Shown here: positions 1-43,349 of the stretch, piece by piece
How positions within the stretch are numbered: the stretch's first letter is position 1
Layout: the number at the start of each line of letters is the position of its first letter
Origin: a virus
Reading direction: 5' to 3' (one strand)
Virus record (IMG/VR): IMGVR_UViG_3300010373_000072
Location: 1-43,349 of that record
DNA: 43,349 bases
The notes under the pieces: model-generated
What the model was told of the DNA's origin: nothing
The model's database searches: none
Seen by the model: the letters and a program-made list of their open reading frames with translations, nothing else
Position numbers and translations under genes: made by a program

Positions 1-123
1 GCCGCGCTCGCCGCCGCGTTGGCGAGGGTCTGGTGCACGTCCGGCTTGTCGCCGTTGCTGTAGGACCACAAGGTCCGGGCATCGGTGGAATCCAGTGCCA
101 TGTCTTCTCCTGAGATTGAGGCC
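1..123. repeat. Direct terminal repeat, left copy
   Basis: Bases 1-123 are identical to 43227-43349. Either the contig is a circular assembly with an overlap, or the phage has short terminal repeats. The repeat lies inside the endolysin reading frame, which continues without a break across the joint, so circular joining is the simplest reading. Confidence 0.95.
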
Positions 124-701
124 CCGCCGATGAGCGCGGCCAGCTGCGGCACGGTGCCGCGGAAGGCGTTGAAGTCGACGTGCTGCCCGCCGTAGGGCTG
201 CGCGTTCGTGTACTGCCAGATGGCCGGACTGACGCCGCCGTAGGGCAGCCAGTTCGGGCCGGTGTCGGAGTAGTGGCCCGGGTAGCCGGAGGCGACGATC
301 GCCACGCCCAGGGACGCCAGGTTCCCGCCGACCTGTTCCCAATACCAGCGCGGGAAGTAGGCGCCCCACACGCGGCCGCCGAGCGCGCGCATCCGCGTGA
401 TGAACGCCAGGCAGTCGGCCACGGTCGGCTTGGACGTGCCCTCGGTCTCGACGTCGAGCATGACCGGCGTGTCGCCGACGATGGCGTGGCAATAGTCGGC
501 CTGCGCGGCACCGTTCCCGGCCTTCAGGAAGTGGTACGCCGAGAAGACCGCGCCGGCCTGCGCGGCCTGGGCCTTGAAGGTGGCGTACTGCGAGTCCCGG
601 TAGTACGTGCCTTCCGTCGCCTTGGCCACCACGGCGACGGTCCCGGGCTGGATGGCCATCCCGGCCTCGTAGCTGGAGATGTCCGGGAAGAAGATCGTCA
701 T
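1..701 (-). CDS. Endolysin, GH25-type muramidase (N-terminal part; gene crosses the joint)
   Basis: Starts at ATG 701 and runs off the left edge. After circular joining it continues from 43226 to a stop at 42977, giving 316 aa. Residues 1-190 look like a glycoside hydrolase family 25 lysozyme, which cleaves peptidoglycan MurNAc-GlcNAc bonds. Visible marks are PDISSY near the N-terminus (Asp7), KATEGTYYRD (27-36), SAYHF (54-58), MLDVE (81-85, the likely catalytic Asp/Glu pair) and WQYTN then VDFNAFRGT (162-183). Residues 201-316 are an Ala-rich helical tail, possibly wall-binding. Met201 (base 101) has its own strong AGGAG site, so a short C-terminal product may be made separately. It lies in the lysis module, just before two membrane proteins. 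No signal peptide is visible, so a holin would be needed. Confidence 0.85.
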   Translation of the reverse strand, partial: MTIFFPDISSYEAGMAIQPGTVAVVAKATEGTYYRDSQYATFKAQAAQAGAVFSAYHFLKAGNGAAQADYCHAIVGDTPVMLDVETEGTSKPTVADCLAFITRMRALGGRVWGAYFPRWYWEQVGGNLASLGVAIVASGYPGHYSDTGPNWLPYGGVSPAIWQYTNAQPYGGQHVDFNAFRGTVPQLAALIGGASISGEDMALDSTDARTLWSYSNGDKPDVHQTLANAAASA

Positions 702-713
702 GTCAGGCTCCCA

Positions 714-1244
714 TCACGCGTGCGCCCAGATCAGGGCGAGCGTCGAGTCGAGGTCGCTGGCCGCGAGCGTGTTCAAGTTGCCGCCGGAGTTCTGCACACC
801 CTGCACCTCGACGTAGTCGCCGACGTTCAGGAACAGCGGCACCGACACCGCGGCGATTGCCAGCGACCCGGCCGCGGTCGGCGGCACGAACTGCGCGGTG
901 CCCTGGATCGCGGTGCCGTTGACGGCCAGCCGGGCCCCGCGGGTGCCGGTAGCGCTGGCCGCGAACGCCACCGCACCGGACACCCAGTACCAGCCCGCCA
1001 CGATCGCCGTCGCACGGCTGTTGTTCGTGACGTTCGAGTGCATCCCGTAGGAGTCGACGGTGGTGGCGTCCTGGTTGATCGACGTCCACACCGCGGTCGT
1101 CAGGGTCTGCACGGTGTTCTGGTTGACGCGCACCAGCGGCGGGTTCAGCAGGAACGTCAGGCCGTCGCGGACGGAGTTGAGGTTGCCGGCGGTCTCGATC
1201 TCGCTGACGCCGAACGTGCGCGGGCTGGGCACGGGAAGAGGCAC
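714..1244 (-). CDS. Minor tail protein, putative C1q/TNF-like receptor-binding protein
   Basis: 176 aa, GTG start just after the stop of the large minor tail gene. The second half (about 60-176) is a run of short beta strands with alternating hydrophobics (GWYWVSGAVAF, ARLAVNGTAI, VPLFLNVGDYVEVQGVQNSG). This resembles the C1q/TNF-like jelly-roll heads often found at phage tail tips, where they trimerise and touch the cell surface. Its place between the baseplate protein and the lysin fits a host-binding role. The fold call is from pattern only; the structural role is more secure than the fold. Confidence 0.6.
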   Translation of the reverse strand: MPLPVPSPRTFGVSEIETAGNLNSVRDGLTFLLNPPLVRVNQNTVQTLTTAVWTSINQDATTVDSYGMHSNVTNNSRATAIVAGWYWVSGAVAFAASATGTRGARLAVNGTAIQGTAQFVPPTAAGSLAIAAVSVPLFLNVGDYVEVQGVQNSGGNLNTLAASDLDSTLALIWAHA

Positions 1245-1245
1245 G

Positions 1246-4200
1246 TCAGTACGCCAATCTCAGGGTCGGGGTCAGCGCGGTCGGGTTGGTGACGCCGCCG
1301 GGCAGCACGTCGGTGACGTAGTCGCCAACAGCGTGGGAGTGTGCCAGGTTCGCGGTGAACGTCAGGACGCAGCTGCTGTAGCCGGGCAGCGTCGCCGCCA
1401 CGGACTTGATCGTCATCGTTTCGGCGTTGGCGGTGCCCGGCGACAGCGTCACCAGGTCGCCGCCGTTCCACACCGCCCCCAGCGGGTTGTACGCCGCGTC
1501 CGCCAGCGGCCCCACCGTGACCGTGGCCGTGCCGGAGGTCCCACCGGACAGCACCGTGGTGTACGACGCGCCGATCGTCGCCGAGGCGTCCCAGGTGGTC
1601 GGGTCGGTGTAGCCGGTCGGCAGCGGCTCACACACCGTGCTGCCGGCTGCGTGGGTGAAGGCGAAGTTGCCGGTGAACGTCAGCTGGGCGGTCGTCCAGC
1701 CCGGCGACGTGGCCGGGATCCCGCCCGCGGCCAGCGTCATTGTCTCGGCCCGTGCCGTGCCCGGCTCGAACGTCAGCTGATACCCGGACGGCAGCGACTG
1801 CACCAGCTGGTTCGTCGCCGCGTCCGGCAGCGCGTTGATCGTGGCCTTGTTCTGGCCGGACGCGGCCTGCACGTTCAGCGTCGTCCGCATCGCCGCCAGC
1901 ACCCCGTACGCCTGCAAGTCCGCCGGCGACGCCTGGATCTCCACGACGGGGTCGTTGACGTCCGCGGGCCACGTCCAGTTGACCTGCTGCACGAACGCGT
2001 CGATCGTCGTGGCGGGCGCGCCGCCCGGCGGGCGCTTGATGTAGCGGATCCGCGTGCCCTTCTCCAGCTGCGCACACACCGCGAACAGCCCCAGCACCGC
2101 CGACGGGTGCAGCCGGATCACGTCCGCACGCTGGTGCGGGTCCTTCAGCTGGCCGGTCAGGTACGTCGCCGCCGACAGCGCCTCCGCAGCCGAGGACGTG
2201 TTCACGGTCCGCTGGTACGTCCGCGGGAAGTACCTCCGCCTCGAGGTGGCGTCCGCGTATTGGTACGTCGAGCCGCCGTACTGCTGCACCTGCGTCAGGT
2301 TCGAGATGTGCGACGGGTCGAAGTCGACGGTCCCGACCTCGCACGGCCACTCGCCCAGGTTCCCCACCGGCGCGTTCTCGCCGAAGATGAACGCCGGGGT
2401 GCGGCTGTTGTAGTAGGCGCTGCGGGCCTTGAACGTCATCGCGCCGTTCCCGGCCGCGTACTGGTCGCCGTTCTCCGTCAGCGCGATCAAGTTGAGCGCG
2501 TCCAGCCCGGACGTGCCAAACAGGTCGGTGGCCGGCCCCATCGACTGCGTCAGGCCGCTGTCGATCGCGGTCGGGCCGGTCCAGCCCGCCCACGTCAGGA
2601 CCCGCTGATACCGGGCCCCGGTCGACTCCCCGGCCGACGCCGACCGGAACGAGTTGTACAGGTTCGTCATCTGCGCGTTGGTCAGCAGGAACGGGAACTC
2701 GCAGACGAACGCGACGTCGCCCTTCATGCCGTTGGAGTACGTGGAGGTGTCCAACGTGACGAACGCGCCGACGGTGTCCGACAGCATCTGCGCGAGGTTC
2801 GTCAGACCCGTGCCGGTGACCTGAAGCGTGCCGTCGTACCACATCGGGCTGTTGCCGCTGGCCGGGTCCAGGCCGACCGCGGCCAGGTGCCAGTTCCCGT
2901 CACACACCGAGGCGGCGCTCGACCAGCTGCCGCTGTGCGTGCCGGTGCTGTCGGTCACGCCCAGCAGCAGATGGCCGCCGTTGTCGATCTGGACGCCGAA
3001 CTGCGAGGCGTTGATGACGCCGATCGGCAGGGAGATCGACTGCCAGATGAAGAACTGGTTGCTGCCGCCGGGGACGGCCGGCGCCCGGAACGCCACCAGC
3101 CGTGTCCACGGCCCCGACGTCGGCGGCCCGGGCGTCAGCGTCGTCTTGTGCAGCGAGATGAACGCCTCGGACAGCTGCCCGGGCCCGGAGGCGTTGTTGA
3201 ACGTGGCCACCGGCCCGGACCCGCCGACCATCGTCAGGTTCGAGTTCGTCGCCGTGACCTGGTTGCCGAAGCTCAGCGACCCGGCCCCGTACGGCGAGGT
3301 CTCCACCGGGGCGCCAATGCGCTTCCCCGCGGCGTCGGCGACCGCGGTGGACCCGGCCGGGTCGTTCAGCGGATACACGAAGTTCGGGCCGGAGCCCAGC
3401 ACCAGCAGCTCGTTCAAGAGCGGGTCCTGGATCGTGTACTGCGCCAGCGCCGCGAACGCATCGACGCACTCCAGCCGGGAGGTGCCGAACGTCGAGTCCT
3501 GCTCCTCGAACGCCCGCGGCCACCGCTCGACGAACCCGGTGAACGGGAACCGGGTCACGCCCGGGTCGGCCCACGCCGACACCGAACCCGCCTGCTCCAC
3601 CTGCCAGCCGGTCGCGTAGATCGTGTTCGATACGGTCGTGGTCGGCGTCGTGACGGTCAGCAGCATCCGGCCCCACACCGCGCCAGCCGGCGCGGTGCCG
3701 GTCACGGTCGCCCGGGACCACGACCCGGACGACACCGCGCCGGCGGTCCCGGCCGTCGTCGACAGCGCCGCGCCGCCGCCGACGCCGTACCAGGCGATGG
3801 AGGCCGACACCTGGATGGCGTCCGCGGTGGAGGTGCGCAGCAGGTACGCCGAGGCGGTGTACTGCTGCCCGGCGGTCACCTGCACGCAGTCCGCGGCCGG
3901 CCCGGTCGGCGTCCCCGCCGGCGCCACCCCGGCATACAGCAGCGCCGTGCCCGCAGTCACGCCCGAGGGCACCGTCCATGCGACCGCCGTCGTCGTGCCG
4001 GTCGGGGCCGCGGTCAGGTTCGTCGCCCGGGCGACCGTGGCCGCGCCGGTTGGGTAGAACCAGGCCGTCGCCGAGTCGGAGACCGGGTTCATCGTTTCCA
4101 GCCCGGTGCCGACGTTCTGCGGCAGCAGGTTCACGCCGGTCTGCCAGGGCATCTGCCAGCGGCTGGCGTAGCCGCGGGCCTCGAGCTGCAACCCGTCCGC

Positions 4201-4962
4201 CCACACGGTGGTGTTCGCGCTCGGCGTGGTCGTGGTGACCAGCCGGACCGTGGCGGCGACCGCCCCGGCCGGGGCGGTGCCGGTGGCGGTCAGCTGTGTC
4301 CACGTCCCGGACGCGCCGGTGAGGACCGAGCCGGATCCGGACGTGGTGGACACGACGTTCCCGGCGGCGCCGAGCCAGTTGATCGCGGCGTTCAGGGTCG
4401 GGTTCTGGCCCGAGGTCGTCACCTGCGCCTGAACGCTGAACGTGTAGGTGGTGCCGGCGGTCACCTGCGGTACCGAAACGTCGAGGACGTCCTTGGGCTG
4501 CGCCGCCCCGGACGGGACGGTGACCGCGAACACCCTGCCGCCCTGGAACGCGCCGCCGGTGGCCACGACCGACACTGCGAACCCGGACGCCGAGGATACC
4601 CCGAAGTACCAAGGCACCGGGCCGGCCGCCAGCGGCGACCAGTCCCCGGCCGACGCCTGATCCGGCACCAGCAGGTTGTTCCCCAGGACGATGCGGATCC
4701 GGCCCTGCCGGTAGGGGATGACGTTCGGCGAGAACGGCGAGGCGGCGTTGCCGGGGTCCAGGGCGCCGTCGCGGTCGTCGAGCTCCACGGCCCAGGTGCC
4801 GGTCTCGTTGGTGTCGGACTCGTACTGCTTGCCGCGGCCGGTGGTCCAGCCGAACAGCACCCTGCCGGACAGGTCGGTCCAGTAGGCGGGCAGTGTCGAC
4901 TGCTGCGGGTCGGCGTTGAACGCGAACTCGTACGTGACCTGGGGGATGGTGGCGACGGTCAT
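1246..4962 (-). CDS. Large minor tail protein with carbohydrate-binding-like modules
   Basis: 1238 aa, ATG start overlapping the tape-measure stop (ATGA). The N-terminal 100 residues resemble actinophage tail proteins that follow the tape measure (distal tail/baseplate). Two similar beta-rich modules of about 150 residues follow (roughly 110-275 and 285-445). Each has signatures such as VTAGTTYTFSVQAQ / VTAGQQYTASAYLL and a closing WADGLQLE / YATGWQVEQ, typical of family 4/9/22-type carbohydrate-binding modules. Around 540-770 a LamG/concanavalin-like segment is suggested (DGNWHLAAVGLD, MWYDGTLQVTG). The rest is a tail-tip scaffold ending in short Ser/Thr/Gly beta repeats. It is probably involved in host-surface recognition. 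No enzymatic motif was seen. Confidence 0.75.
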   Translation of the reverse strand: MTVATIPQVTYEFAFNADPQQSTLPAYWTDLSGRVLFGWTTGRGKQYESDTNETGTWAVELDDRDGALDPGNAASPFSPNVIPYRQGRIRIVLGNNLLVPDQASAGDWSPLAAGPVPWYFGVSSASGFAVSVVATGGAFQGGRVFAVTVPSGAAQPKDVLDVSVPQVTAGTTYTFSVQAQVTTSGQNPTLNAAINWLGAAGNVVSTTSGSGSVLTGASGTWTQLTATGTAPAGAVAATVRLVTTTTPSANTTVWADGLQLEARGYASRWQMPWQTGVNLLPQNVGTGLETMNPVSDSATAWFYPTGAATVARATNLTAAPTGTTTAVAWTVPSGVTAGTALLYAGVAPAGTPTGPAADCVQVTAGQQYTASAYLLRTSTADAIQVSASIAWYGVGGGAALSTTAGTAGAVSSGSWSRATVTGTAPAGAVWGRMLLTVTTPTTTVSNTIYATGWQVEQAGSVSAWADPGVTRFPFTGFVERWPRAFEEQDSTFGTSRLECVDAFAALAQYTIQDPLLNELLVLGSGPNFVYPLNDPAGSTAVADAAGKRIGAPVETSPYGAGSLSFGNQVTATNSNLTMVGGSGPVATFNNASGPGQLSEAFISLHKTTLTPGPPTSGPWTRLVAFRAPAVPGGSNQFFIWQSISLPIGVINASQFGVQIDNGGHLLLGVTDSTGTHSGSWSSAASVCDGNWHLAAVGLDPASGNSPMWYDGTLQVTGTGLTNLAQMLSDTVGAFVTLDTSTYSNGMKGDVAFVCEFPFLLTNAQMTNLYNSFRSASAGESTGARYQRVLTWAGWTGPTAIDSGLTQSMGPATDLFGTSGLDALNLIALTENGDQYAAGNGAMTFKARSAYYNSRTPAFIFGENAPVGNLGEWPCEVGTVDFDPSHISNLTQVQQYGGSTYQYADATSRRRYFPRTYQRTVNTSSAAEALSAATYLTGQLKDPHQRADVIRLHPSAVLGLFAVCAQLEKGTRIRYIKRPPGGAPATTIDAFVQQVNWTWPADVNDPVVEIQASPADLQAYGVLAAMRTTLNVQAASGQNKATINALPDAATNQLVQSLPSGYQLTFEPGTARAETMTLAAGGIPATSPGWTTAQLTFTGNFAFTHAAGSTVCEPLPTGYTDPTTWDASATIGASYTTVLSGGTSGTATVTVGPLADAAYNPLGAVWNGGDLVTLSPGTANAETMTIKSVAATLPGYSSCVLTFTANLAHSHAVGDYVTDVLPGGVTNPTALTPTLRLAY

Positions 4963-7739
4963 GGGCGGCCGGCCAGCGCCAGGTTGTTGCCGGAATTGCG
5001 GTAGTCGTAACGCAGCGTCTGCGTGCGCACCGCCCCGTTGATGACCTTGCCGTCGAGGACGACCTGCACCATGACGTTCCCGCCGCCGCCGGAGGCGGAG
5101 ACCGCCGAGGAACGGGGCGCGGGCGGCATGTGGCCGTTGTTGATCGCGTCCAGGAACGGCCGGCCGACGCTGGACACCGCGGCGGCCGAAACGACGTACT
5201 CGCCGTTCGACAGCCACGACAGGATGCTGTCCGAGGTGCCGGACCCCGGCCCGGAGATGTAGCCGCCGGCGGCGTTCGCCGCCACGCGCGACCCGCCCCG
5301 GCCGGTCGGGGCGCCAACAAGCTGCGCATACTGCTGCAACCCGGAAAGGGCCGCGGACAGGCCGGGCGTGGAGACCTGCGTGGACATGCTCTTGGGGATC
5401 AGGCCGATGCTGGTCGCGTAGGCGTCGACCGCTTTTTTGTTGCCGGTGAGCTGACCCCACACGTTCAACAGCTGCGTGGCCTGGTCGGCGGCCACCTTGT
5501 TCGCCGCCGCGATCGCGTCGGCGGAGGCGTGCTGGCCGCCGGCGGCCTGGATCGCCGCGTCGCGGGTCTTCAGGATCGCGTCCGCGTCGTGCTGGAACGC
5601 CTGCATGTTCGCGATGCCCTTGAGCGAGTTCTCGTCGAACGCCTTCCCGTTCTTCTTGATCTCGTCGGTGACGCTCAGCAGGTCCTTCTTGAAATCCAGC
5701 ATCGCCTCGGACGTCGACAGGTTCGCGGTCAGGGCGCTGTAGGAGTCGGACACGGCCTTGATGGCGTCGTTCAGGGAGTCGCCGGCGTCGATCGCCTGCC
5801 CGATGGCCTTCGCGTTCTGGTCCATGGCCACGGAGTTCGCATCCGCCGCCGCGGTCGCGTCGTCCGTCGACGTGGTGGTCTCGGCGTTCGTGGCGTTCAG
5901 GTGCGCCAGCGCCGCGAAGTACTGCGGGAACGCCTTCGCCGTGTTGACGATCTTCTTGCCCTGGGCGTCGGCAGCCGCCGAGATGTCGTCCATGATGGAC
6001 TTGGCCTGGGCCGCGTTGCCCGACTGCACGAGCTGCGCCAGCCCCGCGTCGTACTGGCCGGAGATTTTCGAGGCGTCGCCCATCAGCTGGGCGGTTTTGC
6101 CCGTGACGATCCCCAGCTGGGCAATCGTGCTGATCGGGGCGTTCCACTTGCCGCCCAGGGTGTCGGCCGTCATCCCCGAGGCCTGCATCATGTTGTTCAG
6201 CTGGCCGCCCGCCCCGGACGTGTCCAGCATGGCCGCGGACAGCTGGTCGGCGGACATCCCCGCCTTGTCGCCCTGGCCCGCCAAGTCGTTCAGCTTCTGC
6301 GCGAGCATCACCGCGCCGGTCATGACCGCACCCACGACCGGGAGGGCGGCGCCGAGCTTCCCGCCCCACTTCTCGGCCGACGCCGCCGCAGCCTCCTGCT
6401 TGACGGCGGCCTCCTCGCTGGAGTCACCCATGGCCTTGATGCTGACCGCAGCCTTGGCCAGGGCCGTGATCAGGCTGCTGGTCAGAGTCTGCGCGTACCG
6501 GACCACGGAGACGAGCAGTGCACCGCCGATGACCCCCGCCAGGGCCATGACGGCCCACTGGTTCTTGTCGAACCAGCTGACGACGGCCTCGACCGCCGGG
6601 ATCAGCTTCATCCCGAAGGCGATACCGAGGTTCTCGGCGTCCGCGCCGAGCTGCTTCATCTTGAAGGAGAACGTCTGCTGCGTCGCGGCCCACGCGGCAT
6701 CGAACTTCCCGGCGCCGGCCCCGATGTCGTCGAACTTCGTCTTCAGGCCGTCCAAGTTCTGGAGCAGCGACATGATCGCCTTGTCGCTGCGGCCACCGCC
6801 GAAAACCTTCGCCAGGACGCTGTCGGCCTCGGTGCCGTGGATGCCCGCGTCGTCCAGTGCCGTCTTCAGGTGCGTCAGGGCAACGTAGATGCCGTCCGGG
6901 CTCTTCAGGTCCTGGGCCAGCTGGTTCTGCGTGATCCCGGTCTTCTTCAGGACCTCGGTCATCGCTTCCGACGACGCCGACACGTCCGAGCTGGCCACAC
7001 CCATGCCCTCGAGCAGGCTCGCGGCCTGCTTGCTGGGCGTGGTCATCATCGACAGGCCCATCGTGACCCGGGTCGCGGCCTCCTCGGCGCTGTTGCCGCG
7101 GTCGGTCAGGTAGGCCAGGGCCGCGCCCATCGACTGGATCGAGATGCCCATTTGCGAGGCTGTCGGCGCCCAGTTCTTCACCGAGGTGTTGAAGTCCTGG
7201 AAACGCATGTCGCCCTGGCCGACAATGCTGTTGAGCAGCGCCATCGTGCTGTGGGCCTCGGATGCGTCCTGGTTGAACGCCTTCATGACCGAGCTCAGGG
7301 CGTAGGTGGTGTCGTCCAGGGACGCGCCCGAGATCTGGGCCTCCTGCGCGGAGTACTTCACCGCCTCCAGCGATGTCGCCAGGCTCAGGCCCGCCGACAC
7401 CGGGTGGTACAGCGCCTCGGCCATCTGCGTGCCGGAGAACCCGACCGCGTCGCCCAGCTTCAGCACCTGACCGGTGGCGTTCTTCACCGCCTGCTCCGGG
7501 GCGCCCGCGGCGGTGTACAGCCGCGTCATCTGCGTTTCGAAGTCCGCGGCCATCTTCACGCTCGCCGCCGCGATCCCGACCGTGGCCAGCGTCGCGTACT
7601 TCCCGACCTTGTTGAACGCCGCCGACGTGGAGGTGGTCAGCCCCTCCATCTTGGTTTTGGCCTCACCGACCTTGGCCTCGAAGTCCTTGATGTCCATCAA
7701 GAGCTCGGCCACGACCGGCGGCAGCAGTCCCAGCGCCAT
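4959..7739 (-). CDS. Tape measure protein
   Basis: 926 aa, ATG start overlapping the upstream stop (TGATG). Residues 20-330 match the TP901-type tape-measure region (KMAADFETQMTRLYTAAG, VGFSGTQMAEALYHPVSAG, YLTDRGNSAEEAATRV). The rest is long helical and Ala-rich with hydrophobic stretches near WAVMALAGVIGGALLVSVV and LPVVGAVMTGAVM. The C-terminus has a Gly-rich surface motif (AAGGYISGPGSGTSDSI and LSNGEYVVSAAAV) common in tape measures. It sets tail length and is threaded in the tail tube; at about 0.15 nm per residue it predicts a tail near 140 nm, so a siphovirus. It follows the chaperones and precedes the baseplate genes, as usual. Confidence 0.92.
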   Translation of the reverse strand: MALGLLPPVVAELLMDIKDFEAKVGEAKTKMEGLTTSTSAAFNKVGKYATLATVGIAAASVKMAADFETQMTRLYTAAGAPEQAVKNATGQVLKLGDAVGFSGTQMAEALYHPVSAGLSLATSLEAVKYSAQEAQISGASLDDTTYALSSVMKAFNQDASEAHSTMALLNSIVGQGDMRFQDFNTSVKNWAPTASQMGISIQSMGAALAYLTDRGNSAEEAATRVTMGLSMMTTPSKQAASLLEGMGVASSDVSASSEAMTEVLKKTGITQNQLAQDLKSPDGIYVALTHLKTALDDAGIHGTEADSVLAKVFGGGRSDKAIMSLLQNLDGLKTKFDDIGAGAGKFDAAWAATQQTFSFKMKQLGADAENLGIAFGMKLIPAVEAVVSWFDKNQWAVMALAGVIGGALLVSVVRYAQTLTSSLITALAKAAVSIKAMGDSSEEAAVKQEAAAASAEKWGGKLGAALPVVGAVMTGAVMLAQKLNDLAGQGDKAGMSADQLSAAMLDTSGAGGQLNNMMQASGMTADTLGGKWNAPISTIAQLGIVTGKTAQLMGDASKISGQYDAGLAQLVQSGNAAQAKSIMDDISAAADAQGKKIVNTAKAFPQYFAALAHLNATNAETTTSTDDATAAADANSVAMDQNAKAIGQAIDAGDSLNDAIKAVSDSYSALTANLSTSEAMLDFKKDLLSVTDEIKKNGKAFDENSLKGIANMQAFQHDADAILKTRDAAIQAAGGQHASADAIAAANKVAADQATQLLNVWGQLTGNKKAVDAYATSIGLIPKSMSTQVSTPGLSAALSGLQQYAQLVGAPTGRGGSRVAANAAGGYISGPGSGTSDSILSWLSNGEYVVSAAAVSSVGRPFLDAINNGHMPPAPRSSAVSASGGGGNVMVQVVLDGKVINGAVRTQTLRYDYRNSGNNLALAGRP

Positions 7740-8209
7740 CAGAACCGGTCCCATCCGCTGGCGAACGCGGCCCACAGCGCCCCGGAATCGATCAACTCCT
7801 GCACGGACGGGGCGAGGTAGGGCCGGGCCGGCAGGGATCCCTGCATGCCCTTGCGCCACATGCCGTGCCACGGGTTGTGGCTGAGCTGCCCGCCGAGCTC
7901 CTGGATCCGGCCGTACGCTGCGGTCGGGCCGACCTTCGACACCCAGCCGGTCTTTCCGCGCGGCTCGGCCGGCACGACCTTGACGGAGCGGCGCAAGGTG
8001 CCGGTCACCAGCGACGGCGGCTCGCCCGGACGCGACGGCGTCGGCTCGCCGCGGCGGTGCGTGGTCGTGGTGAGCTTCTCCTTCGTGCGCGTGGCCACCG
8101 TCAGCGCGGCCGCGTCCGCGCCGCGCCGCGCGGCCTGGGAGGCGTTGGCGACGAGTCGTTGCAGCGCACGGTCGAACTCGGCCGGGCCCCGCCACATCAG
8201 TGTCGGCAT
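7739..8209 (-). CDS. HK97 gp10-like minor protein / tail completion-type
   Basis: 156 aa, ATG start overlapping the chaperone stop (TGATG). The layout fits HK97-gp10 family proteins: an N-terminal helix with many Ala/Arg residues, then TRTKEKLTTTTHRR, a TGTLRRSVKV strand, AAYGRIQELGGQ, and a C-terminal RPYLAPSV...I. In most siphoviruses this family sits between the head-tail adaptor and the tail tube. Here it lies between the tail chaperones and the tape measure. The stop overlaps the tape-measure start, so translation is coupled. Role inferred from family: joining or closing at the neck or tail. Confidence 0.7.
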   Translation of the reverse strand: MPTLMWRGPAEFDRALQRLVANASQAARRGADAAALTVATRTKEKLTTTTHRRGEPTPSRPGEPPSLVTGTLRRSVKVVPAEPRGKTGWVSKVGPTAAYGRIQELGGQLSHNPWHGMWRKGMQGSLPARPYLAPSVQELIDSGALWAAFASGWDRF

Positions 8210-8894
8210 CAGCTCCTCCTCTCGCTCATCACTTCGTCCCAGACCTGCGCGAACTGCGGGTACCGTGCGTCGAACCATGCGGGCAGCGCGTCGACCTGGT
8301 CGGGCGTCCAGTCGTGTCGGTTCGCGTACCAGCCGTAGGGGTACAGCTCGGCGTACGGGTCGCCGTCGGGCCACTTGATGTGCTTGGCGCCCTCTCCCCC
8401 CTCCAGCGCCGCTCTTACGCGCCGGAGGGCGCGGTAGGGGACGTCGGGTCGGCGTGGTCGTCGGGGGTGACAGGCCGTGGGAACATCAGCCGGTTCGCCT
8501 CGGCGATCAGGCCGTCCAGGGCGTCGTCGTCCTCCATGGGCAGCAGGTCCAGCACGCCGAGGTCCTGCGACGGCAGCGGGTGCGGGTAGGACCAGGCGGT
8601 GATGAGCCTGCGGTGCAGCTGGTCGCTGATGGCCAGGCCCTGGTCGACGGCGGTTGTGTGGCCGGCGTTGGCGACCTCGCGCATCAGGTTGCGCTTGTCC
8701 CCGCGGGTCAGGGTGTGGGCGTCGATGATCTGCACCCAGTTCCCGGACGGCATGACGTGCGCCCCGGCCGGGACCGCCGGGGCGTCCTCGGCCGGCGCGG
8801 ACGGCGGCGCGTCGGCGGGGGCGGCGTACTGCTCCCACGCCGGGTTCGGGTCCGGCAGCACCCCGTCGGTCTGCTCTGCGATGTTGTGGCTCAT
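8209..8894 (-). CDS. Tail assembly chaperone, long form made by -1 frameshift
   Basis: The frame at 8415-8894 ends at TAA, but a second frame offset by -1 is open over the junction and encodes about 70 more residues to a stop at 8209, including KHIKWPDGDPYAELYPYGWY. The order tail tube, short chaperone, -1 extension, tape measure is the classic lambda G/GT plan. The long form would be about 228 aa, sharing its N-terminus with the short form. Both help load the tape measure during tail assembly. The extension has no good start codon of its own, which supports the frameshift. Confidence 0.75.
8415..8894 (-). CDS. Tail assembly chaperone, short form
   Basis: 159 aa, ATG 8894, just after the tail tube gene. 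An N-terminal Pro/Ala-rich segment leads to VQIIDAHTLTRGDKRNLM and a helical region (GLAISDQLHRRLITAWSYPHPLP), typical of actinophage tail chaperones that start with a gated tail-binding domain. It ends in a low-complexity PTSPTAPSGA tail at the frameshift zone. It acts in the cytoplasm during tail assembly and is not expected in virions. Confidence 0.75.
   Translation of the reverse strand: MSHNIAEQTDGVLPDPNPAWEQYAAPADAPPSAPAEDAPAVPAGAHVMPSGNWVQIIDAHTLTRGDKRNLMREVANAGHTTAVDQGLAISDQLHRRLITAWSYPHPLPSQDLGVLDLLPMEDDDALDGLIAEANRLMFPRPVTPDDHADPTSPTAPSGA
8436..8467 (-). other. Candidate -1 ribosomal frameshift zone
   Basis: The two chaperone frames overlap here. Two C-runs on the coding strand could allow slippage: CCCCC at 8467-8463 (codons ACC CCC) and CCCC at 8440-8437 (codons TCC CCT). 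Neither is a perfect XXXYYYZ heptamer, so the exact slip site is uncertain. Confidence 0.5.
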
Positions 8895-8902
8895 CAGGGT
8901 CC

Positions 8903-10174
8903 TTACAGGTAGGTGCCGGGCGTGACGGCGTTGGTGATCGTGACCTTCGCCGGGGAGTAGCCGCCGGTGAACCCGGCGTTCGTGGTGTTCAGCACGCCCT
9001 TGCCGGTCACGGCCAGCCGGATCGCCTCCTCGCCGAAGTCCGGCTTCGCCTCGGTGAACGCCGCGGCCTGCATGTCGAACTGGAACCCCAGCGCGGACGC
9101 CCCGGTCAGGCCGTTGGACAGCACGAACTGGTACTGCGGCTGGGTGTTGTTCCGCATGTTCAGGTACTGCGACTCGTCCGCCATCACGAAGACGTTCTTG
9201 AAGTCGGCGGTGACGCCGCCGCGCTGGAAGAAGTACGGGTTCTGGCTGTTCTGCGCGGTGAACTTCGGCTTCACGTCGCGCTTGAGGTTGAACTCTCCGG
9301 ACTCCGCGGAGGCCACCAGCGTCCCGCCCGAGGCCGGGCCGCCGATGCCGAGCTGGCCGCGCCATGAAGCCAGCGGCAGCGCGCCGGTGTACACCGCGGT
9401 CGGGCCCGAGCCCGGGATGTTCGAGATGTAGGCGACGATCTTCGCGGTGACGGTCAGGAACTCGCTCTCCGCGTTCCACTTGAACCCGACCTCAGTGACG
9501 CAGCCGAACGTGAACTGCCGCGTCCCCGACGTGGCGGCCGGCCCGTAAAACTGGGTGAAGGTGTGCGCGGTCGGCTGCGCGGTCCCGGCGACCTGGCCCG
9601 TGCCGGCGCCGGAGTTCATCAGCGAGAACGCGTGCGCGAACGACCCGGTCGACTGCACGGCGGTGATCGCAACCCCGTTGGCGTGGGCCTTGGTCAGCGC
9701 CGGGACCGGGATCGTGAACGGGCCGGCGCCGGTCGGCGCACCGGTGGTGGTGACGATCTCGGCGTTGATGCCGGTGTCGATCTGGATCAGGGTGCTGGCC
9801 GGGATCGACACCGACGACGACACCGACGTGGCGCCGACGTTCGACAGCGCGGACAGGGTCCCGGTCGGGGCCGTCGCGGTGCCGGTGGCGGTGACGTCGC
9901 CGAGCAGGTTCCCCAGCAGGAACCCGACGGTGTCGGCGTACGCCGGGCCCTCGAAATCGATCTCGCCGACCTCGACGCCCTGGATGACCGCGAACGAGTC
10001 GTTGGCCATGACGCCCCGCACACCCTGGTCCATCAGCCACGTCGGCTTGTCGTTCCAGTCGAACTTCGTGAACGGGATGAACATGGTCGGGTTGACGGGG
10101 GTGCCGGGCGTGGCCTCCTTGGCGACGCCCAGGACGCGCTTGAGACTGGCGTACGTGGCGGGCGGGGCGGTCAT
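8903..10174 (-). CDS. Major tail tube protein
   Basis: 423 aa, ATG start. It matches actinophage tail tube proteins of the long type: an N-terminal segment with GVAKEATPGTPVNPTMFIP, then GVEVGEIDFEGPAYADTVGFLLGNLLG, a central Ig-like Ser/Thr/Gly insertion (about 100-200), and a C-terminal FGEEAIRLAVTGKGVL strand. Subunits stack as rings to form the tail tube. It sits directly before the chaperones, the expected place. No separate terminator was seen. Confidence 0.88.
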   Translation of the reverse strand: MTAPPATYASLKRVLGVAKEATPGTPVNPTMFIPFTKFDWNDKPTWLMDQGVRGVMANDSFAVIQGVEVGEIDFEGPAYADTVGFLLGNLLGDVTATGTATAPTGTLSALSNVGATSVSSSVSIPASTLIQIDTGINAEIVTTTGAPTGAGPFTIPVPALTKAHANGVAITAVQSTGSFAHAFSLMNSGAGTGQVAGTAQPTAHTFTQFYGPAATSGTRQFTFGCVTEVGFKWNAESEFLTVTAKIVAYISNIPGSGPTAVYTGALPLASWRGQLGIGGPASGGTLVASAESGEFNLKRDVKPKFTAQNSQNPYFFQRGGVTADFKNVFVMADESQYLNMRNNTQPQYQFVLSNGLTGASALGFQFDMQAAAFTEAKPDFGEEAIRLAVTGKGVLNTTNAGFTGGYSPAKVTITNAVTPGTYL

Positions 10175-10177
10175 GGC

Positions 10178-10609
10178 TCAGACCTCCGTTGCGGTGTCGG
10201 GGCCGGCCGGGTCGGAGCCGGCGAAGGCCAGGTGCGGGTGGTGCAGGTCGTCGAGCAGCCACACCGCCCCGGCCGGGACGGCCTCGGCGAGCAGCTGCCC
10301 GTCCTGGTCGTACTCGGCCTCGTGCGCCGGGCGGACCTCGAGCGTCGGCCCGACCGGCGGCTGGATCACCAGCGGCGTCGGGCCCGTGTTGCGGTACCAG
10401 CCCGGCCGCGGCTCAGCCTCAACGGCGTCGGCCGCGGGCCCGTCGCCCTCCGGAGCCCCAGGCGCGGACGTGACGGCGTCCGGCAGCGAAGGGGCTGCGG
10501 ACCCCGCGGGGCCGCCGGCCCTTCTTGAACCGCGCGGGGAGCCGGTTCCGGCCGTGCTTGAAGTGGCTGGGGTAGATCCGGCCTCGGTCGCGGTGGTGTC
10601 GTCGTCCAT
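10178..10609 (-). CDS. Acidic structural-module protein, unknown
   Basis: 143 aa, ATG start with AGGA upstream. It is Ala/Pro/Asp-rich at the N-terminus. The compact C-terminal part has WYRNTGPTPLVIQPP and VWLLDDLHHPHLAFAG. The first 64 codons overlap, in a +1 offset frame, the 3' end of the very basic upstream gene. Third-position GC is good at the start (MDDDTTATEA), poor over about 10580-10490, then good again, suggesting the middle of the overlap is constrained by the other gene. The stop lies 4 nt before the tail tube start. Possibly a neck or tail-terminator accessory; function unknown. Confidence 0.65.
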   Translation of the reverse strand: MDDDTTATEAGSTPATSSTAGTGSPRGSRRAGGPAGSAAPSLPDAVTSAPGAPEGDGPAADAVEAEPRPGWYRNTGPTPLVIQPPVGPTLEVRPAHEAEYDQDGQLLAEAVPAGAVWLLDDLHHPHLAFAGSDPAGPDTATEV

Positions 10610-10883
10610 GGGTCCTGCCTGTGGTGTGTCGGCTGGTGGTGCGGTGCGGGTGGCCCTTGTGCGGGTGGTGCTTGCCTTTCATCCGGGCCGACAACGCCTT
10701 GCGCTGCTTGGCGTTGAGCTTGTGGCCCTTGTGGTGCTTGCCGCGCTGCCGCTTGGACTGCGCGGCCCGCTGCGCGGCGGTGCGCTTCTTGCCCTTGTGG
10801 TGGCGGCCGCGCTGGGCCTTGGACTCCTTGGCGCGGGTCGCCGCCGAGACGTGGCGCCGCGACCGCTTCCTCCGGGGCCTCAT
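10419..10883 (-). CDS. Highly basic histone-like protein with NUMOD3-like repeats
   Basis: 154 aa, ATG start overlapping the upstream stop (ATGA). Lys/Arg/His dominate. Three repeats of a helix followed by a G(R/K)HHKG turn are visible (RGRHHKGKK, RGKHHKGHK, KGKHHPHKGH), each separated by an AKQR/AAQR helix. This resembles NUMOD3-type DNA-binding repeats. The C-terminal half (YPSHFKHGRNRLPARFKKGRR) remains basic and has excellent third-position GC even where it overlaps the next gene. Lying between neck and tail genes, it could bind packaged DNA or the DNA end at the portal. That role is inference only. Confidence 0.7.
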   Translation of the reverse strand: MRPRRKRSRRHVSAATRAKESKAQRGRHHKGKKRTAAQRAAQSKRQRGKHHKGHKLNAKQRKALSARMKGKHHPHKGHPHRTTSRHTTGRTHGRRHHRDRGRIYPSHFKHGRNRLPARFKKGRRPRGVRSPFAAGRRHVRAWGSGGRRARGRRR

Positions 10884-11401
10884 ATGAACTGGGTCACCTG
10901 AAACCCGATGACGCCCGTGCGCTGCGCGGTGCCGCCGTCCAGCAGCACCGGCGGGTCGTGGCGGCTGACGATGCCCTCCTGGAACTCCCCGACGGAGAAC
11001 ACCGCGTCGGGCCGGCCGAGCTGCCGGCCGGACGCCCGCAGACAGTCCTTGACCGCGTCCACGATCCGGTCGTAGTCGTCCTCGGCGTCGGCCCAGTCGA
11101 GTTCGGACAGCTCGTACACGCGGTGCCACAGCTCCAGCTCGGCCGCATAGTGGATCTGCTTGCCGGTCGGCAGCACCGGGCCGGTCATGACCAGCCGCGT
11201 CTCCTTGTCGGCCGGCAGCGACACGAACGCCTGGCAGCGGAACTGGGAGGTGCCGGTCTCGTACTCGGCGAAGGTGACCTCCGGCGGCCGCGACCGGTAC
11301 ACGTGGTCCAGGCCCTGGATGTGCTGGGCGGTGAACCAGGTCGCGATGGCGGTGCGCATCAGGCGCCGGCTCTGGCCTCCGGGGTTCGGGGGTGCGGTCA
11401 T
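10880..11401 (-). CDS. Neck / tail-terminator-like protein
   Basis: 173 aa, ATG start. Position after the adaptor, and motifs such as LMRTAIATWFTAQHIQGLDHVY at the N-terminus and ELELWHRVYELSELDWADAEDDYDRIVDAVKDCLRAS in the middle, resemble small alpha/beta tail-terminator or tail-completion proteins that assemble as a ring at the head-tail joint. No catalytic motif. The start lies just after the adaptor stop and its own stop overlaps the next ATG, so it is translated as part of the operon. Confidence 0.55.
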   Translation of the reverse strand: MTAPPNPGGQSRRLMRTAIATWFTAQHIQGLDHVYRSRPPEVTFAEYETGTSQFRCQAFVSLPADKETRLVMTGPVLPTGKQIHYAAELELWHRVYELSELDWADAEDDYDRIVDAVKDCLRASGRQLGRPDAVFSVGEFQEGIVSRHDPPVLLDGGTAQRTGVIGFQVTQFI

Positions 11402-11408
11402 GGCCCGG

Positions 11409-12344
11409 TCACTCCCACGGCACCATGTAGGGGCGTAGGAACGCCTCGGCCTCGACGTAGTCGTCTCCGGCGCCGAACGGGTCCTTGTCGCCGGCGGTGA
11501 TGCCGCGGCTCCCGGAGGCCACGACCGACCCGCCGCCGGTCTCCTTGATGATCGCCCGGCAGACGAGGACGCAGGCTTCGATGATGTCCGGCGGCAGCGC
11601 AGACACCATCGTCGGGTAGGACGGGTTGTTCGGGACCGCGGCGAGCAGCGCCGGGCAGCCGACTGTGCCCGGGCCGGTACCGACGCCGCCGGACGGCGCG
11701 GTGGACACGGCACCGGCCTGGAACCGGATGCGGTTCTGCAACGCGTAGATCGTCAGCCAGGTCTGTCCGGGCACGATGCCGGTCGTGTCGGCCACCGCGA
11801 TGCTGGTCGCCCCGGCCGTGGCCGGGGCGGTGAGCGTGGTGACCGGGTAGCCGTTCTGGTAGGTGTACTGGACCCACTGCCGGTCGGCCGGGGCGGTCGT
11901 GTTCCCGAACTGCAACGGCCCAGCCGAGCTGGTCAGGTTCAGCGGCGACGTCGGCACCGCGAACCGGTTCAGCTCCACGCCGGTGCCGGTCAGGTCCGTG
12001 AGGGCCTGCATCAGGGCCGGGGTCGGACCGATCTGGAACGCCGTCAGGGCGATGACGGGCCGGAACCGGGGGTGGATGGCGGCGTAGCCGTTGCGGTCGA
12101 CGTTGACCTGCCGCAGTTCGGTGTCAGAGGTCGCGGCCAGGATCCCCAGGACGGTGTTGTCGATCCACGCCGACGCGGACTCGATCACCTCGGCCAGGGC
12201 GGCGTCCTGCTCGGCGGGGGTGCCGCGGGGAACGAGGTTGTCGACCTGGACGCCGCGGCGCCGGTGGTTTTTGAACATGTCGATGCTCAGGTACGGGGTG
12301 AGCCGCGGCTGCGGCGTGACCCCGACGACCTGAGACAAAGGCAT
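11409..12344 (-). CDS. Head-tail adaptor (connector) protein
   Basis: 311 aa, ATG start. The N-terminal region (PYLSIDMFKNHRRRG, LAEVIESASAWIDN) and the C-terminal helices (LPPDIIEACVLVCRAIIKE) are the two helical parts of HK97 gp6/SPP1 gp15-type adaptors that dock under the portal. A beta-rich insertion of about 120 residues sits between them (VTTLTAPATAGATSIAVADT), as in several actinophages. The place right after the capsid genes supports this. Confidence 0.75.
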   Translation of the reverse strand: MPLSQVVGVTPQPRLTPYLSIDMFKNHRRRGVQVDNLVPRGTPAEQDAALAEVIESASAWIDNTVLGILAATSDTELRQVNVDRNGYAAIHPRFRPVIALTAFQIGPTPALMQALTDLTGTGVELNRFAVPTSPLNLTSSAGPLQFGNTTAPADRQWVQYTYQNGYPVTTLTAPATAGATSIAVADTTGIVPGQTWLTIYALQNRIRFQAGAVSTAPSGGVGTGPGTVGCPALLAAVPNNPSYPTMVSALPPDIIEACVLVCRAIIKETGGGSVVASGSRGITAGDKDPFGAGDDYVEAEAFLRPYMVPWE

Positions 12345-12357
12345 GATCGTGTCCTGT

Positions 12358-12732
12358 TCAGTCGATGATGAGCTGGCCGACCTGCCGCACGACGGTCTCG
12401 CCGGCGACGGTGATCTGGATCCAGCAGTAGTAGGTGCCGGAGCCCGGGTTGGTGACGCCGTTCGGGCCGACGAGGAGCTGGGCGACGTAGCCGCCGATGG
12501 CGTTGACGTCCCAGGTGCCGGCCTTCCAGTCCGAGACGCCGGGGACGGCGGTGGCCGAGGTCAGCAGCGCGAACGCCACGGTGTAGCTGGTGGGGTTGAC
12601 CAGGGCTCCGGCCGAGTCGGCGAACACGGGGAAGCGGACGACCTCGGTGGACGCGCTGGAGATGCGCTCGGACTCCATGGAGATCACCCACTTCACTCGT
12701 GGCGGCTCGACAACGAACCCGGACAGGGGCAT
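12358..12732 (-). CDS. Putative Ig-like head/neck accessory protein
   Basis: 124 aa, ATG start overlapping the upstream stop (TGATG). Mostly beta strand by inspection: VVRFPVFADSAGALVNPTSYTVAFAL, GTWDVN, GTYYCWIQITVAGETVV. A head decoration or neck protein is plausible from the fold pattern and the position between capsid and adaptor, but no family was recognised with certainty. Confidence 0.55.
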   Translation of the reverse strand: MPLSGFVVEPPRVKWVISMESERISSASTEVVRFPVFADSAGALVNPTSYTVAFALLTSATAVPGVSDWKAGTWDVNAIGGYVAQLLVGPNGVTNPGSGTYYCWIQITVAGETVVRQVGQLIID

Positions 12733-12908
12733 CAGGACTCGTCGGTGGCTTCGGTCTCGCCGCCGGGCCGGGTCCACGAGCCGTGCTCGCACCCGACGCC
12801 CTTGTGTTCGGCCGGGATGGTCTCCCAGCCAAGCGGCCAGTGCTCCGGGCACGGCTGCTCGGCGTCCGGCTCGACAGCCGGGGCCTCAGCTCTCTTGCGC
12901 GGGGGCAT
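12732..12908 (-). CDS. Small hypothetical structural-module protein
   Basis: 58 aa. ATG 12908 has a GGGAGG site upstream and overlaps the end of the preceding gene by 23 nt. It starts MPPRKRAEAP and has CPEHWPLGWETI and a later GCEHGSW, two Cys-x-x-His pairs that could bind one metal. No known family. Confidence 0.55.
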   Translation of the reverse strand: MPPRKRAEAPAVEPDAEQPCPEHWPLGWETIPAEHKGVGCEHGSWTRPGGETEATDES

Positions 12909-13170
12909 CGGCGCCCTCCCTCTGGCAGGTCCCGCCGCAGCGGGAACACGTGGTGAAGTACGAACCGAAGCCGCACGAACCACAGCGGCGGCCCAGCGCC
13001 CGGCGCCCCGTGGCGCCGCGCACCGGCGACCACGACCCGCCGAACCCGGCCGAAGCCAGATGCGCCTTCGCGTCGCGGTCGGGCATGTCGAAGAAGCCGC
13101 CGGACGCCCGGTACTCGCGGCCGTCGATGACGGTGGCAACCTGGCGGATGTCCTCTGCGGGCACGCGCAC
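12886..13170 (-). CDS. Small protein with C-terminal zinc ribbon, capsid-associated
   Basis: 94 aa. GTG 13170 chosen because AAGGAG lies just upstream and the frame downstream has normal codon use. The N-terminal part (VATVIDGREYRASGGFFDMP, AKAHLASAGFG) looks like a compact alpha/beta fold. The C-terminus has RCGSCGFGSYFTTCSRCGG, a four-Cys zinc ribbon. Located immediately after the capsid gene. Function unknown. Confidence 0.65.
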   Translation of the reverse strand: MRVPAEDIRQVATVIDGREYRASGGFFDMPDRDAKAHLASAGFGGSWSPVRGATGRRALGRRCGSCGFGSYFTTCSRCGGTCQREGADAPAQES

Positions 13171-13202
13171 AACGGCTCCTTCGACTCGTAAGGGGTGGGG
13201 GA

Positions 13203-14888
13203 TCAGCTGACGCCGACGAGCAGCCCGTGCCAGGCCGGGGCGATGTGCTCGAGCGTCCCGATCTGGTAGGTCGAGCAGTCGTAGGTCATCTGGATCGTGG
13301 GCCAGTCCACGGCCATGTAGTCCTGCACGTTGACCGCCTGGGTCGGCGCGCCGACGCGGGAGTCGTCGATCGGGACCGACAGCGACCGGATCAGGGCCGC
13401 GCCGTTCGGCATGAACCGGTGCGTGCCGATGTCCAGCACCTTCGACGTGTTCTGGTTCACGAAGCCGGTGACCGAGGTGCCCATGGTCACCGAGCCGTCG
13501 CCGGTGACGACGTTCGTGCGGTAGCCGGACGCGGCGCCGTTCGTGCCGCCGACCCGCATCAGCTGCCCGAACTCGGCCCGCATCGCGCCGGTCATCCAGA
13601 TCTCGTCCGGGTCGGCGCCGTTGTTGACGAACATCGTCGCCAGCGCGGTGTCGAACTCCACACCCGGGTTCGAGGTGGAGAACTTGCCGTTGACGCGGCC
13701 CAGGTAGCCGGTCTTGGCCGGGTCGGACTGGACCGACAGGAACCCGTCGTAGTCGGTCGCGACCGCCGAGGTGTCGACGTTCGCCGGGGTCGCGCCGGAG
13801 GAGTTGTAGGCGGTCAGCACGATCTGCGGGGTGACGCCGGAGTTCGTCGGGGTGAAGTTCCCCTGGAACTTGGCGTTCGCAATGCCGGCGGTGGTGCCGA
13901 TGTACACGTTGTAGTTGATCGCGCCGGTCGGCTCGGTCCCGATCGAGATCGTGATCGTCGAGGTGGAGCCGGTCGTCACCTGGGTGGCGACCGTCGACGG
14001 CAGCGACTCCCCGAAGCCGGTGTTCGCGGTCAGGTAGATGCTGTAGGTCGCCGCGGGAATGTTGCCGCCAGTGGTAGCGGTCGCGGAGGTGACCGATCCG
14101 GGCGGGGACACGATGCCCTCGTAGCCGGTGCCGGTGCCCCGGCCGTACAGCATGGTCCGCTCCTCGCCCATCATGTGGGACCACAGCAGGGCCATGTGCG
14201 ACAGGGCGCGCAAGTCGTCGAAGCCCAGGCCCTGGAACTGGGCGACCCAGTCCACGGAGTCGGACACGCCGAGCTCGACGTACGGCACGGACCAGTCCGA
14301 GCCGGTGTAGGAGATCTTCGGCGGGCGGGCCAGCGTCAGGTTCCCGGTCGGGCCCCACGTCGAGGTGGTGGTCAGCGACGAGAAGCCGATGCGCTGCGAC
14401 GCGGCGCCGCCGGGGATGCCGGCGTTGCTGAAGGAGTCGATGCGCTTGAACTTGCGGGCGTTGCCCTGGCCCTTCACGCGCGGTACCGAGTTGCGGATCG
14501 GGGTGTGCTTGGGGACCAGGACCTTCGCCTGCGGCTCGAGGTCGTACGGCGTGAGGCCGGTGCCGCCGACGGGGCTGGACGGGGTCCAGTCCTTGGCGAC
14601 CTGGCCGGTCAGGTAGGCGCGCTGGTTGGCCAGGTCGGCGCCGAACGCGGACAGCTGGTCGGCGGTCAGGGACTTCGCGAGCTCGTCGAGCCGCGAGATC
14701 GCGTTGCGGCTGCCGGCCACGGAGCCGATGCCCTTGGCCAGCGGGTGGCCCTTGCCGGCCCAGGACACCTGGCCGGCGTCGGTCTCGGCGTAGGTGGCGA
14801 CGAACGCCGCCTTGAGCATCTCCAGGCGGGCCGCCCGGTCGGCGCGGCTGTCGCAGTCGGAGAACATCTCCTTCAGGGAGATGGCCAT
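13203..14888 (-). CDS. Major capsid protein (HK97-like) with inserted Ig/FN3-like domain
   Basis: 561 aa, ATG start. The N-terminal 100 residues form a helical delta-like region (LDELAKSLTADQLSAF). The body has VLVPKHTPIRNSVPRV, RKFKRID and DWVAQFQGLGFDDLRALS. The C-terminus has YMAVDWPTIQMTYDCSTYQIGTLEHIAP, as in HK97-fold capsid proteins of actinophages. Residues about 262-373 are a Ser/Thr/Gly beta domain (YSIYLTANTGFGESLPS, YNVYIGTTAG) that looks like an FN3/Ig insertion displayed on the capsid surface. It follows the protease and scaffold genes, as expected. Confidence 0.88.
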   Translation of the reverse strand: MAISLKEMFSDCDSRADRAARLEMLKAAFVATYAETDAGQVSWAGKGHPLAKGIGSVAGSRNAISRLDELAKSLTADQLSAFGADLANQRAYLTGQVAKDWTPSSPVGGTGLTPYDLEPQAKVLVPKHTPIRNSVPRVKGQGNARKFKRIDSFSNAGIPGGAASQRIGFSSLTTTSTWGPTGNLTLARPPKISYTGSDWSVPYVELGVSDSVDWVAQFQGLGFDDLRALSHMALLWSHMMGEERTMLYGRGTGTGYEGIVSPPGSVTSATATTGGNIPAATYSIYLTANTGFGESLPSTVATQVTTGSTSTITISIGTEPTGAINYNVYIGTTAGIANAKFQGNFTPTNSGVTPQIVLTAYNSSGATPANVDTSAVATDYDGFLSVQSDPAKTGYLGRVNGKFSTSNPGVEFDTALATMFVNNGADPDEIWMTGAMRAEFGQLMRVGGTNGAASGYRTNVVTGDGSVTMGTSVTGFVNQNTSKVLDIGTHRFMPNGAALIRSLSVPIDDSRVGAPTQAVNVQDYMAVDWPTIQMTYDCSTYQIGTLEHIAPAWHGLLVGVS

Positions 14889-14899
14889 GGGGTCATTCC

Positions 14900-15547
14900 T
14901 TACGTGATCGGGGCCCCTTCCTCGCGCGCGGCCAGTTCCAGGTACGACGCCCGGGTTTCCGGGTCGATCGTCTGCTTGGCGATGGCGCGCAGCCGGGCGG
15001 CCTCGTTGAGGGCGGCGTTCGGCTGCTGCGGGTTGGTCGGGGGCGTGACGAGTTGGGGTCCACCGGGGATCGGGGTCGCCAGGACCTTCGCCATCTGCTC
15101 CTGCGCGATGTCGGCCCGCGTCTCCGCGGCCTTGACTCGCGCCTCGAGTGGAGCGACGGCCTCTGCCACTGCCTTCGCGATCACGTCGGGCGTGATTGCG
15201 GTGTTCGAACTGGCGTTCGACTCACCTTCGGGCATGGTAGCGCTCTTGGTCGCCTTCTTGCCACCGTCCTTCGACTTCTTAGCCTTGGCGGCGCCGTGGT
15301 CGCAGGTGCAGTTCGCGCAGCAGCCGCACCCGTCGGCCTGGTCGGCCTTCGCCGCGGTGCCGGTCTCGGCGGCCGGGGCGATGGACTTCATCATCAGGAT
15401 CGGGAAGCCGTTCGCAGGCGTCCCGACGCCGTCCACACGCGTCGGCTCGATCTTCGTCAGCTCGGTGATCTCGACGTCGGACTTCGCCGCCGCCTCGACC
15501 TTGGTCCCGGCCGACTTGGCCAGGGTGGTGCTCATCCGCTCGGGCAC
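14900..15547 (-). CDS. Scaffold-like capsid assembly protein with Cys cluster
   Basis: 215 aa, GTG 15547 (an ATG four codons later is possible). Residues 25-55 carry VDGVGTPANGFPILMMKS, a stretch common in phage head proteins linked to XkdF proteases. Residues 110-215 are helical and charged (APLEARVKAAETRADIAQEQM), as in scaffolds. Between them is a five-Cys cluster at residues 74-82 (C-x-C-C-x2-C-x-C) followed by His84, which is odd for a scaffold. It lies between protease and capsid genes. Probably cleaved or expelled during maturation. Confidence 0.65.
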   Translation of the reverse strand: MPERMSTTLAKSAGTKVEAAAKSDVEITELTKIEPTRVDGVGTPANGFPILMMKSIAPAAETGTAAKADQADGCGCCANCTCDHGAAKAKKSKDGGKKATKSATMPEGESNASSNTAITPDVIAKAVAEAVAPLEARVKAAETRADIAQEQMAKVLATPIPGGPQLVTPPTNPQQPNAALNEAARLRAIAKQTIDPETRASYLELAAREEGAPIT

Positions 15548-15548
15548 T

Positions 15549-16007
15549 TCAGCTCCTCAGGTTCGCCACTGCCTCGGCCGACGGCGTCCGCCGCTCGGCC
15601 CTTCCCTGCATCGACACCCCACCGATCCGGCCGGCCTTGATGTCTTCCCACGCCTGGTCGCCCCACTGGATCCCCAGCAGCCAGTCCCCGGCCTTGATGG
15701 TGTGCTCGGTGTCGTCGGCGGCCTTCACGGTCCAGTCCGGGCCCCTGTACACATAGCTCTCCACCACACGGCCGGCGCCGTCGGTGCCGTTGGCGTGCCA
15801 CAGGCCGACCTCGGGCGACTTGGTGAGGTAGGTCCACGCCGCGTCCTCGACGGCCGCCTTCGACGCGAAGTCGCGGAACCCGTCGGCGGCCACCGCCGCG
15901 TCGGGCTTGTCGGCGGGGTAGGCGACGTGCAGCGTGAACTTCTTCTCGGCTTCGGTCTTGACCAGGACGCCGGCGATGCCGCCGTCGGCCTTCTTCTTCT
16001 TGGCCAT
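15549..16007 (-). CDS. XkdF-like prohead protease
   Basis: 152 aa, ATG overlapping the portal stop (TGATG). After a KKKK start, the core has VGLWHANGT with a His near 70, GRVVESYVYR, WLLGIQWGDQAWEDIKAGRIGGVS and a Ser in GVSMQGRAERR. The H/ES/S order follows the XkdF family of putative serine proteases that process scaffold and capsid. It stands between portal and scaffold, the usual protease slot. It is short for a protease, so loss of activity cannot be excluded. Confidence 0.65.
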   Translation of the reverse strand: MAKKKKADGGIAGVLVKTEAEKKFTLHVAYPADKPDAAVAADGFRDFASKAAVEDAAWTYLTKSPEVGLWHANGTDGAGRVVESYVYRGPDWTVKAADDTEHTIKAGDWLLGIQWGDQAWEDIKAGRIGGVSMQGRAERRTPSAEAVANLRS

Positions 16008-19000
16008 CAGGCTCCTTCGGCTTCAGCGGGGGTGAGCGTGGCTGCGTCGAGTGCGCAGCGGCATCGGGGGTGTCCGGGCGGCGCGGCGATCCCGGAGGTG
16101 AACAGGGCGCCGAGCGGGATCGGCCCGTCGATCGAGTTCGCCTCGCAGACCAGGGGGCAGACGCGGTCGTCGGCGGCGGTCATCCACGTCTTGGCCTCGA
16201 CGCCCATCTGGCCGTAGGTTGCCAGGGTGGCCGCGGACACTGCCCGGTTGATCTCGGTGACGGCAACGAGCTCGGCCCACTGAGGGTCGTCGAGGATGCC
16301 GCGCAGGACCCGCGCGAGGTCGTCCACCGACTGGCCGGTGCCGACGGCGTCGGCGAGGGCGCGGGCGAGCTCGTCGAGGCGGTTGGAGGTGATCGAGCCG
16401 ATGGTGACGCCGGAGGCGTCGAGCAGCTGCGCGAGGCCGGATCCGGTGCCGGTGTCGCCAAGGAGCAGCCGTGCGGCGTCGGCGTCGCCGGGTTCCCAGC
16501 CGGACCAGTCGACGCGGACGCTGTTGACGACGGCGACGGCCGACAGTTCGCCGAGGAGCCAGCCTTCGGCGTAGGCGTCGGACAGGACGGCGCCGAGGGC
16601 GGCGCGGATGGCTTCGGCGGTGAGGTTGTCGTGCAGCCACGCACGGGCGTCGTCTTCGGCGCCGCTGCGTCCGGCTTTGGTGAGGCCGCGCGCGGCACCC
16701 CAGCGGTCTGCGAGGACGGGAGTGTCGACGCGGGCGGTCACGGCCGTGCGCAGGCGTTGGGCGTAGTGGCCGGCGAGGGCCTGGTCACGTTCCCAGCCCG
16801 GCCACGTGCGGGCCGACGGTGCTTTTGGGTCGGCATCACCGGCCTTGGCGATGGCTTCGGCCTGGGAGTGGGTGAACACGAACTCGACGGCGCGGCCACC
16901 GCGCTTGCGGGCGTGGCGCTGCCAGTTGCGGTAGGCGGCGACCTCGGCGCGGACGGCCTTGTCGAGCGGTTCGGCCAGCGGGATGGCGGGGACGAGCCAC
17001 GTCTGCACGGCCGTGCGGAGCGCTTGCTCGTAGCCATCCTTCGCGCCCTTCGCGCTGGCCCCGGACCGCTGCGAGGAGTGCATCGTGTCCCAGGGCCCGG
17101 TCTTGGTGGCGACGCGGCCGATGTAGGCCACGGCGGGCACGCCGAGCTGGCGGTAGGCCAGGGCCCGGTGGTGGCCGTCGATGACGATGTACTTGCGGGC
17201 GTCGGGCGTGTTCACCAGGATGATCGGCTTCAGCTTGCCCTGCCGGATCTTGCCGGTGAAGCGCTCGACCTTGTCCGGCTCGTCGGTGGCCCGCCAGTCC
17301 TCTTCGTTGCTGAAGTCGATGTCCGCGGTCGGGACCGTCTCGGGCCCGGACCAGACGGCGGTCTTCAGCCAGTCCATGGAGTCTTCGGGGTAGTCGCGGG
17401 CGAGCTGGTCGTGGACGCGCTGCCGGGTGGAGTCGGAGTCGGTGACGGCCGCGGTGGGGTCGGCGGCCTTCGCCGTCGGGGCCGCCGGCTTCCCGCCGCG
17501 CTGCTGCGCGCCGGCATCCCGTGGCGCCCTGTTGGCGCCCTGCGCCGCCTCGCCGGTGGCAGCCGACCCGGCAGCACCCGGCTGGCCGTCCTGCGTGCCC
17601 TCGGCACCCGGGGGCGTGTCGGTGGGGGCGGCCTGGGCCGGGGACAGCATCACGCCCGGCTGTGCGACCTGGGCGGCGCCCTCGAGGAACGTGACGCCGC
17701 CGCGCTGCGACACGACGATCGGCATGTCGGCTTCGGGGAAGTCGTACAGCGGCAGCCCGAGGCGCTTGCGGTCCTCGTTGTAGGTCATGCGGCCGGAGCG
17801 GACGCGGGTGTCGGCGACGGCGTCCTGCGCGGCCTCGTCCTCGGATTCCAGCCCGAGGAAGTCGAATTCGATCTCGGGCGGGGCGCCGAGCCACGTCCGC
17901 GAGATGTCGTTGATCAGCTCTCTGAGGCATGCGATGTCCGGGCGGCGGCCGACCCGGTCCATCACGTCCTCTTGGCCTTCGTGGTAGCCGGTGGAGCCGA
18001 GGCCCTTGGTTTCGGTGAACCCGAGCTCGGTGATCGGCACGCCAAAGAACGACGCGAGCAGCTTGATCAGGTGCAGGTCGTAGTCCGGCTTGTAGCGCTC
18101 GTCGACGCTGGGCATCATCTCCGGCTTGAACCCGGGGTAGGACAGCTTGATGCGGTGCCGGGCCGCGGTCTGGCCGCCGAGGTCGTCGTTGATGGCGGTC
18201 TCGTACTCGCGGCGCTGCCGCGGGTCCAGCTCCGAGGCTTCCGCGCCCTCCGGGACCAGCCACGTCAGCGGGGTCGAGCCGTCGTCGTACTCGGACAGCA
18301 TCCAGCCCTGGCGCTTCATGTACAGGCGGGCCGCGAGCAGCGCCTGCTCGACGGCGGACAGGCCGTAGAACGAGCGGGGCCGGAACGTCTCGCGCCAGTA
18401 GTACAGCTGGTCGGCCTTGTAGCCGCCGCGCATCACGGTGTTGCCCTGGTCGTCGACTTCGCAGGTGGCGGTGTACTCGCCGCGGGGGAAGCCGTAGAGC
18501 ACCTGCTGGAACGCCGGGTGGTCGCCGGACGGCCGGGCGCCGCGCCAGTCCGCGAGGGGCTTGATGGTGGAGGCGTCGACGATTTCGAGGTCGATGACGT
18601 CGCCACCGTAGGTAGTGCGCGGATAGATCGCGACGGCATCCAGCGTGAGGTGCTGATCCTGGACGGCGTTGACCCACTGCCCGAAGCTCATGCCGTTGGT
18701 TCGCCAGGGCTTCGTCCAGAACGCGGTGAGGCGGTCGATCTCGGGCTGGTACTTCTCGCGGAGCTGGCTTTCGAGGTCGTCCTTGCCGCGGCGGGGGTCG
18801 GCCCGGTAGGCGGCGGCAATGGCCTCGGTGGAGACGCCGAACGCCCAGTCGAGGGAGCGGACGTGCCGCTTCCGGATCTCGATGCAGCGGCGCATGATGT
18901 CGACCTGCGCGGCGGCGGTGTACAGCACGTCCCAGGGGATGAGCCTGGTCTCGTTGCCGGGGATGTTCCAGCCGACGGGGTATTCCCAGATGCGCACCTC

Positions 19001-19303
19001 GGGCCGGCCGGTGTCGGTGCGGGTCGGGGAGATGGGCTGTGGGATGTGGGGGTTGATGGGGCCGAAGGGGACGGCGTCCATGCTGTCGCGGGCCATGGGG
19101 CGAGTTGGGCCCCAGGTCTGCTGGCCGGTGTACTGGTTGAGGACTTCGGCGAAGGGCCGGGCGATGGGCTTGCCGGTTGCGTTGCCGGTGAGCCCGGCGG
19201 GGGCGCCTGCTTTGGCTGCGGTGTAGTCGGGGTTGGGCTGGATGTGGGCGCGGTTGTTCTGCTGCGGGCGGCGCCCGCGTGAGCGGTTGCGGCTGCGGGA
19301 CAC
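16007..19303 (-). CDS. Portal - ParB-like - MuF fusion protein
   Basis: 1098 aa, GTG 19303 with GAGGA upstream. Residues 90-550 are a phage portal (IPWDVLYTAAAQVDIMRRCIEIRKRHVRSLDW, FFGVPITELGFTE, EFDFLGLESEDEAAQ), the dodecameric DNA gate of the head. A Pro/Ala/Gly linker (550-625) leads to a ParB/Srx-like domain (about 635-735) with KVERFTGKIRQGKLKPIILV and VIDGHHRALAYRQLG. A helical segment follows, then a C-terminal MuF-like head morphogenesis domain (895-1090) with VTEINRAVSAATLATY, DDRVCPLVCE and PPGHPRCRCAL. These three parts are usually separate, or only portal-MuF are joined. The stop overlaps the protease start. Confidence 0.85.
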   Translation of the reverse strand: MSRSRNRSRGRRPQQNNRAHIQPNPDYTAAKAGAPAGLTGNATGKPIARPFAEVLNQYTGQQTWGPTRPMARDSMDAVPFGPINPHIPQPISPTRTDTGRPEVRIWEYPVGWNIPGNETRLIPWDVLYTAAAQVDIMRRCIEIRKRHVRSLDWAFGVSTEAIAAAYRADPRRGKDDLESQLREKYQPEIDRLTAFWTKPWRTNGMSFGQWVNAVQDQHLTLDAVAIYPRTTYGGDVIDLEIVDASTIKPLADWRGARPSGDHPAFQQVLYGFPRGEYTATCEVDDQGNTVMRGGYKADQLYYWRETFRPRSFYGLSAVEQALLAARLYMKRQGWMLSEYDDGSTPLTWLVPEGAEASELDPRQRREYETAINDDLGGQTAARHRIKLSYPGFKPEMMPSVDERYKPDYDLHLIKLLASFFGVPITELGFTETKGLGSTGYHEGQEDVMDRVGRRPDIACLRELINDISRTWLGAPPEIEFDFLGLESEDEAAQDAVADTRVRSGRMTYNEDRKRLGLPLYDFPEADMPIVVSQRGGVTFLEGAAQVAQPGVMLSPAQAAPTDTPPGAEGTQDGQPGAAGSAATGEAAQGANRAPRDAGAQQRGGKPAAPTAKAADPTAAVTDSDSTRQRVHDQLARDYPEDSMDWLKTAVWSGPETVPTADIDFSNEEDWRATDEPDKVERFTGKIRQGKLKPIILVNTPDARKYIVIDGHHRALAYRQLGVPAVAYIGRVATKTGPWDTMHSSQRSGASAKGAKDGYEQALRTAVQTWLVPAIPLAEPLDKAVRAEVAAYRNWQRHARKRGGRAVEFVFTHSQAEAIAKAGDADPKAPSARTWPGWERDQALAGHYAQRLRTAVTARVDTPVLADRWGAARGLTKAGRSGAEDDARAWLHDNLTAEAIRAALGAVLSDAYAEGWLLGELSAVAVVNSVRVDWSGWEPGDADAARLLLGDTGTGSGLAQLLDASGVTIGSITSNRLDELARALADAVGTGQSVDDLARVLRGILDDPQWAELVAVTEINRAVSAATLATYGQMGVEAKTWMTAADDRVCPLVCEANSIDGPIPLGALFTSGIAAPPGHPRCRCALDAATLTPAEAEGA

Positions 19304-19433
19304 GGGCCGTCCTCGAACTAGTTAGCGAGCCTAGCTAAGGATGCTAGCTCATATGTTCGAAGACCGGCAGCCGACCGGCTACTCTGGTGCCGCTCACCCG
19401 TGCCGCTGTCTAGGCGGCGCGGTGGGGCAGGTG
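19304..19433. promoter_or_regulatory. Divergent non-coding region upstream of portal and tRNA-like genes
   Basis: 130 bases with no gene. AT-richer than its surroundings at 19316-19357, where TAGC/GCTA blocks recur, including an inverted TTAGC...GCTAA around 19322-19338. The portal RBS (GAGGA) lies at its left edge. It may hold a promoter for either side; no convincing -35/-10 pair was found. Confidence 0.4.
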
Positions 19434-19515
19434 CAGCCCGTGGACCACAGCTTGGTAGTGGCAGGCGCGGCCTCGGTCGCGTAGCGGGTGGTGGGTTCAA
19501 ATCCCACCGGGCTGC
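19434..19515 (+). tRNA. tRNA-Pro-like gene with abnormal D and anticodon arms
   Basis: Acceptor stem CAGCCCG (19434-19440) pairs perfectly with CGGGCTG (19508-19514). The T-arm GTGGG-TTCAAAT-CCCAC is intact, and CCAC...GTGG closes a D-loop AGCTTGGTA identical to that of bacterial tRNA-Pro, as is the C1-G72 pair. However, two extra bases precede the D stem, and the anticodon arm folds only as GCGCG/CGCGT around an 8-base loop containing TCGG. No CCA is encoded. It could be a degenerate or unusual tRNA. Confidence 0.55.
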
Positions 19516-19522
19516 ACAGGCA

Positions 19523-19613
19523 CGGCCCGTAGCTCAGAGGGTTAGAGCGCCGGGCCCGGGAGCGGATATGCCCCTGGGAACGGAGGTCGCGGGTTCGAGT
19601 CCCGCCGGGCCGT
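19523..19613 (+). tRNA. tRNA-like gene with enlarged anticodon region
   Basis: Acceptor CGGCCCG (19523-19529) pairs with CGGGCCG (19606-19612). The D-arm GCTC-AGAGGGTTA-GAGC and the T-arm GCGGG-TTCGAGT-CCCGC are perfect. Between them are 40 bases instead of about 23. CCG...CGG can start an anticodon stem, but the loop holds an extra hairpin (CCCGGG...CCTGGG). Flanking sequence (GAGCGCCGGGC and GGAGGTCGCGGG) resembles actinobacterial tRNA-Met/Ile-type genes. No anticodon can be assigned. The gene is possibly inactive or structurally novel. Confidence 0.5.
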
Positions 19614-19631
19614 GCCGCGTACGCTGGGCGC

Positions 19632-19904
19632 ATGGATCTGGACGCTGCCATCCGTGCCAAGGTGAGCGAGACTCACCGCCTGGACGACGACTGCAACATG
19701 CAGTGCGGAGCCAGCTGCGCGGCGCAGGGCTACGGCGACATCACAAGGGGGGTGCTGGCCGTTCTGGACCTGCACAAGCGCACCCACTTCAGCGACTGCG
19801 CCGAATGTCGGGAGGGCGGGCCAGGCTACGAGAGCGAGGCCGCCGACTGGCCGTGCCCGACCGTTCTGGCCATTGCTGCGGCGCTGGAGATCGAGATCAT
19901 CTGA
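19632..19904 (+). CDS. Small hypothetical protein, opposite-strand island
   Basis: 90 aa, ATG 19632, 19 nt after the tRNA-like gene. MDLDAAIRAKV, then GVLAVLDLH and C-terminal YESEAADWPCPTVLAIAAALEI resemble a frequent Streptomyces/phage hypothetical family with a Cys-x-x-Cys in the middle (DCAEC, residues 56-60). The stop overlaps the next ATG. Being on the strand opposite to all neighbours suggests independent acquisition and possibly expression in the prophage. Confidence 0.65.
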   Translation: MDLDAAIRAKVSETHRLDDDCNMQCGASCAAQGYGDITRGVLAVLDLHKRTHFSDCAECREGGPGYESEAADWPCPTVLAIAAALEIEII

Positions 19905-20119
19905 TGCTGCTTGACGGGTTGGAATGGCTGGGCACGACAATCCGCATGTCGCGCGCGGCCGGCGGCGCCGCATGGTGGATCAAGCAGTCGGCCCGCGAGC
20001 GGATGGACGAGGCCATCGCGCTCGAGACAGCACGGCTGCTGAAGGGAGCGGAAGCGCTCCGGCCGCCGTTCCCGGAGGGCACGCTTTCGCGCTCGATGCG
20101 CCGCACGGCCTCCGCATAA
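19904..20119 (+). CDS. Small hypothetical protein, opposite-strand island
   Basis: 71 aa, ATG overlapping the previous stop (TGATG). Basic and helical (WWIKQSARERMDEAIALETARLL), ending RSMRRTASA. The last codons lie inside the hairpin terminator. No family recognised. Confidence 0.55.
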   Translation: MLLDGLEWLGTTIRMSRAAGGAAWWIKQSARERMDEAIALETARLLKGAEALRPPFPEGTLSRSMRRTASA

Positions 20120-20134
20120 GTTCGATTATGCGGA
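20111..20134. terminator. Bidirectional hairpin between convergent genes
   Basis: TCCGCATAA (20111-20119) pairs perfectly with TTATGCGGA (20126-20134) around a six-base loop. It includes the stop codon of the + strand gene and lies 25 nt from the 3' end of the leftward gene at 20159. Likely ends transcription from the + island and perhaps from both sides. Confidence 0.65.
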
Positions 20135-20158
20135 TGATCTGATCAAGGAATCGGCCGG

Positions 20159-20551
20159 TCAGGCCAGCGCCCACGCCGGGTTGTAGTCGGGGTGGTCGGC
20201 GTAGGTGGCGGCCAAGCCGCGAAGTGCGAGATCGGCCACGACCGGCTCGCCCGCGTCAATCCAGTCGCCACCGGTAATGGCCGTGAGGCTGTTCACCAGC
20301 TTGCGCTTCGCCGCGACCTCGCGCAGCACGCGGGGCGGGTCGTGGCGGGCGATGTGGCGGGCGTCCTCGGTGGACTCGAAGACGGACGCCTCGCCACCCC
20401 AACGGCCACCTGCCACGACAGCCGTGTGGTCGGCACCGTAGATGGTCTCGGCATACTCCTCGTCGTCAACCGTCCACGGGCCCGCGGTAGCTGCCCGTGC
20501 CAGCCGCTCGTCCTCGTCGAGGCGCGCGGTCAGGAAGGCGACAATGTCCAC
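20159..20551 (-). CDS. DUF6221-like hypothetical protein
   Basis: 130 aa, ATG start. MDIVAFLTARLDEDERLARAA, GPWTV, ARHIARHDPPRVLREVAAKRKLV and LAATYADHPDYNPAW are the hallmarks of a small actinobacterial family (DUF6221, from memory). Function unknown. Often seen in actinophages and Streptomyces genomes. Last gene of the terminase-side leftward stretch before the + strand island. Confidence 0.75.
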   Translation of the reverse strand: MDIVAFLTARLDEDERLARAATAGPWTVDDEEYAETIYGADHTAVVAGGRWGGEASVFESTEDARHIARHDPPRVLREVAAKRKLVNSLTAITGGDWIDAGEPVVADLALRGLAATYADHPDYNPAWALA

Positions 20552-20552
20552 A

Positions 20553-20572
20553 CCCGCAGCCTACGCCGCGCC
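20553..20572. repeat. 20-bp gene-boundary repeat, copy 1
   Basis: CCCGCAGCCTACGCCGCGCC occurs here and again at 20862-20881, each time over the 3' end (Ala-Ala-stop) of a leftward gene. The copies bracket the 99-aa gene at 20561-20860. Confidence 0.9.
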
Positions 20573-20860
20573 TCCCGCGCGACGGAACGGGGTGACCGGC
20601 CCGCCGACGACGGGCGCCGCGATGTAGTCGGGCCGAAGGAACGGCTCGTCCACCACAGGCGGCAGCGGGGGCGGCCCGGCGGCGTAGGCCGCCATCCGAA
20701 GCAGCCCGGCCGCCGCCTCTCGCGCCTCGTCCGCGCTCACACCGGGCGACGTGACGAGCTCAAGCGTGAGGCGTTCGAAGCGCTGCATGCTGGCCTCGGC
20801 GGCCATGGCCATCTGCCACTCGGCGGGGGTGTGCAGCCAGCGGAAACCAGGCTCGGTCAT
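20561..20860 (-). CDS. Small hypothetical protein bounded by direct repeats
   Basis: 99 aa, ATG start 9 nt after the large terminase stop. Contains WLHTPAEWQMAMAAEASMQRF, a helical half, and a Pro-rich tail. No family recognised. Its last codons and those of the large terminase are the same 20-bp sequence, suggesting the gene was inserted or swapped by recombination at its boundaries. Confidence 0.6.
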   Translation of the reverse strand: MTEPGFRWLHTPAEWQMAMAAEASMQRFERLTLELVTSPGVSADEAREAAAGLLRMAAYAAGPPPLPPVVDEPFLRPDYIAAPVVGGPVTPFRRAGGAA

Positions 20861-20861
20861 G

Positions 20862-20881
20862 CCCGCAGCCTACGCCGCGCC
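20862..20881. repeat. 20-bp gene-boundary repeat, copy 2
   Basis: Identical to 20553-20572. It overlaps the large terminase stop codon and the short gap before the next gene. Confidence 0.9.
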
Positions 20882-22330
20882 CTGCTCGCGCATCAGGTCG
20901 CGCATGAACTTCCCCGCGCTGGTCCCGCCCATCAGCAGCCAGCCCAGCGCCTGCGTCATCCCATCCACCTGGTCGTCGTGCGAGCCGTTCGGGAACGCGG
21001 AGCACTCCTCGACGAAGTCCCCGATCCACGGCGCGATCTTCGGGTCGGGCAGCTCGACGTCCCCCGCTTCGATGAACGGCGACACCGCGGAGGCCCTGGC
21101 CTCCTTCGAGTCGGTCGGGTTTTCCGCGACCAGCCCGCCGATCTCCCCGCGCAGCACCTGGATCACACCGGCGCCGTTTGCCTTCTCCTCGATCACCTTG
21201 CGGCGGGCCTGCGGCCACTTCGCCGACGACGCCCGCACCGCGGCGAGGGTGGCGGGCAGGTCCATACGGTCGCGCACCTGGTCCAGCAGCCACGCTTTCG
21301 AGCCGCGCCGCGCCCAAATCTGGATCACAACCCAGTCGGAGGTCTTCGTGTCCTTGAACGAGCAGTCCACGGACATCAGCACGTCTTCGGCGCCGATGGC
21401 GTGCCATGTGCCGTCGTGCCGCTGGTGTGCGCGGGCCACCGTGTAGTAGCGCCACCAGGCGCGCTTCAGGATGCCACCCTCGGCCGGGGCCGGGCGGCCC
21501 TGGTACAGGGCTCCCCAGGCGCGTGCGCCGACCTGGCGGCGGATCCGCTGCCATCCGGCGGGGGTGCGTCGGCGGGCCGAGGTGAGGTAGTCGCCGGGTT
21601 CGCGACCGAGCGGATCGGTCTGGCCCGCCGCGTCGTCGTGGTCGGCGACGGCGGGCACATTGACGTGCGTCCACTCCGCGGCCGACTCCGAGGCCAGCAG
21701 CCGCCCGGCGAGGTCGTCCTCGTGCCAGCGGGTCATCAGCAGCACCACCGGCGCGTCCGGGGCGAGGCGGGTGGAGCCGGTCTCGGTCCACCAGTCCCAC
21801 GCGGCGTCGCGGTACGTCTGCGAGTCGGCCTCGGCGCGGCCCTTCACGGGGTCGTCGATGATGAGGACGTCGACGGGGCGGCCGGTGAGCGCGCCGCCGA
21901 TGCCGCTCGTGACGACGCCGCCGCCGTGGCCGGCCAGCTGCCACTCGTGCGCGGCCGACGTGTCGTGCCGCACCGTCAGCCCGAGCTCGGGGTGGGCGGC
22001 GATGTCGTTGCGGATCGCACGGCCCCAGCGGCGGGCCACGTCGGCCTCGTAGCTGATGATGGCGATGCGGGTGTCGGGGTTGCGCAGCAGCAGCCACAGC
22101 GGGAACGCGCGGCTGATCCGCTGCGACTTGCCTTCCTGCGGGGGCATCGTCCAGATGAGGCGGTCCAGGCGGCGGTCGGCGACGCGGATGAGGCAGCGGT
22201 CGAGCAGGCCCAACGCTTCGGTGTGGACGGTGCGCGGATCCAGATATTCGGCGAGTTCGCCGGGGGTGGAGAACCGGGCCGGGCCCTGTTCGAGCATGTC
22301 CGCGGCAAGCAGCAGCGCGTTGCGCATCAT
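20870..22330 (-). CDS. terL: Terminase large subunit
   Basis: 486 aa. Two adjacent ATG codons; the first overlaps the small subunit stop. ATPase part: Walker A MPPQEGKS (62-69), Walker B LIIDDP (156-161), and a coupling motif LMTRW (198-202). Nuclease part: Asp in SVDCSFKD (320-327), EEKANG (381-386) and HDDQVD (451-456), the acidic residues of the RNase H-like fold. It pumps DNA into the prohead through the portal and cuts the concatemer. All key residues are present and length is typical. Confidence 0.93.
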   Translation of the reverse strand: MMRNALLLAADMLEQGPARFSTPGELAEYLDPRTVHTEALGLLDRCLIRVADRRLDRLIWTMPPQEGKSQRISRAFPLWLLLRNPDTRIAIISYEADVARRWGRAIRNDIAAHPELGLTVRHDTSAAHEWQLAGHGGGVVTSGIGGALTGRPVDVLIIDDPVKGRAEADSQTYRDAAWDWWTETGSTRLAPDAPVVLLMTRWHEDDLAGRLLASESAAEWTHVNVPAVADHDDAAGQTDPLGREPGDYLTSARRRTPAGWQRIRRQVGARAWGALYQGRPAPAEGGILKRAWWRYYTVARAHQRHDGTWHAIGAEDVLMSVDCSFKDTKTSDWVVIQIWARRGSKAWLLDQVRDRMDLPATLAAVRASSAKWPQARRKVIEEKANGAGVIQVLRGEIGGLVAENPTDSKEARASAVSPFIEAGDVELPDPKIAPWIGDFVEECSAFPNGSHDDQVDGMTQALGWLLMGGTSAGKFMRDLMREQGAA

Positions 22331-22875
22331 GCGGCCTCAACAGCTCGCAGGTGCCGGATGGCGATGGCCTTGGCGGCGTCGGCCTGCTCGGGCTGCGGCT
22401 GGAAGTGGGCGATGGCGGCCTCGACGGCGCGCAGAACCGCGTCAGCCTGCTGCTTAGTGATCGAGGCCAGGCGGGCGTCGATGTTCAGCCGGGCGTAGGC
22501 GGACAGCACGCTGTTGGCCCGGTCCATGCTGCGCTCGTACAGCTGCACGGCGGCGGCGATCTGCTCGCCGCCGACCTTGTCGCGGTGGCCGGGCGCGGCC
22601 AGGTCCTCCAGCAGTGAGTGCATGAGCTGCTTCCAGGCCATGACTTCGCCGGCGAACGCGGCGTACGCCTCGAGGGGGTTGTCGATCGGGACGGTGTCGG
22701 GGACGGTCTTGCCGAACAGCTGGCGGGCCTGGGCTTCGAACACGCGCTGCTGGGCCTTGGCACGGACCTGCTTGGCGCTGGCGCCGTGCTTGTGGCAGAC
22801 GGTCGAGCCCTTAACCGGCCAAAGCTTGCACGGCTCGCCGGTCCGCGAGCTGTGGCCGGTGCACCGCCGCTTCAC
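22327..22875 (-). CDS. terS: Terminase small subunit
   Basis: 182 aa. GTG 22875 is chosen because it has TAGGA just upstream and avoids overlap with the preceding gene; an ATG at 22926 is the alternative. The N-terminal part has RRCTGHSSRTGEPCKLWPVKG and VCHKHG, the Cys/His motif common to actinobacterial small terminases, then an HTH-like helical region and long C-terminal helices for oligomerisation. It recognises phage DNA and loads TerL. Confidence 0.85.
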   Translation of the reverse strand: MKRRCTGHSSRTGEPCKLWPVKGSTVCHKHGASAKQVRAKAQQRVFEAQARQLFGKTVPDTVPIDNPLEAYAAFAGEVMAWKQLMHSLLEDLAAPGHRDKVGGEQIAAAVQLYERSMDRANSVLSAYARLNIDARLASITKQQADAVLRAVEAAIAHFQPQPEQADAAKAIAIRHLRAVEAA

Positions 22876-22880
22876 GGGTC

Positions 22881-23273
22881 CTAGCTTCCGCGCTCGGTTG
22901 ATGGGTTGGTGTCCAGACCACGCCATTCGCCAACGGGTCGCGTCACGATGCGGTGTGGGTGCGACGGGAAGTCCCGGCGGTAGCGGGCGACGAGATCCCG
23001 GGCCTCGGCCTCGGTGTCCGTCGCGTGCGTCTTGCTGGTGAGCAAGTACTCCACGCCCCACTCGACGCCGACATGCAGTTCGGCCAGAACCCGCTCGCAC
23101 AGCTGCTGCTCGTACAGCGGCAGGACGGCGGCAAGAACCCGCCGCTGCTCTTCTTCCGCCGTCACCTTCTTGCCGTTGGTACCCCATCCAGTCTCGCGGC
23201 CAACCTCGCTGATCACTGCAAGCGCCGCCATCAAGACCTCATGGGGTACGTCGGCCGGTGTCATCTCAGCCAT
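22881..23273 (-). CDS. Hypothetical protein
   Basis: 130 aa. ATG 23273 overlaps the upstream stop by 8 nt. Helical, with DVPHEVLMAALAVISEVGR, EEEQRRVLAAVLPLYEQQL and VLAELHVGVEWGVEYLL, and an Arg-rich end (RYRRDFPSHPHRIV). No family recognised. Directly upstream of the terminase genes. Confidence 0.6.
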   Translation of the reverse strand: MAEMTPADVPHEVLMAALAVISEVGRETGWGTNGKKVTAEEEQRRVLAAVLPLYEQQLCERVLAELHVGVEWGVEYLLTSKTHATDTEAEARDLVARYRRDFPSHPHRIVTRPVGEWRGLDTNPSTERGS

Positions 23274-23775
23274 CGGCGTCGTCTCCGCACTGGCATGCGC
23301 CGTGGCCGCCGCAGTCGGCGTCATGGGTGCGGCGCGGGTCGTCGACGACGTGGTTGTTGCAGCCGTGCACGGCGAGGGTGACGGTGTCGGCGCGGTTGGC
23401 GACGTAGGCGGCTTCGGGTCGGCCGTCGTTGTGGGCGCGGATGTGCTGTTCGCGTGCGGCGTGCCAGTCTTCGGCTTCGGCGGGGGTGGCGTGGCGGGGC
23501 CACTGCTGGGTGGCGGGGACATGGCAGCAGTGGCAGGTGTGGCCGGGTGTGGCGCCGATCGCGCGGCGGATGGCGGGCATCGCAACGGCGTGCGCGGCTT
23601 CGATGTCGGCGATGCTAACGCCTGCGCTCTTGATGAGCTCCAGGGCGGCGGCCAGCTCGCTGCCGGACGGCCCGGCCTTGGCGAAGTCGCGGAGGTCGGC
23701 ATGGATGGTGTCAAGCATCGGATGGCCCGCCGGGATGTCCACCGGGACCGGCGCAAAGGGGGTGGGCTCGGTCAT
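23266..23775 (-). CDS. Cys/His-rich hypothetical protein
   Basis: 169 aa, ATG overlapping the upstream stop. A helical N-terminus is followed by HTCHCCHVP, and the C-terminal part has AVHGCNNHVVDD and ADCGGHGACQCGDD, giving two metal-binding clusters. The central part (HAAREQHIRAHNDGR) looks like a short helix. Likely zinc-binding. Function unknown. Confidence 0.6.
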   Translation of the reverse strand: MTEPTPFAPVPVDIPAGHPMLDTIHADLRDFAKAGPSGSELAAALELIKSAGVSIADIEAAHAVAMPAIRRAIGATPGHTCHCCHVPATQQWPRHATPAEAEDWHAAREQHIRAHNDGRPEAAYVANRADTVTLAVHGCNNHVVDDPRRTHDADCGGHGACQCGDDADG

Positions 23776-23975
23776 CGCTGCCGCCTTGCGGTGAGTCGGT
23801 CGGAGATGGCCATCAGTGCCAGCACGGCCGTGATGATACCCGCGGCGACGACGAGGCAGCCGAGCACGAACCAGAGAAGGCTAGGCAGCGAAGTGCTGCC
23901 GCCGGAGGTGCTGGTGCTGTGCACCGACATGCAGGAGACGCAGGGCACGACGGGGACGATGATCGGCGCGCTCAT
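23772..23975 (-). CDS. Small single-pass membrane protein
   Basis: 67 aa, ATG overlapping the upstream stop. Outer N-terminal part with CVSC and a Ser/Thr-rich stretch, then one clear membrane segment (LLWFVLGCLVVAAGIITAVLALM) and a basic C-terminus (RLTARRQR), indicating N-out/C-in orientation. Third of three consecutive membrane-protein genes. Confidence 0.65.
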   Translation of the reverse strand: MSAPIIVPVVPCVSCMSVHSTSTSGGSTSLPSLLWFVLGCLVVAAGIITAVLALMAISDRLTARRQR

Positions 23976-24214
23976 CGCCACAGCCCCCAGCCGAAGTGTC
24001 CGATCAGCCACAGCGTGAGCAGCACGAAGACGCCGGTGAACAGGAAGTGTGCGGCGGTCCACTGCCCGATGCCCTGGCCGAGCTTGACCTGTTCCCAGCG
24101 CCAGATGGAGGCGGACAGGGTGTCCTGGGGGCGGCCGCGGAGCAGCGCGGCGGCCTCCGGGACGATGAACGTTCCGAAGGCCGCGATGAACCACCAGAGC
24201 CAGTAGCGCGCCAT
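23972..24214 (-). CDS. Small two-pass membrane protein
   Basis: 80 aa, ATG start. Membrane segments near YWLWWFIAAFGTFIVPEAAAL and HFLFTGVFVLLTLWLIGHFG, with a polar loop (RGRPQDTLSASIWRWE) between. Similar proteins are common in Streptomyces phages; their role is not known. Confidence 0.65.
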   Translation of the reverse strand: MARYWLWWFIAAFGTFIVPEAAALLRGRPQDTLSASIWRWEQVKLGQGIGQWTAAHFLFTGVFVLLTLWLIGHFGWGLWR

Positions 24215-24219
24215 GCCGC

Positions 24220-24546
24220 CTATTCTCGCACGGGTGTTCGATCGGCGGTATGGGCGCAGGTGGCGCACAGGCTGGTGCCGTTGACGATGCGGTCGGCTGG
24301 TTGGCCGTTGTCGCAGTGGGCGCAGACGAGCCGGGTGTCGAGGAGCTGCTGGATGCGGTCGGGGGCGAGGGCGTTGGACCAGACGGTCATGGCGGCGGCG
24401 ATGTCGTCGATCTGGCCGCCGAAGAAGGCCATGGCTTCGCGGAGGTCTTTGCGGGTAGCGGTGGGTTCGGGCCGGGCGGGTGTGGCGTGGTGGATGGCCC
24501 AGGCGGCGAGGAGGAGCAGGGCTGTGATGCCCACGAGGTAGATCAC
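24220..24546 (-). CDS. Membrane-anchored zinc-ribbon protein
   Basis: 108 aa. GTG 24546 has AAGGAG upstream. An N-terminal membrane helix (VGITALLLLAAWAIHH) is followed by a helical region and CAHC...CATCAH, a four-Cys zinc ribbon. First gene of the membrane trio before the terminase genes. Confidence 0.65.
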   Translation of the reverse strand: MIYLVGITALLLLAAWAIHHATPARPEPTATRKDLREAMAFFGGQIDDIAAAMTVWSNALAPDRIQQLLDTRLVCAHCDNGQPADRIVNGTSLCATCAHTADRTPVRE

Positions 24547-24600
24547 GGCGGGTTCTCCTTCCGTGTCACAGTGTGGCGCTGGCGGGCGGGTGGGAACAGG

Positions 24601-24771
24601 TCATTTGGGGGGATCCCTGCGTTCGGCGGGCGGTGGCCGGCGTCGGGTTGTTGCGTCGGCTTGGTCGCATAGCGCGTTGAGTCCGGCGATCCAGCCGCCG
24701 GAGAGCGGGATGGCGTTGGGGACGTGGATGACGCCGTCGTCGCGGAGGATCACGATGCCGGGTTCAGCCAC
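24601..24771 (-). CDS. Small hypothetical protein
   Basis: 56 aa. GTG 24771 overlaps the upstream stop region. Starts MAEPGIVILRDDGVIHVPN, with a short beta region, and ends in a Pro/Arg-rich tail. Codon use is good until the tail. No family recognised. The next 54 nt up to 24546 hold only the RBS of the following gene. Confidence 0.5.
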   Translation of the reverse strand: MAEPGIVILRDDGVIHVPNAIPLSGGWIAGLNALCDQADATTRRRPPPAERRDPPK

Positions 24772-25429
24772 GGTCGCCGCCTTCCTCGTCGCCCTGCTCG
24801 GCGGCCTGCTGCTCCAGGGCGGCGTGCGGGGTGGCGTCGCGCTTGCCGAACTGGTCGGGGTTGCGGATCAGCCAGGCGGCGGTCCGGTACGTGTCGGCCT
24901 GGACGCGGTCGACAACAGCGAGGGGGCCGGTGGTGTGTGCGTTGCGGGCTCTGCTTTCGCCGAGGTCTGCGATCTGCGCGGCGATCGTCTCGCGTTGCTC
25001 GGCCAGCGCGGCCTCCGCCGCTTCCGCACGCCCGGCGTACGATCCGGCGGCGGCCTGTTCGGAGTCGAGGCGGTGGTATGCGGCCTCGGCCGTCTCGGCT
25101 CGCGCGGTCGCGGCGGCCAGCTGCTCGCGCTGCTGCTCGGTGGTCGCGAGCAACTTCTCGCGGTCGCTACGACAACGGTCGAGCGTGCCCCGCAGGGCAC
25201 CGCGCTCCAGGCCGAGCACGCGGGCCTCTTCGCGCAATCTGTCGATCTTGTCCAGCAGCCGGGCGACCTGGCTGAAGCCCAGGGCTGCCGCGCCGCCGCG
25301 CTCGTAGGTGCCCCGGATCCCGGCGATCTCCTCGTCGGTGATGGGCTGAAGCGGGTGGCCGCACATGGCGCCGTGCTCGACGCTGTCAACGGGGCGGCTG
25401 CACCGTTCACAGCGGCTCGTCTCACCCAC
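24764..25429 (-). CDS. Coiled-coil protein with N-terminal zinc knuckle
   Basis: 221 aa, GTG start overlapping the upstream gene by 8 nt. CERC near the start and CGHP at 24-27 could form a metal site. Residues 50-165 are a long coiled coil (ARLLDKIDRLREEARVL, EKLLATTEQQREQLAAATA, AEAAEAALAEQRETIAAQI). The end is helical with AWLIRNPDQFG. Function unknown. Confidence 0.65.
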   Translation of the reverse strand: MGETSRCERCSRPVDSVEHGAMCGHPLQPITDEEIAGIRGTYERGGAAALGFSQVARLLDKIDRLREEARVLGLERGALRGTLDRCRSDREKLLATTEQQREQLAAATARAETAEAAYHRLDSEQAAAGSYAGRAEAAEAALAEQRETIAAQIADLGESRARNAHTTGPLAVVDRVQADTYRTAAWLIRNPDQFGKRDATPHAALEQQAAEQGDEEGGDRG

Positions 25430-25967
25430 CGCTGTTCCCTCCGTCCGTCTCGTCGCCCTGTGCGCCCCGCTGCGGACCGTCCACGCCCGTGTGTGTCCGC
25501 TGAGTCTCGGCGGGGTCTGTCGTGCCGTCAGCGGGGCGCGTAGCGGCGGTCTCGGCCGCGTCTGCGTCTTGCCAGGGTCCGGCGCCGACGGTGCGGCGCA
25601 TGACGCGCGGCATCTCGGCGGCGTCGGGGCCGACGATGGCTGCGTATTCGCGGATCCAGCCGCGGGCGGTCTCCTCGCCGCCGGTGCGGTTGACGGTGCG
25701 GGTCTCGGGCCACCAGACGCCCCATTGGGTGCGGACGCCGTCCTTCCACTCCTCGACCTGAGCCGTCAGCCGCGCGATCTCGGCCGCCATCCGCGCGTGC
25801 TCGGCCAGGAGCGTGCGCATGGCGTCGGCCAGCACGATGTCCTCGTCGCTGAAGACGTAGCTCTGGCCGCCGTGGGCTGCGGCAACGCGGTCGAAGCCGT
25901 TGAGGTACGTCTGCACGCACTCGGCAGCGGCGGCAGCGTCGGCGGCGGTCTGCGGGTCGGTGGTCAT
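25422..25967 (-). CDS. Hypothetical protein with central coiled coil
   Basis: 181 aa, ATG start. Begins with an Ala-rich helix (AADAAAAAECVQTYLNGFDR), then LLAEHARMAAEIARLTAQVEEW (coiled coil) and a Trp-rich middle (WGVWWPETRTV). The last 50 residues are low-complexity Thr/Gly/Asp. Resembles small phage proteins of unknown role from other actinophages. Confidence 0.6.
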   Translation of the reverse strand: MTTDPQTAADAAAAAECVQTYLNGFDRVAAAHGGQSYVFSDEDIVLADAMRTLLAEHARMAAEIARLTAQVEEWKDGVRTQWGVWWPETRTVNRTGGEETARGWIREYAAIVGPDAAEMPRVMRRTVGAGPWQDADAAETAATRPADGTTDPAETQRTHTGVDGPQRGAQGDETDGGNSGG

Positions 25968-26065
25968 GCGCTCACCAGCCGGCGCACGCGGTCGGCCATG
26001 CGGAGCAGCGCGCGGGTGACGCGGCGGGTGTTGTGGTAGCGGCAGTGGCACAGCTTGGCGGTCAC
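25964..26065 (-). CDS. Very short basic protein
   Basis: 33 aa. GTG 26065 and the stop both overlap the neighbouring genes (GTGA, ATGA), which supports it despite its size. KLCHCRYHNTRR at the N-terminus holds a Cys-x-Cys-x2-His cluster; the rest is a basic helix (LLRMADRVRRLV). Function unknown. Confidence 0.5.
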   Translation of the reverse strand: MTAKLCHCRYHNTRRVTRALLRMADRVRRLVSA

Positions 26066-26502
26066 GCTGCGGTCCTTTCGGCGAGCCGGGTCGGGTGGGC
26101 GATGAGCCGCAGCTCGTCGCCGTAGGTGTTGGTGGTGCGGGCCCAGGTGGTCTCGCCGCAGCGCTTGCAGCGGCCGACGCGGTAGCCGGCGGGTTCGAAG
26201 TCGGGGCTGGACGGGCACCACGTCTCGCCTGCGGGCGCGCCGGCGACGGGGCGGGGCACGTACTCGACGGCCAGGAGCCGCCGTTCGACGCCGCGCTTGA
26301 TGGTCTGCTGGGTGGGGCGGCCGGGCTTGAAGTGGCCGTGGAGCAGGATGCTGATGGCGGCGAGCGACGTGCCGGAGGCGTCGGCGATGTCCTGCTGGCG
26401 CATGCCGCCGTCGACGAGCTGCCGGACGTGGTTGCGGGCGCGGGTGGCGTCGACCATGTGCGAGTCGGCGGCGTTGGTACGCCAGGGCTGCTCGGCGCGC
26501 AT
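26062..26502 (-). CDS. HTH and zinc-knuckle DNA-binding protein
   Basis: 146 aa, ATG overlapping the methyltransferase stop (TGATG). Residues 20-75 form a helix-turn-helix (RNHVRQLVDGGMRQQDIADASGTSLAAISILLHG). The C-terminal part has RVGRCKRCGETTW, half of a zinc ribbon. Likely a phage regulator of transcription. Sits in the middle gene block, so it may act on late or middle promoters; that is inference. Confidence 0.65.
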   Translation of the reverse strand: MRAEQPWRTNAADSHMVDATRARNHVRQLVDGGMRQQDIADASGTSLAAISILLHGHFKPGRPTQQTIKRGVERRLLAVEYVPRPVAGAPAGETWCPSSPDFEPAGYRVGRCKRCGETTWARTTNTYGDELRLIAHPTRLAERTAA

Positions 26503-27971
26503 CAGGACAGCACCGCCATGACGCGCTCGCCGACCCACTGGGCGACGTTGCAGGCCACGGCGTTCCCGGCCTGCATGGTCTGTTCGCCCTTGGTGCCGTG
26601 GACGATGTAGTCGCGGGGGAACCGCTGCGCGTACAGCTGCTCGCGGGGCTGGACCATCCGCAGCCAGCAGTCCTCGATCGCGGGGGCCGGGCCGACCAGG
26701 GCGGCGGAGTCGACCGTGGACATGGTGTGGAACGGCTCGTCGGTGGTCTTGGTCACGGCGTTGCGGTAGGGCACGACCAGGGCGTGGTGGTTCCCGCCGG
26801 AGGTGACGGTGGCCAGCGGCTCGGTGACGGCAGAGGCGTCGGCGTGGTTGCGGTACTCGACGATGAACGGCTCGCCGGTCGTCACCAGGGCCTCGAAGCC
26901 CTTGGGGTTGGCGGTGCGGGTCCGCATCGGCGCGCTGGTCGGGGTGGCGGTGGTGTTCCAGCCGCCGCCGGGCGGCACCAGCAGCCCTTCGCCGATCTTC
27001 GTGGATCGGGCGGGCAGCGGCGCCTGGTCGGCGGGGAAGGCGCGTCCGTCGTGGCCGTCGTGGTTGACGGTGACGACGCTGCGCCGGTCGGGGAACTTCG
27101 CCAGGCCGGCGGCGATGCGCCGCATGGTGGAGGCGGCCAGGGGCTTCTTGCGGTCGCCGATGCGCTCGCCGAGGTTGTCCCAATCGATGATCGTGGCGGC
27201 GGGGTTGATGTAGGGCTCGACGATCGCATGGCGGCACTGGGTGCGCTCGCAGCGGTAGTCGTACTGCTCGCGGTACTTGCCGACCTTGCCGAACCGGCGC
27301 GTCAGCGGGGTGTCGCGCCAGGACTGGACGGCGTGGACGTCGGTCTGGCAGACCTGGCACCAGGCTAGGGGGCGGGGCGCGAGGTCGGGCTTCTGGATGC
27401 CTTTGCGGGTGAACACGATGTAGATCCGGTCCCGCCACTGGGGCGCGGCCACGTTGCCGTCGCCGCCGATGTGCGCGGCGGAGACGGAGAGGATCTGGCC
27501 GTTGTAGCCGAGGCGCTCCATGCCGGAGAACCACCAGTCGAACAGCTCCCAGTCGACGACGAACTCGACGACGTTCTCGCACAGGACAGCGTCGTACCGG
27601 TGGACCTCGGTGGCGCGGATGACGTCGTAGGCGGTGGCGCGGGTGCGCTCCCAGGCGGCGGATTCGACGGGGCCGTGGTCCAGGAGCATTTGCTCGTCGG
27701 GCAGGAGGCGGCGGCTGCGCTTGCGGCCGCCGGCAGGGGAGATCTCGGTGCAGATGGGGGATGCCCACAGGACGCGGGTGCGGGGCAGGCGCCGCATGTC
27801 GTAGTTGTTGACGTCGGCGCAGATGTGGTCGGCGTTGCGGTGGTTTGCGGCGTGGGTCTCGATGGCGATCTTGCTGTGGTTGGCGGCGAGCTTCAGCTCG
27901 AATCCGGCGGCCACGAGGCCGGTGGAGGATCCGCCGGCACCGCAGAAGATGTCGGTGAAGGTGATGGTCAT
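26502..27971 (-). CDS. C5-cytosine DNA methyltransferase, variant catalytic motif
   Basis: 489 aa, ATG start. Motif I FTDIFCGAGGSSTGL (5-19) binds SAM. Motif VI has ENV (132-134) and motif VIII QWRDR (178-182). The catalytic-Cys motif IV reads SPICTEIS (Cys74) instead of the usual PPCQxFS. A four-Cys zinc-finger-like part (CQVC ... RCERTQCRH) follows. The target-recognition part contains repeats of the form EPLATVT...HHALVVPYRN, and the C-terminus has GNAV near motif X. No restriction partner is seen nearby, so it probably protects phage DNA or regulates it. Confidence 0.85.
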   Translation of the reverse strand: MTITFTDIFCGAGGSSTGLVAAGFELKLAANHSKIAIETHAANHRNADHICADVNNYDMRRLPRTRVLWASPICTEISPAGGRKRSRRLLPDEQMLLDHGPVESAAWERTRATAYDVIRATEVHRYDAVLCENVVEFVVDWELFDWWFSGMERLGYNGQILSVSAAHIGGDGNVAAPQWRDRIYIVFTRKGIQKPDLAPRPLAWCQVCQTDVHAVQSWRDTPLTRRFGKVGKYREQYDYRCERTQCRHAIVEPYINPAATIIDWDNLGERIGDRKKPLAASTMRRIAAGLAKFPDRRSVVTVNHDGHDGRAFPADQAPLPARSTKIGEGLLVPPGGGWNTTATPTSAPMRTRTANPKGFEALVTTGEPFIVEYRNHADASAVTEPLATVTSGGNHHALVVPYRNAVTKTTDEPFHTMSTVDSAALVGPAPAIEDCWLRMVQPREQLYAQRFPRDYIVHGTKGEQTMQAGNAVACNVAQWVGERVMAVLS

Positions 27972-28156
27972 CGGGCCACGCGTCCCTTCGTGGTGGTGGG
28001 CTGGGGTCCGATGACGTGCCAGCCGCCGCAGGGCACGCACTCGGCGGGTTCTTGGCGGCGGATGCCGGCGGCGGTGGCTGCGGCCCAGGCGGCGGCGCGG
28101 GCGTAGCGCCGGGTGCGGTACGTGGCTTCGGGGCAGGGCTGGGTGGGCGTGGTCAC
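27968..28156 (-). CDS. Small zinc-ribbon-like protein
   Basis: 62 aa, GTG start overlapping the upstream stop. A basic Tyr/Arg/Ala-rich helix (ATYRTRRYARAAAWAAATAA) is followed by CVPCGGWHVIG, a motif common in small actinophage proteins. With the CP near residue 8 it may form one metal site. Unknown role. Confidence 0.6.
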   Translation of the reverse strand: MTTPTQPCPEATYRTRRYARAAAWAAATAAGIRRQEPAECVPCGGWHVIGPQPTTTKGRVAR

Positions 28157-28488
28157 GCGGGCTCACCGCCGTCCGTGGCCACGGGCTGGCCGGTCTCGTA
28201 GAGCTCGGCACCGGCGATGCCCAGGACGTTGAGTGCGATGTCGAGGGTGCTCTCCCAGTCCAGCAGCGGGTCCAGGCCGCGGATGGCTTTGGTCAGGGCG
28301 TCGAGCATGCGCACGAAGTGGACCATCGATTCGCCGATGGCGGCCCGGCCGAGGTCGGGCATTTCGCGCGGGGCGGTCAGGCAGATCTGTTCGATCAGGT
28401 GCTGCTCTCGCGGGCTCGGGGCGCCGCGCTCGGCGAGGGCGGCGTGGACGTTGGCGATGGCTTCGGCCAGCGCGGGGTTCGTGGTCAT
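28153..28488 (-). CDS. Hypothetical protein
   Basis: 111 aa, ATG overlapping the upstream stop. Entirely helical by inspection (LAEAIANVHAALAERGAPS, IGESMVHFVRMLDALTKAI, LDIALNVLGIAGAELYETG). No family recognised. Confidence 0.6.
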   Translation of the reverse strand: MTTNPALAEAIANVHAALAERGAPSPREQHLIEQICLTAPREMPDLGRAAIGESMVHFVRMLDALTKAIRGLDPLLDWESTLDIALNVLGIAGAELYETGQPVATDGGEPA

Positions 28489-28724
28489 GTGCTGCTCCGG
28501 TTCTGTTTGCGTTCCCAGGTGGCGTCTTCGCGCTGGAGCCGGGCCTGCCACTGCTGCGGGGTTTCGTCGGGCTGCTGGCGTCGGCCGGGGTGGCAGGTGG
28601 GGCAGTGGACGGGCGGCTGGTCGTCGGTTTCGATCCAGCCGTGGTCGCACGGCGGGGTGTGGGTGCAGGTGCAGGACGGGCGGCCGCAATGGTTGGCGGT
28701 GATCGCGGCGAGGTCGGCGGTCAC
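28485..28724 (-). CDS. Small Cys/His-rich protein
   Basis: 79 aa, GTG start overlapping the loader-like gene stop. NHCGRPSCTCTHTPPCDHGW and VHCPTCHPG form a likely two-zinc cluster, followed by a charged helix (PQQWQARLQREDATWERK). Lies directly downstream of the replication genes. Function unknown. Confidence 0.6.
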   Translation of the reverse strand: MTADLAAITANHCGRPSCTCTHTPPCDHGWIETDDQPPVHCPTCHPGRRQQPDETPQQWQARLQREDATWERKQNRSST

Positions 28725-29401
28725 GGCTCGGGCCGGTCTGCGGTGGCGAGCTCGGCGGCGCGGACGGTGACGGCGCGCCGGGTGGCCGGGAGCCGCTCGG
28801 CCTCGAGCGCGGCGCGGGCGGCCTGCATCCAGGACCACCAGTCGGGCAGCTCGGCCAGGACGGCGTCGGCGACGGCCAGCTCGATGTCGCCGATCGGCGC
28901 CGCGTCGGCGGCCGGTGCGGCTTCGATGGCCAGGGTGCGGTGCTGCCGCTCCAGGGCGCGGGTGGTCCGGGGCCGCTTCGACGGGACGTCGACGAACGTG
29001 CGCTCGACGGCGATCGCGGCGCCCAGGGCCATCGGCGGCCCGGCGACCTTCTCGCGCTTGGCGCGCAGGGCCCGGATGTAGCCGGCCGCGTCCACGGAGC
29101 GGTCGACGGCGGCGATGTCGGCCTCGAGGGCGAGGTGTCCGGTGCCTGGCGGGAAGCTCTGGCGGGTGTTGCGGGCGCGCCGGACCTCGCCGGCGATGTC
29201 TGCGGGGGCGATGAACCGCAGTTGCTGGCCGAGGGTTTTCAGCGCGGCCTTGGCGTCGTCGAGGCTGATGCCGTCGAGGACGAGTTCCCAGGCATCGGGG
29301 GTGAACTCGTCGAGGCGCTGCGCGGGGCACAGGGCGTGGACGAAGCCCATGATCTGGGCGATCTCCCATGCGCGTTCGGTCGTGTCGTTCTGGTCGTTCA
29401 T
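28721..29401 (-). CDS. Putative helicase-loader-like replication protein
   Basis: 226 aa, ATG overlapping the initiator stop (ATGA). The N-terminal 90 residues (MGFVHALCPAQ, FTPDAWELVLDGISLDDAKAAL, FIAPADIAGEVRRARNTR) resemble the G39P-type helicase-loader N-terminal domain that follows phage initiators, with the APADI motif. The rest is helical with variable content (LPDWWSWMQAARAALEAERL). Order initiator then loader supports the role. No helicase gene follows, so it would recruit the host DnaB. Confidence 0.6.
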   Translation of the reverse strand: MNDQNDTTERAWEIAQIMGFVHALCPAQRLDEFTPDAWELVLDGISLDDAKAALKTLGQQLRFIAPADIAGEVRRARNTRQSFPPGTGHLALEADIAAVDRSVDAAGYIRALRAKREKVAGPPMALGAAIAVERTFVDVPSKRPRTTRALERQHRTLAIEAAPAADAAPIGDIELAVADAVLAELPDWWSWMQAARAALEAERLPATRRAVTVRAAELATADRPEP

Positions 29402-30636
29402 GAGGCGTTGGCCCTTCGGGCGGCGGCGCGTTCGATGTAGCGCTGCATGTGGGCGGCGGTGCCGAGGTCGTCGCCGGGCCGCTGCTGCTGGCGCGCGGCG
29501 GCGGGGTTGGCGTTCTGGACCTGGTTGACGATCGAGGGCAGCACCGACGGGTCCAGGCCGCGGTTCACCCACACCGGCAGCGCCTCGGCGATGGCCGCCG
29601 GGTCGATCCCTTCGCCGAGCATCTCCTTGATCGACTTGCCGATGCGGGCGATCACCTGACCGGGCGGCCGGGACGGGACGTTCTCCAGCCAGTAGCCGAC
29701 GAGTTCCTCGGTCGTCTGGGGCGGGACCGCTTGGTCGGCGGCGGCCGGGACGAGTTCGAGCATCTGGCCCGTCGCCCCGGTGCGCGCCGCCGAGCGAAGC
29801 GAGGCGGAAGGGGTGGGGTTCGGGGAAGGGACTATGTGGTTAGGGGAAACGCGCGCAGGCGCGCGCGCGTTATGCCTCTCGGGAACCCAGTCGGGAGGGG
29901 TCTCGGAAAGGGTTCCCGAAGGGTTCCAGTCCGAGCCCGTGACCTGCGGGTCTTCCTTTGCGTGTGGCGCAAACCAGTCGGAATCGTCAGGGGATTCCGA
30001 GAGGGATGCGCGAGGGGTCGCGGAAGGGGTCTTCGAAACCCTTCCGTTAGGGGTTCCGGGAACCGTTCCGGCATGGGCAGTAGGAAGGGTGTCCGGCGTC
30101 CTTCCCGGAAGGGTGCCGGGCCCGTTCGGGTCCGGAGTCAGCTCCGGCGCCACGAGGGTCTGCCGAAGGGTCTCGATGCATCCGGCGACGGTCTGTCGGG
30201 CCGACGGGCCGCCCTTGGCGGTCGGGGTGTCGGACACCTCGTCAAGCGGCAGCCGGTCGAGCTCGGCCAGCAGCGCCAGCCGGAGCCGCACGGACACGAT
30301 CTCTCGGCTGTCGGCGACGGCCCGGAGCATGACGTTCGGCTGCTTGTAGATCTTGTCGTGGTACAGGTAGGTGCGGATCAGCACCTCCTCGGTGTCCCGG
30401 TCCCACACGACGAAGCGGGCTGCGGCCAGCTCGCCGAGGATGTCCAGGACCTCGTCGGGCGTCAGGTCAGATGCCGAGGCGGCCCAGCGGCGGGCGGTGA
30501 CGGGCAGGTGGCCAGCTTTGGACAGGTTCTCCTGGGATGCCAGGAAGAAGTAGAGCCGCTGCATGTGCTGGTCCAGGGCCAGGAACTCGCGGTTGCGCCA
30601 GATGCTGGAGTAGATCTGGGCGTGGTCGTTGGCCAT
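29398..30636 (-). CDS. Replication initiator (DnaD/winged-helix type)
   Basis: 412 aa, ATG overlapping the upstream stop (TGATG). Residues 1-115 are a winged-helix initiator-type domain (QIYSSIWRNREFLALDQHMQRLYFFLAS, HLPVTARRWAASASDLTPDEVLDILGEL, FVVWDRDTEEVLIRTYLYHD). Residues 125-300 are a Pro/Thr/Ser linker coded by repeated DNA blocks that look like iterons. Residues 310-412 are a helical C-terminal domain (EELVGYWLENVPSRPP, IGKSIKEMLGEGIDPAAIAEAL). Likely binds the origin inside its own gene, as lambda O does. Confidence 0.75.
   Translation of the reverse strand: MANDHAQIYSSIWRNREFLALDQHMQRLYFFLASQENLSKAGHLPVTARRWAASASDLTPDEVLDILGELAAARFVVWDRDTEEVLIRTYLYHDKIYKQPNVMLRAVADSREIVSVRLRLALLAELDRLPLDEVSDTPTAKGGPSARQTVAGCIETLRQTLVAPELTPDPNGPGTLPGRTPDTLPTAHAGTVPGTPNGRVSKTPSATPRASLSESPDDSDWFAPHAKEDPQVTGSDWNPSGTLSETPPDWVPERHNARAPARVSPNHIVPSPNPTPSASLRSAARTGATGQMLELVPAAADQAVPPQTTEELVGYWLENVPSRPPGQVIARIGKSIKEMLGEGIDPAAIAEALPVWVNRGLDPSVLPSIVNQVQNANPAAARQQQRPGDDLGTAAHMQRYIERAAARRANAS
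29805..30115. repeat. Iteron-like repeats, candidate replication origin
   Basis: Copies of CGGAAGGGGT and close variants occur at 29805, 29904, 29917, 30021, 30037 (inverted), 30082 and 30106 (starts). CGGAAGGG...CCCTTCCG at 30021-30046 is a perfect inverted pair. The block lies within the linker of the initiator gene, the classic place for a phage origin. Confidence 0.55.
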
Positions 30637-31145
30637 CAGATTTTCGCTCCCTTGCTGCTGTTGCAGCTTCGGCACAGCACGCGGAGGTTCTCGTAGGTGT
30701 CCGGGCCGCCGAGCGACCACGGGTGGATGTGGTCGAGCGAGAGGTTCTCGGTCGCTCCACACTGGACGCAGCGGTGTCCGTCGCGGGCCATGACTGCCCG
30801 GCGCAGCGCGCGGGGGATCGGCATGCGCTGCTCAGGGACGACGCGGCAACCGTTGTAGGGGCTGACCGTGAAGCCGCCCTTGCCGATGGTCCACAGTCCG
30901 AAGGCGAGCAGCTGCGCTTCCACCCGGGCGGCGTCGGGGCCGAACTCCGCGGCGAGGCGTGCCGACGGGTAGACCCCGGTCGGGCCGTCGCCGCCGGCGA
31001 GGAAGAACAGACTGTCGAAGTAGGCGTAGCGGGTGTCCTTGTCCAGGTGGCGGGCGAAGTGCGCATCGATCCAGATTTCGGGGTCGATGCGGACGAGCCA
31101 GCGCTGCTGCTTCCGCTGCCTGGGGATCTTGCGGATCCGTGCCAC
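30636..31145 (-). CDS. HNH endonuclease fused to initiator-like N-terminal domain
   Basis: 169 aa, GTG 31145 with GAGGA upstream. Residues 15-100 (IDPEIWIDAHFARHLDKDTRYAYFDSLFFLAGGDG, VYPSARLAAEFG, AQLLAFGLWTIGKGGFTVSPY) have the same helical order as the N-terminus of the next gene, the initiator. Residues 108-169 are an HNH nuclease: CVQC (126-129), LDHIHPWSLGG (137-147), Asn153 and CRSC (158-161) with all zinc and catalytic residues present. May nick or cut near the origin, or be a homing-type insertion. Role uncertain. Confidence 0.75.
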   Translation of the reverse strand: MARIRKIPRQRKQQRWLVRIDPEIWIDAHFARHLDKDTRYAYFDSLFFLAGGDGPTGVYPSARLAAEFGPDAARVEAQLLAFGLWTIGKGGFTVSPYNGCRVVPEQRMPIPRALRRAVMARDGHRCVQCGATENLSLDHIHPWSLGGPDTYENLRVLCRSCNSSKGAKI

Positions 31146-31296
31146 GGGTTGTCCTCTATCTCTCGCGGCCGGGGCCGGTGGTGTGTGAAGGGCGGCCGCC
31201 GTCCCGACCCTCAGCGGGACGGGTGGTTTGTTCGGGTGGTGCGGGCCCCGGACGAACCGCGGGGGGTTACGGTCCGGCCGGGGCGTTCGGGGAGGG
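31146..31296. other. Non-coding gap with hairpin
   Basis: 151 bases without a gene. Holds GTCCCG (31201-31206) pairing with CGGGAC (31215-31220), and the RBS of the HNH gene at its left edge. Possible weak terminator or leader between the two middle operons; no clear promoter. Confidence 0.45.
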
Positions 31297-31797
31297 TCAG
31301 CGGGCGCTGAGCGCCTGGCGCACGGCCGCGTCGACCGCGTCGGCGACCTGGAGGCCGAACTGCTTCGACACGGTCTCGCGCACGATCTTCACGGCCTCGG
31401 CGATCTCGTCCTTGAATGCGGCGTCGACGGCCTTGCGCACCTCGACCTCGAGGCGGCTGCCCTTCTGCCGGTTGTAGGAGTCGCTCGACTCGTTCAGGTA
31501 GGTGCGGGCCTGCTGGATGACGACCTCGCGGAGCGTCGTCGTGCCGCCGGTGCGCTCGCCCCAGGTGTTCGTCAGCTGGACGGGCGCGGCGATCGCCTCG
31601 GCGATGAGCGGGGCCAGCTGCGCCCGGATCTCCTCGTCGCGGATCTGCCGGACGCGCTCGGCGATGCCCTTGTAGCTGTCGTCCTGGACGATGCGCTGGA
31701 CCAGGCTCTCGACCAGGGCCTCGGCGAGGGTCTTGTCGGTGTACTGGTTGATGACGTCGGCGAGGTTGATGTCCTCGACGTTGACGGTGACCTGCAT
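31297..31797 (-). CDS. Hypothetical helical protein, first gene after strong hairpins
   Basis: 166 aa, ATG with AAAGGG upstream. Begins MQVTVNVEDINLADVINQ, a start shared by a family of actinophage proteins of unknown role. Then amphipathic helices (LAEALVESLVQRIVQDDSYKGI, VRQIRDEEIRAQLAPLIAEAI) and a C-terminal helix pair. Probably oligomeric. It opens the replication operon after the hairpin pair at 31827-31921. Confidence 0.65.
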   Translation of the reverse strand: MQVTVNVEDINLADVINQYTDKTLAEALVESLVQRIVQDDSYKGIAERVRQIRDEEIRAQLAPLIAEAIAAPVQLTNTWGERTGGTTTLREVVIQQARTYLNESSDSYNRQKGSRLEVEVRKAVDAAFKDEIAEAVKIVRETVSKQFGLQVADAVDAAVRQALSAR

Positions 31798-31826
31798 GTC
31801 AGTGCCCTTTCGGTATGGTGGTGTGT

Positions 31827-31861
31827 GGCCGCCGGCCCGACTTCGTTTCGGACCGGCGGCC
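31827..31861. terminator. Strong hairpin (terminator or attenuator)
   Basis: GGCCGCCGG (31827-31835) pairs perfectly with CCGGCGGCC (31853-31861), and inner CCGA/TCGG bases add to the stem. No U-tract on either strand. Lies between the excisionase gene and the replication operon. Confidence 0.6.
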
Positions 31862-31872
31862 GTTGTGCTGGG

Positions 31873-31921
31873 GCCCGGCGGCGGCGGGTGGTGCGGCAAT
31901 CGGTGCGTGCCGCCGCCGGGC
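31873..31921. terminator. Second strong hairpin (terminator or attenuator)
   Basis: GCCCGGCGGCGG (31873-31884) pairs perfectly over 12 bases with CCGCCGCCGGGC (31910-31921). Directly downstream of the excisionase gene on the leftward strand, so it probably limits read-through from the early operon. Confidence 0.65.
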
Positions 31922-31934
31922 GGTCTGGGGAGGA

Positions 31935-32126
31935 TCAGGGACGGTCGCGACCCTGGAACAGCTCCAGCGCGTCGTGCTCGTGGACGCGGTACGACCGGCC
32001 GACCCGGACGGCGGGAAGCTCACCGGAGTGGATCAGGCGGTAGATCGTCATGGGGGAGACGCGGGCCGCCTTCGCGACCTCGGCGACCGTCAGCAAGCGC
32101 ACGGTCAGCGGCGTGGAGTCATCCAT
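31935..32126 (-). CDS. xis: Excisionase (MerR-like HTH)
   Basis: 63 aa, ATG start. LLTVAEVAKAARVSPMTIYRLIHSGELPAVRVGRSYRVHEHDALELF is a full excisionase-family winged HTH, the right length for a phage Xis. It would bind attP/attL to bias the integrase toward excision. It lies about 6 kb away from the integrase and on the other strand, so it is under early lytic control. A second protein of the same type is at 37462-37722; which is the true Xis cannot be decided here. Confidence 0.8.
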   Translation of the reverse strand: MDDSTPLTVRLLTVAEVAKAARVSPMTIYRLIHSGELPAVRVGRSYRVHEHDALELFQGRDRP

Positions 32127-32127
32127 G

Positions 32128-32565
32128 TCAGCGGCCGCGGTGCGTCAGCGTGCGGCGGGCCGCCCGGTGGTGCGAGCGCTGCCGGACCAGGGCGTCCACG
32201 TCCGCGTCGTCGAGCTCGTACACGGACTCACGCGCGATCGCCTGGGCCCAGAAGGCAGCCGCGTCCGCGGCGGCGTCGTAGACGGGCCGTTCGGCCTCGG
32301 CGAACCACAGGCCGGCGTCCGGCTCCGGGGATTGGTCGCTGCGGCCGAGCCACTCGCCGGCCGCGGTGGCGCCGACGATGAGCGTGACGAAGAAGACGAT
32401 GAACCCGGCCGCCGCGACGCCCGCCAGGGCCCCGGCGGACCACTGCGGGCCGCCGGACATCGTCGAGTGGCCGAGCATGGCCAGGGCGACGCCGAGGGCG
32501 ACGACGAGCAGCAGCAGGGCGGCGAGGCCGTAGGCGTGGATCTGGGGACGGGTGGCGCGCTTCAT
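32128..32565 (-). CDS. Two-pass membrane protein
   Basis: 145 aa, ATG overlapping the upstream stop (ATGA). Membrane segments near AYGLAALLLLVVALGVALAML and GALAGVAAAGFIVFFVTLIVGATAA. The cytoplasmic tail is acidic with an Arg-rich end (HHRAARRTLTHRGR). Function unknown; it is in the early operon, so not a likely holin. Confidence 0.65.
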   Translation of the reverse strand: MKRATRPQIHAYGLAALLLLVVALGVALAMLGHSTMSGGPQWSAGALAGVAAAGFIVFFVTLIVGATAAGEWLGRSDQSPEPDAGLWFAEAERPVYDAAADAAAFWAQAIARESVYELDDADVDALVRQRSHHRAARRTLTHRGR

Positions 32566-32918
32566 GCTGTGCTCCGGGTGGTTGTGGTGGTCTGGGTGTC
32601 GGCGTCCTGCTGCGCGAGCGCCGCGGCGAGCGCGGCGGCGAAGGCGGCCTTGCGCCTGCGCTCGGCGCGCCACTCGCTCATGTACTTGGCCTGCGCCTCC
32701 AGGCACGCCTGGTCGGCGATCTCGCGGTTGCGGGTGTGGCGCCTGGCGGCCGCGAGCGTTCCGCACGGCGCCGGCTGGAACCGCTGGAGCGTTCCGGCCT
32801 GCCGCTGCGCCTCGTAGACGGTGTGTGCCTGCTTGCAGGCGTCGCAGGCGCCCTCGCGCTTGGCGAGGTGGCGCATGTAGGCGGCGTTCGTGCCGCACGG
32901 CTTCAGCGGGCGGGTCAT
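32562..32918 (-). CDS. Zinc-finger protein with tandem CGT repeats
   Basis: 118 aa, ATG overlapping the upstream stop (ATGA). Two related units: CGTNAAYMRHLAKREGACDAC at residues 8-28 and CGTLAAARRHTRNREIADQAC near 52-72. The first has all Cys/His residues for one zinc; the second has lost one Cys. An Ala-rich helix follows. The family is widespread in actinobacteria and phages; function unknown. Confidence 0.65.
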   Translation of the reverse strand: MTRPLKPCGTNAAYMRHLAKREGACDACKQAHTVYEAQRQAGTLQRFQPAPCGTLAAARRHTRNREIADQACLEAQAKYMSEWRAERRRKAAFAAALAAALAQQDADTQTTTTTRSTA

Positions 32919-33370
32919 GCCGCCCTCCGAACGGCCTCGGCGACCGCCCACGGGTACGCCGGTGTGCGCTCGTCGGCGAGGACCGGCGGCCGGTACTCCC
33001 CGAACGTGCCGTCGTCACACGGGATGAACCCGGCGTTGAGCAGGCCGGGTGCGGCGCCGAGACGGCCGGTGCGCAGGTCGTAGTCGTGCGCGACGTACCA
33101 GTTCACCGCCTGGTGGGTCTCGCGCAGCCATGTGAGCAGCTGCTGCTGCGTGGCCGGGTCGAGCGGGGTGGTGTCGTAGCGGTCGGTCCAGGCGGTCACG
33201 GTCCAGCGCGGCCGGTCGGCCTGGTCCCAGACCACGGCGATGCGCAGCAGGGCGGCGGGGTCGCGCAGGTTCTCGGCGAGGGTGCGGCCCGCCGGCCGGG
33301 CCGCCGCCCCCACGCGGGGGGCGGACGGCTTCGGGGCGAAGCGGGAGCCGTAGCCGTAGTAGACGGTCAC
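32915..33370 (-). CDS. Hypothetical protein
   Basis: 151 aa, GTG overlapping the upstream stop. Starts MTVYYGYGSRFAP, then VWDQADRPRWTVTAWTDRYD, LLTWLRETHQAVNWYVAHDYD and a Pro-rich end. Mixed alpha/beta. No family recognised. Confidence 0.6.
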   Translation of the reverse strand: MTVYYGYGSRFAPKPSAPRVGAAARPAGRTLAENLRDPAALLRIAVVWDQADRPRWTVTAWTDRYDTTPLDPATQQQLLTWLRETHQAVNWYVAHDYDLRTGRLGAAPGLLNAGFIPCDDGTFGEYRPPVLADERTPAYPWAVAEAVRRAA

Positions 33371-33726
33371 GACGCACGCTCGCGCTCGGCCCGGGCCGCG
33401 CCTTCCAGCGCCGCGATGACGTCCTCGGCGGTCCGGTTGTCGGCGTCGTTCCACCTGCCGATCGCGAGAACCAATGCGTCGCCATCTCGATCCTCGTCGG
33501 AACCGACTCGCAGGCCGAGGTGCTTGACCAGGCTGGCCATCGCCCGCCGCGTGTCGTCGTGCTCCCAGTCGTAGGCGTAGCGACCGCACGTGACGTTCAT
33601 GCCGCCGACCGCGCAGACTCGGCTTGTCCCGGAGGCGTGGAAGAATCCCTGATGCCAGCCGTCGTGCCGGATGGTGTCGGCAGCCCCGTCCAGGACGTCG
33701 GGGGTGGTGAGTTCGAGCTCGTTCAC
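33367..33726 (-). CDS. DUF6197-like protein
   Basis: 119 aa, GTG overlapping the Sak4-like stop. The pattern AADTIRHDGWHQGFFH...RVCAVGGM, DTRRAMASLVKHL, and GRWNDADNRTAEDVIAALEGAARAE is that of DUF6197 (family name from memory), a small domain of unknown role found in many actinobacteria and their phages. Confidence 0.7.
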   Translation of the reverse strand: MNELELTTPDVLDGAADTIRHDGWHQGFFHASGTSRVCAVGGMNVTCGRYAYDWEHDDTRRAMASLVKHLGLRVGSDEDRDGDALVLAIGRWNDADNRTAEDVIAALEGAARAERERAS

Positions 33727-35525
33727 CCCGCCACCCCCGCGGGCTCGCCCTGGACGTGCTTGGCCAGCCGCTCGCGCAGGCCCTGCGCGGCCTTGGCGCT
33801 GATCTCGCCACGCTGCTGCTCGGCGTCGATCGCCTGCTGCGTCTCCACGAACGTCGTCTCGGAGCGGACGTCCTGGATCATCTGGTCGAGCGCGTCGAGG
33901 ATGTTGAACCCTTCCTCGGCCGGGGCCACGTTCACGGCGGCCGGCGGGACCTCGCCGGTGTTCAGCGCCCGCAGCACCGCCTCGCACTGCGACCGCGTGA
34001 TCCGCGCCATCGTCTCGATGTCGTGGCCCAGCACCCGCGTGATGAACGCGTGCTTGTCGTCGTCGCCGATGCCCTTCTCGCGGAACAGCGCGTGCATCGC
34101 GCGCTGCTTCCCGTTCGACGCCACCGGGTCGGCCGGGGTCGGGCCGGTGGCGGGCTGCTGCGCACCGAGGTCCGGCTCGGCCGTCAGCGTCTCGACGATC
34201 GTGCGCGCCTCGGCCTGCGTCAGCTGCGACGGATGCGTGATCGGGCGCCGCGTCAGCGTCGACAGGATGTCGTTCCATGCCTTCTGGTTCTGGTTCCGCT
34301 TGGTGTGCAGCAGCTTTCCGACCTCGCGGACCTGGTACGGGGTGACGAGCGGCACGAGCGGCGACGGCGCGGGCGTGGCCCGCTCGCCGGCCGGGGCCGT
34401 CTCCGCCGTGCGCTCGGCCTTCCGGGCGTCCTGCGCGTCGAGCTTCTCCTGCTGCTCGACCTCGGAACGCAGCGCCGACAGCGCGCGCTCGACGTTCGGC
34501 CGCGACAGACGCTCGTCCAGGTTCACGTCCGGGCCGAGGATCTGCGCCAGCGCAGTACGCTGCGCCTCGATGCTGGTCGCGCCGCGCACCTGCACCAGGG
34601 CGGCGGCCAGCTGGCCGAGCTGCGTGTCGGTCGCCAGCGCGGGGCCCGCGGTCGTCCACTCGTCCTCGGAGCGGCCGCGCTCACGCTGCGCCTGGCGCTC
34701 CGGCTCGGCCGCCGCCTGCTCGTCGACGACCGCACGCGGGGCGGTGTACGACCGCGGCGCGGTCGCGCCCTCGGCGTCCAGGCCCATCCTCCGCAGCAGG
34801 CCGTCGACCGTGAACTGCGGCAGCGGCAGCTCGCTGCCGGGCGGCACCTGGACCACCGTCGAGCGGACGCCGGTCAGGAACGCCGACTGCGGCGCGTAGA
34901 TCTTCACGATCGCGTCGCACTCGTACGCGAGGTTCTTCTCCGCGCGGATCTTCCACTCGCGCCGGTCGGTCGGCTTACCGTTCTCGACGGTCGCGACCAG
35001 CTCCAGGCGGGCCAGCAGCAGCACCGGGCCGTCGTAGACGCGCAGCACGTCCAGGAACCGGCGCCACTTCTTCTTCGCTTCGTTCCACAGGTCCATCGTG
35101 ATCTGCACGTCCTCGGCCGGAGCCGGGCGCTTGGCCTGCGCGGCCTTGGCGGCCGCGCGGGCGTTGGCCTTGGCCTGGGCCTCGTCGGAGAGCAGGTCCC
35201 ACAGCTCGGTGATCGAGTCGACCGCGAAGCAGTGCGGCTTGCCGTTCGGGCGCGGCTCGGCGACGGCGGCCTGGGTCTGCTCCAGGATCGAGGTGAACGT
35301 GCCGTCGTGCTCGACGATCTCGTACCGGGCGCCCGGGATGGCGCCGTACTGGTCGGCCGCGCCCTCGCCGAGCTCGAGGTAGAAGGTGCGGTCGATCAGG
35401 TCGCTGCTGCTGAACAGGGCGACGCCGTAGGACTTGCCGGTCTTCTCGGCGCCGGCGATGCAGAACATCGGCCACGGGGGCTTGCCGGTCGGGCGCCGGG
35501 TGCGCAGCTTCGGGGCGTTGCTCAC
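33723..35525 (-). CDS. Sak4-like RecA-type ATPase with three tandem helical modules
   Basis: 600 aa, GTG overlapping the upstream stop. Walker A GAEKTGKS (25-32), Walker B CFAVDS (99-104) and a RecA-like core to about 245 match the Sak4/AAA_24 phage recombinases, which promote ssDNA annealing with an SSB. The C-terminal 300 residues carry three related modules: 300-352, 396-448 and 471-523, each with a short helix, L/F positions, and a final hydrophobic LTR/LTQ...ALRAL-type helix, as seen at the C-termini of other phage annealing proteins. A helical tail follows. Likely recombination and replication restart. Confidence 0.75.
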   Translation of the reverse strand: MSNAPKLRTRRPTGKPPWPMFCIAGAEKTGKSYGVALFSSSDLIDRTFYLELGEGAADQYGAIPGARYEIVEHDGTFTSILEQTQAAVAEPRPNGKPHCFAVDSITELWDLLSDEAQAKANARAAAKAAQAKRPAPAEDVQITMDLWNEAKKKWRRFLDVLRVYDGPVLLLARLELVATVENGKPTDRREWKIRAEKNLAYECDAIVKIYAPQSAFLTGVRSTVVQVPPGSELPLPQFTVDGLLRRMGLDAEGATAPRSYTAPRAVVDEQAAAEPERQAQRERGRSEDEWTTAGPALATDTQLGQLAAALVQVRGATSIEAQRTALAQILGPDVNLDERLSRPNVERALSALRSEVEQQEKLDAQDARKAERTAETAPAGERATPAPSPLVPLVTPYQVREVGKLLHTKRNQNQKAWNDILSTLTRRPITHPSQLTQAEARTIVETLTAEPDLGAQQPATGPTPADPVASNGKQRAMHALFREKGIGDDDKHAFITRVLGHDIETMARITRSQCEAVLRALNTGEVPPAAVNVAPAEEGFNILDALDQMIQDVRSETTFVETQQAIDAEQQRGEISAKAAQGLRERLAKHVQGEPAGVAG

Positions 35526-35695
35526 TGGCCGCCCTCCTTCTTCTCGAGCTTGCTGGCGGCCTTGTTGTGCCGGGCCGAGCGGATCCAGTAGGCGTTCGCG
35601 GCCTGGGGGTGGCCGTTCAGCCACGCGGCGTCCCCGGCCTCCTTCTCCAGCGCGGCGGCGGAGCGCAGCTCGGCCGGGGTGGCGACGCGCTTCAC
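35522..35695 (-). CDS. Very small hypothetical protein
   Basis: 57 aa, GTG start and stop both overlapping neighbours (GTGA junctions). KRVATPAELRSAAALEKEAG, AYWIRSARHNKAASKLEKKEG: one or two charged helices. Good codon use supports it. Directly before the Sak4-like gene. Confidence 0.6.
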   Translation of the reverse strand: MKRVATPAELRSAAALEKEAGDAAWLNGHPQAANAYWIRSARHNKAASKLEKKEGGQ

Positions 35696-35991
35696 GAGTA
35701 CCGCTCCTTGTCGTAGAGCGACACCGTGTAGCCGGGCATCAGGGTCACGTCGGTCCAGCCGTCGTGCCGGTCGACCGAGCAGACACCGGGCCGCGGGTGC
35801 TCCAGCGCGTACGCCAGCTCGTCGTCCTCGGCCGGGTCGGACTGGGCCAGCGGCACACGGAACCCGGCGATCAGGCCGGTCCGGTGGTGCAGCCGCAGAC
35901 CGCGGGCGACCTCGGCGCGCAGCCGGTTGACGAGCGCTCCGTCACGCAGACGGCGGACGTGCGTGTCGGGGACGACGAGGATGATGCTCAC
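35692..35991 (-). CDS. Hypothetical protein
   Basis: 99 aa, GTG overlapping the upstream stop (GTGA). Starts MSIILVVPDTHVRRLRDG, then LVNRLRAEVARGLRLHHRTGL and an acidic end with GYTVSLYDKERYS. Compact alpha/beta by inspection. No family recognised. Confidence 0.6.
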   Translation of the reverse strand: MSIILVVPDTHVRRLRDGALVNRLRAEVARGLRLHHRTGLIAGFRVPLAQSDPAEDDELAYALEHPRPGVCSVDRHDGWTDVTLMPGYTVSLYDKERYS

Positions 35992-36707
35992 CGCGCACCG
36001 TCCTCGACGCACAGGGCCACGTCGGCGTGCACGAACAGCGGACCGCCGATGACCGACCGGCTGCGGATGCCGACGGCCGTGAGGTCGCCGCCGCAGTCGG
36101 CGCAGGCGTCGCCGGCGAGCTGCGCGTCACTGCACCCGTCGAAGAGCGAGGCGACGTACGCCGCGGCGTCCATCACAGGCGGCTCGTCGGTGGGCTCCGG
36201 GTCCTTCGCGGCCTGCTGCTCGGCGGCGTCCATCTGCGCGACGAACGCGGCGTGGTGCATCAGCGACGACGCGGGCAACGCAAGCGGGGTGTTGTTGCGG
36301 CCGGTCTCGATGGCCAGCCAGCCGCTGTCACAGGTGACGGCGACCGTGGCGCGGACGCCGAAGTACTCGTGCCCGGGGTCGGAGACGTTCACCACATCGC
36401 CGACCTCGAACCCGCGGGCCTCGGTGGCGCAGTGGTCCACGCACTGGCGGCACTTGCCCTCGCCGTTCAGCGTCCGCTGGTGCTTGACGCACCAGTCCGC
36501 ACTCGCGACGTCGAGCCACCCGCAGTGGTCGACGCGGCCCATGCCGCCCTCGAAGTCGTTCATCGCGGTCGCGGCGGCCAGCGCGAGAGTCGCGTGGATC
36601 TGGGCCTGCGCCAGGTACAGGCGCTCCCAGTCCCCACCGCGCTCCGCCTGGCGCGCCCAGTCGAGCAGCTGCTCGGCCTCGCGGTAGTGCTCGGGCCCCG
36701 TGGCCAT
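35988..36707 (-). CDS. Cys-rich hypothetical protein of actinophage type
   Basis: 239 aa, ATG overlapping the upstream stop (TGATG). N-terminal helical pair (HYREAEQLLDWARQAERGG, LAQAQIHATLALAAATAM), typical of a phage family seen in Streptomyces phages. A Cys cluster (CGWLD, CVKHQ, CRQCVDHC) follows, then a beta region (FEVGDVVNVSDPGHEYFGVRATVAV) and C-terminal CADCGGD. Likely zinc-binding. Unknown role. Confidence 0.6.
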   Translation of the reverse strand: MATGPEHYREAEQLLDWARQAERGGDWERLYLAQAQIHATLALAAATAMNDFEGGMGRVDHCGWLDVASADWCVKHQRTLNGEGKCRQCVDHCATEARGFEVGDVVNVSDPGHEYFGVRATVAVTCDSGWLAIETGRNNTPLALPASSLMHHAAFVAQMDAAEQQAAKDPEPTDEPPVMDAAAYVASLFDGCSDAQLAGDACADCGGDLTAVGIRSRSVIGGPLFVHADVALCVEDGAR

Positions 36708-37366
36708 CACGCCACCTCGCCGAGCTCGCGGCCGACGGCCACGCCGATCGGACGGTGGTCGTAGGCGGTGACCGGCCGGCCTTCGTACGGCGCCAGCAGT
36801 ATGCGCAGCGCGTGCGCGCCGCCCGGCCGGACCGCGAGGTCCGAGACCGCGCAGGCGAACTCGACCAGCGCGAGCGTCAGCTCCTCGGCGGCCGCGTCGA
36901 CCACGGTGGCGAGCTCGAGCACGGCGCCCAGCACGATCCCGGTGGCGGTCACGTGCATGTCCCGGACGGCGGTGCGCGGGTCCGGCACGTCCTCGGCCGC
37001 GGCCGGGTCGGTGTCGACGGCGACCGGGTCGACCAGCGGCACCGTGCGCAGCCACGACTTCGGCAGCCGGTCGTGTCCGGGGGCCGCGTGGCGGGGGCTG
37101 GCCGTCAGCAGGTGCGGGTTCTCCGGCTGCAGGTCGTCGAAGCGGATCTCGCGGTCGTCGCGGTCGGTCAGGTGCGACGCGACCTCGCGGTGCGGGACCG
37201 GGACGCCCATGGCGATCGCCTCCTGGTGGGGCGCGTCCTGCGGGGTGCAGACGGACGCGGGGCCGCGGCGGGTGGCCGCGACGAGCAGCGCGCCCTGGTC
37301 GCGGGCCGGGCTCTTCGTGTGGACGGTGGGCCGGAAGCGCTGGCGTCCGGCGGTACGATTGGTCAC
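36707..37366 (-). CDS. Hypothetical early protein
   Basis: 219 aa. GTG 37366 is preferred because the first 50 codons have excellent GC at third positions. The ATG at 37210 with a perfect AGGAGG site 8 nt upstream could be a second start. The C-terminal 100 residues are helical (ELATVVDAAAEELTLALVEFACAVS). No family recognised. Confidence 0.6.
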   Translation of the reverse strand: MTNRTAGRQRFRPTVHTKSPARDQGALLVAATRRGPASVCTPQDAPHQEAIAMGVPVPHREVASHLTDRDDREIRFDDLQPENPHLLTASPRHAAPGHDRLPKSWLRTVPLVDPVAVDTDPAAAEDVPDPRTAVRDMHVTATGIVLGAVLELATVVDAAAEELTLALVEFACAVSDLAVRPGGAHALRILLAPYEGRPVTAYDHRPIGVAVGRELGEVA

Positions 37367-37435
37367 AGCTGGTCAACCTCTCTCTGTGAACTCAGGGGGT
37401 TGTCTGGCGTGGGCCCTGAGGGGCCCGGGCCCGAT

Positions 37436-37453
37436 GTCCGCGTGCAGGCGGAC
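37436..37453. terminator. Small hairpin downstream of early regulators
   Basis: GTCCGC (37436-37441) pairs with GCGGAC (37448-37453) around GTGCAG, just after the gene ending at 37462. GGGCCC blocks at 37411-37432 follow on the leftward strand. A weak terminator or attenuator in the 95-nt gap. Confidence 0.45.
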
Positions 37454-37461
37454 GGAGGGCC

Positions 37462-37722
37462 CTACTTGCTGGTGACGTACTTCGGGTTGCGCGTGGGCCT
37501 CGGCGTCTCGGCCTCGGCCCGGCCGCTCTCGTTGGTGGCGACGAACTCGTCGACCCACTCCTGCCGGAAGCGGTACGCCAGGCCCGGGCGGCTACTCTTC
37601 AGGCGCCCCTTGCGCGCCCACACGATCACCGTCTCCGAGTTGCAGCCCAGCTGCGCGGCGACGTCGTACTTGGTCAGCAGCGCCGGGCTTTGCTTGGGCG
37701 GCGCCGTCGTGGCGGATGCCAT
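37462..37722 (-). CDS. MerR/Xis-type DNA-binding protein
   Basis: 86 aa. ATG 37722 is directly after the preceding stop. LLTKYDVAAQLGCNSETVIVWARKGRLKSSRPGLAYRFRQEWVDEFV is an excisionase-like winged HTH. Second gene of the leftward early operon. Could be an early regulator or an excisionase; the gene at 31935 is the other candidate. Confidence 0.75.
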   Translation of the reverse strand: MASATTAPPKQSPALLTKYDVAAQLGCNSETVIVWARKGRLKSSRPGLAYRFRQEWVDEFVATNESGRAEAETPRPTRNPKYVTSK

Positions 37723-37723
37723 G

Positions 37724-38008
37724 TCACTCCTCGTTCTCTGCGGGCTGGTCCGCACTGACGATTTCGAAGACCTGCCGGGGGTCCGCCTCGGGCGCCGCGT
37801 GCAGGAATCCCGCGACGAACGCGAGCCCTGGGGGCGTCCTGCCGTTGCGGATGCGCCGGACCTGCCGCTCGGACAGGTAGACGGCGGCGGCGATCTCGGC
37901 GTTAGTGGTCCAGCCGTTGCCTCGGACGATCTTTTCGAAGGGCTCGCTGACCAGCCGGAACATGAAGCCGCCGATGGCGGGTTCGGTGGTGCTCGGCTCG
38001 CTCTTCAT
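37724..38008 (-). CDS. HTH regulator, Cro-like (first leftward gene)
   Basis: 94 aa. ATG 38008 follows a -10 box by 7 nt, so the mRNA would be leaderless. Helix-turn-helix in TTNAEIAAAVYLSERQVRRIRNGRTPPGLAF. Divergent from the repressor gene at 38253 and first in the lytic chain, which fits a Cro-like or anti-repressor role. An upstream extension of the frame exists, but its codons and lack of start signals argue against it. Confidence 0.7.
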   Translation of the reverse strand: MKSEPSTTEPAIGGFMFRLVSEPFEKIVRGNGWTTNAEIAAAVYLSERQVRRIRNGRTPPGLAFVAGFLHAAPEADPRQVFEIVSADQPAENEE

Positions 38009-38015
38009 GGAAGGA

Positions 38016-38044
38016 ACACTACGCGCTCCACACTCACCATGCAA
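38016..38044 (-). promoter_or_regulatory. Leftward early promoter, leaderless
   Basis: -35 TTGCAT (38044-38039), 17-nt spacer, -10 TAGTGT (38021-38016), then 7 nt to ATG 38008. The 9-base element CTCCACACT lies in the spacer at 38026-38034, with its inverted copy at 38078-38086. Confidence 0.65.
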
Positions 38045-38086
38045 CGAAAAACTGTGAACTCCTTCGAAGGGGAGTGAAGTGTGGAG
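38026..38086. promoter_or_regulatory. Inverted-repeat operator pair for leftward promoter
   Basis: CTCCACACT (38026-38034) and AGTGTGGAG (38078-38086). GGAGTGAA also repeats at 38071 and 38083. One arm overlaps the leftward promoter spacer. Likely binding sites of one of the two divergent HTH proteins. Confidence 0.55.
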
Positions 38087-38146
38087 TGAATCGTTCAACG
38101 CAACGAGTCCGCGGCCCGCGGTTCGTCCTGCACGTATCGCAGCGGG

Positions 38147-38166
38147 TCCGGACATGCATGTCCGGA
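38147..38166. promoter_or_regulatory. Operator O1, 20-bp perfect palindrome
   Basis: TCCGGACATGCATGTCCGGA, a perfect palindrome. Its 12-base core GACATGCATGTC occurs again at 38227-38238. Lies between the two divergent promoters. Confidence 0.75.
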
Positions 38167-38219
38167 ACGCTCGCGGCCTCGGCCGGTTAACAGCAGGTCA
38201 AACCGTGGGACGTTGATTG

Positions 38220-38246
38220 TTGTGCGGACATGCATGTCTGTAGACT
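38220..38246 (+). promoter_or_regulatory. Repressor promoter with operator O2, leaderless
   Basis: -10 TAGACT (38241-38246) stands 6 nt before the GTG at 38253, so the transcript is probably leaderless. A weak -35 TTGTGC at 38220-38225 is possible. The O2 core GACATGCATGTC (38227-38238) fills the spacer, as expected for autorepression. Confidence 0.6.
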
Positions 38247-38252
38247 CGCCTT

Positions 38253-38684
38253 GTGACTCCCAAGCGCGAGAGCTTCGCGGCCTTCCTCCGTGCCGCCATG
38301 GAAAACGCGGGGCTCCCCACGGCTCAGGATCTTTCCGATGCAACGAACGGCGTGGTGAAGCGCAACACGATCTATCGATGGCTACGGGCCGAGTACCAGG
38401 GTGGCGAGGGGGAGCTCAGCAACCGGCTCCTGCGCGCCACCGCTGACGCGCTCGGCGTCCCGGTCCTGCACATGTACGTTGCGGCGGGCCAGCTGTCTGC
38501 GTCCGAAGCCGGCCTGGTAGAGGACCCGACGCCCCCGCCGCCGCCGCGGAGCACCGAGGAGGCGATCGCTGCGGATCCGAGGCTCACCCGTCAGGGCAAG
38601 GAAACCCTCCTGTACCTCGCCGAGCGCTTCGCACGGGAACGGGAGGAGGAGGCGGAAAATTCACGCGGCCGAAGCGGTACGTGA
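38253..38684 (+). CDS. Immunity repressor-like HTH protein
   Basis: 143 aa, GTG start. N-terminal HTH of XRE/Cro type (FAAFLRAAMENAGLPTAQDLSDATN, VKRNTIYRWLRAEYQGG, LLRATADALGVPVLHMY) and a Pro-rich linker to a C-terminal helix (TRQGKETLLYLAERFAREREEE) that may dimerise. No LexA-type protease region is present, so induction would not use self-cleavage. It is the only gene with its own operator at the start of the rightward unit, upstream of the integrase. Likely keeps lysogeny by binding O1/O2. Confidence 0.75.
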   Translation: MTPKRESFAAFLRAAMENAGLPTAQDLSDATNGVVKRNTIYRWLRAEYQGGEGELSNRLLRATADALGVPVLHMYVAAGQLSASEAGLVEDPTPPPPPRSTEEAIAADPRLTRQGKETLLYLAERFAREREEEAENSRGRSGT

Positions 38685-38941
38685 CCCAGAGCGCATGATC
38701 GACTCCGGTCGCGACCATGAACGTTCAAGCCAGCGTCGCTCAGATGTGCAATTCAGGCCGCTGATATACGGTGGAGTGCATAACCTTCCATGCCTCAAGC
38801 CGTTGAACCGAAGGCCGGATATGGACGCTTTATGCGTCTAGCGGTACACCATCTGACCAGCCTCTTTACTCTTGACATACCTTCATCTGCGGCGTTGAGT
38901 AATTGGCCTGACTTCACAGATCTCCAACTGGAGGCAGGCAC
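38685..38941 (+). promoter_or_regulatory. AT-richer non-coding region with promoter
   Basis: 257 bases without a gene, visibly lower in GC than the rest. TTGACA at 38872-38877, 17-nt spacer, then TTGAGT at 38895-38900, a plausible promoter for the membrane protein and integrase genes. GGAGG lies 5 nt before ATG 38942. Confidence 0.55.
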
Positions 38942-39304
38942 ATGTCAATACCGTCCCGCATAACCCCAAGGCCCCCTGAACGCCCGAAACGGGCGCCGTG
39001 GCGCATCGCCATCGTCCTGTGGACGATCGCCGCGGCACAGCTCATCGTCGAGTTCCGCCTCGGGCCCGAAAGCCCGGCCGCCGAGCGACTCCTCGACACC
39101 GTGACATTCCTCCTCGTCGGCGCCGGACTGTGCTCCGTCACCACCACCCTCGTCCAGCGCCGCACCGTCGACCCGTACCGCGACTTCCTGGCCAGCCTCG
39201 ACCAGCTCCACGCCGCCGGCTACCGCCAGGGCTACGACCGGGGCTACCGCGACGGCCACGACCCCGACCCCGGCAACGACGGGGGCGGGGGCGCCCTTCG
39301 GTAG
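38942..39304 (+). CDS. Small membrane protein between repressor and integrase
   Basis: 120 aa, ATG with GGAGG upstream. Two membrane segments (WRIAIVLWTIAAAQLIVEF and LDTVTFLLVGAGLCSVTTTLV), then a charged tail with repeated Tyr-Gly-Arg-Asp (GYRQGYDRGYRDGHD) and a Gly end. Expressed with the lysogeny genes, so a superinfection-exclusion or prophage-phenotype role is possible but unproven. Confidence 0.65.
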   Translation: MSIPSRITPRPPERPKRAPWRIAIVLWTIAAAQLIVEFRLGPESPAAERLLDTVTFLLVGAGLCSVTTTLVQRRTVDPYRDFLASLDQLHAAGYRQGYDRGYRDGHDPDPGNDGGGGALR

Positions 39305-39369
39305 CCCCGCAGACGACGCGCCTCTTCCCCGGCGCGTCTTTCCACCACCACCGACACCGAGGGGGGCGC

Positions 39370-40563
39370 ATGGCCTGGGGCGAGAAGCGCGGCAAGGGTG
39401 AGTACCCGTGGACCGCGGTCTACCGCATCGGCACCAAGCCGAACGGCAGGCCCGACTACAAGAAGGACCCCGGCTTCGCCACCGAGAAGGCCGCCGAGGA
39501 TCACGGCCGGCTCCAGGAGGCCGCAGTCCGCGCCGGACGCTGGCACGACCCCCGCCGCGGCGAGATCACCCTTGACGACTACTGGGCCAAGTGGCTCGTC
39601 GGCTACGACACCTCCGACCGGAACCTCCTCGTCCGGCAGACCCACTACAACCAGCACCTCAAGCCCCGCTGGGGCAACCGGGCCCTGAAGGACATCGACG
39701 CCCTGGACGTCGCGGCGTTCGAGAAGGAGCTGCGCGGCAAGGTTTCCCGCAAGTACGCGGGCAGCATCATGGAGCTACTGCGGATGCTCATGGAGGACGC
39801 ACAGTTCGCCCGCCTGATCGAGTTCACCCCCGTACGCGCCCAGTCCCGCCGAGGCCAGAGGGAACCCTCGAAGGCCCGCGTTGGCCGCGTCACGGATATC
39901 CCCACGGTGATGGCAGTCTGCCACCGGCTGCCGGACCCCGAAGCCCTCATGACCCTCACAGCCCTGTTCACCGGCATGCGCTGGGGCGAGGTCATCGGCG
40001 TTCGCCGCTCGTTCCTCGACCTGTACCCGGCCCGCGGCGGCAAGAAGGCCCACGGCACCTACACCATCGACCCGGCCATCGGCGCCGTGCACCAGATTGG
40101 CGGCCGCCGCTTCTACGCGTGGCCCAAGGGCCGCAAGGGCCGCGTGATCGAGCTGCCGGAGTTCCTCGTCCTGAAACTCCTGGCCCACCTGGCGACGTTC
40201 CCGCCGGAGCGCGACCTGCTGTGGTGCACCAGCACCGGCGTCGCGTTCGACCGGAGCAACTACAACGACCGCCGGTGGCGCCCGGCGTGCGACGGCTGGG
40301 AGGGGCGCGACGCGGTCAAGGGGCGCAGCGCGCTGCTGCCGGCGCCCGCGGTCGCCGAGGGGCTCCACATCCACGACCTGCGGCACACGCACAAGACGTG
40401 GCTGGCCGAGGACGGTATCGAGGCGGTCGCGCGGGATGAGAGGCTGGGGCATGTGACGCCGGGCATGGACGGGGTGTACATCCACCCGACGCCGGCGATG
40501 CGGGCTCGGATCCTGGCCGTGCTCCAGGCGCGTTGGGAGAAGTATCAGACGTCAACAGCTTGA
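39370..40563 (+). CDS. int: Tyrosine integrase
   Basis: 397 aa. ATG 39370 is chosen because upstream codons in frame belong to another gene. N-terminal arm-binding domain (YPWTAVYRIGTKPNGRPDYKK), then a SAM-like core-binding domain (LDDYWAKWL, GNRALKDIDALDVAAFEKEL). The catalytic domain has Arg in FTGMRWGEV, HDLRHTH (His and Arg of the box), LGHV and the nucleophile Tyr in GVYIHP. It recombines attP with a host tRNA gene. The attP site follows immediately, and all catalytic residues are present. Confidence 0.93.
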   Translation: MAWGEKRGKGEYPWTAVYRIGTKPNGRPDYKKDPGFATEKAAEDHGRLQEAAVRAGRWHDPRRGEITLDDYWAKWLVGYDTSDRNLLVRQTHYNQHLKPRWGNRALKDIDALDVAAFEKELRGKVSRKYAGSIMELLRMLMEDAQFARLIEFTPVRAQSRRGQREPSKARVGRVTDIPTVMAVCHRLPDPEALMTLTALFTGMRWGEVIGVRRSFLDLYPARGGKKAHGTYTIDPAIGAVHQIGGRRFYAWPKGRKGRVIELPEFLVLKLLAHLATFPPERDLLWCTSTGVAFDRSNYNDRRWRPACDGWEGRDAVKGRSALLPAPAVAEGLHIHDLRHTHKTWLAEDGIEAVARDERLGHVTPGMDGVYIHPTPAMRARILAVLQARWEKYQTSTA

Positions 40564-40575
40564 CTCTACCCAAAG

Positions 40576-40597
40576 CTCCACCCATTTTCGGGTGGAG
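40576..40597. terminator. Hairpin after integrase
   Basis: CTCCACCC (40576-40583) pairs with GGGTGGAG (40590-40597) around ATTTTC. No U-tract. TCCACCC also recurs in the attP arms, so this could double as an integrase arm site. Confidence 0.6.
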
Positions 40598-40631
40598 GCG
40601 CCGCTCACCAGGGCTTATGGAGATCAATACC

Positions 40632-40680
40632 ACTCGGTTTACACCCGAGCGGTCGTAGGTTCGATCCCTACTGCGCCCAC
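40632..40680 (+). other. attP: attP core: 3' half of a tRNA-Val(TAC) gene
   Basis: Bases read as anticodon stem CTCGG, loop TTTACAC (anticodon TAC), stem CCGAG, variable region, T-arm GTAGG-TTCGATC-CCTAC, acceptor TGCGCCC and A-C. The 5' half of a tRNA is absent. This is the usual form of a phage core that restores a host tRNA upon integration. The host site is therefore probably tRNA-Val(TAC). Confidence 0.75.
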
Positions 40681-40685
40681 TCACA

Positions 40686-40728
40686 TGTTCTAGCTGGTCG
40701 AGACCCACGTTCTTGACCAGCTAGAACA
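40686..40728. repeat. Perfect 14-bp inverted repeat beside attP
   Basis: TGTTCTAGCTGGTC (40686-40699) and GACCAGCTAGAACA (40715-40728) with a 15-base loop. Could be a terminator, or a binding site for the integrase or Xis. Confidence 0.7.
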
Positions 40729-40758
40729 CTAAGCGGCCCAAGTCGCGCGGTTGGACTA

Positions 40759-40843
40759 CTCACATGAGTTCACATCCGTTCGCAGCCTCTCACATGAGTT
40801 CAACAAGATCGTTCCACCCGGGTTCCACCCATCAAGGGGTGGA
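40759..40843. repeat. Direct repeats in the attP arm
   Basis: CTCACATGAGTTCA is present at 40759-40772 and 40789-40802. GTTCCACCC follows at 40811-40819 and 40822-40830, and GGGTGGA (inverse) at 40837-40843. Spacing and mixed orientation fit integrase arm-type and accessory sites. The rest of the 40844-40978 stretch holds no gene; RBS only. Confidence 0.6.
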
Positions 40844-40978
40844 TTCTTCTCCGGTGCGCCCCGCCACCCTTCGCCGTGTCTCGCATCCCGGCGACCGCCT
40901 TCCCGCGTCCCCGGTTACCTCGTAACATCAGGGTTCGAACATACGTTTCCGCAGACAATCTGACTACGGAGTGCAACC

Positions 40979-41116
40979 ATGGGCAACGACGACAGGTGCT
41001 CGATGTGTCACGGGACCGGCGTGGTCACCGTGACCGTCGAAGACGAGGAAGCCGAGACCGCGCACGACATCTCGGTGACGTGCAGCCAGTGCGGCGGATC
41101 CGGCAATAGGAGCTGA
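40979..41116 (+). CDS. Small zinc-finger protein (DnaJ-like CxxCxGxG pair)
   Basis: 45 aa, ATG with GGAG upstream. CSMCHGTG near residue 7 and CSQCGGSG near residue 35 are the two half-sites of a DnaJ-type zinc finger. First gene of the cassette after attP. Possibly a prophage-expressed accessory protein. Confidence 0.7.
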   Translation: MGNDDRCSMCHGTGVVTVTVEDEEAETAHDISVTCSQCGGSGNRS

Positions 41117-41117
41117 C

Positions 41118-41321
41118 GTGGAACCAGGCGGGATCATCGGACATGCCGACGGCGAACCCGGCTTGGTGACATTCCGCTTCGACGGCCACGAGGTACCACT
41201 GTCCGTCTACTTCCCGACCGGCGCCTGGACCGTGGTCGTCTGCTGGCGGTGCGGCGACACCCGCAGGTTCGAGGGCGCCCGGTGCCCGTCGTGCCGTCCC
41301 GCGCCCCCCGTGGTGCCGTAG
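41118..41321 (+). CDS. Small zinc-ribbon protein
   Basis: 67 aa, GTG start directly after the previous stop. A short beta part (GLVTFRFDGHEVPLSVYFP) leads to CWRCGDTRRFEGARCPSC, a four-Cys zinc ribbon. Function unknown. Confidence 0.65.
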   Translation: MEPGGIIGHADGEPGLVTFRFDGHEVPLSVYFPTGAWTVVVCWRCGDTRRFEGARCPSCRPAPPVVP

Positions 41322-41328
41322 GGATACC

Positions 41329-41622
41329 GTGCGGCCCCCCGCGCTCACCACCGACGCGATCCCCTACCCGCCGTCCGAACTCTCCGACAGGCACCACTAC
41401 GAGCTACGCCGGTGCCTGATCCCGGGCTGCCAGGCGTGGCCGCACCCGATGCAGCCGTGGGAGTGGGAGGTCGTGCAGTGCTTCCACCGCGGCGAGCCCG
41501 TGCCGCGCTACGAGGACGTCATGGAGACGTGGCACGGCGCGGCCACGTACCCGCACACGTACCTGGTTGCGGTCGTGACGAACTGGTGCCGGCGGGAACT
41601 GAACGAGGCAGTCGGGGAGTAG
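41329..41622 (+). CDS. Hypothetical protein
   Basis: 97 aa, GTG start. Contains RRCLIPGCQAWPHPMQPWEWEVV, GEPVPRYEDVMETWHG and TNWCRRELNEAVG. Three Cys with nearby His could bind a metal. No family recognised. Confidence 0.6.
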   Translation: MRPPALTTDAIPYPPSELSDRHHYELRRCLIPGCQAWPHPMQPWEWEVVQCFHRGEPVPRYEDVMETWHGAATYPHTYLVAVVTNWCRRELNEAVGE

Positions 41623-41908
41623 CGGCCGAACGGTCGCGCTACCCTGAAACCGGCGGACCGCGACGCCGGAGCCGACGCTGACGGCCAAGGTTCCCAGAAC
41701 CCGCGGGTTGCTAGGCGGTCGGCACGCCCGGTCGAGGTGGAGTCGCAGACCGGGGCCAGGTAATCACCCGGGAGACTGAGAAGCCGAGGACGCCGGACAC
41801 GGCCGACCGCTATGGCCCGAGCGTTCGCACGTCCGTTCTCTACCGATCAGAGGGCGCAAGCGAGTACCGTCCCCCCGCACACCACACCCACAATCCCTGG
41901 GGGGACAC
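41623..41908 (+). other. Non-coding stretch
   Basis: 286 bases. No convincing gene on either strand. Only the GGGG-rich RBS of the next gene at 41898-41904 was found; no clear promoter. Confidence 0.5.
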
Positions 41909-42175
41909 ATGCAAGTAGGGCCAATCCTCGCCGTCGACGCCCTGTTCGTCTTCATCGCCTGGGCCATCGGCAGCAGCAAGGGCCAGGGCGCCACCGGCTT
42001 CATCCTCGGCCTGTTCCTCGGCCCGCTCGGCATGATCCTCGCCGGGTTCCTGAAGCCCACCGTCGAACTCCAGGCTAAGCGTGACGTCGCCCTCGAGGCG
42101 GCGCGGGAGAGGCTGCGCGAGGAAGGGCGGGCCCAGGCCCGCGCCGAGATGCAGGCACCACCGGCCGCCGAGTAG
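41909..42175 (+). CDS. Small membrane protein with charged tail
   Basis: 88 aa, ATG with a GGGG site. Two hydrophobic segments (ILAVDALFVFIAWAIG and GFILGLFLGPLGMILAGFL), then a long charged helix (AKRDVALEAARERLREEGRAQARAEMQ). Last gene of the rightward cassette, next to the shared terminator. Function unknown. Confidence 0.65.
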   Translation: MQVGPILAVDALFVFIAWAIGSSKGQGATGFILGLFLGPLGMILAGFLKPTVELQAKRDVALEAARERLREEGRAQARAEMQAPPAAE

Positions 42176-42189
42176 GCCAGAACGCGAAG

Positions 42190-42213
42190 CGGCCCCGCCC
42201 GAAGGCGGGGCCG
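42190..42213. terminator. Tetraloop terminator between convergent units
   Basis: CGGCCCCGCC (42190-42199) pairs perfectly with GGCGGGGCCG (42204-42213) around CGAA. It lies between the end of the rightward cassette and the end of the leftward late chain, so it probably works in both directions. Confidence 0.8.
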
Positions 42214-42228
42214 TGCTCATCTCCAGCG

Positions 42229-42573
42229 TCAGGGCTTGGCCGTCGCCACCGTGATCACGATCGGCAGCGCCACCGACGCAGCCAGCGCGATGCCAGTGCC
42301 GATCCACACCGACCGCGACGTCGAGCGAGAATCCCGCTTGAGGGCCTCGATCTCGGCGTGCAGGTCCGCGATGATGGGTGCCGTGCCGTTCTCGAGCGCG
42401 CGCTGCCGGGCCTCGTGGTCGCCGACCTGCGTCAGCGCTGCCTGGGTCATCGTGGTGAGGTTCCGAACATCCGATCGCGCACCTGCGAGATCCGTTCGCA
42501 TATCCCTGATCTCGTCGTACAGGTGCGTCACCATCGCTTGGAGTGTGGCCTGAGTGGTCGGGTCAACCGTCAC
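42229..42573 (-). CDS. Membrane protein with coiled coil, candidate holin-type lysis protein
   Basis: 114 aa, GTG overlapping the upstream stop (GTGA). A long N-terminal coiled coil (LYDEIRDMRTDLAGARSDV, HEARQRALENG, LHAEIEALKRDSRS) is followed by one C-terminal membrane segment (VWIGTGIALAASVALPIVITVA). Last gene of the late operon, after the endolysin and another membrane protein. Similar proteins in actinophages are called holin or minor lysis protein; direct proof is lacking. Confidence 0.6.
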   Translation of the reverse strand: MTVDPTTQATLQAMVTHLYDEIRDMRTDLAGARSDVRNLTTMTQAALTQVGDHEARQRALENGTAPIIADLHAEIEALKRDSRSTSRSVWIGTGIALAASVALPIVITVATAKP

Positions 42574-42977
42574 GGCGAAGTCGCCCCCTCACCTCCTGGC
42601 TGGGCGCCCGCGGCCGGCGGTGCTGGGTTCGTGGCCGTGCCGGTTCCGTCCGGGTTGAGCGGCACCTGCATGGGCGGCATCGGCGGCAGCGGCGGCGGCG
42701 CCACGACCCGCACGGTCGCCGCGGCGTCGGAGGTGACCGTCGGCAGGTTCAGCGGCGACGGCGACGCGGTCGGCGCGAGGACGCTGGAGATCCGCGGCAG
42801 CGACTTCACCGGGAAGCCCTGCCGCACCGCCACCTCGAACCCGGCCAGCAGCGCGGCGACGAGCGGGTACCGGACCAGAGTCGACGACGCGATCGCCGAG
42901 GCGACCGGCTGGAACGCCAACAGCGCGGCCGCCAGCCGCAGCGCACGAACGATCTGACCCTTGACGTGCTCGGACAT
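42570..42977 (-). CDS. Small membrane protein, holin candidate
   Basis: 135 aa, ATG overlapping the endolysin stop (TGATG). The first 60 residues hold one or two hydrophobic segments (RLAAALLAFQPVASAIA and YPLVAALLAGFEVAV). The C-terminal half is Pro-rich and disordered (PPPLPPMPPMQVPLNP). Directly downstream of the lysin, so a holin role is likely but not proven. Confidence 0.6.
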   Translation of the reverse strand: MSEHVKGQIVRALRLAAALLAFQPVASAIASSTLVRYPLVAALLAGFEVAVRQGFPVKSLPRISSVLAPTASPSPLNLPTVTSDAAATVRVVAPPPLPPMPPMQVPLNPDGTGTATNPAPPAAGAQPGGEGATSP

Positions 42978-43349
42978 CACGCACCGCCCGCGTTCAGCGT
43001 GGCCGCGGCGGCCGTCAGCGCGTCGTGCATCTGCTGCGGGCTCACGCCGCCGAGGTTGTGCTGCTCGAGCACGGTGACGACCGCGGTCGCGATGGCGGCC
43101 GGGTCGGCGACGGTGATGACGCCGGCCGTTTTCAGGTCCGCCACGATCGCCGCCGACAGCGTCGCCGGGTCGATCGCCTGCTGCTTCAGCGCAGCGAGAA
43201 TCTGCGCGCCCTGCGCCGCCGCCGCTGCCGCGCTCGCCGCCGCGTTGGCGAGGGTCTGGTGCACGTCCGGCTTGTCGCCGTTGCTGTAGGACCACAAGGT
43301 CCGGGCATCGGTGGAATCCAGTGCCATGTCTTCTCCTGAGATTGAGGCC
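42977..43349 (-). CDS. Endolysin, C-terminal part (continues at the left edge)
   Basis: Same reading frame as 1-701 when the ends are joined (43349 equals base 123). Encodes the Ala-rich C-terminal tail with DARTLWSYSNGDKPDVHQTLANA, then a helical region ending TLNAGGA. Met at 43327 (equal to base 101) has AGGAG six bases upstream, so a 116-aa C-terminal product may also be translated on its own. Confidence 0.8.
   Translation of the reverse strand, partial: ASISGEDMALDSTDARTLWSYSNGDKPDVHQTLANAAASAAAAAAQGAQILAALKQQAIDPATLSAAIVADLKTAGVITVADPAAIATAVVTVLEQHNLGGVSPQQMHDALTAAAATLNAGGA
43227..43349. repeat. Direct terminal repeat, right copy
   Basis: Exact copy of bases 1-123. Confidence 0.95.

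What the first reader, a model, noticed from the sequence alone, without database searches (positions are those of the whole stretch)
16007..19303. Portal fused to a ParB-like domain and a MuF domain in one 1098-aa protein
A single open frame joins a portal (90-550), a Pro/Ala/Gly linker, a ParB/Srx-like domain with IDGHHRALA (635-735), a helical segment, and a MuF-like C-terminus (895-1090). Portal and MuF are known neighbours in phages (established knowledge). A ParB-like fold with intact GHHR between them, incorporated at up to 12 copies per head, suggests a nucleotide-binding or nucleic-acid-modifying activity at the packaging vertex or delivered into the cell (inference).
Basis: partly seen in the sequence, partly recalled or inferred. 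Interest (0 to 1): 0.68.

Follow-up and report, generated by a model that had tools for sequence, protein, structure and literature searches.

The report
Phage portal protein carrying enzyme-like cargo domain
The protein that forms the DNA gate of this phage's head also carries a nucleotide-binding-type domain on flexible tethers; the same virus-only domain turns up on the gate proteins of many other uncultured phages, probably as cargo delivered into the host, but its chemistry is untested.

Summary
It reads HK97-type portal (residues 96-550), disordered linker, ParB/Srx-fold domain (622-746), second disordered linker, helical MuF region (836-1090). Two contigs from other metagenomes carry the same unbroken frame, and distant relatives keep the order. 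AlphaFold and Foldseek confirm the ParB/Srx fold. The DGHHR motif matches free serine kinases (SerK/SbnI), not the CTPase motif of ParB; no Pfam ParB model matches. Scanning IMG/VR with this domain gave 152 relatives. In 68 of 84 contigs examined it is fused to a portal, in 9 it lies beside one. The portals include at least four sequence-unrelated types, and the domain sits before or after MuF, often with intact NUDIX, ADP-ribosyltransferase or 2H domains. The best relatives of the window's domain sit on unrelated portals or stand alone, and some close portal relatives lack it. It behaves as a swappable head cargo module. Most likely it is a virion-packaged, NTP-using effector, a new variant of known portal/MuF-fused effectors. 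Release into the host, substrate and chemistry are inferred. A tethered role at the packaging vertex is not excluded.

The parts
16007..19303 (-). 1098-aa portal / ParB-like / MuF fusion protein (GTG start at 19303)
   Evidence: same frame intact in L003 and L004
17654..19018 (-). portal domain, residues 96-550, HK97-type (PF04860, phrog_2662)
17441..17653 (-). Pro/Ala/Gly-rich linker, residues 551-621, predicted disordered
   Evidence: pLDDT < 50 over 546-620; dN/dS 0.53 in one pair
17066..17440 (-). ParB/Srx-fold domain, residues 622-746
17165..17179 (-). DGHHR motif, residues 709-713
   Evidence: same motif in SerK. Invariance in 65/65 is partly selected for by the search pattern
17069..17080 (-). 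family-specific H742...Q745 motif after the last strand (consensus GPWDExHSxQ)
   Evidence: H and Q invariant in 65/65, not part of the search pattern
16799..17065 (-). second flexible tether, residues 747-835
   Evidence: low pLDDT at 748-785, 802-810 and 815-823
16034..16798 (-). helical region plus MuF domain, residues 836-1090
   Evidence: Phage_Mu_F 978-1085; AF2 helices
15549..16007 (-). head maturation protease (Peptidase_S78_2), next gene; candidate for cutting the linkers (inference)
   Evidence: PF14550 E 1.4e-14
20870..22330 (-). terminase large subunit, upstream, giving the packaging-module context
   Evidence: PF17289 E 1.3e-19, phrog_38 E 1.6e-100

Best explanation
The protein is a portal subunit that carries a MuF head protein and, between them on flexible tethers, a small NTP-binding enzyme domain of the ParB/Srx fold (SerK-like DGHHR branch). 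By established portal structure the C-terminal side of a portal faces the head interior, so the fusion loads up to 12 copies into the virion without a separate packaging signal. Most likely the domain is an early-infection effector: freed by cutting of the linkers, perhaps by the neighbouring S78-type protease, and ejected with the DNA, where it binds or turns over a nucleotide or transfers a phosphate, as NUDIX, ART and 2H domains on the same kind of protein are thought to do, to blunt host defence or redirect metabolism. Shown here: architecture, fold, motif conservation, and recurrent mobility among unrelated portals. Inferred: location, stoichiometry, cutting, injection, catalysis and target.
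For: Fold and motif. Portal linkage: of 84 distinct contigs found mainly with ParB-domain queries, 68 have the domain in a portal ORF and 9 within about 1.3 kb of one (three of the 68 are called portal by synteny with TerL). Portal types: PF04860, PF06381 and PF06074 and phrog_145 (one weak SPP1_portal match), with no detectable profile similarity between these groups (hhalign probability 1.5% or less). Swapping: in the domain tree, portal type changes at least 17 times by parsimony; the window groups with domains on L023-type and phrog_145-type portals, while the 43-45% identical portals of L005-L008, L010 and L019 and the 52% identical L009 lack the domain; L009 is portal-MuF with a gap exactly there. 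Order varies: before MuF, after MuF, with NUDIX on either side, or as a separate gene. Company: NUDIX in 22 ORFs, all with an intact Nudix box; 2H in 7 and ADPrib_exo_Tox in 3 of 62. NUDIX, ART and 2H fused to MuF or portal are already interpreted as injected effectors (PMC9503650, PMC5512222). The domain is a rigid bead between two disordered tethers.
Against: No experiment shows packaging, cutting or injection. A domain left attached to the portal cannot be injected. SerK's catalytic Glu30 aligns to a position that is E, D or Q in the family (44 acidic, 20 amide, 1 His of 65, alignment uncertain by about 3 residues), and the substrate-binding second half of SerK is absent, so catalysis is not assured. 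Invariance of DGHHR is inflated because the search pattern contained it. Seven contigs show no portal near the domain, two of them truncated. dN/dS of 0.22 for the domain rests on one pair and nine amino-acid changes.
Confidence: 0.55

Rival explanations
1. The domain stays tethered to the portal and acts in the head: an NTP-binding switch or DNA-contacting clamp that senses or regulates packaging, or guards the DNA end at the vertex.
For: Most copies are covalently joined to a portal; ParB-fold domains are NTP switches in other systems (PMC12704722); up to 12 copies would sit at the vertex.
Against: Close portal relatives lack it (L005-L010, L019). It also occurs as a separate gene (L018, L029, L036, L044, L047) and on ART- or MuF-containing proteins without a portal domain (L085, L099). 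It has no HTH and no ParB CTP motif.
Confidence: 0.2
2. It is a ParB-like nuclease that nicks or degrades host or competing phage DNA after injection.
For: Other ParB-fold domains (Osa, ParB-methylase, GmrS) are reported as DNases or nucleotidases (reviewed in PMC5512222); one of 62 ORFs matches ParBc_2 'putative nuclease' at E 0.0014.
Against: The window does not reach ParBc_2 (E 0.17, cut-off missed). The closest solved relatives are serine kinases. The nuclease label of the fold is itself disputed (PMC3482391).
Confidence: 0.12
3. It is a nucleotide- or ligand-binding relic without catalysis, kept as a spacer or binding module.
For: The putative catalytic Glu is variable; the linkers evolve fast.
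Against: W645, W670, P693, H742 and Q745 are invariant in 65 divergent sequences, and of these only W670 lies within a search pattern; dN/dS 0.22 in the one pair testable.
Confidence: 0.1
4. Assembly or frame artefact.
For: A single metagenomic contig; high-GC sequence gives long spurious frames.
Against: The same intact frame in contigs from two other metagenomes and the same order in six divergent relatives.
Confidence: 0.02

Closest known systems
Portal- or MuF-fused effectors and polyvalent proteins (Iyer et al. 2017, PMC5512222; 2022, PMC9503650)
   Same: Enzyme domains (PBECR, 2H, inorganic pyrophosphatase, NUDIX, ART) fused to portal or MuF and predicted to be packaged and injected.
   Different: The passages read there do not mention a SerK-like ParB domain on portals. 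Here it recurs on at least four portal types and shuffles position.
Portal-NUDIX-MuF proteins of Arthrobacter phages Mufasa8 and Sonali (L001, L002)
   Same: Same three-part order, NUDIX where the window has ParB, homologous portal and MuF.
   Different: Different cargo fold. Annotated only as portal, MutT/NUDIX hydrolase or 'portal and MuF-like fusion'.
Portal-MuF fusions of Microbacterium phage clusters EA and EB (PMC7302621)
   Same: Portal and MuF in one gene.
   Different: No ParB cargo reported in the passages read.
Free serine kinases SerK (5x0b, 1vk1) and SbnI (6nr6)
   Same: ParB/Srx fold with DGHHR (SbnI DGVHR); best PDB profile match.
   Different: Cellular metabolic enzymes of about 240-255 aa; the phage domain lacks their second half, and the catalytic Glu is not strictly kept.
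DdrB-like ParB domains of phage P1-type internal head proteins (PMC5512222)
   Same: ParB/Srx domain in a virion-packaged protein.
   Different: No detectable sequence relation: hmmsearch finds nothing and hhalign gives 0.8% at an unrelated site.
MuF polymorphic toxins of temperate phages (PMC5576092)
   Same: MuF protein with an extra enzymatic domain, next to portal and terminase genes.
   Different: Their toxin is C-terminal to MuF with a small candidate immunity gene after it; here the cargo lies before MuF and the next gene is the head protease.

Membership tests
ParB/Srx fold superfamily | ParB/Srx alpha+beta fold | tested here: met
   AF2 pLDDT 88.6; the listed Foldseek PDB matches are ParB, Noc, KorB, PadC, Srx, SerK, SbnI or Atu1540 proteins, prob about 1.00 for most of the top 40
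ParB/Srx fold superfamily | Conserved Arg in the phosphate-binding GxxR-type motif | tested here: met
   R713 of DGHHR, 65/65 (partly ascertained by the search pattern)
Canonical ParB CTPase (PF02195 / TIGR00180) | Profile match over cut-off | tested here: not met
   PF02195: no match in the window; TIGR00180 15.1 bits against cut-off 58.45
Canonical ParB CTPase (PF02195 / TIGR00180) | GERRxRA motif, HTH and C-terminal dimerisation domain | tested here: not met
   Motif is DGHHRALA; no HTH or dimerisation family found
Free serine kinase SerK/SbnI | DGHHR nucleotide-binding motif in the ParB fold | tested here: met
Free serine kinase SerK/SbnI | Catalytic Glu (SerK Glu30) | tested here: inconclusive
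   Likely equivalent position, residue 675 (E in the window), is E 30, Q 18, D 14, N 2, H 1 of 65; alignment in this loop is uncertain
Free serine kinase SerK/SbnI | Full-length match including the second half of about 130 aa | tested here: not met
   Profile aligns only to SerK residues 11-82 of 242
ParBc_2 putative nuclease (PF08857) | Pfam match over cut-off | tested here: not met
   12.5 bits against cut-off 23.6
DdrB-like ParB domain | Sequence similarity to the P1 DdrB domain | tested here: not met
Portal protein (PF04860) | Profile match over cut-off and position after TerL | tested here: met
   43.2 bits against 39.1; TerL upstream, protease downstream
MuF head protein (PF04233) | Profile match over cut-off | tested here: met
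   33.6 bits against 29.6
Portal/MuF-fused injected effectors | Enzyme-type domain fused to a portal or MuF in a packaging module | tested here: met
Portal/MuF-fused injected effectors | Packaging into the head and release into the host | not testable with these tools
   Needs virion proteomics and an ejection assay

The most novel reading that the evidence does not exclude
A virus-only ParB/Srx family has become a dedicated portal-borne cargo domain, repeatedly moved between unrelated portal types and paired with NUDIX, ADP-ribosyltransferase and 2H domains: a twelve-copy nucleotide-chemistry counter-defence kit injected with the genome by uncultured phages.
Probability: 0.35. Interest if true: 0.72.

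Novelty: new variant of a known kind. Interest (0 to 1): 0.52.

Why it matters
Portals are usually treated as conserved machinery. Here the portal gene is a loading dock for exchangeable enzyme domains, and one previously unmodelled ParB/Srx branch is specialised for it. The IMG/VR relatives give a ready list of cargo and a direct test, virion proteomics and ejection assays on the portal chain, of whether portal-fused domains are injected. The main text of a 2025 survey of the ParB fold (PMC12704722), which searched with PF02195 and TIGR00180 among its models, does not mention portal, MuF, capsid or terminase; PF02195 does not match this window.

Tried and rejected
Reading the + strand: spurious frame. 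A PDB search with wrong-frame coordinates was discarded and repeated. PF02195, TIGR00180, ParBc_2 and DdrB membership: not met. Search for the domain in cultured phages: the window's own domain finds nothing at E 0.1 and a consensus only remote ParB-like proteins at E 0.04 or worse; plasmids none; bacterial and archaeal genomes by pattern, only eight weak archaeal matches. Full-length AF2: low overall confidence (pLDDT 66, pTM 0.38), used only for domain boundaries. NUDIX elsewhere in the window: none. ADPrib_exo_Tox in the window: no match, but the controls did not ring either. Structured intron in the split MuF relatives: no Rfam match. Active-site text for SbnI: paper not held.

Full report
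OBSERVATION. The frame at 16007-19303 is real and on the minus strand: 1098 aa, GTG start. It lies in a minus-strand head module with TerL at 22330-20870 and an S78-type head protease at 16007-15549. Pfam finds a portal (204-516) and MuF (978-1085), both over the curated cut-offs; the middle domain is below cut-off in Pfam but matches PHROG ParB-like families and, weakly, the SerK and SbnI models of NCBIfam. Contigs from two other metagenomes (L003, L004) carry the same unbroken frame at 92% identity.

FOLD. A 65-sequence alignment of the middle domain (A4) gives an AlphaFold model with pLDDT 88.6 and pTM 0.80. Its listed PDB matches are ParB, Noc, KorB, PadC, sulfiredoxin, SerK, SbnI and the protein Atu1540. 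As a sequence profile it finds SerK at E 1.3e-5 and SbnI at 5.6e-4. Invariant besides DGHHR: W645, W670, P693, H742 and Q745. DGHHR was part of one scan pattern and W670 lies in the other, so those are partly ascertained; W645, P693, H742 and Q745 are not. SerK's Glu30 falls near a position that is acidic in only 44 of 65, and SerK's second half is absent, so serine kinase activity should not be assumed.

ANATOMY. The full-length model is poor overall but shows the middle domain as an ordered bead (622-746) between two low-confidence stretches (546-620 and about 748-835), then a helical MuF region. Between the window and L003, dN/dS is 0.03 in the portal, 0.22 in the middle domain, 0.13 in MuF and about 0.55 in the linker and helical parts (one pair only).

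RELATIVES. A scan of IMG/VR with the middle domain returned 152 relatives, 80 kept. The same query in genomes of 84,980 bacterial and archaeal species gave eight weak archaeal matches only; cultured phages and plasmids gave no convincing match. The family looks confined to phages of uncultured hosts, subject to the limits of pattern scans. Counting each contig once, 68 of 84 carry the domain in the same ORF as a portal and 9 within about 1.3 kb of one. Portal types are PF04860, PF06381, PF06074, a phrog_145/SPP1-like group and a fifth group recognised by its place after TerL; these groups have no detectable profile similarity to one another. The domain lies between portal and MuF (window, L028, L030, L035, L081, L095, L097), after MuF, before or after NUDIX, or alone. 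NUDIX is present in 22 ORFs of this set, always with an intact Nudix box; 2H and ADP-ribosyltransferase domains occur as well.

MOBILITY. In the domain tree portal type needs at least 17 changes. The window's nearest domains apart from its near-copy are on an L023-type portal (50%) or stand alone (L036, 51%), whereas the 68% identical portal of L028 carries a domain only about 44-46% identical. Portals 43-52% identical to the window's in L005-L010 and L019 lack the domain; L009 is portal-MuF with the domain missing exactly. Faster evolution of the domain would explain part of this, but not its presence on unrelated portals.

MECHANISM. From portal structure (established knowledge) the C-terminal side of a portal faces the head interior, so the fusion puts up to 12 copies in the head, against one or two for SPP1 gp7, the best-studied MuF (PMC5576092). 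The company it keeps (NUDIX, ART, 2H, all already read as injected effectors when fused to MuF or portal: PMC5512222, PMC9503650) and its mobility favour a delivered effector over a packaging part. Cutting by the adjacent protease is a guess; P1 DarA, annotated as processed during head maturation and released on infection, is a precedent for the route, not for this protein.

VERDICT. Real, well supported as architecture, a new variant of known head-fused effectors built on a ParB/Srx branch that Pfam does not model. Function is unproven.

Noticed in passing
window 19430-19616 (+): A tRNA (Rfam 49.6 bits, 19523-19613) with an unusually long anticodon region (ARAGORN reports a two-base anticodon), and a second tRNA-like stretch beside it judged by eye, on the strand opposite to the portal gene.
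   Followed up: partly
L005, L006, L008, L010, L019: Portal relatives without the ParB domain whose MuF region is split between frames by an insert of roughly 0.8-2 kb; no Rfam match in the three loci searched.
   Followed up: partly
L077:7202-7204: An in-frame TAG at the end of the portal core in an otherwise continuous portal-ParB frame.
   Followed up: no
L009, L018, L096: Intein or LAGLIDADG-like insertions in or next to portal genes; L009 and L096 judged by eye or by a split portal match.
   Followed up: no
L028 and L030, C-termini of the portal ORFs: Portal-ParB-MuF proteins with a further domain after MuF: zincin-like HEFGH in L028 and ADP-ribosyltransferase-like in L030, judged by eye.
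   Followed up: no
L015:9969-13379 (+): A 1137-aa separate MuF protein with several ADP-ribosyltransferase-like segments near a related portal, judged by eye.
   Followed up: no
window 26502-28211 (-), 33723-35624 (-), 38998-40563 (+): C5 cytosine methylase, AAA_24 ATPase and tyrosine integrase-like frames; the phage may be temperate.
   Followed up: no
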